64,000 nucleotides of DNA from Pseudodesulfovibrio sp. zrk46 (GTDB taxonomy: Bacteria; Desulfobacterota; Desulfovibrionia; Desulfovibrionales; Desulfovibrionaceae). Position 1 is the stretch's first letter, and each line of letters begins with the position of its first letter. The translations under genes and the position numbers were made by a program. A model generated the notes under the pieces. It did no database searches and had not been told where the DNA came from. It worked only from the letters and a program-made list of their open reading frames with translations. Below are positions 1 to 64,000 of the stretch, piece by piece. The stretch spans positions 1,242,001-1,306,000 of the forward strand of contig NZ_CP051216.1 of assembly GCF_012516435.1 (NCBI RefSeq). Direction: 5' to 3'.

Positions 1-406
1 TCTCTTCAATAACCTTATGTTCCCACCGAATTCTTTTTGCAGCCTTCTCAAGCTGATACATTGTAAAATGCTGACGCAAGTATATTTCAAGCGATGGGTA
101 TTTAGATCTGTTGTTAGGTGTTACCGCATATTGGATTACGACAGGACTCCCAAAAGAGTCTGGAAGAAGGTCTACATGGTGATTTTTATTAAGTCTTGCT
201 TTACCGAAATATTCGGGAGCACCGGGGGGACTATCTCTCTCAAAAAACCAGCTACCAAAATCATATGCGCCAGGCTCGCTTCTGACGGGCTTCCAACCAA
301 GATTCAGCAATACCGCAAAGACACATGCTTGTGTATTATCTAAAGATTCAAAGTACCGTAAACGCGGATCCTGTGTAGCCTCTCGTTCCAACTCGTTTGG
401 GTTCAT
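1..406 (-). CDS. Unrecognised protein, C-terminus outside the window
   Basis: A minus-strand frame opens with ATG at 406 and stays open to the left edge (135 codons), so the gene is cut by the window. A GTGAGG ribosome-binding site lies 4 bases before the ATG. The protein begins MNPNELEREATQDPRLRYF, is soluble, and has no motif I recognise. It contains aromatic and charged stretches such as DFGSWFFERD. Base composition is AT-rich like the genes to its right. It diverges from the radical SAM operon that starts at 660, across about 250 bases. No function is proposed. Confidence 0.7.
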   Translation of the reverse strand, partial: MNPNELEREATQDPRLRYFESLDNTQACVFAVLLNLGWKPVRSEPGAYDFGSWFFERDSPPGAPEYFGKARLNKNHHVDLLPDSFGSPVVIQYAVTPNNRSKYPSLEIYLRQHFTMYQLEKAAKRIRWEHKVIEE

Positions 407-659
407 TGCGCCTCACTTTGTTAACTTGTGCAAGGTTTCAATTTTTGGACGCAATATAACAGACATTCTTTATTAATATCAACACCTCTAAGGCACCATA
501 CAATTCTCTCCAAAAACCAACCTCTTCCTCCAAATGAAATAGTAGAATAACAACTGACCAAACAAGCAGTCACACCGCAACTATATGACTTTACGTACTT
601 AACACATCAATGTTATCGTTCGATTAATATTTTAACCTATTTTACTTCTACAACTCACT
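407..659. other. AT-rich divergent intergenic region
   Basis: This region separates the minus-strand partial gene from the radical SAM operon. I looked on the plus strand for a small precursor-peptide gene: the ATG codons there hit stops within a few codons (ATG AAA TAG; ATG followed by TAA after five codons). I see no clear promoter, terminator or repeat. It probably holds both divergent promoters. Confidence 0.4.
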
Positions 660-1484
660 TTGCACCCGATGTTCTCCCCCACTCACCTCTATTACCTTGC
701 GTCATTACGCTGCAACGAACGCTGTTCTAAGTGTTCGCACTGGAAAGTTGATGAGCATGCCTCCCAAGCGCCTTCTAGCTCAATCATTGATGCTATACAC
801 AAGTTGTCCAGCCTCAAAGAATTTTGCATTGTAGGAGGCGAGCCGCTCGTCAACAAAAAAAGAGTTATCGAGCTACTCAAAGGAATCGCTAGCACTCAAG
901 TTCGTACTGTCCTAATCACCAACGGAGTAGCCTGCACACCCAAATTTATCGACCAAGTAAAAGACTGTAATTTACACATTATTTTTTCCATTGATACGGT
1001 CGACCCCATCTTCTGGAGACATGTCAGAGGCACCGACTCGTACTATCGTGTCATGCGACACTTCAGATACGCTGTTAAAACGCTCGCTCCTGAACAACTC
1101 AGTGTTCAATCTGTCTTAGCAGAAGAAACTGTTGAGCACGTTCGAGCAGTAGGCGAAATGTGCCATAAACTTGGTCGCTTCCACTCGGTCCAAAATTATA
1201 TTCAACAAGGATTTGAAGGAGAGTGGACAGAGTTACCCGCATCACGCTCAGCGCCTGTTCCGTTCGGCCAATGCAACGCAACTGGACGAAACCTCTCCAT
1301 AATGCCTGACGGCAGTGTCTACACGTGTTTTCAGCAACCACTTATTCCAGGCTGCGGACATCCTCTGGGTAAGATAGGAGAACTGTCCATTCTGTCCATG
1401 TTGTCCACACAGTACGCAGAGAATGTTCTCAAATGCATGAGGACCTGTAACCTTCCATGTAAAACTCTTAAATGTAATCAATAA
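660..1484 (+). CDS. Radical SAM protein with Cys-rich C-terminus
   Basis: A predicted radical S-adenosylmethionine enzyme of 274 residues. The [4Fe-4S]-SAM motif CNERCSKC (Cys18, 22, 25) is near the N-terminus and is followed by VGGEPL, the usual GGEP SAM-binding motif. The C-terminal 70 residues contain about seven cysteines, as in SPASM/twitch auxiliary-cluster domains. The start could be TTG at 660 or ATG at 669; neither has a strong ribosome-binding site. The next radical SAM gene starts three bases after the stop, so the two are probably cotranscribed and may work together. The substrate is unknown: peptide maturation or sugar/cofactor modification are both possible. Confidence 0.85.
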   Translation: MHPMFSPTHLYYLASLRCNERCSKCSHWKVDEHASQAPSSSIIDAIHKLSSLKEFCIVGGEPLVNKKRVIELLKGIASTQVRTVLITNGVACTPKFIDQVKDCNLHIIFSIDTVDPIFWRHVRGTDSYYRVMRHFRYAVKTLAPEQLSVQSVLAEETVEHVRAVGEMCHKLGRFHSVQNYIQQGFEGEWTELPASRSAPVPFGQCNATGRNLSIMPDGSVYTCFQQPLIPGCGHPLGKIGELSILSMLSTQYAENVLKCMRTCNLPCKTLKCNQ

Positions 1485-1487
1485 TCC

Positions 1488-2408
1488 ATGAAAGAACTGA
1501 TCATTGAACTCAGCCACAACTGCAACCTAGCGTGCGTCATGTGTGGTTTTGGCGGCAAGGCGGCAATATCCGAACGCTATATGACCTGGGACACTCTTGA
1601 AAAAATTTTGGGAGAAATCACAATCGCTCCTGAAAGAATCAGGCTAAACGGACGAGGTGAAAGCACGATCCATCCAGATTTCATTCCTATGATGGAGCAT
1701 GTGCAACAGTGTTTTCCCAATTCAACCATCAATCTTTTCACGAACCTTTCAATATCGAACGATCATCTGATCCAATCTTTGGTTGATAACAAGGTTCAAC
1801 TGTTTATTTCAATCGACAGCCCTCGAGCAGATGAACTCGAGGATATAAGACGTGGGGCACATTTCTCTCTAATTGAACACAATATTGAACTCCTTTATTC
1901 AATTACCCCCAGGCCACATGTCATTTTCACTATGCAGGAAGCCAATCTGCACAGATTATCTGAAATGGCTCAATATTGTATCGAGAAAAACATGCACCTC
2001 ATTTTCAACACAGTGCGTCGAGATGAGGGCATAGAGCCATTTGTCGAGATGGTTAAGGACAGGCGCTACGAGCTAGGAATAGCTTACAAAGATATTAAGT
2101 CTATCTACAAAAATGCAGGAATGAATTGCCTACTTCCAGATTCAATCCATGGAATCTCAATTCTAGAAAATGGAACAAGTCAGACCTTCGGGAGTAAAGC
2201 CCAATGCCCGGCTCTATGTGACGAATTGTGTATCCTCTATGATGGCACAGTGACTCCTTGCAATATGTTCAATCCTTATAAATTCGGCAACATCCTCGAA
2301 AAAGACCTCGATGCCATCCTTCATAGCGAACAACGCCAGTGGTTCCTTGAAAACAACAAATCACATTATTACTGCGCTGACTGCGCCTGTATGGGGGGGA
2401 CACGATGA
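1488..2408 (+). CDS. Radical SAM/SPASM-type protein
   Basis: A second radical SAM enzyme, 306 residues. The cluster motif CNLACVMC (Cys12, 16, 19) sits at the extreme N-terminus, the arrangement seen in SPASM-domain enzymes that act on peptides or sugars. The last third holds a spaced Cys set (CPALCDELC, TPCNMF, YYCADCAC) that would bind auxiliary clusters. The ATG of the next gene overlaps its TGA stop (ATGA at 2405), which indicates translational coupling to the glycosyltransferase. The family assignment is firm; the substrate is not identifiable from sequence. Confidence 0.88.
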   Translation: MKELIIELSHNCNLACVMCGFGGKAAISERYMTWDTLEKILGEITIAPERIRLNGRGESTIHPDFIPMMEHVQQCFPNSTINLFTNLSISNDHLIQSLVDNKVQLFISIDSPRADELEDIRRGAHFSLIEHNIELLYSITPRPHVIFTMQEANLHRLSEMAQYCIEKNMHLIFNTVRRDEGIEPFVEMVKDRRYELGIAYKDIKSIYKNAGMNCLLPDSIHGISILENGTSQTFGSKAQCPALCDELCILYDGTVTPCNMFNPYKFGNILEKDLDAILHSEQRQWFLENNKSHYYCADCACMGGTR

Positions 2409-3385
2409 GCTGCCTAACCAGTCTCCCCTACGGACAAATTTTCGACTACTGGTGGGAGTCCATGCGTGGAGAATCCGGCAGGATTCGCTTTTTGCTTACC
2501 AAAATGGTCGAAGTCTCGGCCTTTCGGAAGAACATTAAGCGCAACAGAAAGATAGCTCGCCCCAAGTGCGACATTTTTTTTCCTTTGAGAGAAGTGCCCA
2601 ACAAAATTACTGAGCGCTCAGTGCCTGTTGTTGTTGTGCCGACGTTTCTAAAAGGCTCAAATGATCTAAAAATGCTCGATGAATTGATCTCGTGTCTTAA
2701 AGACCAATCGCTTGAAGGCCATATAGTGATTGTTGATGATGCCTCACCGGAACCTGTCCCAAATTACTCAGACGTGCACTGTCTACGATTGCCACAAAAT
2801 TCTGGACCTGCTTCAGCACGAAATAAAGGAATGGACTATGCGCAGACGCTTGGAGCTAAATTTATAGCTTTTACGGACTCTGACTGCCTTCCATCAGATA
2901 ATTGGCTTCACGCACTACGAGAAGGCTTTTTAGGCTCACCAAGCTGCCATATTCTATCAGGAAATACTCTCTCACATGACCGGTGCTGGCTCGGCAAATA
3001 CCACGAGCGAAATGGCACGCTCAACGGGCGTCGAATATCAACAACAGACAGGCTTCTTTATGGCCCTACATGCAACCTAGCGATAAGCGCCTGTCTTGCA
3101 GAAAAAATGCGTTTTGATGAATCCTTCCCTATAGCCGCGGCCGAAGATATCGATCTCTGCTACAGGGCGAATAAAACAGGTTGGGCGATAGAACACTGCC
3201 CAGAAGCGATCATCCACCATAATTATGGGTATACGGCCCTTTCACGCCCCGAAGCGCTTATTCAATTTTGGAGACAATTCAAAAGATATGCTGAGGGAGA
3301 GAGTCTTCTGCTGACACGTCACTTAGACTACTATAACGCTTTTCTAAACTCAAAAGAAATCACTGCACGACCAGTTGCAGATTGA
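2405..3385 (+). CDS. Family 2 glycosyltransferase
   Basis: A 326-residue protein with a GT-A fold GT2 domain. It has the nucleotide-sugar loop VIVDDAS (109-115), the metal-binding TDSD (157-160) and a later AAAEDIDLCYR acceptor-side motif. It would transfer a sugar from a nucleotide donor in the cytoplasm; acceptor and donor are unknown. About 73 residues before the GT2 domain match nothing I recognise. It overlaps the upstream radical SAM gene by four bases and precedes the TraB-like gene, so the four are likely one operon. Confidence 0.85.
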   Translation: MSCLTSLPYGQIFDYWWESMRGESGRIRFLLTKMVEVSAFRKNIKRNRKIARPKCDIFFPLREVPNKITERSVPVVVVPTFLKGSNDLKMLDELISCLKDQSLEGHIVIVDDASPEPVPNYSDVHCLRLPQNSGPASARNKGMDYAQTLGAKFIAFTDSDCLPSDNWLHALREGFLGSPSCHILSGNTLSHDRCWLGKYHERNGTLNGRRISTTDRLLYGPTCNLAISACLAEKMRFDESFPIAAAEDIDLCYRANKTGWAIEHCPEAIIHHNYGYTALSRPEALIQFWRQFKRYAEGESLLLTRHLDYYNAFLNSKEITARPVAD

Positions 3386-3410
3386 TTTTCTGTCAGGCTT
3401 TGGAGGTCGT

Positions 3411-4061
3411 ATGAAAATTGTAATGATAGGTGGAGCGCACGATTTTCTTGTGTGCCATGAAAACTTAATCGCGGTCTTTGAGAAGCTACAAAGAAAACAT
3501 CCCACCCCGGAATTCATTGCTCTTGAGTACGACAAGAAAATATTTGAGGACTATATTGTCCCACAGCGAAATTCTCTAGATGCATGCAAGGACAGAAATA
3601 CTTTATATTCCGACCTCCTGTCTGACGATGAAATACGTTCAATTTCGGCATGTATCGGATATGACGGAGATACCCACAAGGATTATTTCCCAACGTCTGA
3701 AGAAGTCTGGCTTGATGAGGGAGCAACATTTGATTTTAGGAATATGCCCTGCAGCTCGATGGTTTACAACAAGCTGGCAAGCGTTACTGAGGCCATAAGA
3801 ACTGGACATATCTCTCGAGAACGTGGAGACCTTATTGAGCAATATAAACAAATTGAAGCTGGAGGTCTTAAACTAGGCCATGGACGGAACATTGAAAGGG
3901 ATGCAAACTGGATTGAGCGCCTTGAACCTTACCTGACTTTGGACATTGATAAATATGCTTTCGTCATTGTCGGAGCTGACCACACTAGAGAGGCTCACGG
4001 GCTATTACGTCAACGGCTGAGAGCGCTTGGTCACGGAATTGAAATTTTTAGGACTTATTAA
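3411..4061 (+). CDS. TraB/GumN-like protein (EreA/ChaN/Tiki clan)
   Basis: A 216-residue protein. The start is the ATG at 3411 behind GGAGG, not an upstream in-frame ATG at 3375 that overlaps the previous gene. Family signatures are in the right order: GGAHDF (His10) on the first strand, IALEYD (Glu39), ERDANW (about 162) and a second GADH (about 188-191) followed by EAHGLL. In the TraB/GumN/Tiki clan these His/Glu residues form a probable metallo-hydrolase site, and Tiki members cleave peptides. There is no signal peptide or membrane segment, so it is predicted to be cytoplasmic. A protease next to two radical SAM enzymes and a glycosyltransferase would fit peptide maturation, but this is inference. 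Confidence 0.6.
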   Translation: MKIVMIGGAHDFLVCHENLIAVFEKLQRKHPTPEFIALEYDKKIFEDYIVPQRNSLDACKDRNTLYSDLLSDDEIRSISACIGYDGDTHKDYFPTSEEVWLDEGATFDFRNMPCSSMVYNKLASVTEAIRTGHISRERGDLIEQYKQIEAGGLKLGHGRNIERDANWIERLEPYLTLDIDKYAFVIVGADHTREAHGLLRQRLRALGHGIEIFRTY

Positions 4062-4076
4062 TCAAGGATTGTTGAA

Positions 4077-5900
4077 ATGGAAGCGAATGCTCTATCTCTA
4101 TCTGTTATTTTTGGCCCCACGGTTCAATACAGAGCTCCACTATTCCAACGCCCATATGTTTGGACAGAAGAGGACCAATGGGAACTTCTTTGGAACGACC
4201 TATCCGAACTAAGCAACCCTACAGTAGAACTCCAACAAACTCTCCCATATTTTATGGGGGCTGTCGTACTAGAGCAACTTGATTCAGAAACAGGAGCCCC
4301 AGGAGCTAGAGCTATCATCGACGGACAACAGCGCTTAACGACTGTTCAAGTACTTATGGCTACACTTCATGATATTTTCATCAAACACTATCCTGACGAG
4401 TTCATTGTCGATGATATCAAGAAACTCATTATCAATACAAGCCGGCAGTTTGCAGACACATACTACCAATACAAGTTGTGGCCAACAAATCTAGATCGAG
4501 AAGCATATGAGATCGTAATGAAAGCGACTTCTCCTGAAGATCTAACTAAACACCCCATAGAAGGGGAAGGGACGATTGCTGAAGCATATCGGTATTTTTA
4601 CACCAAAATGAATACATGGGTTGAAGAAAAAGGAGAAGAAGGACTTCCGTGGCTTGACCGTCTTTTCAGAATCGTCACGGAGAAAATCCGTATCGTCGTC
4701 ATCGACATGGACAAACAAGACGACGCTCAAACTATTTTCGAAACCATGAACGCCCGAGGAACTCCTTTACTCCCTAGCGATTTGGTAAAAAACTATCTCT
4801 TTAAACGACTCGCTGACGAAAATGGTCACGATCTTGATGAAGTGTATGATCGATATTGGCGCCCTTTTGATTTTCAAAATGGTTTGTGGAGAAAAGAGCT
4901 TAAGCAAGGGCGTTTAAATCGTCCAGCATTGGAGCTTTTCTTACAGCACTATCTAGTAATGGAGCAGGCTAAAGAAATTTCCGCGACAAACCTTTTCAAG
5001 GAATATCGGGCTTACAGTGAAGCGGCAGAGGCCGGGGCTCACGCGCAGTTAGCAAGATTCCATAGATATTCACAATATTTCCAATCATTCTTAGAAGCAC
5101 ATGACAGGAACACTTTCGAAGGGTTATTCTTTCACAAATTAAGAACACTCGATACTACGACAGTCTACCCATGTCTTCTTTGGATCTACGACTCACTTGA
5201 AGGCCAATTAGAGCGAGATCAAAAATTGCAAGCAATTTTGCAAGTAATCGAGTCTTTCCTGATTCGCAGAATGGTCTGCCAACTAACCGCCAAAAATTAC
5301 AACAACTTATTCTTAGAGCTGCTCACTTTTCTTAAAAAATCACAAGAGAACTGTGACGCTAGCATAATAGCACAATTCTTTAGCTCAAAAGATAAGGATA
5401 GTGGACGATGGCCTAACGAAGAAGAATTCAAAGAGGCTTGGTTGACGACTCCAATATATACTCAAATCACAAGGCCAAGACTTCGTCTGATTTTGGCAGA
5501 GCTCGACAAAGCGCTTAAGGCAAATAAAACAGAAGAACATATTGTCTGGCATGACACCTTAACTGTTGAACACCTATTGCCGAATAGCTGGGAGGTTCAC
5601 TGGCCTTTAAATGAAGAAGGAATGACCACAGGAGAGATCTTTGATGCTCAACAGAGGCGTAATTTGCTAAAGCACTCTTTCGGCAACTTGACCTTTCTAA
5701 ACAACTCTTTGAATCCTGCTATTTCCAATGGCCCATTTGAAGATAAAAAACGTGAGATTTTGAAACACACTGTGCTTAACTTGAGTCGCTTTTTACACGA
5801 AAAAAATAAGTGGGATGAAGATTCCATCATAGAAAGAGGTAAGGACCTTTTCGAAATCGCAAAGCAAATTTGGCCCAATGATTCAAAACAGCTTTGTTAA
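4077..5900 (+). CDS. GmrSD-like DUF262/DUF1524 nuclease (type IV restriction-like)
   Basis: A one-chain protein of 607 residues. The N-terminal DUF262 (GmrS/ParB-like) domain has the signature IIDGQQRLTT (about 79-88) preceded by FQRPYVW. The C-terminal DUF1524 (GmrD, His-Me/HNH nuclease) domain has VEHLLPNSW with His499, then NLTFLNNSLN and a Lys-rich tail. Known GmrSD proteins cut modified, for example glycosylated, phage DNA using NTPs. It starts 15 bases after the TraB-like gene and may share its operon or be an independent defence gene carried by the island. The whole reading frame is AT-rich compared with genes beyond 10340. Confidence 0.88.
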   Translation: MEANALSLSVIFGPTVQYRAPLFQRPYVWTEEDQWELLWNDLSELSNPTVELQQTLPYFMGAVVLEQLDSETGAPGARAIIDGQQRLTTVQVLMATLHDIFIKHYPDEFIVDDIKKLIINTSRQFADTYYQYKLWPTNLDREAYEIVMKATSPEDLTKHPIEGEGTIAEAYRYFYTKMNTWVEEKGEEGLPWLDRLFRIVTEKIRIVVIDMDKQDDAQTIFETMNARGTPLLPSDLVKNYLFKRLADENGHDLDEVYDRYWRPFDFQNGLWRKELKQGRLNRPALELFLQHYLVMEQAKEISATNLFKEYRAYSEAAEAGAHAQLARFHRYSQYFQSFLEAHDRNTFEGLFFHKLRTLDTTTVYPCLLWIYDSLEGQLERDQKLQAILQVIESFLIRRMVCQLTAKNYNNLFLELLTFLKKSQENCDASIIAQFFSSKDKDSGRWPNEEEFKEAWLTTPIYTQITRPRLRLILAELDKALKANKTEEHIVWHDTLTVEHLLPNSWEVHWPLNEEGMTTGEIFDAQQRRNLLKHSFGNLTFLNNSLNPAISNGPFEDKKREILKHTVLNLSRFLHEKNKWDEDSIIERGKDLFEIAKQIWPNDSKQLC

Positions 5901-5936
5901 TTTCTGCTATCGACTCTGTAGCAAATTAAGAAGGGG

Positions 5937-5965
5937 CCACCCCCTCTCAAGAAAAGAGGGGGTGG
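5937..5965. terminator. Hairpin between convergent genes
   Basis: An 11-bp perfect stem (CCACCCCCTCT with AGAGGGGGTGG) and a 7-base loop lie between the stops of the nuclease gene (5900) and the minus-strand operon (5973). There is no long T-run on either side, so it may be a weak bidirectional terminator. Confidence 0.45.
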
Positions 5966-5972
5966 GGGATGG

Positions 5973-6521
5973 CTACCCCCTGTTCGCATATGTTTCAGGC
6001 TTCATCATCAAAACATTATCACGACCATTTCTCTCTATCGTCCACTCAATCGCACCATCCGGGGTAAGTTTCGGAGCGGCATATACATCGAGCCAAGCAG
6101 GAGACCACGCCGCCCCCCAGCCGTAGGGATAAGCACACCTCCCAATCTTAAACAAAGCTGCTCTGGTCCATCCCGCCTTTTGAAGGAGATCAAGCCTCTC
6201 CATAAGCCAAGCTCGAGCTCTTTTATACCCACGCCGCCTCTCGGCATTTATTTTCTTTTTGGAGCGTTCGTAGGACTTGCTAGCCTCTGCTCCGGTGCTC
6301 TCACTCTTGCGCGCATATGTATCGATCCCAGAATCTTTGATCGGGCCAAAAACGTGCGCCAAGCGCCTACGGATTTGTTGCCTAGGGACAATATGGACAG
6401 AATGGACAAATTTACCACTTTCGCCAGGGAGGGTGCCACCTTCGTGACACCGTTCCCTGATCTCCATATACTTTTCTTCATGAGCAGCTGAATGATCTGC
6501 CCATTTTTGCGCAAACCCCAC
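5973..6521 (-). CDS. Unrecognised island protein downstream of primase
   Basis: A basic, probably cytoplasmic protein of 182 residues, with a Lys/Arg-rich middle (ERSKKKINAERRRGYKRARA). The GTG start lies one base after the primase stop and is preceded by GGGAGAG, so it is translationally coupled to the primase. The C-terminal part is rich in Trp, Pro and Tyr. I do not recognise the family. Its position at the end of the AlpA/primase operon suggests a role in the replication or packaging programme of a mobile island, but that rests on context only. Confidence 0.65.
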   Translation of the reverse strand: MGFAQKWADHSAAHEEKYMEIRERCHEGGTLPGESGKFVHSVHIVPRQQIRRRLAHVFGPIKDSGIDTYARKSESTGAEASKSYERSKKKINAERRRGYKRARAWLMERLDLLQKAGWTRAALFKIGRCAYPYGWGAAWSPAWLDVYAAPKLTPDGAIEWTIERNGRDNVLMMKPETYANRG

Positions 6522-6522
6522 T

Positions 6523-8880
6523 CTACTCTCCCATCAAATAAGGATTCACGACGTAGGTATCAGAAGGCTTCCTGCCCCGCCCCCTTTTCTCAGACGACTG
6601 CCTGTAAAGGTAGCAACGATCAACAAGCACATCGAGACCGGCATTGACCTCTGCCATCTTAGAAAAGCGTCCACGCACACCGCGAAGAGCTTCACGTCCA
6701 GAAAACTCTTCCAATCGACGAGTCTGGAACCACTTCAAAATGGTCTTGGCAGATTCATGGGCAGCATCCGTTCCCATCAAAGAAAATGCCTTTTTTGCAT
6801 GCTCTACCAAGACCGCCGCAATACCGATGGCAGCTTTCATTACTGGGCCGGTAATAACCAAATCATTCCCCCCTCGCTGCTGACTCAGCTGAAGAAGAGC
6901 AGCGATCCTCACCATCATGCCAGGAAGCTTCCCCGCCCAATCGGTCATGTGCTCGAATTCTCCCTCAGGAAGAAGCTGCTTTTCAACTTCGATGGCGAAG
7001 TCATCACGGCGCTCCTTCGCTTCAGAATCAAGATGCATCAGGTAATGGGTCCTGTTGCCTTCGCTATCCAAAAGCCAAGGTGTATCCAGCAGGCCCAATA
7101 TCATGGCCTCATAAGCCCGCTTGATTCGCTCAGGCATCACAGGAGCATTGATAATGCGGGTTCCCAATCGACTCTGAGGCATAAAATACAAGAGGCGTCC
7201 GAGCAGTCCGCGCCCCTTGAATCCAGCTTTTTCAGCGAGCCCTTGGACCACATCAGGCTGCGGGCAGACGCAAAGAGTCAGTGCCGGATCTCCCAAATAA
7301 ATTGGTTCCTTCCCCTTTCTGTCCACCGAAACGCTTTCGTTCCCCCAAAACTTGAGTACTCCGTCGATGTTGGGGATGCCATTAGTGTAACGGCCAGCGA
7401 AGGTTTCAAAAATACCGCCTTCAGCCTCAATCAAACCAATTTTCTGATCATGTTCACTCATAATCTCGGCGAGGGCCTCAGGGGTAAAATCATCGGCCAA
7501 CAGGCGCGGCGAGACAGGAACTTCAGGCAGTTCCTGCTCAAGTTCCCTAATCTCACGAATATATTTTTCCCTGTCACTGGAACTGCTAGCACTCGCAGCT
7601 TTGCTTCGACGGTGCTCAATAGCCTTAAGCAAGGTTTTTCGCTCAGAGCTGGTAGCCTCGATAGTTTCCTTCATGGCTTGCCGATTTTCCATCTCCCACT
7701 TCTTAAGAGGGGCCTTGCAGTTCTCAACAACGGCACTTTTCCTCTCTCCGGGAGGGAGCGCACACAGACTATAAATGTTAATAGGCTCGGAGTGGCCAGG
7801 GAAGACTTCGACCTTGTACTTCTTCTGACCGGCAACGGAAATCGCACCTAAAGCGGCACAAAGGGCAAGTTCAAACGGGACCTGAACAAACTCTGACAAG
7901 GCGACACAATAGTCCCGCAGCAAGCCCGGAACCAAGTCATGAGAGACAGGAGAAGGAAGATGGGCATCAAACTGCACAGGCGTAATATTACCAGACACAA
8001 ATGACATGACGTCCACTTCAGCTTTCCGGTCAGCAGGCGAGTTAATCACGTTGCTATGCGACAAGCTACGTGGCTCAGCTTTCCCTGCATCCATGCCACT
8101 TTTGATCGTCCTTGCCTTCTCGATATCCGGCAGATTGGATGCTTCCAATAGGGCGGTTTCAACACGAGCCTGATCCAATTCGCCAGCCCCTACAAGCTGG
8201 GCAAGGTTGTAAGCAGCCTTGTTCAAAGTGTCATTTCGCGCTCCTTCAGGCGCTTGGCGCACGGCGCGCACCTCTGCATCAAATGCGGCTTCGACATAGG
8301 GTGTTCCCTTTGCTTCTTTAGTCGGCTTGTTTTTTAAAACCGAATCTTGGGCAATCCAATCGAAAAGCCATTCGGGGGCATCAGATACGGGGTGTTCATC
8401 CGACCAAATGTACTTGTTGCCAGAGGGATGCAGGCTCGGAGGGACGATTACGTAGCCGCCATGACCACGAACATCGATCTGAGTGCCAGCAACCCTCACC
8501 TTGTTCTTAATCTTAAATCCGTCAGGAACGGCATAAAAATGATGCAAGCCCCCACTGCCAGTCCTCTGCGAAAGGGTATCAGGAAGACGGCCTTTTTCGC
8601 TTTCAAGGCAGTCAAGGTCCCTTGGGCCATTGGGCATATCAATATCAAGGACAAACACACCCGAGGCTGCCCCAGTGGGTATTCCAATGGAGGCTCCAGG
8701 CCACATGGTCCACCATTTTCGAATCTGACCCAGATCCGTCGTAGCCGCCATAAACCCGGTTTTAACCTTAGGCGCTTTGCTCCTGTCGCAAGGAAAAACG
8801 GGGAAGCCTGCTTCTGCGTAGTGAAGAGCCGCATCCAACTGCGAGGCGTTAGAGAGATAGTCCAGATTAAGGCTATTCAT
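6523..8880 (-). CDS. Primase-polymerase / DUF3987 replication protein
   Basis: A 785-residue replication protein typical of phages, phage satellites and integrative elements. The N-terminal archaeo-eukaryotic prim-pol domain begins ALHYAEAGFPVFPC and has the catalytic VLDID acidic pair (about 76-79) and SGGLHHFY. The C-terminal DUF3987 helicase-like domain has an altered Walker A (LPPGERKSAV) and the conserved block around EAEGGIFETFAGRY. It would initiate replication of the element. The start overlaps the AlpA-like gene by eight bases. The C-terminal end is basic (EKRGRGRKPSDTY). Confidence 0.88.
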   Translation of the reverse strand: MNSLNLDYLSNASQLDAALHYAEAGFPVFPCDRSKAPKVKTGFMAATTDLGQIRKWWTMWPGASIGIPTGAASGVFVLDIDMPNGPRDLDCLESEKGRLPDTLSQRTGSGGLHHFYAVPDGFKIKNKVRVAGTQIDVRGHGGYVIVPPSLHPSGNKYIWSDEHPVSDAPEWLFDWIAQDSVLKNKPTKEAKGTPYVEAAFDAEVRAVRQAPEGARNDTLNKAAYNLAQLVGAGELDQARVETALLEASNLPDIEKARTIKSGMDAGKAEPRSLSHSNVINSPADRKAEVDVMSFVSGNITPVQFDAHLPSPVSHDLVPGLLRDYCVALSEFVQVPFELALCAALGAISVAGQKKYKVEVFPGHSEPINIYSLCALPPGERKSAVVENCKAPLKKWEMENRQAMKETIEATSSERKTLLKAIEHRRSKAASASSSSDREKYIREIRELEQELPEVPVSPRLLADDFTPEALAEIMSEHDQKIGLIEAEGGIFETFAGRYTNGIPNIDGVLKFWGNESVSVDRKGKEPIYLGDPALTLCVCPQPDVVQGLAEKAGFKGRGLLGRLLYFMPQSRLGTRIINAPVMPERIKRAYEAMILGLLDTPWLLDSEGNRTHYLMHLDSEAKERRDDFAIEVEKQLLPEGEFEHMTDWAGKLPGMMVRIAALLQLSQQRGGNDLVITGPVMKAAIGIAAVLVEHAKKAFSLMGTDAAHESAKTILKWFQTRRLEEFSGREALRGVRGRFSKMAEVNAGLDVLVDRCYLYRQSSEKRGRGRKPSDTYVVNPYLMGE

Positions 8881-9130
8881 CGATAGCCTCCTGGCTGATA
8901 TCTGCCTTCAAAGCCCCCTCAGAGGCTCGAGCACGCATCCAACCGACGAGCGCCCGCACTTCGTAGCCGACCTTACGTCCAAGACGCATACGCCTTTCAG
9001 GACCTTCCCCAAGGCAGTCCAAGTTCGCGAGGGTTTTGGGGCAGAGCATGCCGCCGCTAAACTTTCCTACTTCCGAACGAGCGACTACGGGGCTCCCCCA
9101 ACTCTTTTCAAGACAATCAAAAATATCCAT
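8873..9130 (-). CDS. AlpA-like / HTH_17 DNA-binding regulator
   Basis: A small DNA-binding protein of 85 residues. The start is ATG at 9130 with AAGGA upstream; the frame stays open further upstream (to 9247), but no better ribosome-binding site is there. The order VARSEVGKFSGG, then KTLANLDC, then GRKVGYEVRALVGWM is the layout of the AlpA/excisionase-like winged HTH that places a recognition helix before an 'R..GrkV.Y...dl..Wl' wing. Such proteins regulate or assist excision of integrated elements. It overlaps the primase start. Confidence 0.65.
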   Translation of the reverse strand: MDIFDCLEKSWGSPVVARSEVGKFSGGMLCPKTLANLDCLGEGPERRMRLGRKVGYEVRALVGWMRARASEGALKADISQEAIDE

Positions 9131-9284
9131 ACATTTTCCTTTTAGGATTTTGTGTTCCCGCTGGGTCACCAAAACACCTGCGGGGTGCCTAAGGAAAGGT
9201 ATGGACTTTTTGGGTGGACAAAAAAATAAGCTAAACCCTCCCAACAATGCCTTTTTGAACGTTGGAAGGGTTTAACAGGGTTTT

Positions 9285-9962
9285 CTACTTCTTAGGGCGT
9301 CCCTGACCACTCTTGTACTGAGATGGCAGGTGCCTCCACATAATGTGGAACGCATTTTTGAGCAGTTGGCCGGGAGCCTCTTTATGAATTTCATTGAAAT
9401 AACTCTCGCGGGTCAGAGTTCCCTTAGGAGTTTTCAGTATATCGCGAAAAATAGGGAGCAAGTAATCAAAAGACGTTGCCCATGCCTCACATGGCCCGTC
9501 GCAATGCATCGTAATGGTTTGCCCCTCCATGAGCTCGGTAACCTGCTTTTCAAGCTCTTCATTCCTTTTCAAGGCGGCTTTCAAATCCTTCTTTAGGGCA
9601 CGCTCAGAATCGGTTTCGTCCGCAGACGAAGGAAGAGAATCCCACCCAAGCTCAGGGTGATTTCGTATGAGTCTCTCAACGTCCTTCTCATCAAAAGCCA
9701 AATGGTCAACATGAGCAGGCTCGTACTCAGGACGATCATACCCATCATTGAAAATACGATATGAGCTTGCCGGACCAGCCTCAGTGCACCTGTAGAATAT
9801 ATCGCCAGTCTCATCATTTACGATTCTTTTAACAACAAGCCATGGAGGCAATTCCCCAATCCTGATAAGCCTATAGAGCTCAACAACCCCATCCATACCA
9901 GGACACCTTTTGAACAGTTCTTTGGCGTTGTACCCTTTCAACAACGTAATTATTTGTTCCAT
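9285..9962 (-). CDS. Unrecognised island protein, first gene of the minus operon
   Basis: A 225-residue protein. The start is ATG at 9962 with AAAGGA seven bases upstream. It is acidic and soluble, with a probable coiled-coil segment around ALKRNEELEKQVTELM and a basic C-terminus ending QYKSGQGRPKK. It has no recognised motif and no signal peptide. It lies about 150 bases upstream of the AlpA-like gene on the same strand and closest to the tRNA-Phe end of the island. A gene here would often be an integrase in tRNA-linked islands, but it has no tyrosine or serine recombinase signature (no R..HxxR..Y pattern). Confidence 0.65.
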   Translation of the reverse strand: MEQIITLLKGYNAKELFKRCPGMDGVVELYRLIRIGELPPWLVVKRIVNDETGDIFYRCTEAGPASSYRIFNDGYDRPEYEPAHVDHLAFDEKDVERLIRNHPELGWDSLPSSADETDSERALKKDLKAALKRNEELEKQVTELMEGQTITMHCDGPCEAWATSFDYLLPIFRDILKTPKGTLTRESYFNEIHKEAPGQLLKNAFHIMWRHLPSQYKSGQGRPKK

Positions 9963-10147
9963 ACAATCCTTTTGGTTATGAAAGGGGGCACAATGCCACA
10001 TCCTCGTTTCTTGTCAATGCAACCACATATAATAACGTAATAAATGACTGCGCGCTCACTCGTCATACATATGCGGCCAGACAACTAAATTATTGCCTCT
10101 GTGGTAATCGAACATCAGCGCTCAAAATCTGGCGTAGAAAACACGAC
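9963..10147. other. Intergenic region at the island end
   Basis: This region holds no gene I can support. A TTGACA reads on the minus strand at 10012-10017, about 50 bases before the ATG at 9962, but no good -10 box follows at the right distance. The right half leads into the GTGGCA repeats at 10148. Confidence 0.35.
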
Positions 10148-10203
10148 TTGTGGCAAATTCGTGGCAGAATGAAATCAAAACAATTTGTGGTAAATTCGTG
10201 GCA
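10148..10203 (+). repeat. Pair of 19-bp repeats built from GTGGCA units
   Basis: TTGTGGCAAATTCGTGGCA at 10148-10166 recurs at 10185-10203 with a single C-to-T change, the copies being 37 bp apart. Inside each copy GTGGCA (or GTGGTA) is repeated at an 11-bp interval, one DNA turn, so four units face the same helix side. They lie 60-115 bp from the 3' end of tRNA-Phe, where integrase arm-type or excisionase sites occur in tRNA-linked elements. The sequence is certain; the function is inference. Confidence 0.6.
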
Positions 10204-10210
10204 ATATAAA

Positions 10211-10254
10211 AACAAACAAAAAAGGCCCTTACGAAGATTTCTTCGTAAGGGCCT
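10211..10254 (-). terminator. Rho-independent terminator of tRNA-Phe (copy 1)
   Basis: A near-perfect stem (AGGCCCTTACGAAGA with TCTTCGTAAGGGCCT, 2-base loop, 10223-10254) lies ten bases past the tRNA 3' end and is followed on the minus strand by TTTTTT. Confidence 0.85.
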
Positions 10255-10263
10255 GATTTTCAA

Positions 10264-10339
10264 TGGTGCTCGGGGACAGAATTGAACTGCCGACACGGGG
10301 ATTTTCAGTCCCCTGCTCTACCGACTGAGCTACCCGAGC
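10264..10339 (-). tRNA. tRNA-Phe (GAA), copy 1
   Basis: A 76-base cloverleaf: acceptor GCTCGGG with CCCGAGC, D-arm GCTC...GAGC, anticodon loop CTGAAAA (anticodon GAA), T-arm loop TTCAATT, and an encoded ACCA end. It is identical to the copy at 15033. Its 3' end faces the accessory island, the usual side for tRNA-targeted integration. Confidence 0.97.
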
Positions 10340-10354
10340 GCCGGTGAGGAGTTG

Positions 10355-10383
10355 TGTTTAGCGAAGCAGGAGTTGCTTGGCAA
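10355..10383 (-). promoter_or_regulatory. Probable tRNA-Phe promoter (copy 1)
   Basis: On the minus strand TTGCCA, 17 bases, then TAAACA, ending 15 bases before the tRNA 5' end. The same arrangement is kept upstream of the second tRNA-Phe copy (TTGCAA-N17-TAAACA), so the box positions are supported by duplication. Confidence 0.5.
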
Positions 10384-10414
10384 GTCTTTTTTTCTGCTTA
10401 CGATTCTTATCAAG

Positions 10415-11497
10415 TCACGACACAACACATTTGTCCGCAGCGGTGAAATCACTTCCGGCAGGGAATACAACCAGGTCTTCGACATCCTGATATATCCCGA
10501 TTCGCTGTCCGATGGCGTGTTGATGATGGCTCGGGACCAAGGCCTGCACCTGTTCGCCGTTGGCCAACTGGAGCGTGTAGAGAATGGTCGGGCCTCGGAA
10601 CGTCTTTTCCGAAATGATTGCCTCATGTTCACTGTCATCGTCATGCACCACATCTTCTGGACGGATCAGGACGCTGACCTCACAACCTGTTTCGCATGGA
10701 ACCGAAATCACGCCTCTCAAAGTGCCCAGAGCGGTTTCCACCACGCCCTCTTCCTGCACAGTTCCTTTGATAAACGTCCCTTCCCCAACAAACCCGGCAA
10801 CAACCGTATTTGCAGGAAAGTGATAGACAGCATGCGGGGCATCCCACTGTTGCATCTCTCCGCAAGACAGCACTCCGACCTTATCGGCCATGGCAAATGC
10901 CTCGTTCTGATTATGCGTCACCATGAGCGCCGTGATGGACCGCGCTTTGAGGATGTCTCGAATCTCGGCCGAGAGGGATTCACGAAGAGCCACATCCAAA
11001 TTGGAAAACGGCTCGTCCATGAGAAGCAATTTGGGTTCGGGAGCCAAGGCCCGAGCCAGAGCAACCCGCTGTTGTTGCCCGCCCGACAGCTCATGGGGGT
11101 ATTTGCTCTGCTCTCCGGCAAGGCCCACGGTCTCGAGAAGCTCATCCACACGTTGTTGCTTTGCCTGCTTTGAAACACCCTCCAGACCAAAGGCGACATT
11201 GTCGGCCACTGTCAGATGGGGAAAGAGGGCATAGTCCTGAAACACCATGCCGATATTGCGGTTCTCCGGGGCGACGTAGGTGGGTCCGGCAACCATTTGA
11301 CCGTCAATGGCGATGGAACCGCTCGCGATGTCTTCAAATCCAGCGATGGTTCGCAACAACGTGGTCTTGCCGCAGCCGCTGGGGCCGAGTAGGCAGCCGA
11401 TCTCCCCTTCCTCAAGGGAAAAGGTGACATTCTTTACGACATGAAAATCGTCATAGAATTTATGGATATTCCGGACTTCGAGCAGATTTTTACGCAT
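10415..11497 (-). CDS. Ferric iron ABC transporter, ATP-binding protein (FbpC-like)
   Basis: An ATPase of 360 residues that powers periplasmic-binding-protein-dependent iron uptake. It has Walker A GPSGCGKTT, Q-loop, signature LSGGQQQR, Walker B LLLMDEP and switch VTHNQ. A C-terminal TOBE-like regulatory domain of about 120 residues follows. The start is ATG at 11497 (MRKNLL), just after the permease stop; the frame is open further upstream, but that part overlaps the permease gene. Third gene of the fbp-type operon. The specific substrate is inferred from the binding protein and permease. Confidence 0.88.
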   Translation of the reverse strand: MRKNLLEVRNIHKFYDDFHVVKNVTFSLEEGEIGCLLGPSGCGKTTLLRTIAGFEDIASGSIAIDGQMVAGPTYVAPENRNIGMVFQDYALFPHLTVADNVAFGLEGVSKQAKQQRVDELLETVGLAGEQSKYPHELSGGQQQRVALARALAPEPKLLLMDEPFSNLDVALRESLSAEIRDILKARSITALMVTHNQNEAFAMADKVGVLSCGEMQQWDAPHAVYHFPANTVVAGFVGEGTFIKGTVQEEGVVETALGTLRGVISVPCETGCEVSVLIRPEDVVHDDDSEHEAIISEKTFRGPTILYTLQLANGEQVQALVPSHHQHAIGQRIGIYQDVEDLVVFPAGSDFTAADKCVVS

Positions 11498-11499
11498 AG

Positions 11500-13164
11500 C
11501 TATTTCTCCGACTGCCGGGTGAGCAACAGCACCGGCACAAGGCCCACGAGGATGAGAACCACGGCGGGAATGGCCGCAAGCTCCCACTCGCCCTCAGAGG
11601 TGTATTCGAAAATTTTCACGGCAAGGGTGTCCCAGCCAAATGGCCGCATCATCAACGTAATGGGCATTTCCTTCATGACATCCACCAACACGAGGATGGC
11701 ACCGGCCATGAGCCCTTTGTTGAGCATGGGTAGATAGATGCGCCGCAGCAAGGCCAACCCGCTTACGCCCATTGTTCGAGCCGCTTCCCCGATGGAAGGA
11801 GTGATACGCTGCATCGCGCTGTCTACGGAGCCAAATGCGGCCGCCATAAATCGGACGACATAAGCCACAATCATCAACCCCAGTGACCCTTGAATGATGG
11901 GAGAGACCTTCCCGTCTGTGACGCCACTGACAAGATGGATCAGGGCAGCGTCCAACCAAGAGGCTGGGATGAATATGCCCACAGCCAAGACAGTACCGGG
12001 GAGCGCGTATCCAAGCGTTGCAATCCGGGATGTCCAGGTCATGACATGGCCAGGGTCGTTCCGTTTCGCAAAAGCCAGAACCATCGCGCACAAGGTGGTG
12101 GCAGCGGCCCCCGTCAAGCCGAGAGAAAGTGTCTTCACGCTGTAAGACACATACCTGACGGCATCGGGCCCAACGACCTCCCACGCCCAGAAAGCCAGTT
12201 GAATGCACGGGACGGCAAAAGCCAACATGAACACCAGTAAGGACGCTGCAAAAGCTGCCCACTTGCCAAATCCTGTGAGCTTGAGCCGTTCAGCCTGGCT
12301 CGAACGACCTGCTTCCGTGAATCGCATTCGGGCACGCATACGCTGCTCCATAACCAGAGCAATCAGGACGAAGATGGCCAGCACCGAAGAAAGCTGGGCG
12401 GCACTCTCCAGAGAGAAGAGCCCAAACCATGCCTTGTAAATGGCATTAGTAAACGTGTCGTAGTTGAAGATGGACACCGCACCAAAGTCGGCCAGGGATT
12501 CCATGCAGACGAGCACCAGCCCCGCAGCGATGAAAGGCCGGGCCATTGGCAAGGCAACTTTGAAAAACGCTCGGGACGGCTTCATGCCCAAAGTGCGCGC
12601 CGCTTCCATTGCGGTGCGACCTTGCGTCATGAATGCGCTTCGAGCCATCAGGTAGACATAGGGATAGAATGCCAAAGACAAGATGGAGGCCACGCCCACA
12701 ACGTTGCGGATGTCAATGAATCCCATGGAGGGAAACGCTGCGCGGAGTGCCGTCTGCACTGGCCCGGAAAAATCGAACAGGCCGAGATACACGAAAGCGA
12801 AGACGTATGGCGGAACGGCAAAAGGAAGCACCAACGCCCACGCGAAAAATTTACGCCCCGGATAGTCACAGGCTCCTGTGAGCCATCCCAGGCCAACGCC
12901 CATGACAGCCGTCAAGGGCACAATGCAGAGGAGCAGGAGCGCGGTGTTGGCAACCAGTGTGGCAAGAACATTCTCCGCAAGGTGCTGCCAGACGTCCTGC
13001 TGCGGGATCAGCAGATGTCCTACGATCACCAGCAGCGGAACAGATGCCACCAAGGCGAGCAGCGCCGCCCCTGCAAACCAGCCCGGGGACTGGAGGCGAA
13101 AGAGACGCCGCCGGGGAGGCGACAGGGTCTCCCCGGCGGTGTGTACTTTCAAGGATTCAGACAT
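11500..13164 (-). CDS. Ferric iron ABC transporter, fused permease (FbpB-like)
   Basis: An inner-membrane permease of 554 residues made of two tandem permease units, about 12 membrane segments, as in the FbpB/SfuB/CysW-like iron permeases. Each half carries an EAA-type loop for the ATPase (MEAARTLGMKPSRAFFKVALP and GEAARTMGVSGLALLRRIYLP regions). The gene starts three bases after the binding-protein stop and is followed immediately by the ATPase gene. Confidence 0.88.
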   Translation of the reverse strand: MSESLKVHTAGETLSPPRRRLFRLQSPGWFAGAALLALVASVPLLVIVGHLLIPQQDVWQHLAENVLATLVANTALLLLCIVPLTAVMGVGLGWLTGACDYPGRKFFAWALVLPFAVPPYVFAFVYLGLFDFSGPVQTALRAAFPSMGFIDIRNVVGVASILSLAFYPYVYLMARSAFMTQGRTAMEAARTLGMKPSRAFFKVALPMARPFIAAGLVLVCMESLADFGAVSIFNYDTFTNAIYKAWFGLFSLESAAQLSSVLAIFVLIALVMEQRMRARMRFTEAGRSSQAERLKLTGFGKWAAFAASLLVFMLAFAVPCIQLAFWAWEVVGPDAVRYVSYSVKTLSLGLTGAAATTLCAMVLAFAKRNDPGHVMTWTSRIATLGYALPGTVLAVGIFIPASWLDAALIHLVSGVTDGKVSPIIQGSLGLMIVAYVVRFMAAAFGSVDSAMQRITPSIGEAARTMGVSGLALLRRIYLPMLNKGLMAGAILVLVDVMKEMPITLMMRPFGWDTLAVKIFEYTSEGEWELAAIPAVVLILVGLVPVLLLTRQSEK

Positions 13165-13167
13165 GGT

Positions 13168-14169
13168 CTATTTGTACCCTGCGCGGTCCATCAGCTTGAT
13201 GGCTGCGGCCTGATACTCGCCATACTTGGCGACATTCATGGGGTTGCCCTTGAACTCGCCCCAGGCTGCGACAACAGGGTCAGCCTTGACGGATTCGTTG
13301 GCGGGGAATTCCATGTTAAGGGAAGCGAACTTGCCCTGCGCTTCGGCAGAAGAGAGCCACTCGAGCAGCTTCACGGCTTCAGCCTGATTCTTGGCATGTT
13401 TGGTGACGCCTGCGCCGGAAACATTCATGTGAACGCCGGTGGTCTGCTGATTCGGCCAGAAGATAGCCAGCGGCAGGTCGGGGTTCTTCTTGAGCAGACG
13501 GCCAAAATAGTAGGTGTTGACCACAGCCACATCGCCGACACCGGCAACAACGGCTTCCAGAGCCTTGGTGTCACTTGAGAAAGGCGCCACAGGCATGTTG
13601 GCAACCCAGGACTTGACGATCTTTTCGGTCTCGGCCTCGCCCTTTTCAGCGATCATGGAAGCGACCAGAGACTGGTTGTAAACTTTCTTGGAAGTACGGA
13701 GCAGCAGACGGCCTTTCCATTCGTCAGAACCCAGCGCTTCATAGGTGGAAAGCTCGGACGGATTAACCTTGTCCTTGTTGTACACGATGGTGCGTGCACG
13801 GACAGACAGGCCGACCCAACGATTCTGCGGGTCACGGAGATGCGTAGGGATGTTCTCGGTCAGCACTGCGGAATCCAGAGGCTGCAGGACGCCTTCCTCG
13901 GCAGCATGCCAGAGATTACCCGCATCAACGGTGATGAAGAGGTCTGCAGGAGTATTTGCGCCTTCGGCCTTGATGCGTTCCAACAGTGCGCCGGCCTTTC
14001 CGGTGATGTACTTGACCTCAACGCCGGTCTTGGCGGTGTAGGCTTCGAACAGCGGCTTGATGAGATGTTCTTTGCGTGCAGAGTAGACAACTACTTCACT
14101 GGCAAAAGCAGAGACGGTCCAGGCCGCGACCAGCAGGGCGGTCAAAGAAAGGGTAATCAGTTTTTTCAC
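13168..14169 (-). CDS. Ferric iron ABC transporter, periplasmic binding protein (FbpA/FutA-like)
   Basis: A periplasmic Fe(III)-binding protein of 333 residues. The start is GTG at 14169 behind AAGGAG. Residues 1-24 are a signal peptide ending AFA. The mature protein begins EVVVYSARKE, the typical start of this family, and carries the VNTYYFGRLL block whose paired tyrosines ligate iron in FbpA. It is the first gene of the operon and would hand iron to the permease/ATPase. A Fur-like site lies about 32 bases upstream of the start codon. Confidence 0.9.
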   Translation of the reverse strand: MKKLITLSLTALLVAAWTVSAFASEVVVYSARKEHLIKPLFEAYTAKTGVEVKYITGKAGALLERIKAEGANTPADLFITVDAGNLWHAAEEGVLQPLDSAVLTENIPTHLRDPQNRWVGLSVRARTIVYNKDKVNPSELSTYEALGSDEWKGRLLLRTSKKVYNQSLVASMIAEKGEAETEKIVKSWVANMPVAPFSSDTKALEAVVAGVGDVAVVNTYYFGRLLKKNPDLPLAIFWPNQQTTGVHMNVSGAGVTKHAKNQAEAVKLLEWLSSAEAQGKFASLNMEFPANESVKADPVVAAWGEFKGNPMNVAKYGEYQAAAIKLMDRAGYK

Positions 14170-14200
14170 GTTAAGCTCCTTGAAGCGTTTTTGCTGAAAT

Positions 14201-14215
14201 TGAAAATGAATCTCA
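14201..14215. promoter_or_regulatory. Fur-like box upstream of the iron transporter
   Basis: TGAAAATGAATCTCA matches the palindrome TGAAAATNATTTTCA, as I recall it for Desulfovibrio Fur, at 12 of 14 defined positions. It lies 32 bases upstream of the binding-protein GTG, consistent with iron repression. It also lies about 130 bp from mntP on the other strand. Confidence 0.5.
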
Positions 14216-14340
14216 GCCGCAAGTAGCCACACAACGTCACTGTGTCAATAAAATTCTGACCATTTTGGTCAAGATTATAATTAACTCATATGTTGTGATA
14301 CGAAGAAAAGCCGATTACCACCGGGGTCACAGGAGAACGT

Positions 14341-14922
14341 ATGGGAAGCATTGAACTCGTTACCATTGCCATCGCACTTGCCATGGATGCCTTTGCCGTT
14401 GCCATTGCAACGGGTGTTGCACTGAAAACCGTCAGCCCCCGGCAGACCTTTCGTCTGGCGTGGCACTTTGGGCTGTTTCAGGCCTTGATGCCCATTATCG
14501 GCTGGTATTTAGGGAGCACTGTACGTGCGTACATTGAGGCGTATGACCACTGGATCGCATTCGTGCTGCTTGGCTACATCGGCTTCAACATGATCAAAGA
14601 GGCATTCGAGGACGATGATGAGGCCAAAGGTGATCCCACTAAAGGGATGACCCTCGTCGTGCTCTCCGTTGCCACAAGTATCGATGCCTTGGCCGTGGGC
14701 CTCAGCTTGTCCATGCTGGGTCTGTCCGTCTGGTGGCCCGCCCTGATCATAGGCATCGTGGCTGTCCTGTTCACGGCAGTGGGCCTTCATATCGGCAAAA
14801 CGGCTGGGCAGGCGAAAAGCATCAGCAAATACGCCGAACTCCTCGGGGGCGTTGTTCTCTTCATCATTGGAGTAAAGATTTTGTGGGAACATGGTGCGTT
14901 GACACCGATTCTCAACTTGTAG
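14341..14922 (+). CDS. mntP: Manganese efflux pump MntP
   Basis: A six-helix membrane protein of 193 residues of the MntP/YebN (DUF204) family, which exports Mn(II). It has two homologous halves, each with the family's acidic motif: AMDAFAVAI near residue 15 and TSIDALAVGLS near 112. AGGAGAACGT precedes the ATG. It diverges from the iron transporter, so iron import and manganese export face each other across a short regulatory region. I looked for a yybP-ykoY-type manganese riboswitch in the 110-base leader and do not see one. Confidence 0.93.
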   Translation: MGSIELVTIAIALAMDAFAVAIATGVALKTVSPRQTFRLAWHFGLFQALMPIIGWYLGSTVRAYIEAYDHWIAFVLLGYIGFNMIKEAFEDDDEAKGDPTKGMTLVVLSVATSIDALAVGLSLSMLGLSVWWPALIIGIVAVLFTAVGLHIGKTAGQAKSISKYAELLGGVVLFIIGVKILWEHGALTPILNL

Positions 14923-14994
14923 CAGCGAATGGCTGGCATTTTTGCCACCAATGCCCCGCGCCAAATCAGGCAGGAACTGCCGGAGCAAAAGAAA

Positions 14995-15022
14995 AGGGCT
15001 TTCATCTTGCGATGAAAGCCCT
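14995..15022 (-). terminator. Terminator of tRNA-Phe (copy 2)
   Basis: A 12-bp stem (AGGGCTTTCATC with GATGAAAGCCCT, 4-base loop) lies ten bases past the tRNA 3' end and is followed on the minus strand by TTTTCTTTT. It may also stop mntP transcripts arriving from the other side. Confidence 0.8.
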
Positions 15023-15032
15023 ATATCTTCGA

Positions 15033-15108
15033 TGGTGCTCGGGGACAGAATTGAACTGCCGACACGGGGATTTTCAGTCCCCTGCTCTACCGACTGAGCT
15101 ACCCGAGC
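15033..15108 (-). tRNA. tRNA-Phe (GAA), copy 2
   Basis: All 76 bases are identical to the tRNA at 10264-10339, including the encoded CCA and the GAA anticodon. The flank on its 5' side is also duplicated for about 55 bases with three differences. Confidence 0.97.
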
Positions 15109-15123
15109 GCCGGTAAGGAGTTG

Positions 15124-15152
15124 TGTTTAGCGAAGCCGGAGTTGCTTTGCAA
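15124..15152 (-). promoter_or_regulatory. Probable tRNA-Phe promoter (copy 2)
   Basis: TTGCAA, 17 bases, then TAAACA on the minus strand, at the same distance from the tRNA as in copy 1. Confidence 0.5.
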
Positions 15153-15224
15153 GTCTTTTTTTCATTTCATCAAACTTTTTTGACTTCTCTTCACTTATTT
15201 TCCTCCCCAAAAAGAAGACAGAGC

Positions 15225-15260
15225 AATAAAAAAGAGCTCCCCGATCTCCGGGAAGCTCTT
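15225..15260 (-). terminator. Terminator downstream of the aldehyde oxidoreductase operon
   Basis: The stem AAGAGCT-CCCG with CGGG-AGCTCTT (15232-15260) is followed on the minus strand by TTTTTTATTG. It is the first good terminator after the stop at 15392. Confidence 0.8.
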
Positions 15261-15274
15261 TCCACTTAACTTAT

Positions 15275-15380
15275 CTCGCGGCGAAAGCCGCCCGTGGGAT
15301 TCCTAAGGCCCTCGGCCTTAGGTCGGGTGCAGGGCAGAAGGCCCTGCTCGTCCATTCCTCATCCCGCCGAAGGCGGTTTC
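15275..15380. repeat. Dispersed repeat family A, copy with GGGTGCAGGGC arm
   Basis: This copy reads CGGCGAAAGCCG, GTGGGATTCCTAAGG, CCTTAGG, then GGGTGCAGGGC...GCCCTGCT and a CCGCCGAAGGCGG hairpin. The same modules in the same order occur at 21223-21343 and 38167-38236, each time beside a gene 3' end. Confidence 0.7.
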
Positions 15381-15391
15381 CCCTTTCGCCT

Positions 15392-17146
15392 TTACTCTTC
15401 ATCCTCCAAAGGAGCGCCCATTTCCATGATCCGAGCGGCGTAACCGGTACGCAGCGCCTCGAGATACTCGGTATCGATGGGGCCCTTCCAGGTGGTGATC
15501 TCGGTGTAACGCTTGGGAATCTTCACGGCCAAGGGATTGTAGCCCATGCCGATGCGGAGACGCCAACGCAGCTTCTGCACGCGCTCGCCGATCTCGTCCA
15601 TCTTGCCGTTGAGACCACCGTAGCCCACGGACTCCATGGCCTCGGCAAGGAGGTCGTCCTTGTAGACGCCGCGGGAGAACAGACAACCCACCATGCAGTT
15701 GAGGACGATGCGGCCGCGACCGTCTTCCACGAGGAAGTCGAGCGCCTTTTTCACGTCCTTGTCCTCGTGCTTCTGGTCGTAGGCGTAGCCGCCGGAATCC
15801 AGATGGGAGTGGCGGAAGCCAAGTCCCTCGGACACGAAGAAGACTTCGCCCGTGGCATAACCGGCCATCTCCTGACCCAGTACGCAGGCGTAATCTTCGC
15901 CGCCATAGTGCTCGGCGCACTTGAGGGCGCCCTGCGCCAGCAGACGATAGAAGTCGTTCGGCGGACGGCTCAGGAGCTCCACGGCCTCCATGTAGGTCTC
16001 GGCGTCGCCCCACTTGAGAGTGACCTGCGTCTCCTTCTCGCTGATGACGCCCTTCTCAAAGGCCTCGGTGGCCCAAGCCAGCGCGACACCGGCGGACATG
16101 CAGTCGAGACCTTCCTTTTCGATGACGTCGAGGACACGGAGCACCTGCGCGGCGTCCGTGATCTCCAACATGCCGCCGCAGGAGAAGATGGGCTCGTAAT
16201 CGTAGCCCACCTGACGGTAGAGATACTGGTTGTTGGCCTGGAACTGCTCGCGCACGAAGCCGACGTGGATACAACCCACCGGACAGCCCGCGCAGGCGGC
16301 GTTTCTCAACAACGTATGGTCGGCAAACGTCTCACCGGAGATATTGCTCGCCTCAGGACTGGTGGTCTGCTGCAGGTTCTTCCACGGCAGGGACTTGAGC
16401 TCGTTGAGCGGGTTGATGTTCACGGCCGTGCCGAGACCATGGTACTTGGACATCATCTCGGTGGTGGTGAGCTGCTCGAAGATATGCTTGTAGAGCTTCG
16501 GATATTCCTTGGTCTGGGGCAGCTCGAAGCCGCGGTCGCCGAGGATGCAGATGGCCTTGAGGTTCTTGACGCCCATGGCCGTGCCGCCGCCCATGCGCCC
16601 GAAGTGGCGGAAGGTGTCGACGTTGATGCAGGCGTAGGAGGACAGATTCTCGCCAGCCGGGCCGATCCGCATGATGGAGCGTCTGCCCGAGCCCGGGAAG
16701 ATCTTGCGCAGCACGCGTCCGGTGTGGATGGCGTCGAAGCCACGCATGTACTCCACGTCGCGCGTTTCCACACGGCGAGAGCCCACGCACAGGGCGGTGA
16801 GGCGCGGGGCCTTACCGACAACCACCAGCGCGTCCAGATCGGCGAACCGGAGGGACAGGGCGGATTTACCACCAGCGTAACTCTCGGTGTACTGATTGTG
16901 ATAGGGCGAGCGGAAGGCGCAGCATGTCTTGGACATGAGCGGGAAATAGCCGGTGAGCGGGCCAATGGCGAAGATCACGGGCTGGTCCGGGTGATCCCAG
17001 TCCTCGTCCATGAGTCCGAACTCCTCGTACAGGCGCGCGGCCAGGCCGGTGCCGCCGAGGTATTCGCTGCGGCCGGGCCGCTCGATGATATTGGTCTTGC
17101 CCGTGGTCAGATTGACCATCATGACGCGGAAGAAGTCTCTAATCAT
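15392..17146 (-). CDS. Tungsten-type aldehyde:ferredoxin oxidoreductase family protein
   Basis: A 584-residue member of the AOR family, cytoplasmic enzymes that oxidise aldehydes to acids with ferredoxin through a tungstopterin and a [4Fe-4S] cluster. It has the N-terminal pterin-binding domain (YLGGTGLAARL; GRMGGGTAMGVKNLKAI), the cluster cysteines CAGCPVGC and a late Cys pair LNCMVGCLFS. Length is normal for the family (about 600). The start overlaps the ferredoxin stop by one base (TAATG), so the FeS partner is cotranslated. The exact substrate cannot be told; AOR, GOR-like and carboxylate-reducing members look alike at this level. Confidence 0.92.
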   Translation of the reverse strand: MIRDFFRVMMVNLTTGKTNIIERPGRSEYLGGTGLAARLYEEFGLMDEDWDHPDQPVIFAIGPLTGYFPLMSKTCCAFRSPYHNQYTESYAGGKSALSLRFADLDALVVVGKAPRLTALCVGSRRVETRDVEYMRGFDAIHTGRVLRKIFPGSGRRSIMRIGPAGENLSSYACINVDTFRHFGRMGGGTAMGVKNLKAICILGDRGFELPQTKEYPKLYKHIFEQLTTTEMMSKYHGLGTAVNINPLNELKSLPWKNLQQTTSPEASNISGETFADHTLLRNAACAGCPVGCIHVGFVREQFQANNQYLYRQVGYDYEPIFSCGGMLEITDAAQVLRVLDVIEKEGLDCMSAGVALAWATEAFEKGVISEKETQVTLKWGDAETYMEAVELLSRPPNDFYRLLAQGALKCAEHYGGEDYACVLGQEMAGYATGEVFFVSEGLGFRHSHLDSGGYAYDQKHEDKDVKKALDFLVEDGRGRIVLNCMVGCLFSRGVYKDDLLAEAMESVGYGGLNGKMDEIGERVQKLRWRLRIGMGYNPLAVKIPKRYTEITTWKGPIDTEYLEALRTGYAARIMEMGAPLEDEE

Positions 17147-17571
17147 TATTCGCCTCCTTCCTTTTCCTTCTTGGGAAGGTCCACCATCTCAAGGCAGTCG
17201 TGCGGACAGAAGTCCACACAGCGACCGCAGTGGATGCAGACGTAGGGATTCACCTGGTGATCAAGGAAAATGGCGTCAACCGGGCACGCCTCGGCACACT
17301 TGCCGCAGCGGATGCAGAGGTTCTTCTTCTGCATGACACCGCCGTCCTTGCGCTGGGCCATGGCCCCGGTGGGGCAGACGTCAGCGCACGGAGCAGGGTG
17401 ACAGGCCAGACAAAGCTTGGCCTCGAAGCCGGTGGACAGGCCGCCCGCCGAAGCGATGCGGATGCCCGCCTTGTTCCACGAGAGAAATTTATGAACCTGA
17501 CGAGAACAGGCCAGCGAGCAGGAATGGCAGCCGATACACCGCTCCATCCTTGCAGCCCTGAGCGCTTTCAT
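17146..17571 (-). CDS. Polyferredoxin partner of the aldehyde oxidoreductase
   Basis: A 141-residue electron-transfer protein with four [4Fe-4S]-type cysteine sets: CIGCHSCSLAC, CLACHPAPCADVCP, CIRCGKCAEACP and CIHCGRCVDFCP. GGAGG precedes the ATG. It sits directly upstream of the AOR gene with overlapping stop and start, as in other bacterial AOR operons, where such a subunit relays electrons between the tungsten enzyme and ferredoxin or a further redox partner. Confidence 0.9.
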   Translation of the reverse strand: MKALRAARMERCIGCHSCSLACSRQVHKFLSWNKAGIRIASAGGLSTGFEAKLCLACHPAPCADVCPTGAMAQRKDGGVMQKKNLCIRCGKCAEACPVDAIFLDHQVNPYVCIHCGRCVDFCPHDCLEMVDLPKKEKEGGE

Positions 17572-17599
17572 AGTGCCTCCGGGGTGGGGAGTTAGGATT

Positions 17600-19222
17600 T
17601 TATACGCGTTCTAATATGTCATGCTTCAGTGACCACAGGACATGATTTTTTGCGGATTGCTCGTCTATCTGTGGTGCAACTTCAGTAAGTTTGCGTATCA
17701 GGGTGGCACTGTCAATTGGTTTACGCGCAAGGAAAACCAGTTTTTTTGCAACATTCGGGTCAATGGTGTGCGTCATGCCCGAATACAGGGTGGGGTAATC
17801 CTTGTCGCGGTAGAAGGCCTCGCCGGTCCGTCCGGCCTTGAGCGTGACGCCCTCCTCAAGGGTGCGCGAGGTGAAATGACCGAAAACTTTTCCGTAAGGA
17901 ATGGCAAGGGGATGCGCGATTTCGCGCAGGGGCTCGGCATCGGCCTCGGCCTGCCACAATGTATCCCACAACGTACAATGCTCTTGGATGACGCGCTGCC
18001 ATGTGAACTGCTCTTCCACGCACTTGCGGGCGGCCTCGCCCATGGTCCGTCGCATTTCCGGCGATTCGATCAACGTACGCAACGCATCGGCCAGCGCGGG
18101 CACTTCCACGGCAGTCCGCTGGGACAGGAGCAGGTGGTACTGATTGTCATAGGTCACCGGAGCGAGCAGATCGGCGTCCGGTGTTTCTTCCGGCCCCACG
18201 GTGGGCACCAGCAGCCCGGTCTCGCCGTGGACGATGATGTCCCGGTAGCCGTCGTATTCCGAGGCCACGGACGGCAGGCCGAACGCGCCCGCCTCCACCA
18301 TGGTGATGCCGAAGGTCTCCTGCGGATTGTCCGCGATGGACACGAAGATGTCGGCGGACTGGAACAGCTCGCACTTCTCCGCCTCGGTGGGACGCAGCTT
18401 GATGGAGGTCTGGATGCCCACGTTCTGCACGTAGTCGCGCAGGGTAGGCAGAAAATCGTCGTCGTCATCGGCCCAGCCAGCCAGTACCAGCTCCACGGAC
18501 TCACGGTCCACACCGTCACTGAACAGACGGTGCAGGGCGCGGATCAGCGGCAGCAGGTCCATCTTGGAATGATGGGAAATGCGCCCAAACACCAGCAGGC
18601 GCACCGGGCCGCCCTCGGCCCTGGCGCCACCGGGGCGCAGCTCATTGATGTCCACGGCCAGCGGGATGCGCGCCAGTTCGGGCGCAGGATATCCTGCTTC
18701 GTCCAGTCCGTACGATTCGCGAAGCCAGCCAAAAAAATTGCCCACGGCCTGTTTGCCCAATGTGGAGGTGCAGACGATGGCATCACGCGCCGTGGTGCCG
18801 GGCCACAGGTGGCGCAGGAACGGCACACCGAAGTCGGAATAGCTCAGGGAATGGATGGTGCCGGTGATGGGAAAGATGCGCCGACTATATCTATTTCGTA
18901 ATGCGGCCACGCTAGGTTGGCTGGTGATGCAGTCGGAAAGGTGAAAGCAATGATACTCCACCTCGGCCAGCTTGGCGGGCAACTCGCGGCGGTCAAACAC
19001 CTTGACGCGATCGGCAGCCACCAGCGTCGGAGCCACCTTTTCCAGATGTCCCATCAGGGACTTGCCGAGTTTACGGTCGGCCAGGAAGAAGTGGTATTCG
19101 TCAAAGGAATCGTCGCTGAGCAACGCGCCCAGAAACTTGATATTGGCCACTTTGCGGCCAAGGATCGGCCCTGGTTCGTAGAAAGGGTCCAGGGTGCCCC
19201 ATATGCGCTTGGATACGGACAT
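17600..19222 (-). CDS. Family 4-type glycosyltransferase
   Basis: A 540-residue protein with a GT-B fold. The second Rossmann half carries VRLLVFGRISHHSKMD, LVLAGWADDDD and the retaining-transferase EX7E block (ETFGITMVEAGAFGLP, two glutamates seven residues apart) followed by EYDGYRDI. Family 4 enzymes use nucleotide sugars to build glycans or glycolipids. About 130 C-terminal residues past the GT domain are unassigned. It stands alone between the AOR operon and the diguanylate cyclase gene, so its pathway is not evident. Confidence 0.82.
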   Translation of the reverse strand: MSVSKRIWGTLDPFYEPGPILGRKVANIKFLGALLSDDSFDEYHFFLADRKLGKSLMGHLEKVAPTLVAADRVKVFDRRELPAKLAEVEYHCFHLSDCITSQPSVAALRNRYSRRIFPITGTIHSLSYSDFGVPFLRHLWPGTTARDAIVCTSTLGKQAVGNFFGWLRESYGLDEAGYPAPELARIPLAVDINELRPGGARAEGGPVRLLVFGRISHHSKMDLLPLIRALHRLFSDGVDRESVELVLAGWADDDDDFLPTLRDYVQNVGIQTSIKLRPTEAEKCELFQSADIFVSIADNPQETFGITMVEAGAFGLPSVASEYDGYRDIIVHGETGLLVPTVGPEETPDADLLAPVTYDNQYHLLLSQRTAVEVPALADALRTLIESPEMRRTMGEAARKCVEEQFTWQRVIQEHCTLWDTLWQAEADAEPLREIAHPLAIPYGKVFGHFTSRTLEEGVTLKAGRTGEAFYRDKDYPTLYSGMTHTIDPNVAKKLVFLARKPIDSATLIRKLTEVAPQIDEQSAKNHVLWSLKHDILERV

Positions 19223-19469
19223 ACCCTAGGTCAAAACCGCTAGAGCCCTTTTTGTCAATGGGTTTGACAAGAAACAGACGGCACTTTTTTCCATGCGGTG
19301 CATAATACCCCGCTTTGCTTCTACAGAAAAAACTACGCAATATCGGTTTGTTGAAGATATTAATATTAAGTTTTCCGGCTCTTCACACAGATTGGCCCCC
19401 ATCTTGCTCAGTACCCTATGCAGACGCAGGGAAGCGTCGAGATTTTGACTCTCTTGAGGAGCCGGAGAC

Positions 19470-20963
19470 ATGCAGAACAGAAGAATCAAGCGGGGCAAGC
19501 GACCCGAACTCATGTGGGGCCTTGGATTGAGCGATCAGCTCAAGAAGCAGGTCGAAATGGGTGTTGGCCCCGGTTTTTACGTACGAAATTTCCCAGCTGG
19601 AGCCTTTCCCTGGACCAAGGAACTGATGCAGGACGAGAAGCCGTCCGCAGCCTGGATCCCCTGGTCTGTGTGGGAAGACATGCCAGAATTCCGCAAGGAA
19701 GAATACCGCAGCCAGGATTCCACGCATCGCATTCTCATTCAGGATGAGAATGACGAGCCCATTGAGATGGATCAGGTGCTGGCCGAAGGTTTCCTGACCG
19801 TGGTTCGCACACCCCTGACGCGCCCCAAGGTGCAGGACGCCGTGTTCCGCGCCAAGGAAGTGACTTCCATGTACTCGGACATCTACCGCATGACCGAGGA
19901 AATCCTGCTCGAACGTGAACTGCTCGCCCGTAAGACCGACCAGCTCATGTTCCTGAACCGCATCCTTGCCTCGGCCACCGAGTCGCTGGAACCCACCACC
20001 ATTCTCCTGAACGCCAAGGAGACCCTGTCACTGGTGCTCCCCATCAAGCAGCTCCACGCCGCCTTCTGGACCTATCAGGCTGAATCCGACGTCGCCGACG
20101 TGGAGATCTTCCTCAACGGTACCATGCCGCCAGAAACAGAGTCCGCATGGGTTGAACATCTCATGGACTCTGCCGCCAACATGGGCAGCGGGCCGGTGAA
20201 CGGTTTCCAGATCGTGCACGCCGAATCCACCCGTCGACCCGAATTTTCCCAGAAGCCCAAGGACGGCCGTCTCGTGACCATGCCGCTCACCGCCGGTCAG
20301 CAGACCTTCGGTTGTCTCGCGCTGCTCTGCGAGCCTGATTACCGCCTCGGCAAGGATCAGGTAGAGACCTTCCGCTCCGCCGTGAACCATCTCGGTCTCG
20401 CGCTCCGCAACTCACTCCTCTACAAGGAAGTGAAGCTGCGCGCCGACCGCGACGGTCTCACCCGAATTTACAACCGCCATTCCTTTGAAGAGCGGCTCAT
20501 CTACGAAATCAAGCGTCGCCGTCGTTACAACCACGACCTGTCGCTGCTCATGGTCGACCTCGATCATTTCAAGCACGTCAACGACACGTACGGTCACAAG
20601 GCTGGTGATATGGTGCTCCGCAAGGTCGGCGAGATTCTCACCGACACCTTCCGTACCACTGACCTCGCTGCCCGCTACGGTGGCGAAGAGTTCGTCGTAC
20701 TGCTCCCGCATACCACCGAAAAGGATGCCTGGTGTCTGGCCGAGCGCGTGCGTGAAGCCATTCAGGCCTGTCAGTTCCACTTCGACGGGCATGACTTCAC
20801 CGTCACCGCCTCCATCGGCGTGGCCTCGGTCGAAGCCGGATCGCTCACCAAGGACGACGACCTTATCCTCAAGGCAGACAAGGCCCTCTACAAGGCCAAG
20901 CACAACGGCCGCAACATGGTCGTCATCTCCAAGGAAAAGGCCGGACGGGCCGCCATGCAATAG
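19470..20963 (+). CDS. Diguanylate cyclase (GAF-like + GGDEF)
   Basis: A 497-residue soluble sensor-output protein. Residues 1-150 are unassigned, a GAF-like domain follows a coiled-coil stretch (about 150-320), and the GGDEF domain occupies about 335-490. The active-site motif is GGEEF and the RTTD product-inhibition site lies five residues upstream, so it should make c-di-GMP and be feedback-controlled. There is no membrane segment. GAGGAG lies upstream of the ATG. A terminator follows at 20985. Confidence 0.92.
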   Translation: MQNRRIKRGKRPELMWGLGLSDQLKKQVEMGVGPGFYVRNFPAGAFPWTKELMQDEKPSAAWIPWSVWEDMPEFRKEEYRSQDSTHRILIQDENDEPIEMDQVLAEGFLTVVRTPLTRPKVQDAVFRAKEVTSMYSDIYRMTEEILLERELLARKTDQLMFLNRILASATESLEPTTILLNAKETLSLVLPIKQLHAAFWTYQAESDVADVEIFLNGTMPPETESAWVEHLMDSAANMGSGPVNGFQIVHAESTRRPEFSQKPKDGRLVTMPLTAGQQTFGCLALLCEPDYRLGKDQVETFRSAVNHLGLALRNSLLYKEVKLRADRDGLTRIYNRHSFEERLIYEIKRRRRYNHDLSLLMVDLDHFKHVNDTYGHKAGDMVLRKVGEILTDTFRTTDLAARYGGEEFVVLLPHTTEKDAWCLAERVREAIQACQFHFDGHDFTVTASIGVASVEAGSLTKDDDLILKADKALYKAKHNGRNMVVISKEKAGRAAMQ

Positions 20964-20984
20964 ACGCCATAACATTTGCACATG

Positions 20985-21020
20985 AAAAAGCCCTCTCGGT
21001 AATCCGGGAGGGCTTTTTGT
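20985..21020 (+). terminator. Terminator of the diguanylate cyclase gene
   Basis: AAAAAGCCCTC pairs with GAGGGCTTTTT and a T-run lies on the plus strand, 22 bases after the stop. Confidence 0.9.
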
Positions 21021-21058
21021 TATGCCTGCCGGCGGCCTCCTCGCCGAAGGCGGCGTCT

Positions 21059-21180
21059 ATCGCTGCTGTCTACATCCGTAAAGCTCGAAGACTCGCTAAC
21101 GGCTGAAGCCCGACGGCTTAAGAACCTTTTGTAAAAGGTTCTTAAGAATCTCCAAAACTTTTTATCGCTCGCTTCGCTCG
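21059..21180 (-). repeat. Dispersed repeat family B, full copy
   Basis: It consists of a 51-bp unit (21059-21109) that recurs at 21268, 42504 and 47513, a CTTAAGAACC...GGTTCTTAAG palindrome, AATCTCCAAAAC, and the palindrome CGCTCGCTTCGCTCG. The second half (21110-21180) recurs as a reverse complement at 24468-24540. It lies in the 512-base gene-free stretch between 20963 and 21476, together with a family A copy. Confidence 0.7.
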
Positions 21181-21222
21181 GGATTGTTCGAGTTTAAAAG
21201 TCACACTTATATATAATTACCC

Positions 21223-21343
21223 TTGCGGCGACAGCCGCAGATGGGATTCCAAAGGCCCTCGGCCTTTGCTTCAGTCGTTGGCGAGTCTTCGAGCCTTACG
21301 AATGAAGACAGCAGAGATGGCGGGTGCAGGGCAGCGCCCTGCT
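21223..21343. repeat. Repeat family A copy interrupted by a family B unit
   Basis: GCGGCGACAGCCGC, ATGGGATTCCAAAGG and CGGCCTTT match the copy at 38167. After CGGCCTTT a 51-base segment (21268-21318) interrupts, and the family A sequence resumes with GGCGGGTGCAGGGCAGC. The interrupting segment matches the family B unit at 42504-42554 over its full 51 bases with seven mismatches. Confidence 0.7.
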
Positions 21344-21475
21344 CGTCGAAGACGCCTCTCCGGCGAGGAGGCCCGCGGCAGCGGCCCCCGGCAGGGTCTT
21401 CCAAAGCCACTCGAGTTGACGCACAACCTTTTGTCGTTCATAGAATAAGACTAGAACTACAAAAAGGTGGAAACC

Positions 21476-22657
21476 GTGCAGTTGGCCCTACGAATCATGG
21501 ACACGCTTGCGGGATGGTGCCGCAGCCCCTTCGGAAAACTGACCCTGCTCATTATGGTGATGCTGGGCAGCAGCACTGTGGGGTTCTGGTATTTCGAGCA
21601 CTATCCGAACGGCGAAATCCATGACCTGTTCGGCGCATTGTGGTGGGCGGTGGTAACGCTGACCACGGTGGGATACGGGGATATGGTCCCGGGCACAGTG
21701 GGCGGCAAGATCATGGGTGTGTTCGTCATGATCTGCGGCATCGGTCTGGTTTCCACTCTGACGGGTAATTTGGCCTCCATGCTGGTGGAGCGCAAGGCCA
21801 GAAAGCGCAAGGGGCTGCTCAAGGTGAACCTGACAAATCACGTCATCATCGTCGGCTGGAACGAATTCGGGCTGGAACTGATCGCGGCACTGCGTGACAA
21901 CCACGTTATCGGCAGCGGCCAGAAAGGGCGTTCCGATCTGGTGCTGGTCAATGCGCTTCCGGCAGATAACCGCGAAGCCATCGCCTTCCAACTGGAAATG
22001 GGCGAACACCTCCACTTCGTGCATGGAGCCATCACCAATGAATCGGTGCTGCAACGATCCGGCATTGCCCGGGCCAAGGTGGTGTACCTGCTGTCGCAAC
22101 ACGAGGAGCAATCCTCCAAGGATGCGGATCAGGAAACCCTCTATGCAGCTCTGGCCATCAGAGAACTGTCGTCCCAAGTGCCGCTGTACGGCGAGGTGGC
22201 CCTGCCTGAAAACCGCAAGCATATGCTGCGGGCAGGCGTGAACGAGATACTGGTGCATGGCCAGCTCACTTCGCTCATCCTCGGCCTCATGGGTGCGAAC
22301 CCGTCCATGTGGACCTTCCTGCAAGAAATTTTGGGCATGCGCGGCAACAACCACATGGGCTTCAAGACGCTTACCCGCGAAGAGCAACAGCTCAACTGGG
22401 GCGACCTCATGACGCAATTCCGCGCCAATCATCAGCTCCCGTTGGCCCTGTGTCATGTGAGCAAACAGCTCTCCCTGGAAGATGTACTCGATGAAAGCTC
22501 GGCGCTGGACCAGTTCATTCTGGAACTGTTCGAAAGCTCCGGACAGGAGACCAGCATGGGGCAATCCGGGCCCAGCGTGCTGGCCAATCCGCCGGACGAT
22601 GAATCGCTGGCAGGATACGATGCGGTCCTGTTCCTCTATCCCGGAGCGACACGATGA
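21476..22657 (+). CDS. Two-helix potassium channel with RCK/TrkA-N domain
   Basis: A membrane channel of about 393 residues. Two helices flank a pore loop with the K+ filter TVGYGD, followed by a cytoplasmic RCK/TrkA-N domain (NHVIIVGWNEFGLEL, Rossmann-like) and a long C-terminal part. The preferred start is GTG at 21476, with AAGGTGG upstream; a GTG at 21467 is in frame but lies on that ribosome-binding site. Its stop overlaps the start of a cyclic-nucleotide-binding gene (ATGA), so channel and sensor are probably made together. Confidence 0.88.
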   Translation: MQLALRIMDTLAGWCRSPFGKLTLLIMVMLGSSTVGFWYFEHYPNGEIHDLFGALWWAVVTLTTVGYGDMVPGTVGGKIMGVFVMICGIGLVSTLTGNLASMLVERKARKRKGLLKVNLTNHVIIVGWNEFGLELIAALRDNHVIGSGQKGRSDLVLVNALPADNREAIAFQLEMGEHLHFVHGAITNESVLQRSGIARAKVVYLLSQHEEQSSKDADQETLYAALAIRELSSQVPLYGEVALPENRKHMLRAGVNEILVHGQLTSLILGLMGANPSMWTFLQEILGMRGNNHMGFKTLTREEQQLNWGDLMTQFRANHQLPLALCHVSKQLSLEDVLDESSALDQFILELFESSGQETSMGQSGPSVLANPPDDESLAGYDAVLFLYPGATR

Positions 22658-23181
22658 GCACCAACATCGAATGGGAAACCATCTCTCTCTTTCAGGACCT
22701 GCCTGACTATCTGATCGACAAGGTGAAACCCATCTTTGAGGTCAGAACCATTAACGCGGGCAACGACCTTATCACCGAAGGAGATCAGGGCGACGAGATG
22801 TTCATCCTCATCCGTGGGCGCGTGCGCATAACCAAGTCCATGCTCATGCAAGGCATGAACCTGCCCATCATGGAGGTCAACACGCCGCGCAAGGTCCTCG
22901 CCACTCTGGACCAGACCCACTATCCCGTGTTCGGCGAGATCGCGCTCATCGACCGCGACACCCGCTCCGCCACCATACAGGTCCTTGAAGACGCGGAGTT
23001 CCTCGTCACCAACCGTGACCGCTTCTTCGAGCTGGCAGAGAAGCACCCGCACATCGGTAACCATATGCTCATGGCCGTGGCCAAACGCATGGCCTCCACC
23101 ATCCGCAAGGGCAACTCGGAATTGGTCAAGGTTTCCACCGCCTTGGCGCTGGCTTTGTCGCGCTACAAGACCATCCCGTAA
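22654..23181 (+). CDS. Cyclic-nucleotide-binding domain protein
   Basis: A 175-residue stand-alone cNMP-binding domain. The beta-roll has ITEGDQGDEMFILIRG and a phosphate-binding cassette FGEIALIDRDTRSATI with the Arg that contacts the cyclic phosphate. There is no DNA-binding HTH after it, so it is not a CRP-type regulator. It overlaps the K+ channel gene by four bases and may gate that channel as a separate subunit; in classical CNG/MloK-type channels this domain is fused to the pore. Confidence 0.82.
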   Translation: MSTNIEWETISLFQDLPDYLIDKVKPIFEVRTINAGNDLITEGDQGDEMFILIRGRVRITKSMLMQGMNLPIMEVNTPRKVLATLDQTHYPVFGEIALIDRDTRSATIQVLEDAEFLVTNRDRFFELAEKHPHIGNHMLMAVAKRMASTIRKGNSELVKVSTALALALSRYKTIP

Positions 23182-23247
23182 GCCTCTTTTCTTCTCGCAC
23201 ATCCCTGCCTTTTCGCCTCGGGGCATCTCTTTTTACGCACTTTGCGC

Positions 23248-23296
23248 TTGACACTTTGTCATTTTGTCGCCTAGCTATATCAAGACATCTTGATAT
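23248..23296 (+). promoter_or_regulatory. metF promoter with overlapping palindromic operator
   Basis: TTGACA at 23248-23253 is followed after 18 bases by TAGCTA. The perfect 9+9 palindrome ATATCAAGACATCTTGATAT (23277-23296) covers the end of the -10 region and the likely start point, where a bound protein would block transcription. In Desulfovibrionales methionine-cycle genes are controlled by the ArsR-family repressor SahR at CAAG/CTTG palindromes; that assignment is inference from context. Confidence 0.55.
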
Positions 23297-23339
23297 ACAG
23301 ATTTAGTAATATAGTAGAGAGAGCAAGGAGTTAAGAGAT

Positions 23340-24209
23340 ATGTTCATTCCCGATTTGATCAATTCGAATGATGGCCCGTTCATTTCCGTCGAATTTTTGC
23401 CGCCCCGCCGCGAGGCCGAATGGGAAGGATTCCAGACAGCCGTGGAAAAGATCAAAGCCATCCAGCCGCTATTCGCCGCCGTAACCTGTGGAGCAGGCGG
23501 TTCCGGTTCCCTCGGCACTCTGAAGGCGTCTCGCAATCTGGCCGAGGAGCACGGCTTCAACGTCATGCCCCATGTAGCCTGTGTGCATTCCAAACTGGAG
23601 TCCCTCAAGCAGCAGCTCGACGACATCAAGGCCTGCGGTATCCGCAATGTGCTCGCTGTACGCGGAGATTATCCCGAAGGCGTCGAGTCCGCGCCCGAAG
23701 GGCTTCGCTATGCGTCCGATCTCGTGCAGCGCATCAACGAGTTGGCCCCTGATCTCGCCGTGGGTGTGGCCGCCTATCCCGACGGGCATCCCGAGTCCCG
23801 TTCCATCATCGAGGACATCGAATTTCTCAAGCTCAAGCTCGACGCCGGAGCCGCCTTTGGTGTGACGCAGCTCTTTTTCGACAACCGCCGCTATTTCGAC
23901 ATGGTCGATCGCCTCGCCGCCATGGGTTGCCACAAGCCCATCATTCCGTCCGTGTTGCCCGTCCGTACCCTCGGTCAAATCAAGCGCGTGACCCAGCTTT
24001 GCGATGCCCCAGTGCCCGGCAACACCCTCGCCGCCATCGAAAATGCCCACGCCAAGGGTGGTAACGATGCTGTGATGGAACTCGGTATTCAGCTCGCCGC
24101 CGACCAGATCGCCGACCTTATCAAGAACGGTGCGCACGGTGTGCATATCTACCCCTTCAATCGGGCCGACATGTGTGTTGATATTCTGGAGCGTGCTGGG
24201 TTGATGTAA
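23340..24209 (+). CDS. metF: Methylenetetrahydrofolate reductase
   Basis: A 289-residue TIM-barrel flavoprotein that reduces 5,10-methylene-THF to 5-methyl-THF for methionine synthesis. It is recognised from ISVEFLPPR (catalytic Glu), AVTCGAGGSG, NVLAVRGDYPEG and GVTQLFFDNRRYFDM. GGAG is near the ATG. It is monocistronic with its own regulated promoter. A long hairpin and repeat modules follow. Confidence 0.95.
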   Translation: MFIPDLINSNDGPFISVEFLPPRREAEWEGFQTAVEKIKAIQPLFAAVTCGAGGSGSLGTLKASRNLAEEHGFNVMPHVACVHSKLESLKQQLDDIKACGIRNVLAVRGDYPEGVESAPEGLRYASDLVQRINELAPDLAVGVAAYPDGHPESRSIIEDIEFLKLKLDAGAAFGVTQLFFDNRRYFDMVDRLAAMGCHKPIIPSVLPVRTLGQIKRVTQLCDAPVPGNTLAAIENAHAKGGNDAVMELGIQLAADQIADLIKNGAHGVHIYPFNRADMCVDILERAGLM

Positions 24210-24240
24210 AGGCAGAAGAGGAAGCCGCCTTCGGCGGGAT

Positions 24241-24293
24241 TGTCAGGTGATTTCGCCTCTGGCGGCCAAGGACTCGCGCCCTTGGATCCCATT
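24241..24293. repeat. Repeat family A, GGTGATTTCGCC form
   Basis: GTCAGGTGATTTCGCCTC, GGCGGCCAAGG and CCCTTGGATCCCATT. The same module is at 33488, 38036 and 42354, and in reverse orientation at 33607-33677. Confidence 0.65.
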
Positions 24294-24295
24294 TT

Positions 24296-24365
24296 GTTTG
24301 AAATAGTTCGTCCTCGGACTGACCGGAACCACCAAAGGTCAGCCCGAGGACGAACTATTTCAAAC
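24296..24365. terminator. 29-bp inverted repeat (long hairpin) after metF
   Basis: The arms at 24296-24324 and 24337-24365 pair over 29 bases with one mismatch around a 12-base loop. The outer arm begins GTTTGAAATAGTTCG. It lies 87 bases after the metF stop. It is longer than ordinary terminators and has no T-run directly after the stem. Confidence 0.55.
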
Positions 24366-24467
24366 GGTAGCCCACGCCACAAGCTTCTGCATTCGAAAGC
24401 AAAAAATCGTGTGGTAGCGTCCGAAACAATCAATTCCAGATACCCCCTTCAGTATACCCCCCCACTT

Positions 24468-24540
24468 CGAGCGAAGCGAGCGACAAAAGGTTTAGGAGAT
24501 TCTTAAGAACCCTTTTCCCAAAGGGTTCTTAAGCCGTCGG
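24468..24540 (+). repeat. Dispersed repeat family B, partial copy
   Basis: CGAGCGAAGCGAGCG, AAAAGGTTTAGGAG and the palindrome CTTAAGAACCC...GGGTTCTTAAG, then GCCGTCGG. It is the reverse complement of 21110-21180. The 51-bp unit is absent here; a GC-rich CCCGCCCGGCGAGGG follows. Apart from these repeats the 400 bases between metF and the phosphoesterase gene hold nothing I recognise. Confidence 0.65.
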
Positions 24541-24611
24541 AGACGCCCGCCCGGCGAGGGCACACCGGAGGCATTCTTGCCCTGGCTCGCACAAAGGTAT
24601 AGAGTTTCATC

Positions 24612-25346
24612 ATGCCGAAAATAGCTGTTTTTTCAGACGTGCATAGCAACTACGAAGCACTGTTGAGAGTGTTCGAAGACATCGACAAACAGGGCGTGGA
24701 CTCGATCTACTGCCTGGGCGATCTGGTGGGCTATGGCCCGCAACCTCAGGAATGCTGTGATCTGGTCCGCGAACGGGGCGAGAGCGTGCAGATGGTGCAG
24801 GGCAACCACGAGCAGGGGCTGATCAATATCTACTACCTGCAAGGGTTCAATCAGCCGGCCAAGGACGCCCTGCGCAAGACGCGGGAGATGGTCACTGACG
24901 AGACTTATGAATGGCTGGTGGCCCACCCGAAAAGCCTGTCGGAACAGGGCTGTAGGTTTGTACATGGCGTACCGCCGAACTCGGCCAGCGAGTACATCTG
25001 GAAGTACGAAAAAGAGATGGGCGAAGTGTTCTCCCGGTACACGGAGGGGGTATGCTTCGTTGGCCATACCCATGACCTGATGCGGTTCACCTGCCGCGAC
25101 AGAAAGGCCTCGGAAAAGCTGCCCCTGAATGAGGGAGAATTGAGGCTGGATAAGGATACCCGGCACCTCCTGAATATCGGGGCCGTAGGCCAACCACGGG
25201 ACGGCGATAATTCAGCCAAGTATGCGCTTTACGACACGGACGCGCAGATTCTAACCATGCGCTTCATTCCCTATGACATCAAAAAGACCGCCGATCTCAT
25301 CCGTGCATGCGGTCTGCACAGGGGTTATGCCGACCGACTTTGGTAA
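24612..25346 (+). CDS. Metallophosphoesterase (calcineurin-like, YfcE type)
   Basis: A 244-residue cytoplasmic phosphoesterase with the dinuclear metal motifs in order: SDVHSN (DxH, 8-13), GDLVGYGP (GDxxG), GNHEQ (GNHE) and VGHTHDLM (GHTH). The family splits phosphodiesters or phosphomonoesters; the substrate is unknown. The ribosome-binding site is weak (AAAGG, 13 bases away). A CsoR-like palindrome and a terminator follow the stop. Confidence 0.88.
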   Translation: MPKIAVFSDVHSNYEALLRVFEDIDKQGVDSIYCLGDLVGYGPQPQECCDLVRERGESVQMVQGNHEQGLINIYYLQGFNQPAKDALRKTREMVTDETYEWLVAHPKSLSEQGCRFVHGVPPNSASEYIWKYEKEMGEVFSRYTEGVCFVGHTHDLMRFTCRDRKASEKLPLNEGELRLDKDTRHLLNIGAVGQPRDGDNSAKYALYDTDAQILTMRFIPYDIKKTADLIRACGLHRGYADRLW

Positions 25347-25371
25347 CACCCAATACATATATTTATGGCAC

Positions 25372-25390
25372 AATACCTAGGTAGGGTATT
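25372..25390. promoter_or_regulatory. CsoR/CstR-type palindrome 1
   Basis: AATACC-TAGGTAG-GGTATT, a TACC...GGTA inverted repeat like those at 25521 and 32724. It sits upstream of the terminator at 25416, not at a promoter I can identify, so its role is less certain than that of the other two. Confidence 0.4.
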
Positions 25391-25415
25391 TTAGCGAACC
25401 ATTATATTTTTTTTG

Positions 25416-25450
25416 ACGGCCATCGGATTTTTCCCGATGGCCGTTCTTAT
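25416..25450 (+). terminator. Terminator after the phosphoesterase gene
   Basis: ACGGCCATCGG pairs with CCGATGGCCGT (25416-25444), followed by TCTTATTT. A run of eight T's also precedes the stem. Confidence 0.75.
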
Positions 25451-25511
25451 TTATTGATATCATTAACTCTATTTATATGTTTTGAGACAGTTACAAAATT
25501 GCGAAACCCTA

Positions 25512-25540
25512 TTGACACCTATACCCCCTATGGGTATTGA
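25512..25540 (+). promoter_or_regulatory. Promoter with CstR-type operator before the cytochrome c / reductase locus
   Basis: TTGACA at 25512 and TATTGA at 25535 are 17 bases apart. The spacer and -10 are occupied by the palindrome ATACCCCCTATGGGTAT (25521-25537). TACCC...GGGTA operators are bound by CsoR-family repressors, and a CstR-type member is encoded at 32801. Binding here would occlude RNA polymerase. Confidence 0.6.
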
Positions 25541-25658
25541 TAGAGAAAAGGTACCGCTACGGGGTACCAGTTATAATGGAAATAATGGGCTCACCCCCCT
25601 TAGGGTGCAAAATGAGGTTGTTGCATCCAGAAATAGGTAACCAAAAATGGAGGATAAT

Positions 25659-25979
25659 ATGTCTCGCAAAATCTCTCTGGCCGTCGCCACCGCTCTGTTG
25701 ACCGTTTTCGCTGTTTCCGCAGCTTTCGCCATGGGTGGCGGCAACGCCCGCAAGGGTAAGTTCCTGTACCGCAAGAACTGCCGCTCTTGTCACGGCAGCA
25801 CCGCTTCCGACCTGAGCCCCGCATCCAAGACTCAGGCCGAGTGGAAGGCCACCTTCGCCGACAAGACCAAGATCAAGTGTTCCGGCGATTGGACCATCTC
25901 CGATAAGGATCTCAACGACATCTTCACCTACCTGCACGACTACGCTTCGGACTCCCCGTCCCCGGCCAAGTGCAGCTAA
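25659..25979 (+). CDS. Periplasmic monohaem cytochrome c
   Basis: A 106-residue exported cytochrome. The chosen ATG (25659) has GGAGG seven bases upstream; an ATG four codons earlier would place the ribosome-binding site inside the gene. A signal peptide (about 1-24, ending AFA) is followed by a haem site CRSCH and later KIKCSGDW. One haem is expected, carrying electrons in the periplasm. It is the first gene after the CstR-type promoter and lies 160 bases before the molybdopterin reductase. Confidence 0.88.
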   Translation: MSRKISLAVATALLTVFAVSAAFAMGGGNARKGKFLYRKNCRSCHGSTASDLSPASKTQAEWKATFADKTKIKCSGDWTISDKDLNDIFTYLHDYASDSPSPAKCS

Positions 25980-26039
25980 GCTGGTAAATCTCGGTGCATT
26001 CCCCCTGATGGCGGAACGGGATGCACTGATCGCCATTCC

Positions 26040-26076
26040 GGTCGTCCTGCCCTGTGAGGGATGGGGCAGGACGACC
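26040..26076. promoter_or_regulatory. 13-bp hairpin between cytochrome c and reductase genes
   Basis: GGTCGTCCTGCCC pairs perfectly with GGGCAGGACGACC, with no T-run. Inside an operon this could protect the 3' end of the cytochrome c message or attenuate readthrough. Confidence 0.45.
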
Positions 26077-26141
26077 TCCCTCGAACGAAACACCTGGACA
26101 GGTATCAATTTCGCTGAACGAGGAGCAACACCGGAGACGTT

Positions 26142-28337
26142 ATGTCAGATTCCAGTCACAAGTTATCACGCCGCGATTTTTTCCGGGCCTCTGGCCTGCT
26201 CGCGGCGGGTGCGGTAGGCGGCCCCGCAGTTCTGGGCGGCCTGAAGAAGGCGCAGGCGGCGCAACCCATGTCCAAGGCGTGGGATTCCAAATTTTCCGTC
26301 TGCGACATCTGTTTCAACAAGTGTGGTCTCATTGCCCGCGTGGAAGACGGGGTGGTCAAGAAGCTCGACCCCAACCCCAAGTTCCTGAAGTCGCGCGGCA
26401 TGCTGTGCGCCCGCGGCAATGCAGGCATCAGCCAGGTCTATGACCCGGACCGCCTCAAGTACCCCATGCTGCGCAAGGGTGCACGCGGCGAGGGCAAGTG
26501 GCAGCGCATCCCGTGGGATGAAGCCCTTGATATGGCTGCCGAGAAGATGCTGGACGTACGCAAGAAGTACCTCCCTTGCGGCCACCTCTTCTCCGCAGGC
26601 ACCGACCTGCACTCCAAGTTCGTCGGCCGCCTGGCAGAGGTCTACGGCTCGTTCAACGTCACTTCGCACGAGTCTCTCTGTCTGGTCTCCGGCAACCGCG
26701 CCTTTCTCGACACATACGGCGAAGTGCCCTTCCCGGATGTGCTCAACTCCAAGTACGTGCTCATGTGCGGCGCCAACCGCTTTGAAGCGTTGGTCACGCC
26801 GGACTCCATCGACCTGATGACCGCCATGCGTGAGAACGGCTGCAAGCTGGTCACGCTGGACCCGCGCTACACCAAGACCGCAGCCCTGTCGGACGAATGG
26901 TACGCCATCAAGCCCGGCACGGACATGGCCTTCATGCTGGCGCTGGCCCACGTCATCATCAATGAGAAGTTGTACGACCCGCAGTGGATCGCGGAGAAGA
27001 CCTACGGCATCGAGCAGCTGACCGCGCATGTGCAGAAGTACACCCCGCAGTTCGCCGCCGAGCAGTGTCAGATTCCGGCAGACGCCATCGTGCGCATTGC
27101 CCGCGATCTGGCTGCCAATGCCCCGGCCTCCATGGTCTACCCCGGCCGCCGCACCTCGGACTACGAGGACTCCACCCAGATCCGCCGCGCCTTTGCCATC
27201 GTCAACGGCCTGCTCGGCAACTGGGACCGTCCCGGTGGTCTGCTGGCAGCCCGTCAGGTGGGCCTCAAGGGCGTGCCCTACGATGCCCCGTGGTACGACG
27301 ACAACCACTACGAGCGCATCGACGAGCACAAGGTGCCCATGATGTTCGAGCACGAAGGCTCGTTCCTCATCACCCGCGACGCAGTCCTGGCCGACGATCC
27401 TTATGAAATCCGCGGCTGGCTGATCTACAAGACCAACCCCATGGGCACCGCGCCCAACCGGCAGAAGACCATCAAGATGATGGACAAGATGGATTTCGTC
27501 ACCGTCATCGACATCGCCATGTCCGACACCGCCTGGTATGCGGATCTGGTGCTGCCGTCCCAGTCCTATCTGGAACGGTACGACCCCTGCTCCGGTTTGC
27601 AGGGCTCCGTTGCCTGCGCCTGCGTGGTCAAGCGCGACCCGGTCATCGAGCCCATGTACGAATCCCGTTCCTGCTTCGACATCATGAAGGGACTGGCCAA
27701 CCGGATGGAGCTGGGCGAATACTTTGATTTCACCATTCCCGAGTACCGCCAGAAGCAGCTCGCAGGGCTGCCCAAGGCCGAAGAGATCATGGAGCGCGAC
27801 GGCGTCTACTACAACCCGTCCAAGGTATACGGCATCTATGAGGGCAAGGTGTACAAGACCCTGTCCAAGAAGGTCGAGCTGTACAACCAGCGCTACGAGC
27901 AGATGGGTATCGACCCGCTGCCCAACTACACCGAACCGACCAATATTCCCAAGAACCAGTTCCGCCTGATCGTGGGCCGCGATGCACTGACGACTCAGAC
28001 TTCCACGGCCAACAACGCCCTGCTGAACCAGTTCAACCCCACCAATACCCTGTGGATCAACACCGAGTCCGCGCAGAAGCTTGGCATCGCCCACGGCGAA
28101 CTGGTGCAGGTCACCAGCTCCGTAGGCACACAAGAGCTCAAGGCCAATGTCACGGACAAGATCAGGGGCGACGCGGTGTATATGCTTTCCGGCTACAACA
28201 CCCTGTCCACCATGCAGCACCTGTCGCATGGCAATGGCGCGTCCATCAACGAACTGCTGGAAGACGACTACGATGAAGTCACCGGCAACGCGTCCATGCA
28301 CACGACATTTGTCAGCGTAACAAGGAAGGTGGCGTAA
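26142..28337 (+). CDS. Molybdopterin sulfur-compound reductase, catalytic subunit (PhsA/PsrA-like)
   Basis: A 731-residue molybdo-bis(pterin) enzyme of the DMSO-reductase superfamily. The Tat signal SRRDFFRAS (9-17) sends it folded to the periplasm. It has a [4Fe-4S] site CDICFNKC...C (Cys54, 57, 61, 89), a probable Mo ligand Cys180 in SHESLC, and a C-terminal molybdopterin dinucleotide-binding domain. Length and partners (a four-cluster ferredoxin and a membrane cytochrome b) match thiosulfate, polysulfide or tetrathionate reductases. The surrounding rhodaneses and CstR-type regulator favour polysulfide or thiosulfate, which is inference. GGAG precedes the ATG. The stop overlaps the FeS subunit start. 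Confidence 0.88.
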   Translation: MSDSSHKLSRRDFFRASGLLAAGAVGGPAVLGGLKKAQAAQPMSKAWDSKFSVCDICFNKCGLIARVEDGVVKKLDPNPKFLKSRGMLCARGNAGISQVYDPDRLKYPMLRKGARGEGKWQRIPWDEALDMAAEKMLDVRKKYLPCGHLFSAGTDLHSKFVGRLAEVYGSFNVTSHESLCLVSGNRAFLDTYGEVPFPDVLNSKYVLMCGANRFEALVTPDSIDLMTAMRENGCKLVTLDPRYTKTAALSDEWYAIKPGTDMAFMLALAHVIINEKLYDPQWIAEKTYGIEQLTAHVQKYTPQFAAEQCQIPADAIVRIARDLAANAPASMVYPGRRTSDYEDSTQIRRAFAIVNGLLGNWDRPGGLLAARQVGLKGVPYDAPWYDDNHYERIDEHKVPMMFEHEGSFLITRDAVLADDPYEIRGWLIYKTNPMGTAPNRQKTIKMMDKMDFVTVIDIAMSDTAWYADLVLPSQSYLERYDPCSGLQGSVACACVVKRDPVIEPMYESRSCFDIMKGLANRMELGEYFDFTIPEYRQKQLAGLPKAEEIMERDGVYYNPSKVYGIYEGKVYKTLSKKVELYNQRYEQMGIDPLPNYTEPTNIPKNQFRLIVGRDALTTQTSTANNALLNQFNPTNTLWINTESAQKLGIAHGELVQVTSSVGTQELKANVTDKIRGDAVYMLSGYNTLSTMQHLSHGNGASINELLEDDYDEVTGNASMHTTFVSVTRKVA

Positions 28338-29080
28338 TGGCACAACAACTCGCCATGGTCATCGATGCGACCAAGTGCATCGACTGCAAGGGCTGTGTCG
28401 CAGCCTGTAAGGTAGCCAACGAGATTCCCGAAGGGCAGTGGCGTAACTGGATCAAGCAGGACGAGGGTCCGGCCACACCCGGCCCCCGCACCGGCGGCAA
28501 GGCCCGTTTCCAGCCCGGCGCATGCATGCACTGTGAGAACCCCACGTGCGTCAGCGCATGCCCCACCGGCGCCACCTACAAGGACAAGGAAACCGGCGAA
28601 GTGGTCATCAACAACGACCTCTGCATCGGTTGCGGCAACTGCATCCCGTCCTGCCCGTACGACGCCCGCTTCCGCAACGAAGTCACGCGCAAGGCAGACA
28701 AGTGCAACTACTGCCCCGAACGACGCGCCCAGGGCATCCCCCCGGCATGTGTGGACACCTGTCCCACCAAGGCCCGCGTCTTCGGTGATATCAATGACCC
28801 CGAATCCGAGGCTGGTCGCCTGTACCGCAAGAACAAGGCGCAGATTCAGCGCATTGCGGCCAAGACCGACACCAAGCCCAACATGTTCTACATCGGCGAT
28901 CCCGGCCTCAAGGACTGGGGTGGCGAGGCAGTGGTGCCCGCCTCTATGGTCGCCATGAAGGAGTCCGCGCCGTTCATCAAGGCCATGGTCGGCCTGTCCG
29001 GCCTCGGCGTACTCGCCATGCTCGGTCGCCAGCTCTTTGTCGGCTCCGACGATTCCCACAAGGAGGATTCCGATGCCTAA
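28337..29080 (+). CDS. Four-cluster FeS subunit of the reductase (PhsB/PsrB-like)
   Basis: A 247-residue electron-transfer subunit. It has four [4Fe-4S] sets: CIDCKGCVAAC, CMHCENPTCVSACP, CIGCGNCIPSCP and CNYCPERR...CVDTCP. No signal peptide is present, so it should ride with the Tat-exported catalytic subunit. Near the C-terminus one hydrophobic helix (MVGLSGLGVLAML) could anchor it to the membrane, as in HybA/FdnH-type subunits. It starts on the last base of the catalytic gene and overlaps the cytochrome b gene by eight bases. Confidence 0.9.
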   Translation: MAQQLAMVIDATKCIDCKGCVAACKVANEIPEGQWRNWIKQDEGPATPGPRTGGKARFQPGACMHCENPTCVSACPTGATYKDKETGEVVINNDLCIGCGNCIPSCPYDARFRNEVTRKADKCNYCPERRAQGIPPACVDTCPTKARVFGDINDPESEAGRLYRKNKAQIQRIAAKTDTKPNMFYIGDPGLKDWGGEAVVPASMVAMKESAPFIKAMVGLSGLGVLAMLGRQLFVGSDDSHKEDSDA

Positions 29081-29789
29081 GCTCCACAAGCGACACGACA
29101 AGTCGGATATCTTCATCCACTGGTTCAACGCGGCCTGCTGGCTGCTCCTGCTCCTCACCGGCGTGGGACTGATCCAGAACCCGGCCATCGACCCGTTCGG
29201 CTCCGGCTATCCCGAAGCCCTGCGCAACATGGTGGGCGGAGGCGGCAACCTGCTCATGATTCATGAGTACATCGGCATCGCCTGGATTATGGGCTTTGTC
29301 TTCTACCTGCTCATCAACGCCAAGGGCGCCATCTTCTTCCTCGGTGAAGTCTTTGCCGTGAGCCCGGCCCGCGACATGGGCTGGATGATCAAGAAGATGG
29401 TCCTCATGACCCTGGGGCCCAAGCCCCTCAAGATGATCGGCATGGACCCGAACCTGCCGGATCAGGGGTATTACAACATGGGCCAGAAGGCCTTTGCACA
29501 GGCCTCTGTGGTGGGCGGCATCGTCATCGCCGTCACCGGCGTGATCATGTTCCTGTCCGACCGCTCCTTTGGCGCGGAAGCCACCGGCATGGTCTCCTGG
29601 GCCGTCACCCTGCACTTCATCTCTGTGGGTCTGGTCTTCGCCGGGCTGCTGGTCCATGTTTACATGGCCGCCATCTCCCCCGAGGAACGCCCCGGCTTCA
29701 AGTCCATGTTCACCGGCGTAGTGCCCGACGACTACGCCAAGCATCACCACCGCCTGTGGTGGAATAAGATCAAGACCGAGGGTGAGTAG
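29073..29789 (+). CDS. Membrane cytochrome b subunit of the reductase
   Basis: A 238-residue integral membrane protein with four main helices of the FdnI/cytochrome b561 type. Candidate haem ligands are His in FIHWFNAAC, MIHEYIG, VTLHFISVG and LLVHVYM. The start is ATG at 29073 behind AAGGAGG. It would pass electrons from menaquinol to the FeS subunit. This differs from the NrfD-type anchor of Psr complexes and resembles the haem b-type anchor of PhsC. Confidence 0.88.
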   Translation: MPKLHKRHDKSDIFIHWFNAACWLLLLLTGVGLIQNPAIDPFGSGYPEALRNMVGGGGNLLMIHEYIGIAWIMGFVFYLLINAKGAIFFLGEVFAVSPARDMGWMIKKMVLMTLGPKPLKMIGMDPNLPDQGYYNMGQKAFAQASVVGGIVIAVTGVIMFLSDRSFGAEATGMVSWAVTLHFISVGLVFAGLLVHVYMAAISPEERPGFKSMFTGVVPDDYAKHHHRLWWNKIKTEGE

Positions 29790-29826
29790 CCCCCGGAAAA
29801 GATACTGTTAATGTGAGGAACCCTGT

Positions 29827-29847
29827 CCGGCGGCGAGGGGCCGCCGG
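29827..29847. promoter_or_regulatory. GC-rich hairpin between cytochrome b and rhodanese genes
   Basis: CCGGCGG pairs with CCGCCGG inside a wider AACCC...GGGTT pairing, with no T-run. It may separate the expression levels of the reductase and the rhodanese parts of the locus. Confidence 0.4.
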
Positions 29848-29885
29848 GTGGGGTTGGAAAAATCCGAAAAGGAAGGGAGTGTGTT

Positions 29886-30980
29886 ATGCACAAAAGATTA
29901 CTTACCGTTGTCATGATGCTGGTCTTCGCCATGACCGCCATGGCCGGTGTCTCTTTGGCCAGTGAAGCAAAGCAGTTCAAGAAGTTCCATTCTATCGTGG
30001 ACTACAAGTTCGTGGCCAAGTACGCCAAGATGCCCAAGCCCAAGGGCGTGATGATCGTCGATTCTCGTCCGTTCAAACCCAAGTACATCGCCGGTTACAT
30101 TCCGACTGCCGTGTCCATCCCGACCAGCCAGTTCGACAAGATGACCGACAAGCTCCCCGCCAACAAGGATGACCTGGTCATCTTCTACTGCGGTGGCTTC
30201 AAGTGCCCCCTGTCTCACAAGGCCGCTTTCAAGGCTGAGGCAATGGGCTACACCAACGTCAAGGTCTACGCTGCCGGTTTCCCGGACTTCAAGAAGAAGG
30301 CCGCTTACTACTCCATCGGCATTGAGACCCTCAAGGACATGATGGGCAATGGCGACAAGTTCGTTGCCATCGACGCACGTCCCTACAAGAAGTACCTTGC
30401 CGGTTCCGTTCCGGGCGCCCTCGGCATCCCCGAAAAGGAATTCGCCGACAAGCGCGACATGCTGCCCATCGGCAAGATGGACACCACCCTCGTGTACTTC
30501 TGCGGCGGCTACAAGTGTGCCCTGTCTCACAAGTCTGCGGTCAAGGCCCGCTACCTCGGCTACAAGAAGGTCGTGGTTGCTGAAGCCGGTTACCCCGCAT
30601 GGAAGGAAATGTACGGCGGCAGCGCAGCCATGGAAGTCAAGGCTGGCGAAGCTGAAGGCGCCGTGGACACCGAATGGTTCCTGGCCACCCTGAAGGACAA
30701 TCCTTCCTCCATCACCCTGATCGACGTGCGTGACGCCGAAGAATACGCAGCCGGTCACTTCCCGTCTGCCATCAACATGACCGCCGACCAGATCGAGAAG
30801 AACATCGACACCATCCCCACGGATAAGCCGATCGTCTTCTCCTGCGCCTCCGGCGCCCGTGCTGGCGAAGCCTACTACATCTTCATGGACATGAAGCCCA
30901 ACGTGAAGAACGTCTTCTACCTCGAAGCCACCAATGACTTCGGCGAAGACAACAGCTACGAAGTCCATCCCAACAAGTAG
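29886..30980 (+). CDS. Periplasmic triple-rhodanese protein
   Basis: A 364-residue exported protein with three rhodanese domains. The signal peptide spans about 1-26. Active-site loops are FYCGGFKCPLSHKAA in domain 1, YFCGGYKCALSHKSA in domain 2 and FSCASGARAGEA in domain 3. Rhodaneses carry sulfane sulfur as a cysteine persulfide, so this protein probably binds, hands over or detoxifies polysulfide-derived sulfur for the reductase. Domains 1 and 2 have a second Cys five residues after the catalytic one; domain 3 does not. GGGAG precedes the ATG. Confidence 0.9.
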   Translation: MHKRLLTVVMMLVFAMTAMAGVSLASEAKQFKKFHSIVDYKFVAKYAKMPKPKGVMIVDSRPFKPKYIAGYIPTAVSIPTSQFDKMTDKLPANKDDLVIFYCGGFKCPLSHKAAFKAEAMGYTNVKVYAAGFPDFKKKAAYYSIGIETLKDMMGNGDKFVAIDARPYKKYLAGSVPGALGIPEKEFADKRDMLPIGKMDTTLVYFCGGYKCALSHKSAVKARYLGYKKVVVAEAGYPAWKEMYGGSAAMEVKAGEAEGAVDTEWFLATLKDNPSSITLIDVRDAEEYAAGHFPSAINMTADQIEKNIDTIPTDKPIVFSCASGARAGEAYYIFMDMKPNVKNVFYLEATNDFGEDNSYEVHPNK

Positions 30981-30996
30981 GGATCGACATAATCTT

Positions 30997-31034
30997 CAGG
31001 ACCGGGGACATCCGCACCCCCGTTCCCGGTCCTG
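30997..31034. terminator. 10-bp hairpin between the two rhodanese genes
   Basis: CAGGACCGGG pairs with CCCGGTCCTG around an 18-base loop, 17 bases after the rhodanese stop. It lacks a T-run, so it may be an attenuator or mRNA-end stabiliser. Confidence 0.45.
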
Positions 31035-31059
31035 AGCCCTATGGGGCGAGGAGCATTTC

Positions 31060-32070
31060 ATGCCGAGACACGTATCCTCCTTTGCATGCCTGCTCTTCGC
31101 CCTGTGCTTTTTTCTCACCCCGACCGCCCACGCAGACGACGCGGAGATCTGGTGGGGCTCGGCCGTCAAGGACGCCGAAGAGGACGGGTACAAGCTCATT
31201 GACACAAAGGAACTGGCCGCCCTGCTCAAAGCCGACTCCGACGTCCTCATCCTTGATGTGCGCGCCGACTACGAGCATGAAGCCGGACGGCTGCCCGGGG
31301 CTTCCAATCTGGAATTCGACCTCGGCGACCGCATTGATCTGCCTGAAGACAAGCGCAAGGCGTTCATCGAACTGGTTGGTCCCGACAAGAAGCGGCAGCT
31401 GGTCATCTACTGCCGCAGCTTCCGTTGACTGCGCTCCGGAATTGCATCGCGCTGGGCAGCGCGACTCGGCTACACCGAAGTATATCGGTACCCCGCAGGC
31501 TTCCACGGCTGGAAGGCTCACCATCCTGAATTGGTGGAGGGCTCGGAAGAGAAGAAGCATGTGCTGACTGTGGGCGAGAACTTCCCGGATTGTCGCGTGG
31601 CCGTGCTCAACGGCGACGAGGATCGTCAGTATCTCGGCCTGCCGGACAACGCGAAGTGGCTGGCTCTGTCTGATCTCAACGCCCGCTTCGTGCTCATCCA
31701 GTTGTACAACACCATGTGCCACGACTGTGTGAACGAGACCAAGATGCTCACCCGCTTCTTTGAGGACGTGGAAAACGACCCGGTGCTGTCAGGCCGACTC
31801 AAGATCATCGGACTCGGCATATACGACTCCAACCGGAGCGTCATGCGGTTCAAAAAGCATTACGACGTGCTCTACCCGCTCTTTTCGGACAAGCACGGAC
31901 AGATCTTTGAATGTCTGGGTCAGGCGGAACTGCCACTGGCCTATCTCCTCCGGGCCAAAGGCGACGGCACCTGGATCATTGAACTGATCAAGCGGGGCTA
32001 TTTCGAGCCGGACGAAACATTTCTGCAGACGCTCAAGCTGGCCGTACAGCAGGCAGACGAAATTGATTAG
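31060..32070 (+). CDS. Rhodanese-thioredoxin fusion, probable selenoprotein (in-frame UGA, Sec123)
   Basis: Read through one TGA (31426-31428), this is a 336-residue exported protein. It has a signal peptide (about 1-25), a rhodanese domain (about 45-150) and a thioredoxin-like domain (about 165-336) with CHDC (Cys220, Cys223). GAGGAG precedes the ATG. Around the TGA the sequence is YCRSFR-U-LRSGIASRW. It aligns without gaps with YCGGFKC of the neighbouring rhodanese, TGA falling on the second Cys. A 7-bp hairpin (31447-31464) follows. The frame stays the same on both sides, with no other stop until 32070. The alternative is a nonsense-mutated gene giving a 122-residue fragment and a separate ORF starting at 31531. 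Selenocysteine is the better explanation, but no selA/B/C/D gene is in the window. Confidence 0.75.
31426..31464 (+). promoter_or_regulatory. UGA codon with candidate bacterial SECIS hairpin
   Basis: TGA at 31426 is followed after 18 bases by TCGCGCT-GGGC-AGCGCGA (31447-31464), a perfect 7-bp stem with G first in the loop. The first loop G is about 25 bases from the TGA. Bacterial SECIS elements have a short stem, a small loop with an early G, and lie in the coding region just after UGA. Confidence 0.65.
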
Positions 32071-32699
32071 GCTGCCAGCTTCTTGAGCACTGCCAGCGCA
32101 TGGCTGGTCGCTGCGACATACACGGCATTGGGCTCGCCCTTGGAAAGCGCCTCCTGGAATCGGAGCATCCACGGGAGCATTTCAATACGGGCGAAATCAA
32201 TGGCCGTCTGTTCCAGCTCGGATCGATCTTCGGTCCAGGCGGTGACGAGCAGGTGGTAGAGGTATTCCAGTTCGAGCGCTACGTGGTCCGGTGGCTCGTT
32301 GGAATCGAGGGAAAGTTCAAGGCCGCACTCGTTGAGCCGTTCCTGCATGGCCAGCGCGGTGTCGCCCATGGTGCGGGCCGCCGTGTCCTGATGGCAGGAT
32401 TGATACAGGGGCGCGACAACGCCGCCCTGTCCGGCAACAAAGAGGCGGACGTACTCGGTTTCGAGATCGTCCATGGCCACCGAGTCGGACGAAGCGGGTA
32501 ATGTGGCTTGAAGGTTCTTGAGAGAGCGGGTAAGGTCGTCCGCCTCGCCGGAGGCACGAGCCATGAGTTCGGGCACCCCGGCATCAATAAGGGCGACCCA
32601 GGTCCCGGCATCGGGACCATGAAAGATGGTGGCGAGCAATTCTATATTGTTGAGAATGAACACACGCTCGTCGGTATCTATGAATTTCAAGTCGGACAT
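32067..32699 (-). CDS. TorD/DmsD-family chaperone for the molybdoenzyme
   Basis: A 210-residue all-helical cytoplasmic chaperone. The family signature EPPDHVALELEYLYHLL (E-PDH-xxE) is present in the middle. Such proteins bind the Tat signal of a molybdoenzyme and keep it in the cytoplasm until its cofactor is inserted; the likely client is the reductase at 26142. The start is ATG at 32699 behind AGGGGG. It is divergent from the CstR-type gene across a shared operator and overlaps the selenoprotein gene tail-to-tail by four bases. Confidence 0.85.
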   Translation of the reverse strand: MSDLKFIDTDERVFILNNIELLATIFHGPDAGTWVALIDAGVPELMARASGEADDLTRSLKNLQATLPASSDSVAMDDLETEYVRLFVAGQGGVVAPLYQSCHQDTAARTMGDTALAMQERLNECGLELSLDSNEPPDHVALELEYLYHLLVTAWTEDRSELEQTAIDFARIEMLPWMLRFQEALSKGEPNAVYVAATSHALAVLKKLAA

Positions 32700-32723
32700 G
32701 GGGTCCCCCTGTTCGAAGTTATA

Positions 32724-32743
32724 TACCCTACTTCCGTAGGGTA
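32724..32743. promoter_or_regulatory. CsoR/CstR-type operator between chaperone and regulator genes
   Basis: TACCCTACTTCCGTAGGGTA is a perfect 8+8 inverted repeat with a 4-base centre. It lies 24 bases upstream of the chaperone ATG and 57 bases upstream of the regulator ATG, so one site can control both. It has the TACCC...GGGTA core of CsoR-family operators and resembles the site at 25521. Confidence 0.65.
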
Positions 32744-32800
32744 CGGCAGATTGATCGGTGTATCCGATATGCACGAGGTCATATACTAGAGGAGTTTGCG

Positions 32801-33094
32801 ATGAACGCAAGTGCCAACGAGTTGGAACAGGAACGGATCAAGAAAAATGTCATGTCGCGCATGAAGCGCATCGAAGGACAGGTCCGCGGCATCCAGCGCA
32901 TGATCGATGAAGGCAAAGAGTGTGAAGACATTCTCGTCCAGGTCCGTGCGGTGCGCTCCGCCCTGCAATCCGCCAACAAGCTGATTCTGAAACGCTATAT
33001 GCTCAAGTGTCACGCCGACACCGTCAACGGCGAGAACCCGGAAGAATCCCTCGACAAATTCATCAAGGTACTGACCGGATTCATCGAAGGCTAA
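32801..33094 (+). CDS. CstR-type persulfide-sensing repressor (CsoR/DUF156 family)
   Basis: A 97-residue four-helix repressor of the CsoR/RcnR/FrmR family. Cys41 and Cys70 are 29 residues apart, as are Cys31 and Cys60 of CstR, where they form the persulfide-sensing pair. Tyr66 replaces the His that CsoR needs for copper. The sensor should therefore respond to sulfane sulfur, not copper. It probably autoregulates through the palindrome at 32724 and controls the reductase locus through 25521. GAGGAG precedes the ATG. Persulfide sensing is inferred from residues and context. Confidence 0.85.
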   Translation: MNASANELEQERIKKNVMSRMKRIEGQVRGIQRMIDEGKECEDILVQVRAVRSALQSANKLILKRYMLKCHADTVNGENPEESLDKFIKVLTGFIEG

Positions 33095-33114
33095 CGCCCA
33101 TACATGGAGAACCA

Positions 33115-33381
33115 ATGAAAAAGCTTATTCTCAGCGTGGCAATGCTCATGGCATTCGCCCTGCCCGCCATGGCGGGAACCGACTATAACGTTTGCTTCAA
33201 CAGTCTTGACGCCGACGGCAGCGACAGTGTGTCCCGCGGCGAATACCTGGTGGCCTTCCCCGATGCCGACCAGACCATGTTTGACAAGGCCGACGCCGAC
33301 AAGGATGGCGCCCTGTCTCACGAAGAGTGGGAAGAGTTCAAGGAAAGCCAAGGCTACGAGGAAGGCGAGCTTCACGGCTAA
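33115..33381 (+). CDS. Small periplasmic EF-hand protein
   Basis: An 88-residue protein with a signal peptide (1-20, ending AMA) and two canonical 12-residue calcium loops, DADGSDSVSRGE and DADKDGALSHEE. The start is ATG at 33115 with GGAG; an in-frame ATG 36 codons upstream overlaps the repressor gene and lacks a ribosome-binding site. It follows the CstR-type gene by 20 bases and is probably cotranscribed, but its link to sulfur metabolism is unknown. A terminator follows. Confidence 0.82.
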   Translation: MKKLILSVAMLMAFALPAMAGTDYNVCFNSLDADGSDSVSRGEYLVAFPDADQTMFDKADADKDGALSHEEWEEFKESQGYEEGELHG

Positions 33382-33405
33382 GTGAGCCGCAGTTCCCCAA
33401 GCAAG

Positions 33406-33450
33406 CGAAACCCGCCGCATTCCATACGGAGTGCGGCGGGTTTCGTTTTG
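33406..33450 (+). terminator. Terminator of the CstR/EF-hand unit
   Basis: CGAAACCCGCCGCA pairs with TGCGGCGGGTTTCG (33406-33445), followed by TTTTG. Confidence 0.85.
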
Positions 33451-33487
33451 GGAAATCAGATTTGAAAGTCGGCCTACGGCCTCCAAT

Positions 33488-33540
33488 TGTCGGGTGATTT
33501 CGCCTCCGGCGGGCAAGGACTCGCGCCCTTGCATCCCATT
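33488..33540. repeat. Repeat family A, left copy of an inverted pair
   Basis: GTCGGGTGATTTCGCCTCCG, GGGCAAGG and CCCTTGCATCCCATT. It forms an inverted pair with 33607-33677, with a terminator between them. Confidence 0.65.
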
Positions 33541-33562
33541 TTTTAGCCTTCGGCAAGAGCAT

Positions 33563-33593
33563 ATAAAAAAGGCTACGGGGCCCCGTAGCCTTT
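33563..33593 (-). terminator. Terminator of era
   Basis: A perfect 26-base palindrome, AAAGGCTACGGGG with CCCCGTAGCCTTT (33568-33593), followed on the minus strand by TTTTTTATAT. Confidence 0.85.
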
Positions 33594-33606
33594 AATTAAT
33601 TTCTAT

Positions 33607-33677
33607 TTGCGCCGTTAGGCGCATAATGGGATTCCAAAGGGTATAACCCTTTGGCCGCCGGAGGCGAAGTCACCTGA
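33607..33677. repeat. Repeat family A, right copy of an inverted pair
   Basis: TTGCGCCGTTAGGCGCA, ATGGGATTCCAAAGGG, CCCTTTGG and CCGGAGGCGAAGTCACCTGA. It is close to the reverse complement of the copies at 24241 and 42354. Confidence 0.65.
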
Positions 33678-33708
33678 CATCGCCGCGCAACGGCATCCTC
33701 TCCTGATT

Positions 33709-34617
33709 TTACTCGCCAAGTCCCATGGCTCGCAGGAAACCGGGATCTTCGGTCCAGCCGGAGCGCACCTTAACCCAGAGCTCGAGATGCACCTTGCAAC
33801 CGAGCAGCTCGGCAATCTCTTTACGGGCATCAGTACCGATCTTCTTGAGATTGGAGCCCTGCTTACCGATGATCATACCCTTGTGGTTCTTCTGGGCGGT
33901 GTAGATGACGGCGTTGACGATGGCCATGCCGGGGCGGGTCTTCTCGTCCCAGGACTCGATCTCGACGGCCGTGGTGTAGGGAAGCTCCTGACGCAGGGAA
34001 TAGAACAACTTCTCGCGGATGATCTCGGCGGCCATGAAGCGGACCGGCGCGGTAGAAATCTGATCCTCCGGGAACATGGGCGGCCCTTCGGGCAGGAAAT
34101 CCATGATGCGGGACAGGAGATGCTTGGTCTCCTTGCCACGCAGGGCGGAAACGGGGATGAACTCGGCTTCGGGCCACAGCTCGTTGAGACGGGACATGAG
34201 CGGCAGCATGGCCGGCTTGTCCTTGATGCGGTCGATCTTATTGACCGCCACAAGCACCGGACGACCGGCCTCGGCCACGGGCTTGACCAGCGGCTTGATC
34301 TCCTTTTCGAGGAGATGCGGCTTGGCTGCGTACAGCGCACCGTCCAGCATCACGACAACGGCATCGGAACTGGCAAGGGCGTTCCATGCCGACTCCAGCA
34401 GAAAACGGTTCATCTTGCCGCGCAACTGGTGAATACCGGGCGTGTCGAGAAACACCACCTGAGAATCGTCGGTGGTCAAAATACCACTGATGCGGTTGCG
34501 GGTGGTCTGCGGCCGGGGTGACACGATGGCCACCTTCTGCCCCAGATACTGGTTCATGAGTGTACTTTTACCCGCATTGGGAGGCCCGATCAGGGCCACG
34601 GTTCCGAATTTGTGCAT
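33709..34617 (-). CDS. era: GTPase Era
   Basis: A 302-residue GTPase essential for 16S rRNA maturation and 30S assembly. It has G1 GPPNAGKS, G3 DTPG and G4 NKID, and a C-terminal KH RNA-binding domain with [15 protein letters not shown]. The start is ATG at 34617 behind AAGGAA. Length is normal. It is convergent with the EF-hand gene. Confidence 0.96.
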
Positions 34618-34803
34618 GGTGTTTCCTTGTGTGGGGCGGTTCCCCTCTTCTATTTCTATTCCGTCAGAATGTGGCCCAACGCCTAGCGGCGTTTTGCACA
34701 AAAGGCAACTGAGAGATGCCAAGAAATCTAAATTAATAATGACTAAAGCTCAAAATTCTGTCTACAGTTAAGCCTAGTGGAACCTCTATGCTCATGGTGA
34801 ATC

Positions 34804-37200
34804 ATGCGTAAGATACTTGCAGCACTGATACTTATTTTCTGTCTCGCAACGGTCACATCCGCTGTTGAAGACAAACGCGTGCTGTTCATAAGTTCATATC
34901 ATCCAGGATTCCCTACATTTTTTGACCAAGTATTAGGCCTCAAAAATGTCCTGGACGAACACGACGTACTCCTCGACGTGGAATTCATGGACACCAAACG
35001 GTTCTTCACCCAGCAGAACTACGCCAACTTTACCCGGCTGCTCAAACTCAAGCTGGAAAACTCCCCGCCGTATGATGCGCTGGTGGTGGCTGACGACAAT
35101 GCCCTGAACTACGCCATTCTGCATCGAAACGACATGTTCAGCGGTCTGCCTGTGGTCTTTCTGGGGATCAACAATGAACAGACCGGAAAGGTGGCTGCGC
35201 AGGATTTCGGCTGGACCGGGGTGCTCGAAGCGGTCTCCATGGAGCAGACAGTGGGCCTGATGCGCCACCTGCTGCCGGACATGCGGAACGTGGTGGTCAT
35301 CACCGACGCCACCACAACGGGCCAGAGCGACCTGAAATATTTCAAGTCACGCATGACCCTTCGCGGAGACAACAAGTATGAAATCATCGACCTCTCAAAA
35401 ATCAGTTGGAAGGAATTACCAGCCCTACTTCGCGCCATTCCCCGCTCCGACAGCATCCTCCTGCTGGCTCCATATCGGGACAAGGACGGGATAACCAAAA
35501 CGTTCCCCGAAGGACTGGCTGTCATCAGGGACAACGCCGTCAGTCCCATCTTCCATCTCTGGAAACACGGCATGGGTGACGGAATTCTGGGCGGCAAGAT
35601 CGTCTCATTCAAGGAACACGGCAGACTTGCCGGAGGCCTTGTCCTCAAGATTCTCGAAGGCGTGGCCCCGGCGTCACTCCCCATCATTCCCGGCAAGGAC
35701 GCCAACGTCGTCACCCTGGACTGGGATGAACTGGTCCGGTTCCAGATCCCCGAAGAGCGGCTGCCCAAAAACAGCGTCCTGCTGAACTACACGCCGTCAT
35801 TCGTCGAGAAAAACAGGACCGTCGTTCTGCAACTGGGCGGATTGATCCTGTTCCTCATCCTGGTCATCTCCTACCTGCTCAAGCTCAATCGCAGTCGAGT
35901 CCTGGCTGAAGCCAGCGCCCAAGATAACTGGGATCAATATCGCGCCTATATGGAGAGTTCTCCCGTGGGTATCATCGCCTTTGACAACAAAGGGGCCATA
36001 CTGGACACCAACAAAGCCATGAACGAGATGTCCGCCTATTCGCCCATGCAGTTGGAGAACATGTCTGTTCTGGATCTCTTGTCCGACAAAGACCGCCGCA
36101 TTGCGCAGAACGGACTGGATATCCTGATACGTGAGTCCAGCCGTAAAGAGAGCTATGAGATCGTGCGCGGGGACGGCAGGTCTGCCCTTGTCCGGTTCAG
36201 CGGCAACCGTCTGGAAAACGGCACCATGCTCGCCTTCTGTCAGGACATCACTGATGAAACCAAAACCCACTCCGATCAGAACAGGATCGAGAATCTTTTC
36301 CGTGGACTTCTTGAGCAATCGTGTAGCCTCTCATTTGTGACGAGCAAAGACGGCAGCATGCTCTTCGTCAACACGAAAGCCTGCGACACGCTGGGATACA
36401 GCCGCGCCGAGTTCATGGTACTCAAGCTGTGGAATCTCGACCCCACAACCAAGAGTGAAGAAGCCCGCGACGAGCGATGGACACGAGACACCGTGGAAAC
36501 CGAGACGTTTCTTCACCGCAAGGACGGCAGCCTATTGCCGGTACTCATGCGGACCAGCATGGTCTCCATTGGGCCGGACGAGGACGCCTTGCTCATCGCG
36601 GCACAGGATCTCACCGAACAATATGAAGAACTGCAATGCGAAAAGCGCTTGCAGGACTCCACCTATGCCTATGCGGACATTATCTCGACACTGGCCGAGC
36701 CGCGTCCATCCACTCAGGACGCCGCCAGAAAGGTCCACTACTGGGCCAAGAAGCTGACGAACAGTGAATTCAGCTATCTGGGAGCCATTGAATCACTGGA
36801 ACGGGGCATGCAGTTTCTGGAGCTCTCCGACTTTGGAGAGAAGTGCTCCATTGATGTTTCCGAGTTCGTGTTCAAAAAGCAGGACGGCAAGTTCCCGGCG
36901 CTGTGGGGGGAAAGTCTCAATACGGGCAAGCCGGTTTTGACCAACGAGGCGAACGCCCATCCGGCGGCCAGAGGATTGCCCGAAGGGCACGTCCACATCG
37001 CGCGGTTCCTTTCCGTGCCATGCATGTATGAAGGGGAAATTCTCGGCCAGATCGGTCTGGCCAATGCCGACCATGATTACACCGCGGATGACCAGCTAAT
37101 CGTCGAAAACCTTGCCAGTCTCTATGCTCTCGCCATCTATCAGGATCGTATGGAGAAGGACCTGGAGCAGGCCAGACAGGAACGTCTGAAGAAGGCTTAG
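34804..37200 (+). CDS. Membrane sensor: ABC-sugar-binding-like domain + two PAS + GAF, no output domain
   Basis: A 798-residue protein. Order: signal/anchor helix (1-20), a periplasmic ABC_sub_bind-like sensor (about 25-325, beginning RVLFISSYHPGFPTF), one membrane helix (about 340-360, QLGGLILFLILVISYLLKL), a PAS domain (about 380-490), a second PAS (about 500-610) and a GAF domain (about 640-785). It then ends after a short coiled coil (MEKDLEQARQERLKKA). No kinase, GGDEF, EAL or HD output is present. It overlaps the DUF1992 gene tail-to-tail by four bases. It may signal by protein contact or be a shortened kinase or cyclase. Confidence 0.8.
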   Translation: MRKILAALILIFCLATVTSAVEDKRVLFISSYHPGFPTFFDQVLGLKNVLDEHDVLLDVEFMDTKRFFTQQNYANFTRLLKLKLENSPPYDALVVADDNALNYAILHRNDMFSGLPVVFLGINNEQTGKVAAQDFGWTGVLEAVSMEQTVGLMRHLLPDMRNVVVITDATTTGQSDLKYFKSRMTLRGDNKYEIIDLSKISWKELPALLRAIPRSDSILLLAPYRDKDGITKTFPEGLAVIRDNAVSPIFHLWKHGMGDGILGGKIVSFKEHGRLAGGLVLKILEGVAPASLPIIPGKDANVVTLDWDELVRFQIPEERLPKNSVLLNYTPSFVEKNRTVVLQLGGLILFLILVISYLLKLNRSRVLAEASAQDNWDQYRAYMESSPVGIIAFDNKGAILDTNKAMNEMSAYSPMQLENMSVLDLLSDKDRRIAQNGLDILIRESSRKESYEIVRGDGRSALVRFSGNRLENGTMLAFCQDITDETKTHSDQNRIENLFRGLLEQSCSLSFVTSKDGSMLFVNTKACDTLGYSRAEFMVLKLWNLDPTTKSEEARDERWTRDTVETETFLHRKDGSLLPVLMRTSMVSIGPDEDALLIAAQDLTEQYEELQCEKRLQDSTYAYADIISTLAEPRPSTQDAARKVHYWAKKLTNSEFSYLGAIESLERGMQFLELSDFGEKCSIDVSEFVFKKQDGKFPALWGESLNTGKPVLTNEANAHPAARGLPEGHVHIARFLSVPCMYEGEILGQIGLANADHDYTADDQLIVENLASLYALAIYQDRMEKDLEQARQERLKKA

Positions 37201-37616
37201 TCGTCAGACGCCGTCGAATCGTTCCCTTTGCCGAACCGCTTTTCCGCCAGTTGCACCTTTTCCACGATGCGACGGTAATAGTCGTCCGTGGCCTCCAGAT
37301 TCAGGGGCCGTCCGCGCTTCTCGTTCATCTTCATGATCATGACGTCCAGCTTCTGCATCTGGCGGTACCGTTCGCCCTCGTCTTCCATATGTTCCAACAG
37401 GTCGATGGTGCGGATGATCTCGCGCTCTTCCGCAATCTCGGCTGGCACGTATCCCGAATTCTTGAGCATGCGGTAGGCCATGCGCAGTTCGGCCGGCAGG
37501 TTGGCAGCCTCATCCGGCGGCAGGGGTTTGCCCTTGCCTTCCAGATTGTCGAACTTGCCCTCTTTCTGGGCGCGCTTGATGCGTTCTTCGGAGACTATTT
37601 GCGAAAAGAGTTGCAT
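37197..37616 (-). CDS. DUF1992 (DnaJ-C28-like) protein
   Basis: A 139-residue protein with the DUF1992 signature: the segment EERIKRAQKEGKFDNLEGKG followed by PLPPDE, then RMLKNSGYVPAEIAEE. The same domain occurs in eukaryotic DNAJC28; its bacterial role is unknown. It is soluble and charged, with no J-domain. Confidence 0.85.
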   Translation of the reverse strand: MQLFSQIVSEERIKRAQKEGKFDNLEGKGKPLPPDEAANLPAELRMAYRMLKNSGYVPAEIAEEREIIRTIDLLEHMEDEGERYRQMQKLDVMIMKMNEKRGRPLNLEATDDYYRRIVEKVQLAEKRFGKGNDSTASDD

Positions 37617-37704
37617 GAAAATGATGCTTCCACACGTCCTCCCGCTTGTAAAGGGACGAACCGCGCATTATCATGCTTCCATCAGACCATCACGGAGAGA
37701 CACT

Positions 37705-37998
37705 ATGCCCACCGATATCGCCATGGCCATTCTCAATGCCTACAAGCTCAAACGACAGCAGAATCCTGCCGCCGATCAGGCTACCCTGTTCAAGTACATC
37801 CTCTGGGATCGATTCAAGAACAACATGGTCACCGATGCCGAGATGGCCCAGATGGCAACCACTGCCAAGTCGCTCAGCGAACTCTCGCTCATGGTGCTCA
37901 AGAAGGAGAAGCCCACCATGTCCGAAGGGCTGCTAGAGAAGAGTGCGCGTGATGCCATCCGGCAATATTATGTGATGAACTTTCCTGACGGGGTGTAG
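37705..37998 (+). CDS. Small uncharacterised protein
   Basis: A 97-residue soluble, helical protein starting MPTDIAMAILNAYKLKRQQN. The start is ATG at 37705 with GGAGAG upstream; earlier in-frame codons are antisense to the DUF1992 gene. I do not recognise a family. Confidence 0.65.
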   Translation: MPTDIAMAILNAYKLKRQQNPAADQATLFKYILWDRFKNNMVTDAEMAQMATTAKSLSELSLMVLKKEKPTMSEGLLEKSARDAIRQYYVMNFPDGV

Positions 37999-38035
37999 AA
38001 ATCAGGAGTTGAGGTCGGCCTGCGGCCTCCTATTT

Positions 38036-38085
38036 GTCGGGTGATTTCGTCTCCGACGGCCAAGGACTCGCGCCCTTGGATCCCC
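38036..38085. repeat. Repeat family A, left copy of an inverted pair
   Basis: GTCGGGTGATTTCGTCTCCG, GGCCAAGG and CCCTTGGATCCCC, then ATGCGCCTAACGGCGCG. Its inverted partner is at 38167, across the terminator at 38122. Confidence 0.65.
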
Positions 38086-38121
38086 TTATGCGCCTAACGG
38101 CGCGAGTATAAGTAAATAAAA

Positions 38122-38151
38122 AAGCCCCGAAGCACAGATGCTTCGGGGCTT
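38122..38151. terminator. Bidirectional terminator between convergent genes
   Basis: AAGCCCCGAAGCA pairs perfectly with TGCTTCGGGGCTT around CAGA. An A-run precedes it, which serves the minus strand (TTTTTT), and TTAATTT follows on the plus strand. Confidence 0.85.
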
Positions 38152-38166
38152 AATTTATAATTAACT

Positions 38167-38236
38167 TTGCGGCGCCAGCCGCAGATGGGATTCCAAAGGC
38201 CCTCGGCCTTTGGCGGGTGCAGGGCAGCGCCCTGCT
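38167..38236. repeat. Repeat family A, uninterrupted copy with GGGTGCAGGGC arm
   Basis: TGCGGCGCCAGCCGCA, GATGGGATTCCAAAGG, CCTTTGGCGGGTGCAGGGC and AGCGCCCTGCT. It serves as the uninterrupted reference for the copy at 21223-21343. Confidence 0.7.
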
Positions 38237-38280
38237 AGTTCATTCTTCATCCCGCTCGCAGAGCGGTTCCACCCTGCTCT

Positions 38281-39444
38281 CTACTCAGTCTCAACGAACC
38301 GACTGAAATCATCCTTCAGCGTCTCCTTCAACGTAGCCAGACCGGCCTCGTCGGTGCGGGAGAAACAGAAGGCAAACACGGGGTACTCGGTGTAATCGAT
38401 CCGACGCAACTCAAGCACTTCGTTGAACATGCCGGTGAACCCATCGTAATCGAACGACTTGATGGCATCCCTGTCCATGCCCGACGGCACGTCGGCGATG
38501 ACCATGGCGTAGACGTCGCCCTCACGACCTTCGAGGATGGCATCCCAGTTGGGACGAAGCTCCTTGAAATAATGCTCGTATGGATTGATACCCCATGCGT
38601 GATGGGTAATGTCAGCCACGCACCAACCGGCGAAACGAAGCGGGTTGGCCTCGATGGGCACGATCTCTCCGGTCTGGGTGACGCGTACCTCGACGTGGGT
38701 CACGAAATTACGGAACTGACACTCGCGGCCCATCTTGCGGAGATAGTCGGTGAAGGGCACGAGCCAGTCTTCGATGATCTTGGTGGACGTGTAGTAGAGG
38801 CGGTCGGAAAGATCGTCCTCGGACACGAAATGATGATGCAAAATGTTGGTGACTACTGGGGAGCCTTCTTCGTCGTAGTAGACGTCGATGGCGTACTCCT
38901 CACCCTCAATACACTGCTCGAGGATGAACTCACCTGCGTTGACCACCTCTTCGGGATAGTCGGCGTTCAGGGCTTCGCGCTCGGCCTTGATGGTCTCCAC
39001 GACTGCGGGCCAGTCTTCCGGAGTATCCACCACATGCACGCCGAGACTGAAAAAGCCACGGGCTGGCTTGATCACGAACGGAGTGGGCATGTCGTCGATC
39101 TCAAGCTCGTCCAGCTCGTCAAAGGAAGCGCGAAAGAAGCGGTAGCCGGGATGCAACGGGGCCACGGTCTCGCGGTAGAGCGCCTTGTCCTTGCAGATGT
39201 CGATCTGGCGGGCGAGGTCTTCGTTGCAACCGCAGCGCAGGGCATGCTCAAGGGCGTTCTCGGAGTTGGCGAGCACGCGCTGGCCCATGCCAAGACGTGC
39301 ACTGAACTCGATCTGGTCGATGAATTCAAGCCCGGCGTCACCAGCCAGACGGCGGGCTTCCGGGGTGTCGAGGACAGCCTGTTCCAGTTCTTTGACGGAC
39401 TTCTTCAGGAAGTCGGAAACATAGGGTGCATCGAGAAGGAACAT
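38281..39444 (-). CDS. ATP-grasp domain protein
   Basis: A 387-residue ATP-grasp ligase-type protein. Recognisable parts are PFVIKPARGFFSLGV (nucleotide-binding loop Lys), the EFILEQCIEGEEYAIDVYYD block and IVPIEANPLRFAGW (metal-binding Glu/Asn). These enzymes join a carboxylate to an amine or thiol through acylphosphate; the substrate is not evident. Its ATG follows the stop of the NtrC-type regulator with no intervening base, so the two genes are tightly coupled. Confidence 0.85.
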   Translation of the reverse strand: MFLLDAPYVSDFLKKSVKELEQAVLDTPEARRLAGDAGLEFIDQIEFSARLGMGQRVLANSENALEHALRCGCNEDLARQIDICKDKALYRETVAPLHPGYRFFRASFDELDELEIDDMPTPFVIKPARGFFSLGVHVVDTPEDWPAVVETIKAEREALNADYPEEVVNAGEFILEQCIEGEEYAIDVYYDEEGSPVVTNILHHHFVSEDDLSDRLYYTSTKIIEDWLVPFTDYLRKMGRECQFRNFVTHVEVRVTQTGEIVPIEANPLRFAGWCVADITHHAWGINPYEHYFKELRPNWDAILEGREGDVYAMVIADVPSGMDRDAIKSFDYDGFTGMFNEVLELRRIDYTEYPVFAFCFSRTDEAGLATLKETLKDDFSRFVETE

Positions 39445-40824
39445 CTATTTTGCCTTACCTGCAAGCTCGTACTTCTTGAGCTTGTACTGGAGATTGGACT
39501 TGGACAGGCCGAGCATTTCGGCTGCCTTGACCTGCACGAACTCGGCACGGACCAGCGCACGCTTCACAAGGGCGCCTTCGATCTTGTCCATGGTCTCGGC
39601 AAGGTTGAGCTTGGAGGGCAGCAGGTCCACGGCGGACTTGAACTGGGCCTCTTCGTCCTTGATCTCGGGCGGCAGATCGTCGGCCTCGATGGTCTCGCCG
39701 CGTGACAGAACCGTACAACGCTCCACCACGTTTTCGAGCTGACGGACGTTGCCCGGCCACTCGTAGGCGGTGAGATAATCCATGGCTGCGCCGGAAAAAC
39801 CGGAGATCTCCACCTGATTTTCCTTGGTGTACTTCTCCAGGAAGTGGGCGGCCAGCAGCGGCACGTCCTCACGACGCTCGCGCAGGGGCGGCATGAAGAT
39901 GGAAACCACGTTGAGGCGGTAGAAGAGGTCCTCGCGGAACTCGCCCTTGCTCACGGCTTCCTGCAAATTCTTGTTGGTGGCGGCCACAATGCGGATATCC
40001 ACATCAAAGGTCTCGGTACCGCCCACGCGCTCCACCTGATGCTCCTGCAGCACGCGCAACAACTTCACCTGAAGCTCGGGGGTCAGCTCGCCGATCTCGT
40101 CGAGGAACAGGGTACCCTTGTTGGCCTGCTCAAACTTACCCTTGCGCATGGAGGTCGCGCCGGTGAAAGAGCCTTTCTCGTGACCGAACAGTTCGGATTC
40201 CAACACACCGGGGTTCAGCGCCATGCAGTTGACCGCGATGAACGGCTCGTCGCGACGGGGCGAGGAATTGTGGATGGCACGGGAGATAAGCTCCTTACCC
40301 GTACCGGATTCACCGAGGATCAGGACTGTGGACTTGGAAGGCGCGGCGCGGTCCACCATGTCCAGGACCTGCTGCATACCCTTGCCGCGGGCAATGATGG
40401 AGCCCTTGGAGTAGCGGTCGCGGATTTCGCGCTTGAGACGAATGTTCTCCTGCTGGGTATTGGCGAACTGCTCTGCCTTGGAGATGGAGAGGAGCAGCTC
40501 CTCGTTGGCAAACGGCTTGGTGATGTAGTCAAACGCGCCGATGCGCATGGCCTCGACCGCGGCCTCGATGGAGCCGAAGGCGGTCATGATCAGCACCGGA
40601 ATATGCGGGTAATTCTTTTTGCAGTGCTCCAGCACGTCCTGCCCGGTGAGCTTGGGCATCTTCATGTCGGTCAGGATCAGATCCACCTCGGATTCCTCAA
40701 GGTAGGCCAGACCCATCTCTGGATCAGACAGAGTCGTGACGTTATAGCCCTCATCTTCCAGAATGGATTCGAGGATGAGCAGGTAGTTTTTTTCGTCGTC
40801 GAGGACGAGAATATTTGTGGGCAT
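39445..40824 (-). CDS. Sigma-54-dependent response regulator (NtrC family)
   Basis: A 459-residue regulator. The receiver domain (1-120) has DDE and LILTDMKMPK with the phospho-Asp. The AAA+ domain has Walker A GESGTGKE, the sigma-54 contact loop GAFTGA-like GSFTGA and Walker B LFLDEIGEL. A Fis-type HTH ends the protein (VQVKAAEMLGLSKSNLQYKLKK). The start is ATG at 40824 (MPTNILVLDDE); the frame is open far upstream but there it lies antisense to the folate gene. It activates sigma-54 promoters after phosphorylation. No kinase is adjacent; the ATP-grasp gene is its operon partner. Confidence 0.94.
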   Translation of the reverse strand: MPTNILVLDDEKNYLLILESILEDEGYNVTTLSDPEMGLAYLEESEVDLILTDMKMPKLTGQDVLEHCKKNYPHIPVLIMTAFGSIEAAVEAMRIGAFDYITKPFANEELLLSISKAEQFANTQQENIRLKREIRDRYSKGSIIARGKGMQQVLDMVDRAAPSKSTVLILGESGTGKELISRAIHNSSPRRDEPFIAVNCMALNPGVLESELFGHEKGSFTGATSMRKGKFEQANKGTLFLDEIGELTPELQVKLLRVLQEHQVERVGGTETFDVDIRIVAATNKNLQEAVSKGEFREDLFYRLNVVSIFMPPLRERREDVPLLAAHFLEKYTKENQVEISGFSGAAMDYLTAYEWPGNVRQLENVVERCTVLSRGETIEADDLPPEIKDEEAQFKSAVDLLPSKLNLAETMDKIEGALVKRALVRAEFVQVKAAEMLGLSKSNLQYKLKKYELAGKAK

Positions 40825-40980
40825 TCTTTCCAGCCTTGTAGTTTCTAATGTTGGCGGCGCCTTGACGCCGACGGGAAGGATACAACAAGACGGCCCGAAA
40901 CCCAAGCGGCATGTGGATGTATGCACATTCAACCCGCCTGGACGCTGGATTGTCGTGCAGCCCCGTGGTATATTCTGGCC

Positions 40981-41562
40981 ATGGTGGAAATCGACAAGAA
41001 AGAACTCCGTTCGCGGCTCATCGCAAAACGGGCCGGCCTGCCGGAGCACGACATACTGGAAAACAGTTCTCACGTAGTGGAGTTGATCCGCTCTCTGTAC
41101 GAGTGGAAAAACGCCCGGGAAGTGCTGATATACTGGCCTATCAAGGGTGAAGTGGACGTGCGCCCGCTCGTTACGGAACTGTGGCAGCGCGACGTCACCG
41201 TGCTCATGCCCCGGTGCCGCCCGGATGCCCGCGGCGAAATGGACATCGCCTGCGCCGCCTGCGAGGACGAGCTGACGCCCGGGCCCTTCTCCATCATGGA
41301 GCCGGACGCCGAGACCTGTCCGCCCGTGGACATCTGCTGTCCCGACCTCGCCATCATCCCTGGCGTGGGATTTGATCGGCGCGGTTATCGCCTCGGCTTT
41401 GGCGGCGGCTACTACGACCGCCTGCTGGCCACCGACGGCATGAAGAAGACCATCAAGATCGGCGTAGGCTACACCTTCCAGCTGGTCGAAGAACTCCCCA
41501 CTCAGCCATGGGACATGCCCGTGGACATCATCTGCACTCAAGAGGAACTATGGCGGCCATAG
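40981..41562 (+). CDS. 5-formyltetrahydrofolate cyclo-ligase
   Basis: A 193-residue enzyme that converts 5-formyl-THF to 5,10-methenyl-THF using ATP. The family ATP/folate motif GFDRRGYRLGFGGGYYDR is near residue 130. The start is taken at ATG 40981 (MVEIDKKELR); the ribosome-binding site is weak. It overlaps the next gene by 13 bases. Confidence 0.92.
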   Translation: MVEIDKKELRSRLIAKRAGLPEHDILENSSHVVELIRSLYEWKNAREVLIYWPIKGEVDVRPLVTELWQRDVTVLMPRCRPDARGEMDIACAACEDELTPGPFSIMEPDAETCPPVDICCPDLAIIPGVGFDRRGYRLGFGGGYYDRLLATDGMKKTIKIGVGYTFQLVEELPTQPWDMPVDIICTQEELWRP

Positions 41563-42317
41563 CGTTTTTTCCGTTCGAATTTATCTCCATCCCCAATGTG
41601 GGCATTGCCTTCACCTCTCGCCGCGGCGGCGTCTCCGAACCGCCCCACGACTCGGCCAACCTCTCCTTCGAGGTGGACGATGACGACACCAAGGTGGCCA
41701 AGAATCGTCGCATGATTCACGACCGGCTGGAACTCTCCGGCTGGTGCGAGTGCAAGCAGATTCACGGCGACATCATTCACTGCGACCCGGCCCCGTTCCA
41801 GCCCGAGGAGCACGCCACCCTCGAAGGCGACGGCCTAACCACGGCCACGCCCGGCGTCGGTCTGGTCATCAAGACCGCCGACTGTCAGCCGCTTCTGCTG
41901 GCCCACTCATCCGGCAAGTACATCGCCGCCCTGCACGTCGGCTGGCGCGGCAACAAGATCGATTTTCCCGGCACAGGTGTGCAGCGTTTCTGCGAAACCT
42001 ACGACCTCAAGCCCGAGGACATTCACGCGGTACGCGGCCCCAGTCTCGGCCCCACCAAGGCGGAGTTCGTCAATTTCGACACCGATTTCGGGCGCGGGTT
42101 CAAGCAGTATCACGATCCCGAAACGCACATGGTTAATCTCTGGCGCATGACCCGCGATCAGCTCATGGCTGCCGGATTGCCCGAGAGTCAGATTCATTCC
42201 ATCGATCTCTGCACCATGGGAATGGACGACACCTTCTTCTCCTACCGCAAGGCCTGTGCGGCCCCGGTGAAAGCGACAGGGCGTCAGGCTGGGATCATCT
42301 GGATAAAGCCTGAGTAA
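41550..42317 (+). CDS. pgeF: Purine nucleoside phosphorylase LACC1/PgeF family (YfiH)
   Basis: A 255-residue multicopper-oxidase-like fold protein once called polyphenol oxidase. It has the zinc-site pattern of the family: KQIHGD, TADCQPLL, LHVGWRGN and RGPSLGPTKAEF. Known members act on purine nucleosides (adenosine and inosine cleavage) or edit cell-wall precursors. The start is ATG at 41550 with AGAGGA. It is translationally coupled to the cyclo-ligase. Confidence 0.88.
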   Translation: MAAIAFFPFEFISIPNVGIAFTSRRGGVSEPPHDSANLSFEVDDDDTKVAKNRRMIHDRLELSGWCECKQIHGDIIHCDPAPFQPEEHATLEGDGLTTATPGVGLVIKTADCQPLLLAHSSGKYIAALHVGWRGNKIDFPGTGVQRFCETYDLKPEDIHAVRGPSLGPTKAEFVNFDTDFGRGFKQYHDPETHMVNLWRMTRDQLMAAGLPESQIHSIDLCTMGMDDTFFSYRKACAAPVKATGRQAGIIWIKPE

Positions 42318-42353
42318 GTTGAAATCAGAATGGGAAGCCGCCTTCGGCGGGAT

Positions 42354-42428
42354 TATCGGGTGATTTCGCCTCTGGCGGCCAAAGGGAAAGACCCTTTGGA
42401 ATCCCATTCTGCGGCTATCGCCGCAAAC
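42354..42428. repeat. Repeat family A copy after pgeF
   Basis: ATCGGGTGATTTCGCCTC, GGCGGCCAAAGGG, CCCTTTGGAATCCCATT and TGCGGCTATCGCCGCA. It contains both halves of the family in one unit. Confidence 0.65.
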
Positions 42429-42463
42429 TTCGACTAAATAGGCTTTTCTAGGCTCGGACACCC

Positions 42464-42554
42464 TCGAGCGAAGCGAGCGATAAAAAGTTTAGGAGGGTGT
42501 CGGGCTTCAGCCGTTAGCGAGTCTTCAAGCTTTACGGATGTAGACAGCAGCGAT
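42464..42554 (+). repeat. Dispersed repeat family B copy
   Basis: CGAGCGAAGCGAGCG, AAAAAGTTTAGGAGG and the 51-bp unit (42504-42554), in reverse orientation to 21059. The CTTAAGAACC palindrome is missing here. The remaining 48 bases to the next gene hold nothing recognisable. Confidence 0.65.
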
Positions 42555-42602
42555 AGACGCCCCACCGGCGAGGTGCTCGGCCGCAAGGCCGATTCCCTCC
42601 CA

Positions 42603-43865
42603 CTACGAACCTTTCGGCTCATCGTGCGGACCGATCAGCAACTTGAAGCGGATCCCGGTTTCGTTATCCTCGTATCCCGACGGCGGAATTCTAATTATGC
42701 CCTTGCCGCCAGATAATGTGACATTGAGAGGTGGTAGCAATGCTCCTTTGATCTCAATCAGGTCCTTCCCCAAATTGGCTGCTGTCCATGTATTCTCCCC
42801 AATGGCTTTGGCCACCCGATCCGGCAGCGTGATGAGTTCAGTCTGGCTGAACATGGGCCAGGCAAAGTCGACGTCCTTGGTTGGACGAAGCAGGGAAGGA
42901 GGGCGGCCCTGTATGCGGTGCTCCTCAACTTCTCCAGTGCTCACCATGTTTTGCAGAATAATCATATTCTCTTCTGCGAAAATCCTCTGCTCGTCCTTTT
43001 CCATGGCCAGAACCACCTTGTAGCGTTCAATCTCGGACCAGTAGTACCTTTCTTTGGCACGAGCAGTAGGCAAATACACATTGATACTCATAAGCAGGGT
43101 GGCCACCACAAACGATGCAATGAATTGACTGGTCCAGACGGAACACTTACCGATCCTTTCCCCGCCCTTGGCGTATAGCACCCAACAAAGAGCAAGGACG
43201 GCAGTTATCGGCAGTATCGCCATCTTGCCCAGTTCGTGCAGCGCCAATGGCATGAGCCAGTGCGTTCCATAATAATGCCAAAAGATTCCAGTCAGTAAAG
43301 CTACGATGATAAAGAACACAGTTCTGTATTGATCCATCTTCCTGAGCAGAGGCATTACGAGAAGCTTGAGGAAGGGTAGGGAAAGCAAGCCAAGGCCAAG
43401 GGCAAGCCAAGGCTCCGTGAGCGTCATCAGCATTGCCGCACCCAGAAATGACGCATTGGCTAACAGGAACCACACATACAACGGCCGGAGGATTGGCACG
43501 GCAGCGAGCAATCCGACAGCGATTATCGCCCCGATATAGTAAGGGAATCCGAAGAAGACATAATAGGGCACGCCTTGAATCCCGCCACGCCCCCAGCAGA
43601 GCATCCCAAACAGCGCGGCAAGGCCGATGAAAGAAGGCATATACTGTTTCAGGAATACACGGATGTCATATCCTTCCACCTTTTTCTCGGAAGGCAGACG
43701 GAAGTATTCGGCGCAGAAGATGATAATAAGAAAGATGGAAGTAACGCTTGGCGCGGCCATTATTCCCCATGTGTTCAACTGCAGGGATCTTCCACCAACA
43801 AAAAAGTGCACGAAAAGAGCAGCAATGACAAAAGCCAACGCGTATAGAGAGAGGATTGCCTTCAT
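42603..43865 (-). CDS. Polytopic membrane protein of unknown function
   Basis: A 420-residue protein with about nine or ten membrane helices (residues 1-300) and a soluble C-terminal region of about 120 residues with proline-rich turns. The start is ATG at 43865 (MKAILSLYALAF); another ATG ten codons upstream is possible. Phe/Tyr/Leu content is high and codon use is more AT-rich than in neighbours. I do not recognise the family. Confidence 0.75.
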   Translation of the reverse strand: MKAILSLYALAFVIAALFVHFFVGGRSLQLNTWGIMAAPSVTSIFLIIIFCAEYFRLPSEKKVEGYDIRVFLKQYMPSFIGLAALFGMLCWGRGGIQGVPYYVFFGFPYYIGAIIAVGLLAAVPILRPLYVWFLLANASFLGAAMLMTLTEPWLALGLGLLSLPFLKLLVMPLLRKMDQYRTVFFIIVALLTGIFWHYYGTHWLMPLALHELGKMAILPITAVLALCWVLYAKGGERIGKCSVWTSQFIASFVVATLLMSINVYLPTARAKERYYWSEIERYKVVLAMEKDEQRIFAEENMIILQNMVSTGEVEEHRIQGRPPSLLRPTKDVDFAWPMFSQTELITLPDRVAKAIGENTWTAANLGKDLIEIKGALLPPLNVTLSGGKGIIRIPPSGYEDNETGIRFKLLIGPHDEPKGS

Positions 43866-43973
43866 ATCACAGGACCTTGGATATGAAGCAGCCATGAGCA
43901 GAGCGGTTTTTCTATAACTCTTTTCCGAAGACGAGCGCAAGACTTTCGCGTGTAAATCCGCTACACACTCCCC

Positions 43974-44159
43974 ATGGGCATTCTTCTCAAAATCATCATC
44001 ATTCTCGGCCTGATCTTCCTGATCACCGGCATGTTCACCAAATCCAAGGCAGAACGGGTGGAACGACGCAACAAGACCACCAATATGCTGCTCATCATCA
44101 TTGTGGTGTTGCTTGCCGTGTCCATTGGCATCAACCTCTACTCCCGGTTCGGCTCCTAA
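43974..44159 (+). CDS. Small two-helix membrane protein
   Basis: A 61-residue protein with helices at about 3-21 and 37-55 joined by a basic loop (TKSKAERVERRNKTTN). No strong ribosome-binding site is visible. Its TAA stop is followed at once by the GTG of the radical SAM gene, so the two are probably coupled. Confidence 0.65.
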   Translation: MGILLKIIIILGLIFLITGMFTKSKAERVERRNKTTNMLLIIIVVLLAVSIGINLYSRFGS

Positions 44160-45521
44160 GTGACACGCCCTGCCCATCCACATATCGGCTGGTCCGGCAA
44201 CCCGGACGGCCCCCGAATTTTAGGTATCAATCCGTGGATCACGGACTTCGCGGCCTTCAACGTCTGGTCGCGCCCGGTGGGGCTGCTGGCCTGCCTGTCC
44301 ATGCTGCGCGACGCTGGCGCATCCGTGGCCCTCATGGACTGTCTGGACCGCACATGGGAGGACGTGACCTGGCCCAAGCCGGGCAAGTACGCCACAGGCC
44401 ACTATCCCAAGGAAGAGCTGCCCCTGCCTGCCGGGCTGGAGTTCATGGACCGACGCTATTCCCGCTACGGGCTGCCCCGTGAGCTGGTGCGCGAAGCGCT
44501 GGCTGCGCTGGACCCGATCCCGGACGCGGTCATGGTCACGTCCATCATGACCTACTGGTATCCCGGCGCGCTGGATATTCTGGATATCGCCGCTGAACTC
44601 TGGCCGGAGGTGCCGCGCTACCTCGGCGGCAACTACGCCACCCTCTGCACGGCCCACGCAGAGAAGCACGCCGATGCGAACTTCATCCAGCAAGGCACAC
44701 TGGAAACCCCGGCCAACTGGGGCGCGTTCTGGAACAGCCTCGGCCACCCGGTGCCGCCTGTCCCGGCCAATGCCGGACTCTCGCTGGCCCTTGATCTATA
44801 CAACGACCCGCTCTACGCCCCGATCCTCGGCTCGCGCGGCTGCCCGTTCACCTGCGACTACTGCGCGTCCCACGCGCTCTACCCGAATTTCACACAGGGC
44901 GAACCGGACGCCATCTACCACTCACTGCGCGCCGAATACGACCGCGGCGTGCGCGACTTCGCCTTCTACGACGACGCACTGCTGGTGAACCCGGACCGCT
45001 GGCTCTGGCCGCTGCTGGACCGCATTCAGGCCGACGACCTCGACCTGCGCTTGCACACGCCCAACGCCATGCACATCCGCCGCCTCTCCACAGACGTCTG
45101 CCAACGCCTTCGGGCGGCAGGCCTGCACACGGTACGCCTTGGCCTCGAAACCACGGATTTCGACAACCGCAACGATGTGAAGCTAACCCGCTCAGAGTGG
45201 GAATCCGGCGCGCAGAACCTTGTGGATGCGGGCTATGATCTGGACGACATCGGCGTCTACATTCTCTTCGGCCTGCCGAACCAGAACCTCGACAATGTGC
45301 AACAGGCCATCGACCACGTACGCGCCTTCGGCTTCCGGCCGCACCTGGCGCACTACACGCCTATCCCCGGCCCCCCCATGTTCCATGAGGCGGTCAAGGC
45401 ATCATCCCACCCCATTGCTGAAGAGCCGCTCTTCCAAAACAACTCCATCTGGCCCTGCGTCCCCGGCGGATTCACATGGGACGAAGCCAGACGCTGGAAA
45501 CAACGCCTGCACGGGAAATAG
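44160..45521 (+). CDS. B12-binding-domain-type radical SAM protein
   Basis: A 453-residue protein. The N-terminal half resembles a cobalamin-binding Rossmann domain (VGLLACLSMLRDAGASVALMD; DAVMVTSIMTYWYPGALDIL; RYLGGNYATL). The radical SAM core has CPFTCDYC (about residue 230) and GVYILFGLPNQ. The start is GTG at 44160, immediately after the previous stop. Such proteins often do methylations or rearrangements, but I see no conserved DxHxxG motif for tight B12 binding and the substrate is unknown. Confidence 0.85.
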   Translation: MTRPAHPHIGWSGNPDGPRILGINPWITDFAAFNVWSRPVGLLACLSMLRDAGASVALMDCLDRTWEDVTWPKPGKYATGHYPKEELPLPAGLEFMDRRYSRYGLPRELVREALAALDPIPDAVMVTSIMTYWYPGALDILDIAAELWPEVPRYLGGNYATLCTAHAEKHADANFIQQGTLETPANWGAFWNSLGHPVPPVPANAGLSLALDLYNDPLYAPILGSRGCPFTCDYCASHALYPNFTQGEPDAIYHSLRAEYDRGVRDFAFYDDALLVNPDRWLWPLLDRIQADDLDLRLHTPNAMHIRRLSTDVCQRLRAAGLHTVRLGLETTDFDNRNDVKLTRSEWESGAQNLVDAGYDLDDIGVYILFGLPNQNLDNVQQAIDHVRAFGFRPHLAHYTPIPGPPMFHEAVKASSHPIAEEPLFQNNSIWPCVPGGFTWDEARRWKQRLHGK

Positions 45522-45554
45522 CCACAAATAGAATAGGTATCTTAAGCCTCAGCA

Positions 45555-45673
45555 GTGAGGCTTTCGAGAGTGGTGCAGCTGCAAGGCGACGGGCACGAGG
45601 GAACCGGAGGCGTAGCAACGCTACGGTGAGGATTCACTCGTCGCCCGGCAACGCAGCAGATGTGCCGCTATCG
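45555..45673. repeat. Terminal hairpin repeat interrupted by an 89-bp repeat (family C)
   Basis: GTGAGGCTTTCGAGAGTGGTG (45555-45575) continues at 45665 with CCGCTATCGG. The uninterrupted form is at 47647-47682. The 89-base interruption (45576-45664) contains CTGCAAGGCGACG, the palindrome GCGTAGCAACGCTACG and CGTCGCCCGGCAACGCAGCAG-like ends, and GTG is repeated at both junctions. The unit lies at the 3' end of the gspN-like gene. Confidence 0.65.
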
Positions 45674-45684
45674 GAAGCCGGGAG

Positions 45685-46428
45685 CTACCAAACAGCTTCG
45701 GCTAACGTCCCTTCTGTTTCGTAGGGGAATGTCTTCTGACCGATGGTCATCTGACCGGCAATCTTGAAGTTGGTAGAGTAAATGTTGGTGGGATCAAGAC
45801 GACCTGTTCCGGCAGCCTTGAGGGTGATGGGCTTACCCATGGAGAAATCGCGGATCTCCATGTCGGCACCTTTGATCTCTGCGGTAAAGGCGAGATCCTC
45901 GATAGACTTCTCGCCCGGCAACAAGAGCTGCTGCGAACGAATGTCGATCCAACCGTTGCGAGGCAATTGGGACCCGGCAGGCATGAACAGATTGCCAGCT
46001 ACCCGAACCACACCCTTGAAATCCGCGCCGCCGAGCAGCGAAGTGAGATTCAGATCACCCTCGAACTCGAAAGAGCCGTTCTGGAAGAGATCCAGTTCAC
46101 ACTGGGGACCGCCGGTGTCGAGACGAACGTGGGCAAGCGGCGAAAAGCCGACTTTGACGTAGGCCTGCCGGAAGGCAAGACTGCCGGGCGTATCGGCCAC
46201 GGTGATCTTGAGATTGGTAACGCGGAAGCTGAGCGGGCCGTCGCGGTCAATGGCATCCCATCGCAGCCCGATGGTGGGCAGACTCTCATCCACCGAAGCG
46301 AGGGCGGAGGCCCAGATCTTGTTCCACGGCATGAACAGGGCAATGCCGATCAGGAAGCCGAACAGCACCAGAAAAAGACGGGCCAGAATGCGGCCGGGGA
46401 GCGAGGAGACTTGCTGATAATGCGCCAT
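45685..46428 (-). CDS. gspN: Type II secretion GspN-like protein
   Basis: A 247-residue inner-membrane protein with one N-terminal helix (about 13-33) and a periplasmic beta-rich domain, matching the GspN layout: GIALFMPWNKIWASAL, then RDGPLSFRVTNLKITV and ADFKGVVRVAGNLFMP. It is the last gene of a three-gene set with GspM- and GspL-like proteins. In T2SS these form part of the inner-membrane platform; the secretin, ATPase and pseudopilins are not nearby. Confidence 0.7.
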   Translation of the reverse strand: MAHYQQVSSLPGRILARLFLVLFGFLIGIALFMPWNKIWASALASVDESLPTIGLRWDAIDRDGPLSFRVTNLKITVADTPGSLAFRQAYVKVGFSPLAHVRLDTGGPQCELDLFQNGSFEFEGDLNLTSLLGGADFKGVVRVAGNLFMPAGSQLPRNGWIDIRSQQLLLPGEKSIEDLAFTAEIKGADMEIRDFSMGKPITLKAAGTGRLDPTNIYSTNFKIAGQMTIGQKTFPYETEGTLAEAVW

Positions 46429-46437
46429 GGTCGTCTC

Positions 46438-46935
46438 CTAGCGGGCGAGGACGAAATGCGCGTCAGCCAAACGCGGATCGTCGGGGTTGCGGGTGATGGA
46501 ACAATCGGGCGTCTGCAGGCTGGCCCGGTTGCGTAACGCTTCCATGAAATTGATGAGTTTGGACAGGGACAGTCGCTCAAAGGTTACTTGAATGCCTTCG
46601 GTGTCCTCATCCAGCTGGGTGGAGCGGATGGAAACGAGATTGCCTTCGATGAGCAGGTCATCGATGATGGACCAGGCGGCCTCTTCCACCGGCAGATGGG
46701 CGAGGTTACCCTGATGGGCCCGCAGGGCAAGGGTTTCTTCCACCATGGGAGCAACGCGGCCATACTGCTCTTTGGCCTCGGAGATGCGCTGCTCCAGCGA
46801 CCCGGAAAACAACTTCAGGCCCACGGAAAGGCTCAAGGTGCCGATGATCGTGCCCATCAGCATCATCTTGAAAAAGCGATGCTGTGAGGCCATGGGCCAC
46901 GAGGACCAGAAATAGGTGCGTGTTTTCTTGCCCAT
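46438..46935 (-). CDS. Type II secretion GspM-like protein
   Basis: A 165-residue protein with one N-terminal helix (FFKMMLMGTIIGTLSLSVGL), a helical linker and a small ferredoxin-like C-terminal domain (IQVTFERLSLSKLINFMEAL), the GspM/PilO layout. It overlaps the GspL-like stop by one base (TAATG). Assignment rests on topology and neighbours. Confidence 0.6.
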   Translation of the reverse strand: MGKKTRTYFWSSWPMASQHRFFKMMLMGTIIGTLSLSVGLKLFSGSLEQRISEAKEQYGRVAPMVEETLALRAHQGNLAHLPVEEAAWSIIDDLLIEGNLVSIRSTQLDEDTEGIQVTFERLSLSKLINFMEALRNRASLQTPDCSITRNPDDPRLADAHFVLAR

Positions 46936-47435
46936 TACTTCTGCTCCACGATCAGGCTGAAGGTCAGACCGCCGAACACTTCTTCCTGCTTTTCCAGAGA
47001 AAAATAGTACTGCTCGTCATCAGTGATGGCATTGATGTAGTCGTCGAACTGTCCCACGTTGGGGCCGAAGAAACCGCGCGCCCGGCCGCGCTTGCCGTCA
47101 ATGGACAAGCCCTCCAGCCGCACACTCTCCACCGCAGGACGGCTCAACGCCGCCAGCACGCCCACAGGGTCCAATCCGATCTTGTTCGTGGCCGCCAGCT
47201 TGCCATACTCGAACTGCAACCGGCCAAAGGGCGAGTTGCCGATGTCGTCACCGAGAACCGACCGATAGAGCTTGTCCGTCTCGGCCTGAATCTGGTCCAG
47301 CTGCGCTTTGTTGTTGTAGTAGCGCAGCCCCTGACCACCAAGAATCAGGGCACAGATGATCACCACCCACACCAGGTTGCGGATGAACCTTTTCGACGCT
47401 GAGGCCGATTCCTTTGTATGATCAATGACAGCCAT
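46935..47435 (-). CDS. GspL-like periplasmic part only
   Basis: A 166-residue single-helix protein (WVVIICALILGG, about 23-34) with a coiled coil and a ferredoxin-like domain resembling the C-terminal part of GspL/PilN (LAALSRPAVESVRLEGLSIDG). The large actin-like cytoplasmic domain of GspL, which docks the GspE ATPase, is absent. It could be encoded separately or lost. Confidence 0.55.
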   Translation of the reverse strand: MAVIDHTKESASASKRFIRNLVWVVIICALILGGQGLRYYNNKAQLDQIQAETDKLYRSVLGDDIGNSPFGRLQFEYGKLAATNKIGLDPVGVLAALSRPAVESVRLEGLSIDGKRGRARGFFGPNVGQFDDYINAITDDEQYYFSLEKQEEVFGGLTFSLIVEQK

Positions 47436-47512
47436 GTCGCCTAACTACGCGAATCCTAAATACTGGGCAAGCAAGTGCATGCATATACAGACACCTCGCC
47501 GATGAGGCGCCT

Positions 47513-47600
47513 ATCGCTGCTGTCTTTATCCGTAACCCTCGAAGACTCGGGAACGGCTAAAGCAAGAATCTCCAAAACTTTTTTATCGCTCGCTTCGCTC
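47513..47600 (-). repeat. Dispersed repeat family B copy
   Basis: The 51-bp unit (47513-47563), AAGAATCTCCAAAACTTTT and CGCTCGCTTCGCTC, in the same orientation as 21059. It lies in the 250-base gap between the GspL-like gene and the HTH gene. Confidence 0.65.
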
Positions 47601-47646
47601 AAAGCCTTGCGCCCTCCAAATTCCACCCTCTTCAAAACCAACAACG

Positions 47647-47682
47647 TGAGGCTTTCGAGAGTGGTGCCGCTATCGAAAGCCG
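47647..47682. terminator. Hairpin repeat at the 3' end of the HTH gene
   Basis: GGCTTTCGA pairs with TCGAAAGCC around a 14-base loop, four bases past the stop at 47686. It is the uninterrupted version of the repeat at 45555. There is no T-run. Confidence 0.5.
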
Positions 47683-47685
47683 ACG

Positions 47686-48714
47686 CTAAACCTTATCCTT
47701 CATTTGTTTGAAGAACTCTTGGAGGAACTGGGAGGAGGTCTCCTTGCCATTCACATCCAAACGATCGAGCAGCACAACAAGGTTGCCGCGCGGCGTGGTG
47801 GTGGACATGAAGTAGAGCTCGTGGGTCTCCTGATTGGGAGCCTGCATGGTGAAAATCCAGTTCTCGTCCTGCCGACGCCAGTCAGAATGGGAAGAACCGC
47901 CCTCTTCGGCCTCGCGCACCAGAATCTCAACGAATCCGGACAGGGGCAAGCGACCGGGAACGCCCAGAAACTCGCCCTGCTCGTTCATGATGACGATGGG
48001 CGTATTGAGGAAGGCATCCGACGGACGCTCAAGGGAAGGACCCTTGTTCTCCTCCATCTTCTCAAAGGCGTAGGACTTGACCGTACCTTCCGGGCTCTTG
48101 ACGTTGATGATCTTGCGTTTGACCTTTTTCTCGGCCTTGGGCTCGGTCACCGGAGCAGCCTCTTGCGGGGCGGCTTCGGCGGCAGGAGCAGCCGCGGTGG
48201 CAGTTGGTTGAGCCGGAGCCTCGTTGAGCTTGTGGAGCACTTCGGCAAAGAGCTCGGAATTGCGGGATTCGAGATCGACAAGGGTGGTGACCGCATCCTC
48301 AAGCTTGGCAAGACGCTGGTTGGCCTTGGCCTGAGCCGTGGCCAGCGAGGCCATGCCCTGCATCATCTGCCCGGCGGTCTGGAAAAACTTCTCCATGTAC
48401 TCGGGATTGAGCACGCTGGAGGTCTGGGGCGCAGCCACAGCCGCGGCAGTAGGAGCCGCACCCTGACGGGGCGCAACTTTATATTCCTTAAAGTGCTGCT
48501 TTAAGACTTTGGCGGTTTCGTTGACAGACATGCCCTTATCAAAGCAGTCGCGGATCTTGAGACAGACGTCGCCCGCTTCCTTCTTGAAGCGGATGGGCTT
48601 TCCGCGTGTCAGGACCGGGATGAAACCGGGAAACTTGCGGCGGTAGCTCTTGATGGTGGTTTCGGAGACCGCGCACAGGGCGGCCAGTTCTTTATGCGTA
48701 TAGGTATCGACCAT
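47686..48714 (-). CDS. MerR-like HTH protein with Ala/Pro-rich linker
   Basis: A 342-residue protein. Residues 1-75 form a MerR-type winged HTH (YTHKELAALCAVSETTIKSYRR; PIRFKKEAGDVCLKIRDCFDKG). A coiled coil (about 110-165) and a low-complexity Ala/Pro/Glu linker (about 165-200) follow, then a basic KKVKRKI stretch and an unassigned C-terminal domain of about 120 residues. It looks like a DNA-binding regulator or chromosome-associated protein; its targets are unknown. A tandem 10-bp repeat lies in its likely promoter. Confidence 0.7.
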   Translation of the reverse strand: MVDTYTHKELAALCAVSETTIKSYRRKFPGFIPVLTRGKPIRFKKEAGDVCLKIRDCFDKGMSVNETAKVLKQHFKEYKVAPRQGAAPTAAAVAAPQTSSVLNPEYMEKFFQTAGQMMQGMASLATAQAKANQRLAKLEDAVTTLVDLESRNSELFAEVLHKLNEAPAQPTATAAAPAAEAAPQEAAPVTEPKAEKKVKRKIINVKSPEGTVKSYAFEKMEENKGPSLERPSDAFLNTPIVIMNEQGEFLGVPGRLPLSGFVEILVREAEEGGSSHSDWRRQDENWIFTMQAPNQETHELYFMSTTTPRGNLVVLLDRLDVNGKETSSQFLQEFFKQMKDKV

Positions 48715-48913
48715 GATAATTGCTCATTCGGGGTGTTGCGGAGGCGGCGAGCCGTGTGGCCAACTTGAGTTGGCGTGGACGCGCCCGGAGCCGGTTGTCC
48801 CAGACGCAGGACACGCGGCAAGGTTCCTGGGTGATAGTGCGGTTAATAGTGCTTTTCGTACCGAGCCTGACAATAACTTTCGTGGGCATGGAACCAAAGG
48901 CGAGCCGGATCAC
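48692..48913 (-). CDS. Possible leader ORF before the HTH gene
   Basis: A 73-codon frame with GTG start and a strong AAGGAGG five bases upstream. It overlaps the start of the HTH gene by 23 bases in another frame. The sequence is Arg/Leu-rich and matches no family, so it could be a chance frame. The ribosome-binding site is better than that of the HTH gene itself, which suggests translational coupling. Confidence 0.3.
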   Translation of the reverse strand: MIRLAFGSMPTKVIVRLGTKSTINRTITQEPCRVSCVWDNRLRARPRQLKLATRLAASATPRMSNYHGRYLYA

Positions 48914-49068
48914 ACAGTCCTCCTTGTTCTAAATCGTCACCAATCGTCACCCTTGTCAATCAAGGGTTTGTGAAGGAACGAAGCTTACCGGTTTATTATC
49001 TAGAAAACATCTAGAGGTCAAGCTGTGCACCGCCTTTTATAAGGTGCCAGACAAAAAGGCAAGACATG
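48914..49068. promoter_or_regulatory. Upstream region of the HTH gene with tandem 10-bp repeat
   Basis: On the minus strand TTGACA (48954-48959) is followed by two tandem copies of GGTGACGATT (about 48932-48951), one helical turn apart, right where a regulator would contact the promoter. The rest of the gap to 49068 holds no feature I recognise; TCTAGAAAACATCTAGA is a small inverted repeat near 49000. Confidence 0.35.
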
Positions 49069-49087
49069 CCCGGAGGGTCTCCGGGCA
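49069..49087 (-). terminator. Terminator of the lipoprotein pair
   Basis: GCCCGGAG-GGT-CTCCGGGC is a perfect 8-bp stem, 28 bases after the stop at 49116. On the minus strand TTGCCTTTTTG follows after a few bases. Confidence 0.6.
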
Positions 49088-49115
49088 GACTGAAATAGAG
49101 GGCTGTCCCGACGGG

Positions 49116-49496
49116 TTACAACCGGGATGTGATGGCGTTGTGAATGCGGCGGGCCGCGTCTTCCTGACCGAACAGACCGACGCGTACCGAAATTTCCGTG
49201 ATGTCCATACCCACGAGCTCCAGCGCGATGGTGACGGTGTCGCCGCCCATCTTGCCCTGAATCCGGGCCTCGGAGTTGTCCTTGCGTTCCTTGACGATGG
49301 GGATGCCCAGCTCACTGCACGCGGCCTTGCTGGCGGCGTAGGCGTTATCCAGCGAGGAATCGTAGCTGCCAACAGCGTCGCCGTTGACATAAGCGTACGT
49401 GCCCAAAGCTGCTCCACCGCCCACGATCACTGCGCCACAACCGGCGACGGACATCAGGAAAACGGAAAGCAGTGCTGCGGCAAGTACGATACGCAT
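49116..49496 (-). CDS. DUF3568-type lipoprotein
   Basis: A 126-residue protein with a lipobox SVAGC at about 16-20, followed by a glycine-rich VIVGGGAALGTYAYV segment and a small alpha/beta domain, as in the DUF3568 family. Function unknown. It starts three bases after the stop of the preceding lipoprotein gene. Confidence 0.8.
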   Translation of the reverse strand: MRIVLAAALLSVFLMSVAGCGAVIVGGGAALGTYAYVNGDAVGSYDSSLDNAYAASKAACSELGIPIVKERKDNSEARIQGKMGGDTVTIALELVGMDITEISVRVGLFGQEDAARRIHNAITSRL

Positions 49497-49499
49497 AGG

Positions 49500-50054
49500 C
49501 TAGTCCTCTTTTGGCGGGGTAAAGGCGATGACCTTCACGTCACTCTTGTTCACGGTAATGGCTTCGGTGCCAAAACCGGTGGAATCAAGGGTGGTGAAAG
49601 TAAAGGTATCCGGGCTGTCAGAACCGATGTAGATGCGGGCATCCTCAAAGACCAGCTGCTTGTCCTGGTTGGTGAGGATGACAAACGAATGAGGCCCGTT
49701 GAAGCTGATACCCTTCCAATATTGAAGGTCTTCCGTGCGGGTAAAGCTGAGTACCGTGGAAGAACGGCCGTTGAGCTTGCCGGTGATGTACAGATAGTAA
49801 TGCCCGCCAATGGGCTTCACACCGGACAGTTCCAGCACGCGGCCGTCGCTCATGTGCACTTCGCCAATGGGATCGGGCGGCAGATAATCCATCACGCTCT
49901 TCTCTTCAGTGGCAGGAGCGGCCTCGCCTTCTTCGGCGTTGGCGGTCTGTTCGGCGTTGGCGGTTTCGCCAGCCGGGTCAGTGGAAACATCCTCTTTACC
50001 GCCACAGGCAGTGAGGGTGACGAGCAACATCAATATAAACAATATGGTCCGCAT
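49500..50054 (-). CDS. Lipoprotein with acidic linker
   Basis: A 184-residue protein with lipobox TLTAC (13-17), then a low-complexity linker containing ANAEQTANAEEGEAA, then a beta-rich domain starting IGEVHMSDGRVLELSG. The family is not recognised. GGAGG lies upstream of the ATG. Confidence 0.75.
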   Translation of the reverse strand: MRTILFILMLLVTLTACGGKEDVSTDPAGETANAEQTANAEEGEAAPATEEKSVMDYLPPDPIGEVHMSDGRVLELSGVKPIGGHYYLYITGKLNGRSSTVLSFTRTEDLQYWKGISFNGPHSFVILTNQDKQLVFEDARIYIGSDSPDTFTFTTLDSTGFGTEAITVNKSDVKVIAFTPPKED

Positions 50055-50274
50055 GGATCCTCCGTATCAGTGTATGATTCCCGTTCCCTATCAGGTAACG
50101 CACCGGGAATCCAGCATTGGCGGGGGGCAATGACGCTTCAGAAGGTATTCACCCGCTCATCTTCCTGTGCTTTTTGTGCACAGTAATGTGCTTTGCATGG
50201 TTACAAAAATGAAAATATGCCTTTATAAACAAAAATATGTGTATTCACGTCAAAAAGAGGTGATAGAGCAGACT

Positions 50275-51243
50275 ATGTTCACACGCAAGCAGACCTTTGA
50301 ACTGCTCCAGTATGCGACGATTTTCGTTGGCGGCTATGCCCTTCTCTCCTACTTCGAGGCATTCGAGACCATATACGACTTTTCGCGTACGCACGAATCC
50401 TACGAGCTGGATGAGTTGTTTCTGACGATCCCGCTGCTCCTGCTTTGTGCAGCCATTTTCGCCTGGCGAAGGGTCCGTGATTTACGTCGGCAGCAGGCAG
50501 AGCTTCAGGCTTCGAAACACAAGTTGACCACGGCATATACCCACATTGAACAGCTCTCCCGATTCCGGGAGGAGTTCATATTCCGCGCATGCAGCGAAAT
50601 CAAGGAGCCCCTGGCCGGCGCTTCCTCAATACTGAAAATCCTGTCGTTACGCGCCAACCGGGAAGACCGTATGGCCATGAACGAAGTGGACTCCACGCTG
50701 GAGAATATGCATCTGCTGATCGATGACATCGCATCCTTTGCAGCCACGCCGGACGGGCTGGATCGAGACCAGAGCCACATGACCATATCCGAGATTTTCG
50801 ATTCGGTACGCCTTCTCACGAACATGCATACCGACATGAAAGGAGTCTCCTGCCACTTTGTCGCCGAAGAGGGGCTTTCCGATGCATTCGCCTGCGAATC
50901 CGGCGTCCTGCGTCTCGCCCTTGTGACCTTGGTGAACAACGCCATCAAGCATACCGACACCGGCAGGATCACAGTCTATTCTTCCTTCCGCGCCGACAAG
51001 GATGGCTCGCTGACCTTTACCGTCACCGATACGGGCAAGGGCATCGAGCCCGAACGGCTCAACACCATTTTCGAACCTTACACGGCAAGTGAAACACTGC
51101 CGCAAAGCCTGCGCGACTGCTTCGGCATCGGCCTCCCCATGATATACCGACTGATCAAGGAAAACGGGGGCACTCTCTCTGTATCAAGCACCCCGGGACA
51201 AGGTTCGGAATTCGTCTTGACTGTTCCGGCCATGCCGGTGTGA
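50275..51243 (+). CDS. Histidine-kinase-like protein lacking the phospho-acceptor His
   Basis: A 322-residue membrane protein with two helices (about 10-28 and 48-64) around a short periplasmic loop, a coiled coil, a HisKA-like region and a HATPase_c domain. The H-box reads FRACSEIKEPLAG where kinases have a SHE[LI]RTPL motif, so Ser107 stands where the His should be. The ATP site is complete: NNAIKH (N), DTGKGI (G1), FEPY (F) and GIGLPM (G2). It may be a pseudokinase or act as phosphatase or scaffold. The start is ATG at 50275; a longer frame (50167) has no better ribosome-binding site. The EAL gene lies convergent to it. Confidence 0.8.
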   Translation: MFTRKQTFELLQYATIFVGGYALLSYFEAFETIYDFSRTHESYELDELFLTIPLLLLCAAIFAWRRVRDLRRQQAELQASKHKLTTAYTHIEQLSRFREEFIFRACSEIKEPLAGASSILKILSLRANREDRMAMNEVDSTLENMHLLIDDIASFAATPDGLDRDQSHMTISEIFDSVRLLTNMHTDMKGVSCHFVAEEGLSDAFACESGVLRLALVTLVNNAIKHTDTGRITVYSSFRADKDGSLTFTVTDTGKGIEPERLNTIFEPYTASETLPQSLRDCFGIGLPMIYRLIKENGGTLSVSSTPGQGSEFVLTVPAMPV

Positions 51244-51332
51244 TCCAAACAGACCTTTTACTCACAAGCCAACAAGGACTGATAACCGCCCCAAAGCTCT
51301 GCACGGCACGCATGGTATTGCTTCTTTCAAGG

Positions 51333-52427
51333 TCAGCCTTCTGGAATGCGGACATGCTCCGGTGGTGCTGCGGGCTTGGCAAAGAGAAAGCCCTGGATAT
51401 AGTCAGTGCCTTTGTCCTGAAGCCACTGGAACTCACCGATGGTCTCCACGCCTTCGGCAATGGTTTTGACGCCCAGACGTTGGGACATACTGAGAATGTT
51501 TTCCGTAATGACGGACTTGTAGGGCTCAGAGTCCACGCCCCGAATTAACTCCATGTCAAGCTTGATGAAATCCGGTCGTAATTTGCTCAGCAGATTCAAA
51601 GAGGAGTACCCGGCGCCAAGGTCATCAAGGGCCACTCGAAAACCATTTTCCCTGTAGTAATTCAGGATTCCGAGCAAGTGGTCGATGTCTGCGATCTCTT
51701 CACTTTCCACAACCTCAAACACGATCTTCTCAGGCGACAGGTTGGCCTGCATGATGGCCTCCATGGTCGTTTGCAGACAGTGCTTCGGATTGTAGATCGT
51801 TCCGGGGGAGAAGTTGACGAAAATGGGCTTGTCGAGTCCGTGCTCCACACATCCTCTGATGGCAGCGAGACGGCAGGCGCGGTCGAGGTTGAACGACATG
51901 CCCGTTTGCCTTGCAATCTCGAACATCTTGCCGGGATTGACGAACTGCCCCTCTTCGGAGGTTGCTCTGGCGAGACATTCGTAGGCAAAGACCTCTGCCG
52001 GATTATTCGCGGACACGATGGGATGGAAATGGGAAAAAATCCGATCGTCACTGAGCATCTCGAACAGCCACTCGCCCTCTATTTTGGCCACGATGGATTC
52101 AAGTGGTTCCATGCGCGTCACATGGTGGACGGTCAACTCCTCGTTTTGGCCAAGGACCAGTGCTTTAGTGTCATTTAGCTCCAGTCTACTGACATTGCTT
52201 AAAAAATCTTGGCAAAGTGTTTCGAGTTCTGTTTGTTTGAACCCGACTTTGAAGATCCCGTTATACGGCTCAGAATATTCAAGTCCCATCTGATCGAAAT
52301 ACCCCATCAGTTCCCGCGTCGTGTGGATCATGGGCGGGGCTAAGTAAAGATGACCGCTTGCCGGTAACGGATCGGGAACTCGCTCGCATCGGGAGCAACC
52401 TGAAATCGGAGTGATTTTGCTAGACAT
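51333..52427 (-). CDS. EAL-domain c-di-GMP phosphodiesterase
   Basis: A 364-residue protein. An N-terminal region with a short Cys motif (CSRCERVP) and an unassigned domain precede the EAL domain (about 130-360). Catalytic residues look intact: YECLAR (EAL-type Glu), VNFSP, FEVVESE, DDLGAGYSSL and EGVET. It should hydrolyse c-di-GMP. The start is uncertain: ATG at 52427 has GGAGGT almost touching it, while a GTG at 52481 lacks a clear ribosome-binding site. Confidence 0.88.
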   Translation of the reverse strand: MSSKITPISGCSRCERVPDPLPASGHLYLAPPMIHTTRELMGYFDQMGLEYSEPYNGIFKVGFKQTELETLCQDFLSNVSRLELNDTKALVLGQNEELTVHHVTRMEPLESIVAKIEGEWLFEMLSDDRIFSHFHPIVSANNPAEVFAYECLARATSEEGQFVNPGKMFEIARQTGMSFNLDRACRLAAIRGCVEHGLDKPIFVNFSPGTIYNPKHCLQTTMEAIMQANLSPEKIVFEVVESEEIADIDHLLGILNYYRENGFRVALDDLGAGYSSLNLLSKLRPDFIKLDMELIRGVDSEPYKSVITENILSMSQRLGVKTIAEGVETIGEFQWLQDKGTDYIQGFLFAKPAAPPEHVRIPEG

Positions 52428-52598
52428 ACCTCCATATATCTCAACACGACCACAAATGGTCAAGCCCGGTATAGTGTTCACCGTGGTGATATTTCACCTG
52501 ACCGAGCACTTCCGAAGGAAACAGATTATTATTGCGCTGTGTACAGATTTCCTCCATGGATAAATATACCGAAATGTATACCCATTGGAGGATGAGAG

Positions 52599-54074
52599 AT
52601 GATGAATCGCAGAAAATTCATATCAATGTTGTTAGCATCGGCTGCACTCGGCAGTGTTTCCGCATTCCCCTTGAGCCGAAAAGCTCTTGCACAACCAGTT
52701 GAAAAAGACTGCGTCATCATCGGCGGAGGTGTTTCCGGCTTCACTGCGGCCTATCTGCTGCGAGACAGGAATGTTTTGCTTCTGGAAGCCGAGTCCGGCT
52801 TTGGCGGGCGAACCATCTCGGGCATCCACAATGATTGGTACTACCCGGAAGGGACCGAATATTTGGGAAAACCCGACGGTGTCCTCGCAGAGATCATTGA
52901 AAATCTGAACCTGGATCTCATTGAAATCCCTTCACCCATGGACCAGATCTGGCGAGATGGAAAGTTTTACAGCGGGGGTTCCGGGCGGATCAAAATGCTC
53001 ACCCGCAAGGGGGGCGTCAATGCGTTCAACCGTTTCCTGAAGGCACTTAAGGATGTTGCAGCGCATTACGAAGAGGTTCCCGACTACGACCCCAACGGAG
53101 AGCTGGCCCGTCTTGATGAGATTACCTGCAAACAATGGTTCGATGAACTGCGTCTCCCGGACGTGTATGCGGAGACCTACAATGTTACCTTCCGAGGTCT
53201 GTTCGGCGCAAACATAGACGAGGTGTCGGCACTAGGCGCTTTTGCAGAAATATTTTTCGATTTCGAAGGTATGGACCACCCTCTTGACCAAGAGGACATC
53301 GACGAAATCATACGCGACAAAGATTCCGAAGGGAGCGGCTCCTATTCCTTCCGCCACGGCATTGCAGAAGTGATCGAGGCTCTTGCCAAGTTTATGGGAG
53401 ACAGGGCGCAGCACTCTTCCAGAGTCATCTCAGTCACCGGAAATGACGAGGACGGATACGAAGTCGTTTACCAGCATGAAGGCGTGGAAAAGACGGTGGG
53501 CGCCCAAAGCGTGATCTTTTCCACCCCAATGCCGGTGACCAAGGCCATCGGTGCACAGTTGCTGCCGCTCAATCAGCAATCGCTGATGAATCTTGTGCCA
53601 TACGCACAGTTCGTCACAGCTGCCATCTTCAGCGATGAGCCAATCTATACCGACGCCTTCGATCTCGCCGTTCCCGACGGTTGGTTCGTCACCGACGTCT
53701 ACGACTGTACCTGGATGCAGAAGAAGCTGGGCGAAAAACACAAAGGGTATGTTGCGTCCATGTATATCGGGCCGCACACCTACAAGGACACGAGTCTTGT
53801 CGGCATGAGCGATGCTGATTTGCTCGAGAACTCGTACAAGGATCTGCAGAACATCTGGCCGGATATCCGCGACAAGGTGAAAGGATATGACATCCATCGG
53901 TTCGAGTACGCTTATCCGGTCATGACACCGGGCGCTTATGGGCGGTTGACCAAGCTCTGGTCCATGTTCAACGGCGGTGTACAGATAGCCGGTGACGGCA
54001 TGATCTACCCGACATTCGAAGCTGCTGTGCAGGCAGGAACCATTGCAGCGAGGCGTATCAACGAATGGCTCTAA
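52599..54074 (+). CDS. Tat-exported flavin amine-oxidase-like protein
   Basis: A 491-residue flavoprotein. The N-terminal NRRKFISML with a hydrophobic stretch ending ALAQ is a Tat signal. The FAD-binding motif VIIGGGVSGFTAAYLL (about 38-53) is followed by the second FAD motif GFGGRT and a C-terminal GDGMIYPTFEAAVQAG block, as in monoamine oxidase or carotenoid-isomerase-like proteins. It probably oxidises a small molecule in the periplasm; substrate unknown. GAGGATGAG lies upstream of two adjacent ATG codons. Confidence 0.85.
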   Translation: MMNRRKFISMLLASAALGSVSAFPLSRKALAQPVEKDCVIIGGGVSGFTAAYLLRDRNVLLLEAESGFGGRTISGIHNDWYYPEGTEYLGKPDGVLAEIIENLNLDLIEIPSPMDQIWRDGKFYSGGSGRIKMLTRKGGVNAFNRFLKALKDVAAHYEEVPDYDPNGELARLDEITCKQWFDELRLPDVYAETYNVTFRGLFGANIDEVSALGAFAEIFFDFEGMDHPLDQEDIDEIIRDKDSEGSGSYSFRHGIAEVIEALAKFMGDRAQHSSRVISVTGNDEDGYEVVYQHEGVEKTVGAQSVIFSTPMPVTKAIGAQLLPLNQQSLMNLVPYAQFVTAAIFSDEPIYTDAFDLAVPDGWFVTDVYDCTWMQKKLGEKHKGYVASMYIGPHTYKDTSLVGMSDADLLENSYKDLQNIWPDIRDKVKGYDIHRFEYAYPVMTPGAYGRLTKLWSMFNGGVQIAGDGMIYPTFEAAVQAGTIAARRINEWL

Positions 54075-54201
54075 TGGCCATGCTGCAATAGCAGCCTGAG
54101 CACCATAGATGTAGTTACCCTCATCTGCGCTGCTTTCATTCCAAGATTCAGCTCGAAGTCAATTGCCTTCGGTTTGTTGGTTTGCCCCTCCCGGCGACCT
54201 G

Positions 54202-55485
54202 TTACTTGAAGACCTCGTCCAGCCAGTCAAAGACGACCAGGCCAACCAGTCTCCGATTCTCCATGAGGCAATGATTGGAGGCGCCTTCGTTGGACGGGGT
54301 AACCACCAGCTTGGATTGTTGGTTGGGAAAGTTGTCGGCGGCGAAGTCCACCTGTTGCCGAGCGGCGTCGCTCTTGTACTCCCCTTCGCCCAGGATGATC
54401 AGGGCCGGGACGTTGATTCTGGTAGGGTCAAAAGTATTGCCGGCATTGGCTTTGATGAGTTCGGACGGGTTTTCGGGGTTTACGCCGTAGCGCCAGCAGA
54501 TGGACTCGACCACGTTGGCATGAAACGATGACCAGGACTGCCTGTCCTCTGCTGTTTCCGTGGCTGCGGGCATGGTGGCGAACAGCTTCTCGGCGTCGAT
54601 CACAGCGGCGGACATGACGATCGCCTTGAGCCGGGAATCGTGCATGGCAGCCTGAGGCACGAACAGGCCGCCCCCGCTGTACCCGAAGGCAGCCACTCTG
54701 GCGGGATCGACTTCGGGACGCTTCAGGAGAAAATCCACCACCTTTTTCATGGGGACGTAAGTGTCAGTCCGGAAGATATGGCCCGACTGCGGCAGTATTC
54801 CCTGCCCCGGCAGGTCCACGGTCATGAAGTTATAGCCGCGTTCGAACGCTTCCTGCGCAATATAGAAATACAGGTCTTCGGCAAACGTCTCGCCGCCGCC
54901 GATCATGAGCAGGGTTCCGGCGGGCTTGCCTCCGGCCTTGGCAGGGCGAAAATATCCCGGCAGCACGGTGTTCTCAAAGGGAACCTCGATATATTCCAAC
55001 GGTGGGTCGAACAGGGGACCGGCCTTTTGCATCAACATGCGTGTTCGCGCGGCCCTTTGTACCAGTTCGGGATTGTCAGAAAGCATGGCGATCAGTGAAA
55101 CACGAGCGTAATACGCCGCGCGCAGATATTGGGTACGGGCACTCAGCTTGTGCCCTTTGGCCAAGGCCTCGTCGCCACGAGCCTCGACCCGTTTGGACAG
55201 CTCGAACCACTCACGGTGCCAACTGTCGGCATCGCCATCCTTGATTTTGGACGCCGCGTAGAAAATCTCGCCAACCTCCCCGCCACCGTTGCCCACGGCC
55301 CCGAGCACGAGATTGCCGAAATGAAAATCCATGTCGCCGTCTTGGAAGTAATAGTGAAACGCTGTGGCATGGGCGTCGAACGCCTTGTCATCTTCCGAAG
55401 CCGGGGAAACTGCGGGCAGGCAGATCAAAAGGAATAAAGCGGTGGCCGGAAGAACTCGCTTCCAGAGTTTTGAAATCATAAGCAT
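54202..55485 (-). CDS. Exported alpha/beta hydrolase (FrsA/DUF1100-like)
   Basis: A 427-residue protein with a signal peptide (about 1-28) and a helical region, then an alpha/beta hydrolase domain. The nucleophile elbow is GYSGGG; a late Asp and the His in GASNHCLMENRR complete a plausible triad. Start ATG at 55485 with AAAGGAT. It could be an esterase; the substrate is unknown. It is convergent with the flavoprotein gene. Confidence 0.82.
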   Translation of the reverse strand: MLMISKLWKRVLPATALFLLICLPAVSPASEDDKAFDAHATAFHYYFQDGDMDFHFGNLVLGAVGNGGGEVGEIFYAASKIKDGDADSWHREWFELSKRVEARGDEALAKGHKLSARTQYLRAAYYARVSLIAMLSDNPELVQRAARTRMLMQKAGPLFDPPLEYIEVPFENTVLPGYFRPAKAGGKPAGTLLMIGGGETFAEDLYFYIAQEAFERGYNFMTVDLPGQGILPQSGHIFRTDTYVPMKKVVDFLLKRPEVDPARVAAFGYSGGGLFVPQAAMHDSRLKAIVMSAAVIDAEKLFATMPAATETAEDRQSWSSFHANVVESICWRYGVNPENPSELIKANAGNTFDPTRINVPALIILGEGEYKSDAARQQVDFAADNFPNQQSKLVVTPSNEGASNHCLMENRRLVGLVVFDWLDEVFK

Positions 55486-55542
55486 GATACGATCCTTTGG
55501 AGGCTGTTTTGTTAAAACCACGCGCACGAAGTGCGTGATGGT

Positions 55543-56274
55543 CTACTCGATAGGGTCGGGCAGGACGCTGGCCCACTTGCCGAGAATGCGGGCACTCGTT
55601 CCGTCATCAAGCATTTCACTGAATATCATGGCCAGCTTCGGAGCGAGGGCAGCATGTTTACTGTTGAGGACATGATAGACCATGTCCTTATGCAGGGCCG
55701 GAGAGAGGTAAACCCGAATGCCAAATGCGTTCGCCGCATTCAGGCCGACTTGAGCATGGTGAACCACTGCATCAATTCTCGAATCCTCAAGAGAACGAAA
55801 GAGCTGTTCGAGCTTGTTGGCTTCGTAGGCGTCAATTCCATTCGCTTTACACAGCGTCACCGGCAGCTGTGCTCCTCGTACAACCCCCACCCTGAGGTCA
55901 GTGAGATCCTCCCATGAGTTCACTTTGATATCCTGATTGGCTGTGAACGCTACGAGGGTTTCCGTGGCTACAGGAGTCTTGACGGGAATCAGTTCACTAT
56001 ACGGCTGATATGATGCCTTTGTTCGTCCGGCACACGCGTCTATGCGTCCGCTGTTCGCTTCTTCGAGGTCCCGCAGGCGGGGCATGTAGGCAAATTGGGG
56101 TTGTATGCCGATTCTGCCATACACTTCGATAAAAAATGCTTCTATTTCGGGAGACCTGCATCCCTGCTGCTCCAGACAGGGGAGGCTGATAGTATACTCT
56201 GCCTGTTGCGCCCATGCTGCTGATGAACCCAACAACAGGGAGACTATTATGAGGAGTTGCAGACAGTTTCTCAT
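55543..56274 (-). CDS. Periplasmic solute-binding-like protein
   Basis: A 243-residue exported protein with a signal peptide ending AWAQ and a type-2 periplasmic binding fold (SBP_bac_3-like): LEEANSGRIDACAG, then SWEDLTDLRVGVVRGAQLP and SRIDAVVHH. No permease or ATPase is adjacent, so it may be a sensor partner or orphan receptor. Confidence 0.75.
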   Translation of the reverse strand: MRNCLQLLIIVSLLLGSSAAWAQQAEYTISLPCLEQQGCRSPEIEAFFIEVYGRIGIQPQFAYMPRLRDLEEANSGRIDACAGRTKASYQPYSELIPVKTPVATETLVAFTANQDIKVNSWEDLTDLRVGVVRGAQLPVTLCKANGIDAYEANKLEQLFRSLEDSRIDAVVHHAQVGLNAANAFGIRVYLSPALHKDMVYHVLNSKHAALAPKLAMIFSEMLDDGTSARILGKWASVLPDPIE

Positions 56275-56387
56275 GAAAAGAAACTAGCAACGTTTAACCA
56301 AAACACCAACGGTTTTATTGAAATAGACGTGTTGATTGCAGTCTTTTCTTCGAGTATGCATGGCTGGATATTCTGATCGAGGTACAC

Positions 56388-57938
56388 ATGATCGCTACAA
56401 TTTCTTGCGCCGCCCTCATGGGCATTGATGCCTTCAAAATCCAACTCGAAGTCGATTTTTCCCGCTCCGGCATGCCTGCCTTCACCATGGTCGGGTTGGC
56501 CGAAGGTGCGGTCCGCGAATCCAAGGAACGCGTCTTTTCCGCCCTCAAGAACTGTGGGTTCAAGGTACCGCCTGCGCGTATCACCGTGAACCTTGCTCCA
56601 GCTGACGTGCGCAAGGCGGGCAGCGCCTATGACCTGCCGTTGGCGCTCGGCATTCTGTGCGCCATGGACGTGCTCAAGCCGGAACAGGTGGATGGCTGGT
56701 ACATGGCGGGCGAGCTGTCCCTGACAGGCGAACTCAAGCCTGTTCCCGGCGTGTTGCCGCTGGCCATGGCTGCCCGCTCCGGCGGCGGCAAGGGCATCAT
56801 CGTGCCCGAGGCCAATGGTCGCGAAGGCGCTGTGGTCAAGGATATCCCGGTCATCGGCGGTCGCGATCTGGGTCAGGTGGTGCGCATGCTGCTGGGCGAG
56901 GAAGTGGTGGACGCCGCCAGCGTGGACATCGACACCCTGTGGAGCGAGCGGCAGGATTTTCTGATGGACTTCGCCGAGGTGAAGGGACAGGAACACGCCA
57001 AGCGCGCCATCGAGATCGCAGCGGCAGGAAACCATAATCTCCTGTTTATCGGCCCTCCCGGTTCAGGCAAGACCATGCTGGCCAAGCGCATCCCCACCAT
57101 TCTGCCGCCCCTCCAGTTCGATGAGGCGTTGGAGGTCACCAAGATTTACTCTGTGGCCGGATTGTTGCCACGCGATCAGGCCCTGATGGTGTCGAGACCC
57201 TTCAGAACCCCGCACCACACCATTTCTGACGTGGGCCTCATCGGTGGCGGACGCTACCCGCAACCCGGTGAGACCTCCCTGGCTCACCGCGGAGTGTTGT
57301 TCCTCGACGAGATGCCCGAATTCCAGAAGTCAGTGCTGGAAGTCCTGCGCCAACCACTTGAGGACGGCGAGGTCTCCATCTCCCGCTCTCTTGTCTCCTT
57401 GAAGTATCCGGCAGACGTGATGCTGGTGGCTGCCATGAATCCCTGTCCGTGCGGCTACCTGACCGACGACGCCCATCCGTGCGAGTGCTCGCCGCTGGCC
57501 GTACAGCGCTATCGTGGCAAGATTTCCGGCCCCCTGCTGGACCGCATCGATTTACAGGTGGATGTGCCTGCCGTGCCGTATGAGGACCTGAAAAAGGCCA
57601 AGAGCGACGTGGATTCCGCGTCCATGCGCGAGCGCATCGGCGCAGCACGGGCCGTACAGAAGGAGCGCTATGCCGATATGCCCATCCTGACCAACTCGCA
57701 GCTGGAAGGCGCGGCGCTGGAACAATACTGCAACGTGGGCGAGGCCGAGCACGAATTTCTCAAACAGGCCGTGGATTCACTGGGCCTGTCAGCCCGTGCC
57801 TACACACGAGTCCTCCGCATCGCCCGCACCATCGCGGATCTGGAAGGGAGTGCCGACATCGACGCCGGGCATCTGGCCGAAGCCATCAATTATCGGAGCA
57901 TGGACAGGCAGGGGAAAAATGCTTCTAACTCTATCTAG
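56388..57938 (+). CDS. comM: ComM / YifB-family AAA+ Mg-chelatase-like protein (C-terminus altered)
   Basis: A 516-residue protein of the ComM family, a hexameric helicase that promotes branch migration in natural transformation. It has an N-terminal ChlI-like domain, Walker A GPPGSGKT, Walker B LFLDEMPEF, a Cys-rich insertion (CPCGYLTDDAHPCEC) and a C-terminal lid domain. The protein ends SMDRQGK followed by NASNSI and TAG. At 59478 the same SMDRQGK codons occur again followed directly by TAA, so the last six codons were probably supplied by inserted DNA. The enzyme core is complete. Confidence 0.94.
   Translation: MIATISCAALMGIDAFKIQLEVDFSRSGMPAFTMVGLAEGAVRESKERVFSALKNCGFKVPPARITVNLAPADVRKAGSAYDLPLALGILCAMDVLKPEQVDGWYMAGELSLTGELKPVPGVLPLAMAARSGGGKGIIVPEANGREGAVVKDIPVIGGRDLGQVVRMLLGEEVVDAASVDIDTLWSERQDFLMDFAEVKGQEHAKRAIEIAAAGNHNLLFIGPPGSGKTMLAKRIPTILPPLQFDEALEVTKIYSVAGLLPRDQALMVSRPFRTPHHTISDVGLIGGGRYPQPGETSLAHRGVLFLDEMPEFQKSVLEVLRQPLEDGEVSISRSLVSLKYPADVMLVAAMNPCPCGYLTDDAHPCECSPLAVQRYRGKISGPLLDRIDLQVDVPAVPYEDLKKAKSDVDSASMRERIGAARAVQKERYADMPILTNSQLEGAALEQYCNVGEAEHEFLKQAVDSLGLSARAYTRVLRIARTIADLEGSADIDAGHLAEAINYRSMDRQGKNASNSI
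57897..57917 (+). repeat. 21-bp direct repeat, left copy (inside comM)
   Basis: AGCATGGACAGG-CAGGGGAAA encodes SMDRQGK near the comM end. It is repeated at 59478-59498 with one substitution. Between the copies lies about 1.56 kb with one AT-richer gene. Confidence 0.8.
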
Positions 57939-57991
57939 AATCAATCAATAAGAAACTATACCAAAGATAGACCCTTAGACAAAACAACGGC

Positions 57992-58014
57992 GATAGACTA
58001 AACGAAAGTCTATC
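57992..58014. promoter_or_regulatory. Inverted repeat upstream of the inserted gene
   Basis: GATAGACT and AGTCTATC pair over 8 bases around a 7-base loop, between comM and the inserted gene. It could be an operator or weak terminator. Confidence 0.35.
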
Positions 58015-58097
58015 AAACACAGTAACAACACGCGGGCGAAATACATCAAATTGCGCAACAAAGATTATCAACGGATCAAGGCTACGGAGAGATTGGC

Positions 58098-59243
58098 ATG
58101 AGTGAAGAGAAGAACAATAACAACTATAGAGATTTTTTCGTCACCACCCATATTAATCGGATGATCAGTTCATTCTTGGCTGAAATGAATGCATACACGG
58201 ACTCGACCAATTCTTGGACGAGTGAACGCAACATGTATATCAAATTTATCCTGAATTCCATGAAGAACGCTCCAGACATGTGGGACCAAAATTGCCAAAT
58301 CAGCATCGAATCCCGTGGCGACAATTTTCGAAGACGCCTTGAGTCTCAGGGAAAGCCAAGGAACAAAGCAGAGCTAGACCATGTGTACACTGCCTGCCAC
58401 CGCTTTCTTCTCGAACTAGATCTATCTATCCCTGGCGACCTGTCCCATGAATTTGCTGAAGCTTTCGCTTTTGGCAGTAACCAAATATCAGAATTTGATA
58501 TTCAAGCGCAAAGATCAATCAAGTGGACCATACAGCATATGCCCATCAGCATAATGAAGAACATGCTTAAAAGAAGTGAACTCGTGGACCTTCGGGATTT
58601 GGGCAAAACCCGGCAAAAAGTAGATCACCAAATCCGTACTTGGCAGGAAGGACTGGCGGAGAAAATGACAGACTGGGACAAACGGATCACGGGAAGCGAA
58701 GCCAAAACCAAAGGATTACTTCGCATGTTGAAGCAGTTCGAGACCGGGGCCCATTTCGTAGGGTTACACCTGGGCTTCAAAAGACTGCGAAATGAGAAAG
58801 AAAAAGAAATGGAGCATGCCCGAACCACCATGGGAGTGTTGGGGTTGGCTTCAATCGCACCGATCCTGATTAAGCTGATAGTGCTTTCATCTAATCCAGA
58901 CTTGGCCTCCAACGGGATGGTGCTTCTGGGCTTAAGCCTACCCGTTCTTTCACTCACAGCCATCGGCCTGTATTTTTTCCGCGTAGCACTAATGGACTAC
59001 AAATCCACCAAGTCCCAACTTCTTCAGCTCGACCTGCGCATGTCGCTATGCGAATTCATCCAGAGCTATTCCGAATACAAAACCGAAATCGAAGACAAGG
59101 AAGCGCTAAATCGATTCGAGCAGGTAGTTTTTTCCGGCATCGTGTCCGAGGAATCAAAAATTCCAGCAGCCTTTGATGGGCTGGAGCAATTGGCCAAGGT
59201 AATCAATACCGTAACAAAAGCCCCTGGGACCAAGGTTTCATAA
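58098..59243 (+). CDS. Unrecognised two-helix membrane protein on the comM insertion
   Basis: A 381-residue protein. A hydrophilic helical N-terminal part (1-245) is followed by two membrane helices (about 250-272 and 278-300) and a cytoplasmic helical tail. It is lower in GC than comM and the genes to its right. GGAGAG precedes the ATG. It is the only gene between the 21-bp repeats. It has no transposase, integrase or nuclease motif. Soluble domain plus two helices is a layout seen in some phage-defence effectors, but nothing specific supports that here. Confidence 0.75.
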   Translation: MSEEKNNNNYRDFFVTTHINRMISSFLAEMNAYTDSTNSWTSERNMYIKFILNSMKNAPDMWDQNCQISIESRGDNFRRRLESQGKPRNKAELDHVYTACHRFLLELDLSIPGDLSHEFAEAFAFGSNQISEFDIQAQRSIKWTIQHMPISIMKNMLKRSELVDLRDLGKTRQKVDHQIRTWQEGLAEKMTDWDKRITGSEAKTKGLLRMLKQFETGAHFVGLHLGFKRLRNEKEKEMEHARTTMGVLGLASIAPILIKLIVLSSNPDLASNGMVLLGLSLPVLSLTAIGLYFFRVALMDYKSTKSQLLQLDLRMSLCEFIQSYSEYKTEIEDKEALNRFEQVVFSGIVSEESKIPAAFDGLEQLAKVINTVTKAPGTKVS

Positions 59244-59477
59244 ACGTTGAAACCCACCTCCCAAACGACCTTTCAACCATAACCTTCCAACATTCACAAC
59301 ACCATGAACCAAGCGCCCTTGGCCTCACACGAGCCCGGGACACTTTATCTTATGTCATTTTACGACGGCATTAAATGAACACCTTCTTGACGGTTGTGAA
59401 GACCGCATCACTGATCAGATTAGCGCGACTTTCCTTTTTATTTTATGAGCTAAACCTCAACGGACTACGGAATTAGC
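59244..59477. other. Non-coding end of the comM insertion
   Basis: AT-rich and without a gene I can support. No terminal inverted repeat or terminator is obvious. It ends at the right 21-bp repeat. Confidence 0.4.
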
Positions 59478-59498
59478 AGCATGGACAGACAGGGGAAA
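59478..59498 (+). repeat. 21-bp direct repeat, right copy (original comM end)
   Basis: AGCATGGACAGA-CAGGGGAAA followed by TAA. Read in the comM frame it spells SMDRQGK-stop, which looks like the pre-insertion comM terminus. Confidence 0.8.
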
Positions 59499-59516
59499 TA
59501 ATATAAGGTGCTTGGA

Positions 59517-59777
59517 CTAGTTCTGCCCGCGCGGCGGGGGATTATCCGGATGCAGCACCATCTTGCCGTCGCGCTCCTCACAGATTCCGGTCACCTCATC
59601 TCCACGGGGGGAAGTGAAGACAGCCTTGTCGCCGACCTTCTTGCCCTCACATGCCTCATAGGCTTCTTCCGGCGGGCCCTGACGTTTGCCACCCTGCCCC
59701 CGGCCTCCGCCGGGTTGAGCGAGCGCACAGGTGCCCATTGCCACCACCAATACAAAAACAAACAACACTCTTTTCAT
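59517..59777 (-). CDS. Small exported protein
   Basis: An 86-residue protein with a signal peptide ending ALAQ, a Gly/Arg/Pro-rich segment (PGGGRGQGGKRQGPP), then a small domain with two cysteines (YEACEGK; GICEER) that may form a disulfide. Function unknown. Confidence 0.75.
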   Translation of the reverse strand: MKRVLFVFVLVVAMGTCALAQPGGGRGQGGKRQGPPEEAYEACEGKKVGDKAVFTSPRGDEVTGICEERDGKMVLHPDNPPPRGQN

Positions 59778-59922
59778 CAGTAACTCCTCTCTTTTCAGAA
59801 TTACGACGAGTATTGCCTATAAGAGCAAACCGGTCTTGTTTAGTTTGCTATTTTTACGGTTAAACTTTGTAAAATGAATGGTATTACAGAGCGTTATTAA
59901 TACTACTCTGGGGAAGAACAGA

Positions 59923-60813
59923 TTATTCGTCTTCTTCTGCTTCCTCATCCCTCTTCCGCACATGCCAACTGTCGTATAGGAAAAAGACGAAAACACCGGA
60001 CAGGAGAATTGCCAGAATAAGGATGGTGTCACGCAACCAGTGGGTTTCCTCAGCCTCGGTGACAAACCATCGTTCGCCCAGGAGTTCATGCTCGGTCGTG
60101 CTGAACTCGGAGAACCCCTGATCCACCAGCTTGATGAGGGTCTCATTCCCCTTGGCAGTGGCTGCGTGCAGGAATTGTGTATAGAGAATTGTCTTGACGA
60201 TCAGCTTATTGGAGTGGCCCAGATTCCCCACTTCGTATCCCATTACGGGGTGATCTCCGGCCAGCGCCTCGATCTTTCCGGCCACAAGGGCTTCGGCTAT
60301 CTCGGCTATGGTATCCAGCGGCACAAGCTTGGCTTCGGGATGTTCCTTGCGCAGGAAGTATTCCGCATATCCTTTGTCCAGCACGCCTATGGCGTAGTTT
60401 GCATAGATCTTGTCGAGTTTGGTGTCTTTATCCCGTGACACCAACAGGGCAGACTTGAGCTCATGATAGGGTCGTGAAAAATCCAAATACGCGGCGCGCT
60501 CGTCATTGCGGAACAGGCCGCCGTGGAGGTCCACTTCACCGTCTTTGACCATGCGCAGGGTTTGAGGCCATGGTGCGAAACGGAAAAAGACCGGGATTCC
60601 CGTCTTTTCGGACCATTTTTTCCACACATCGACAATGTATCCCTTGGGCTGCCCGTTCAATCCCTGAAAGGACATGGGGGCTGCGCCCGGCGGATTGACG
60701 ATGGTCACGCCATGTTCGCGATACCACTCAAAGTCCTTTGCCAACGCGACGCCTGTCGTGCTGCAAGTCAGCAGCAACGCAGCGACAATCGCTATGGCAA
60801 AGAGTGAGCGCAA
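59923..60813 (-). CDS. Membrane-anchored periplasmic solute-binding protein (split sensor partner)
   Basis: A 296-residue protein with a signal peptide (1-25), an SBP_bac_3-type binding domain (YREHGVTIVNPPGAAPMSF; GYIVDVWKKWSEKTG; GEVDLHGGLFRNDERAAYLDFS) and a C-terminal membrane helix (about 262-282), then an acidic cytoplasmic tail (KRDEEAEEDE). The fold and topology match the sensor half of bacterial kinases of the BvgS type, but here no kinase is fused; a soluble kinase gene ends 14 bases upstream. Confidence 0.82.
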   Translation of the reverse strand: MRSLFAIAIVAALLLTCSTTGVALAKDFEWYREHGVTIVNPPGAAPMSFQGLNGQPKGYIVDVWKKWSEKTGIPVFFRFAPWPQTLRMVKDGEVDLHGGLFRNDERAAYLDFSRPYHELKSALLVSRDKDTKLDKIYANYAIGVLDKGYAEYFLRKEHPEAKLVPLDTIAEIAEALVAGKIEALAGDHPVMGYEVGNLGHSNKLIVKTILYTQFLHAATAKGNETLIKLVDQGFSEFSTTEHELLGERWFVTEAEETHWLRDTILILAILLSGVFVFFLYDSWHVRKRDEEAEEDE

Positions 60814-60827
60814 TGGTACTCCATGGA

Positions 60828-61964
60828 TTATTTGGGTAACCGGATGCTGAACGTAGTTCGCCCATCCTGGCTTGAAAACTCAGCATTACCGTCCAGATAG
60901 CGCTCCGTAAAGAGCTTTATAACGTAGGTTCCCAAACCACGCTCCGGTGATTTGGTCGAAATATATCGCTTGAAAATGTGCTTGGCGATGTTCTCGGGAA
61001 TTTCGCCGCAATTCTCTATGGTGAGCACTGTTCTGCCGCTCTCGCCCGTCACTGCCGACAGCGTAATGACATCGCATTTGTCCTGTAACGATTCCAAGGC
61101 ATTCACAAGCATGCACCGGATGACATGACCCAGAATACGTTTGTCTGTATGGATGTCGCCACACTCGTATTTCCGCTCCACCACGAGCGGCTGGACGTTG
61201 CGGATTTCGCACTCCTCTTCCACCAGCTTGTCGATGAAATCCGGAAGATTGAACGAGGTCTTGATGGCGCCCAGACGCCCTTCTTCTCCGGCGCTGAGGT
61301 CATTATGAAAGATCACATCGCGCAGGATACGCTTGGAGGAGGTGGCGAGCAGCGGGAAGAGCGGGTTGTTCTCGTTATCCTCTTCCATCATTTGGGTCAG
61401 GGTATTCAGGCCACCGCTGGCATTGATCAGCCCGTGGTAGAAAGTGTTATTCAGATACCTGAGACGCAACTCGTGACTGACGTCCATGGCGAAGAGAAAG
61501 ACGAACTGCTGATCCCGGAACGTCACAGGTTTGGTGAAGACCTGCAAATCGAGCGGTGCTTCGGCGTCGTTGACGAGTCTGATGAGGCGGCAATCCTGAC
61601 AGTCATTTTCCCCGCCCATGCTTTTTATGATGGCATTGGCCGCACCGCACGTATTGCAGAAGCTTGAGCAGCCGCAACCGGCTTCGACCAAATTGGAGTG
61701 CACACAATCCAGGGCCTCGCCCGGACGCATGCCGATAATCTCTTCAAGCTGTTTTTCTGTCAGCTCATTAAAGGTATTGTTGCTGAATACGATCTGTCGA
61801 TGCTCATTGAGAACCAGTATGGAGACCGGGACCGCATCAAACCACGGAAGCAGAAATTCTTCTCTCAGTTCCTCTGACACCTGAGTGACATCTTCCTTGG
61901 ACAGTCTCGCTGCCGGGGCAAAAAAAGTCTCTAGCTCTTCTCCGATCATTTTCATCTCACTCAA
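60828..61964 (-). CDS. Soluble histidine kinase with Cys-rich PAS domain
   Basis: A 378-residue kinase. A PAS domain (about 45-170) contains a Cys cluster (AGCGCSSFCNTCGAAN, then DCQDC) that could hold zinc or an FeS centre. The phospho-acceptor region is weakly conserved (TFYHGLINASGGLN, candidate His). HATPase_c follows with NALESL, a degenerate G1 (ENCGEIPENIAKHIF) and SPERGLGTYVIKL. No membrane helix. Probably cotranscribed with the anchored solute-binding protein downstream. Confidence 0.82.
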   Translation of the reverse strand: MSEMKMIGEELETFFAPAARLSKEDVTQVSEELREEFLLPWFDAVPVSILVLNEHRQIVFSNNTFNELTEKQLEEIIGMRPGEALDCVHSNLVEAGCGCSSFCNTCGAANAIIKSMGGENDCQDCRLIRLVNDAEAPLDLQVFTKPVTFRDQQFVFLFAMDVSHELRLRYLNNTFYHGLINASGGLNTLTQMMEEDNENNPLFPLLATSSKRILRDVIFHNDLSAGEEGRLGAIKTSFNLPDFIDKLVEEECEIRNVQPLVVERKYECGDIHTDKRILGHVIRCMLVNALESLQDKCDVITLSAVTGESGRTVLTIENCGEIPENIAKHIFKRYISTKSPERGLGTYVIKLFTERYLDGNAEFSSQDGRTTFSIRLPK

Positions 61965-62283
61965 TCCATATATTTTGTCGTGTCATCCCCAATGGCAGGG
62001 CAGATCGCCCCACGTATGATAATTTCATAAGATGATACGATAAACCATATACAGGTCAACAATATTCGTGAATATATACTCTCTTGAACCGAGGTCATAG
62101 ACTCCCTCACGTAATACTGACGCAACCAATGGATCGGGATCATTCGTGAATACCGACTTCCGCGGTCTGATTAGTACATGAGAGCATGCATGGAAGAGCA
62201 TATTGCTCAGAATGAGCGTATACGAGAAACGGTTGATTTTTCCGAAAAGGGGCGGCACAAGGGCAACCATACGGTGGAAACAA
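61965..62283. other. AT-rich intergenic region without a supported gene
   Basis: Between the kinase start and the terminator of the 51-residue gene. Only frames without ribosome-binding sites or family resemblance are present. It likely holds the kinase promoter. Confidence 0.4.
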
Positions 62284-62325
62284 AAAATCACACGCCTCGA
62301 TTAGGGAGAGGAGACGTGTGATTTT
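62284..62325 (-). terminator. Terminator of the 51-residue gene
   Basis: AAAATCACACG pairs with CGTGTGATTTT around an inner GAGG-type pairing, and a T-run follows on the minus strand. It is about 60 bases past the small gene's stop. Confidence 0.75.
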
Positions 62326-62383
62326 GCTGAGCGACCCGAGATGTCGGGGAGAGTTCGGGCCGTTCGATGTCCTGTTGGAAAAT

Positions 62384-62539
62384 TTAGGTAAGCTGGCTAA
62401 TCCCCGCTGCCATGAAGAAGGACATGCAGATCCAGAGGCAGGTCTTAGCGGTTTCCGCTGCGAAGCAGCGTGCCGGGGTCGTGGAATCTTCAGGTTCGAT
62501 AAGGTACGACCAAGTGAATTTTTCTTTGCCTTTGCGCAT
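62384..62539 (-). CDS. 51-residue small membrane protein
   Basis: An ATG at 62539 with AAAGGAGG eight bases upstream opens a 51-codon frame ending TAA. The protein begins MRKGKEKFTWSYLIEPED and has one hydrophobic segment near the C-terminus (CLWICMSFFMAAGI, about 34-47) with several cysteines. It has its own terminator and lies divergent to the LysR gene, so LysR may regulate it. No family recognised. Confidence 0.65.
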   Translation of the reverse strand: MRKGKEKFTWSYLIEPEDSTTPARCFAAETAKTCLWICMSFFMAAGISQLT

Positions 62540-62684
62540 ATTGTTTCCTCCTTTGAAATCCCTACTCCGCGGTAGGTGGATATTTTAATACGCAGAAGGC
62601 GTGTTGTGGTCCAATAACAAAGCCTGAGGGCTGTCATAACGAATTCCGATTGCTGAGCGGAATGCATGGGATTAGGTTGATCAC

Positions 62685-63566
62685 ATGGAATTGTACCAAC
62701 TGAGAACGCTCATAGCCGTTGCAGAGGAAGGCAACTTCACCCGGGCGGGCAAACGCGTGCACGCTACCCAACCCGCTGTCAGCGCCCATATCAAGGCACT
62801 GGAAGAAGAGCTTGGCGTACGCCTGTTCGACCGCACCCCGCGTGGCGTTGAACTGACTGTGGCCGGTAGTGAATTGATTGCCGACGCCATCGACGTGTTG
62901 GCCGCCGCCGAGAAGCTGCAGGCCCGGGCCGTGACCCTGCGCGGCGAAGTGGTGGGTAATTTCACCATTGGCCTGTGCGCGGACATGGCATTTCTCAAAG
63001 TGGAAAAACTGCTGGAGCACATGGGCGAACGCTTCCCCATGTTGAATATGCAGCTCTTGCAAATCCCATCAGGCGCAGTGCTTACCGATCTCCGCGCAAA
63101 GAATCTGGACGCGGGCTTTGTGTTCTCAGGTAACCCCTACAGCGATCTGCAGGCCATCAAGTTGACCGAGCCGGAATACTTCATTGTGGGGGCCGCCAAA
63201 TGGCGTGACAGGCTGGAAAACGCCGGCCCGGAAGAACTATCTCAATTCACTTGGGGTATGGCCACCGAAAACTCGCCGCTCCGGGAAATCCAGCTCTCGA
63301 TCTTCAGCGAATACGCCATTCGCCCTGCCCAGACCATTGGTGCCAATTCCGAGGAAGTGCTTCGTCCGCTGGTAGAAGAAGGCCGGGTACTGGCCATGAT
63401 GCGCGAAGATGAGGCCATGGAGCTGGTGGAATCCGGCAAGGGGGCCATCTGCACCTCACTCGGCAAGCACCCCACCGAACTGAACTTCGTCTACCGCAAG
63501 TCACAGGCTGACGAACCCGCGCTCGACGCGCTCATCAGTGTAGTGAAAGATGTGTGGGAAGTGTAA
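62685..63566 (+). CDS. LysR-family transcriptional regulator
   Basis: A 293-residue regulator. The N-terminal winged HTH is typical (MELYQLRTLIAVAEEGNFTR, AGKRVHATQPAVSAHIKALE). A periplasmic-binding-protein-like effector domain follows (about 90-290). LysR proteins usually control a divergent neighbour, here the 51-residue gene. The effector is unknown. Confidence 0.92.
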   Translation: MELYQLRTLIAVAEEGNFTRAGKRVHATQPAVSAHIKALEEELGVRLFDRTPRGVELTVAGSELIADAIDVLAAAEKLQARAVTLRGEVVGNFTIGLCADMAFLKVEKLLEHMGERFPMLNMQLLQIPSGAVLTDLRAKNLDAGFVFSGNPYSDLQAIKLTEPEYFIVGAAKWRDRLENAGPEELSQFTWGMATENSPLREIQLSIFSEYAIRPAQTIGANSEEVLRPLVEEGRVLAMMREDEAMELVESGKGAICTSLGKHPTELNFVYRKSQADEPALDALISVVKDVWEV

Positions 63567-63614
63567 GCAGACCACACGCCATACAATTGGCGCATAAAAT
63601 CCATACAATTTACA

Positions 63615-64000
63615 TTATTCACCAGCCGCCGGCATGGTAAAAGTAAATATTGACCCTTGGTTAACGACACTCTCTGCTCGAATGCTACCGTTATAGTGCT
63701 CGATAATTTTTTTCGAAATTGCGAGGCCCATGCCGCTACCGCGAGTGACTTGCTTGAGGTCTGATTCCGCCTTGGCCACCTGATAGAACTTGTCGAATAC
63801 GCTCTCCAGTTCATCAGCAGGGATGCCTCTTCCGGTATCCTTGACGGACACCCGCAGCCAGCCGCTTTCGGTGGTGTCTGCCTTGATTACCACCTCTCCT
63901 TCATGAGTAAACTTGGCAGCATTGCCCACCAGATTGTTGAGAACCTGCAAAATCCTGTCTGGGTCGGCTACGACCTTGGGAAGATCTGTCTTCATCTCCA
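63615..64000 (-). CDS. Histidine kinase, C-terminal part (cut by window edge)
   Basis: The C-terminal 128 codons of a sensor kinase HATPase_c domain: NLVGNAAKFTHEG (N box), DTGRGIPADEL (G1), FDKFYQV (F box) and GSGMGLAISKKIIEHYNG (G2). The frame continues beyond base 64000, so sensor and phospho-acceptor parts are outside. It is convergent with the LysR gene. Confidence 0.9.
   Translation of the reverse strand, partial: EMKTDLPKVVADPDRILQVLNNLVGNAAKFTHEGEVVIKADTTESGWLRVSVKDTGRGIPADELESVFDKFYQVAKAESDLKQVTRGSGMGLAISKKIIEHYNGSIRAESVVNQGSIFTFTMPAAGE

Follow-up and report, generated by a model that had tools for sequence, protein, structure and literature searches.

Does the lone UGA in the active-site loop of a rhodanese gene from Pseudodesulfovibrio sp. 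zrk46 specify selenocysteine (Sec), and if it does, what might Sec contribute at that position of a sulfurtransferase? The gene occupies positions 31060-32070 on the plus strand of the window, by which we mean the whole 64,000-nucleotide stretch of DNA analyzed here, and is predicted to encode a selenoprotein of 336 residues. Re-reading the sequence bore out the initial annotation of a frame that runs continuously through one TGA: the sole break between 31060 and 32067 is the TGA at 31426-31428, codon 123 of the 336-codon frame, which closes with a TAG at 32068-32070.

Domain architecture of the predicted selenoprotein

The predicted protein couples a rhodanese domain (residues 49-153; Pfam Rhodanese, PF00581, 57.8 bits against a gathering score of 22.2) to a ResA/AhpC-TSA-like thioredoxin domain (residues 197-288; Pfam AhpC-TSA, 29.9 bits against a cut-off of 26), and its N-terminus looks to the eye like a signal peptide. 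The thioredoxin fold with a CHDC motif that had been proposed downstream of the UGA is present, with the motif at residues 220-223 (31717-31728, plus strand) and matches to both AhpC-TSA and ResA. An AlphaFold2 model of the 336-residue protein, built with Cys in place of Sec, reached a pLDDT of 90.5 and a pTM of 0.68, and its top Foldseek match is ResA (1su9; E 1.4e-9, TM by target 0.83). In the canonical rhodanese loop the catalytic Cys follows a strand and the end of the loop precedes a helix; in the model, residue 118 comes after strand 114-117 and residue 123 before helix 125-135. Cys118 (TGC at 31411-31413, plus strand) is the expected persulfide-forming Cys of the loop and the UGA, predicted to be Sec123, its sixth residue. 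Both Cys118 and column 123, with Sec written as Cys, are invariant across the 61 rows of alignment A1, from which loci L055, L086 and L091 were left out.

The fusion is one of two architectures in which the Sec-rhodanese gene occurs, the other being a stand-alone rhodanese of 151-178 residues, a range that depends on the start codons chosen in our analysis. Stand-alone Sec-rhodaneses occupy the same operon place as the fusion, and the CxxC motif, kept in 37 of the 42 fusion rows of A1, is absent from five rows of one genus. The earlier description of a rhodanese-thioredoxin fusion thus stands for the gene in the window, but the fusion is inessential to the Sec site, as both the stand-alone forms and the losses of CxxC indicate. 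The five fusions that have lost CxxC and carry UGA at codon 123 are L054, L056, L058, L059 and L061 (genus g7). When three other fusions were scanned with Pfam, AhpC-TSA passed its cut-off in L047 (29.0 bits), scored below it in L053 (19.2 bits) and was not found in L054; a further locus, L086, is without a recognizable N-terminal half. Annotation can cut such genes at the UGA, which would hide the ResA-like domain.

Codon 123 across homologs

Relatives of the gene were collected at several depths. In the order, 62 of 348 genomes matched at E <= 1e-30, a proportion that marks the Sec-rhodanese family as patchy, and 92 of 148 relatives' genomes matched at E <= 1e-10, with many of the matches confined to a single rhodanese or thioredoxin domain. 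The first 64 loci collected, which include L079 and L086 from the weaker matches of the latter search, carry TGA (57), TGC (6) or TGT (1) at codon 123. When 395 genomes of the phylum were searched with the alignment, 112 had a match at E <= 1e-25; the matches listed were mostly to the rhodanese or thioredoxin part alone, and among them five besides the window gene were near full length, all from one other family (2 TGA, 3 TGC). An earlier scan of named genomes with a single protein as query found no relative, and an alignment scan of named genomes returned 38 loci, 29 in the family and nine from distant Mesorhizobium; ten of the 29 were not copies of other loci (7 TGA, 3 TGC). A plasmid search yielded six records with partial matches of less than 60% identity. 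The family is carried by Pseudodesulfovibrio (several same-genus loci), Desulfonatronum, Desulfonatronovibrio, Desulfonatronospira, Desulfarculaceae and Desulfobacteraceae.

Once exact copies had been removed and the nine distant Mesorhizobium loci and seven CGFxKC-type rhodaneses from the phylum search dropped (all of them Cys at this column), codon 123 proved to be TGA in 65, TGC in 12 and TGT in one of 78 distinct loci, with no other codon in any. The suggestion that the UGA sits on a conserved Cys column is thereby upheld, as only Sec or Cys is found there in all 78. UGA at this codon occurs both within and beyond the order. Downstream, from codon +14 onward, the window gene differs from 23 orthologs 1000, 707 and 2268 times on codon positions 1, 2 and 3, respectively, a codon-periodic pattern typical of translated, selected sequence and in keeping with the undamaged frame first proposed. 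The main rival, one that the initial annotation had itself argued against, is a broken gene whose Cys codon has recently mutated to a stop or been misread in sequencing. It has in its favor that TGA lies one base from the Cys codons TGC and TGT, but it is opposed by the codon-periodic constraint and excluded by the conservation of UGA at the same codon in many genera (65 of 78 distinct loci, within and outside the order), so that its likelihood is negligible.

The genome itself (one contig, 4.08 Mb) contains the Sec machinery on which such a reading depends, namely tRNA-Sec (81.8 bits), SelB (391.9 bits), SelA (613.8 bits) and SelD (325 bits), each above its cut-off; SelD has one in-frame UGA, in the context AAGUAAK. 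The Sec/Cys-only column and the machinery in the genome together support the selenocysteine reading of the UGA, and from this sequence evidence we regard codon 123 as almost certainly a Sec codon.

Cys forms account for 13 distinct loci (L050, L055, L064, L077, L083, L084, L085, L123, L124, L127, L145, L146 and L147); natural Cys forms in related strains, such as that of Pseudodesulfovibrio pelocollis SB368 (L141), are ready-made comparisons. tRNA-Sec is present in 70 of the 71 genomes searched, including all seven Cys-form genomes tested (L050, L055, L064, L077, L083, L084 and L085, seven of the 13 distinct Cys loci), so that in these genomes the Cys forms cannot be put down to a lost Sec machinery, and Sec is not indispensable. 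The sole genome without tRNA-Sec, G029, also lacks a match to the gene at E 1e-30.

We built a tree from 81 rhodanese domains with column 123 masked and with the truncated L086 and the copy L091 left out; it requires at least seven Sec/Cys changes within the 67 family rows. It splits the family from seven TsoB-type and seven CGFx rows with a support of 99/94; the columns are few and the two outside groups are joined by long branches, which leaves the deep order and the direction of the Sec/Cys changes uncertain.

RNA signals downstream of the UGA

The SECIS-like hairpin that had been reported after the UGA is present as described, with a 7-bp stem beginning 18 nt past the UGA and an apical GGGC loop (31447-31464, plus strand), but it is weaker evidence than was claimed. 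Its energy of -10.3 kcal/mol was matched or bettered by 6.7% of 300 synonymous shuffles (p 0.067), for which reason we do not accept the hairpin energy of a single sequence as proving a SECIS, and the minimum free energy fold of a 45-nt stretch is a competing structure, not the hairpin.

Genes were also compared as groups. We required a SECIS form that we set after the bacterial consensus: a stem of at least 4 and a loop of 3-8 in which a G comes early, at a distance of 14-33 nt from the UGA. The best such hairpin averaged -10.1 kcal/mol in 57 Sec genes vs -6.2 kcal/mol in their shuffles (individually p <= 0.05 in 8 of 57), and -7.1 vs -6.1 kcal/mol in seven Cys genes (p <= 0.05 in 1 of 7), means that come from related genes and carry no formal p-value. 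Whole-region folding energy showed no excess, with a mean z of -0.39 in the Sec genes and -0.34 in the Cys genes. Covariation among 34 chosen sequences was modest, with a score that shuffles attained in 2 of 500 cases; double changes occur in two stem pairs, and one of these pairs runs through a G-C, G-U, A-U series. A register slid by +2 pairs fewer cells than the hairpin register (67.3% vs 87.1%) but scores 0.143 vs 0.142, and we therefore do not take covariation to prove a SECIS.

At the RNA level the strongest evidence comes from synonymous constraint after the UGA, measured in 24 same-genus Sec genes including that of the window, and it supports the predicted SECIS hairpin. Across codons +1 to +13 the codon entropy falls to a level that none of 20,000 permutations matched (11 columns), and a dip is likewise seen over codons +5 to +13 (p 0.0011; 8 columns). 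Among these 24 genes, the codon after the UGA is CTG in all, and the Arg codon before it is AGG in 19; the window gene has CGT.

Association with a molybdoenzyme operon

The genes upstream follow a conserved operon order of cytochrome c, PsrA/PhsA-type molybdoenzyme, FeS subunit, cytochrome b561, triple rhodanese and Sec-rhodanese, all on the plus strand in the window. At its head lies a small c-type cytochrome (25647-25979; Cytochrome_CBB3, 32.4 bits) with one CxxCH motif (CRSCH), followed by the PsrA/PhsA-type molybdopterin oxidoreductase (26142-28337). The best NCBIfam model for the latter is PhsA thiosulfate reductase (NF012032), which at 528.3 bits was the best of the scan and below the cut-off of 694; its best solved relative is 2vpw, deposited as a thiosulfate reductase (E 3.3e-112), and an SRRDFF motif near its N-terminus reads as a twin-arginine signal. 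Next come a 4Fe-4S electron-transfer subunit (28337-29080; Fer4_11, 94.8 bits), a cytochrome b561-type membrane subunit (29073-29789, with a start codon chosen here; Ni_hydr_CYTB, 68.8 bits) and the triple rhodanese partner Rho3 (29886-30980), which has three stretches matching Pfam Rhodanese, two with CxxxxC loops and one with a CASGAR loop. The molybdoenzyme, FeS and cytochrome b561 subunits resemble a Phs/Psr-type membrane complex, which would face the periplasm. Past the Sec-rhodanese gene are a TorD/NarJ-family chaperone on the minus strand (32067-32810; Nitrate_red_del, 81.6 bits) and, on the plus strand, a CsoR-family repressor (32801-33094; Trns_repr_metal, 95.8 bits) whose PDB relatives are also CsoR-family and which may sense persulfide and not copper (CstR-like).

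We are highly confident that the Sec-rhodanese gene belongs to the molybdoenzyme operon. The molybdoenzyme was found in 57 of 63 fetched stretches (L047-L109), in all five second-family loci and in seven of the ten new named loci. Of the six stretches without it, five (L055, L062, L066, L069 and L074) are short or clipped at a contig end; in the sixth, L086, none of the operon was seen in 14 kb. In nine loci with other gene orders, the Sec-rhodanese gene lies directly after the cytochrome b gene (L149, L150, L151, L153, L155 and L156) or between the cytochrome b and chaperone genes (L065, L066 and L074), placements from which we conclude that the association survives rearrangement. Across 36 same-genus genomes, which are kin and not 36 independent observations, the gene, the molybdoenzyme and the triple rhodanese (E 1e-30, 1e-200 and 1e-80, respectively) were all present in 29 and all absent from six; the remaining genome, G029 (82% complete, 470 contigs), gave only a 462-residue molybdoenzyme match.

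Elsewhere in the window, a direct repeat of 139 nt (10256-10394 and 15025-15163, 4769 nt apart), 96% identical between its copies, contains two tRNA-Phe(gaa) genes. By eye, the ORFs between them resemble those for an ABC transporter of the iron type and for an exporter like MntP, and we think a mobile element between the two tRNA genes unlikely.

A UGA in the partner rhodanese

The active-site loop of the Sec-rhodanese, YCRSFRU, can be set against those of the triple rhodanese, which read YCGGFKC (residue 101), FCGGYKC (205) and SCASGAR (319). The gapless alignment with the first two that was described initially is correct, and the spacing from the loop to the next GY is equal in both proteins as had been noted, although it measures 14 positions, not 15 (U123-G137, C107-G121 and C211-G225).

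The partner can itself carry a UGA. In eight of 69 distinct relatives of the triple rhodanese, an in-frame TGA stands where a CxxxxC loop has its second Cys, at loci L087 (4384-4386, plus strand), L062, L063, L065, L066, L068, L070 and L075. The first of these is a Pseudodesulfovibrio MAG with the partner loop YCGGFTU, and the seven others fall in genera g45 and g56, which include Desulfonatronovibrio and Desulfonatronospira. The partner of L070 has UGA at both loop positions (YUQNLAU), giving a locus with up to three UGA codons, and that of L075 has two rhodanese stretches. In the seven loci covered for hairpins (L087, L063, L065, L066, L068, L070 and L075), the best one has a GGA loop and starts 22 nt after the UGA. 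Two different rhodaneses encoded in one operon are thus predicted to have Sec at an equivalent point of the loop, which suggests a specific chemical need for it there.

Possible roles of the Cys/Sec loop

We consider it probable, from domain content and context, that the gene encodes an exported selenoprotein with Sec at UGA 123, a Cys/Sec-loop rhodanese serving the operon molybdoenzyme, and its CxxxxU loop is probably derived from a CxxxxC rhodanese. In the mechanism that we propose, Cys118 would take sulfane sulfur as a persulfide from thiosulfate, polysulfide or a neighboring rhodanese, and Sec123 would attack this persulfide, releasing hydrosulfide and forming a Cys-Sec bond. The bond would then be reduced by a thioredoxin-like partner, which for the window protein would be the fused CHDC domain and for stand-alone or CxxC-less forms another protein; intramolecular reduction cannot be general, since the five CxxC-less fusions keep Sec and many relatives have no thioredoxin domain. 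The rhodanese would in this way act as a sulfane-sulfur reductase or a redox-gated carrier for the PsrA/PhsA-type molybdoenzyme. A resolving Sec reset by thioredoxin-like domains is suggested by the loop geometry, by the fused thioredoxin-like domain and by TsoB, whose rhodanese is joined to DsbD and thioredoxin domains as if such loops were reduced by thioredoxin-like partners; we hold the case for it to be evenly balanced.

The main rival to a resolving Sec is a carrier role, in which sulfane sulfur would sit on Sec123 in perselenide form, or pass back and forth between Cys118 and Sec123, before being handed to the molybdoenzyme or the triple rhodanese, the thioredoxin-like domain serving only to keep the site reduced. 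The polysulfide carrier Sud is the model for such a role, which accords with the PsrA/PhsA-type subunits and further rhodaneses of the operon and with stand-alone Sec-rhodaneses that lack a thioredoxin domain and occupy the same operon place. TsoB and the fusion, however, both couple the loop to thioredoxin-like modules, suggesting a redox cycle at the loop, and we see the carrier as a serious possibility that is nonetheless the less expected outcome. A periplasmic peroxide or disulfide reductase that guards the molybdoenzyme, its rhodanese loop being a seleno-thiol redox center uninvolved in sulfur transfer, appears improbable. The matches of the C-terminal domain to AhpC-TSA and ResA would suit it, as would the opinion, given in the available text of PMC13188914, that redox roles are likely for most selenoproteins of unknown function. 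It is harder to reconcile with an operon made of sulfur enzymes, with the invariance of Cys118 in A1 and with the recurrence of UGA in the multi-rhodanese partner (8 of 69 distinct relatives).

It is very improbable that the UGA is a selenium-dependent switch, yielding a deliberate 122-residue protein when selenium is absent and the full-length form only when it is available. Termination and Sec insertion compete at any Sec UGA, which lends the idea some general plausibility, but the 122-residue form would end before residue 123 and the model's loop helix 125-135 and could hardly fold, and Cys forms exist in which switching is impossible.

Returning to the Cys/Sec pair, one may speculate that the operon as a whole is a selenium-dependent extracytoplasmic sulfane-sulfur reductase, in which one or two seleno-rhodaneses would cleave S-S bonds through Cys/Sec loop pairs and act with the Psr/Phs-type molybdoenzyme in the thiosulfate, polysulfide or sulfur respiration of sulfate reducers; we offer this proposal tentatively and consider it rather doubtful in its entirety. 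If true, it would mean that a sulfurtransferase fold has been turned into a reductase by a Cys/Sec pair within the rhodanese loop.

Comparison with known systems

The nearest described family is TsoB (NF045694), listed in Table 1 of a 2026 inventory (PMC13188914) as a rhodanese/DsbD fusion-like selenoprotein with a UxxxxU motif and credited there to Haft and Tolstoy 2025. In TsoB, too, the equivalent second position of the rhodanese loop is Sec (YUAGLTUVRSDS in L113), and a thioredoxin-like module lies on the same chain. TsoB differs in carrying Sec at both loop positions, where the window protein has a single Sec (CxxxxU), and in its DsbD membrane part, which the window protein lacks (336 residues vs 582 for L113); the window protein also falls in a separate clade of the rhodanese-domain tree. 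Membership in TsoB was rejected, as the match of the window protein to the model is confined to residues 11-155 and reaches 95.9 of 805 bits, and the gene has one UGA and no DsbD match; L113 scores 978 bits against the same cut-off of 805 and carries DsbD and thioredoxin domains. L113 alone among the seven TsoB-type loci was scored on the TsoB model, the others being named by their UxxxxU loop, and in 14 kb around each of the seven we found none of the 11 window proteins sought and no molybdoenzyme operon.

Other rhodanese selenoproteins are more distant. The forms printed in the table of PMC13188914 are UxxS, UxxG, CxU, UxxG and UxxxxU, and neither a CxxxxU rhodanese form nor the word itself occurs in the available text of that paper. 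Forms 1, 2 and 4 (UxxS, UxxG) share with the window protein a Sec in a rhodanese-like protein, but by these table entries their motifs start with Sec, whereas the window loop starts with Cys and ends with Sec. Form 3, the rhodanese-related (seleno)protein NF041203 with its CxU motif, resembles it in being a rhodanese with Sec near a Cys, but the spacing differs and the window protein reaches 27.5 of 115 bits, below the cut-off. Earlier rhodanese selenoprotein forms appear in PMC9312934, the accessible part of which prints one motif, CxU. A table row of PMC5029168, 'Sulfurtransferase homologous to a rhodanese-like protein', names a predicted selenoprotein of the same type that, compared by name alone, may be the same family. 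The main text of PMC12013277 makes no mention of rhodanese, all six family proteins scanned scored below the NCBIfam cut-offs, and a literature search of titles and abstract openings, a body of text that holds few subscription papers, gave no CxxxxU Sec-rhodanese among the matches listed. CxxxxU adds to the Sec-rhodaneses a subtype that has its own motif, comes in two architectures and keeps a conserved genomic partner, a combination that makes its function testable in culturable relatives.

For the operon, two systems invite comparison. The MOLY cluster of sulfur disproportionators (PMC12998232) is similar by description in its exported molybdoenzyme A and B subunits, TorD chaperone and occurrence in Desulfobacterota, but the available text of that paper contrasts MOLY with transmembrane-anchored enzymes, and 'seleno' does not occur in it. 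The other comparison is with the thiosulfate/polysulfide reductases PhsABC and PsrABC, to whose catalytic, FeS and cytochrome b-type membrane subunits the operon neighbors are similar; beyond this arrangement the operon has a cytochrome c as well as rhodaneses, of which one or two are predicted to be selenoproteins.
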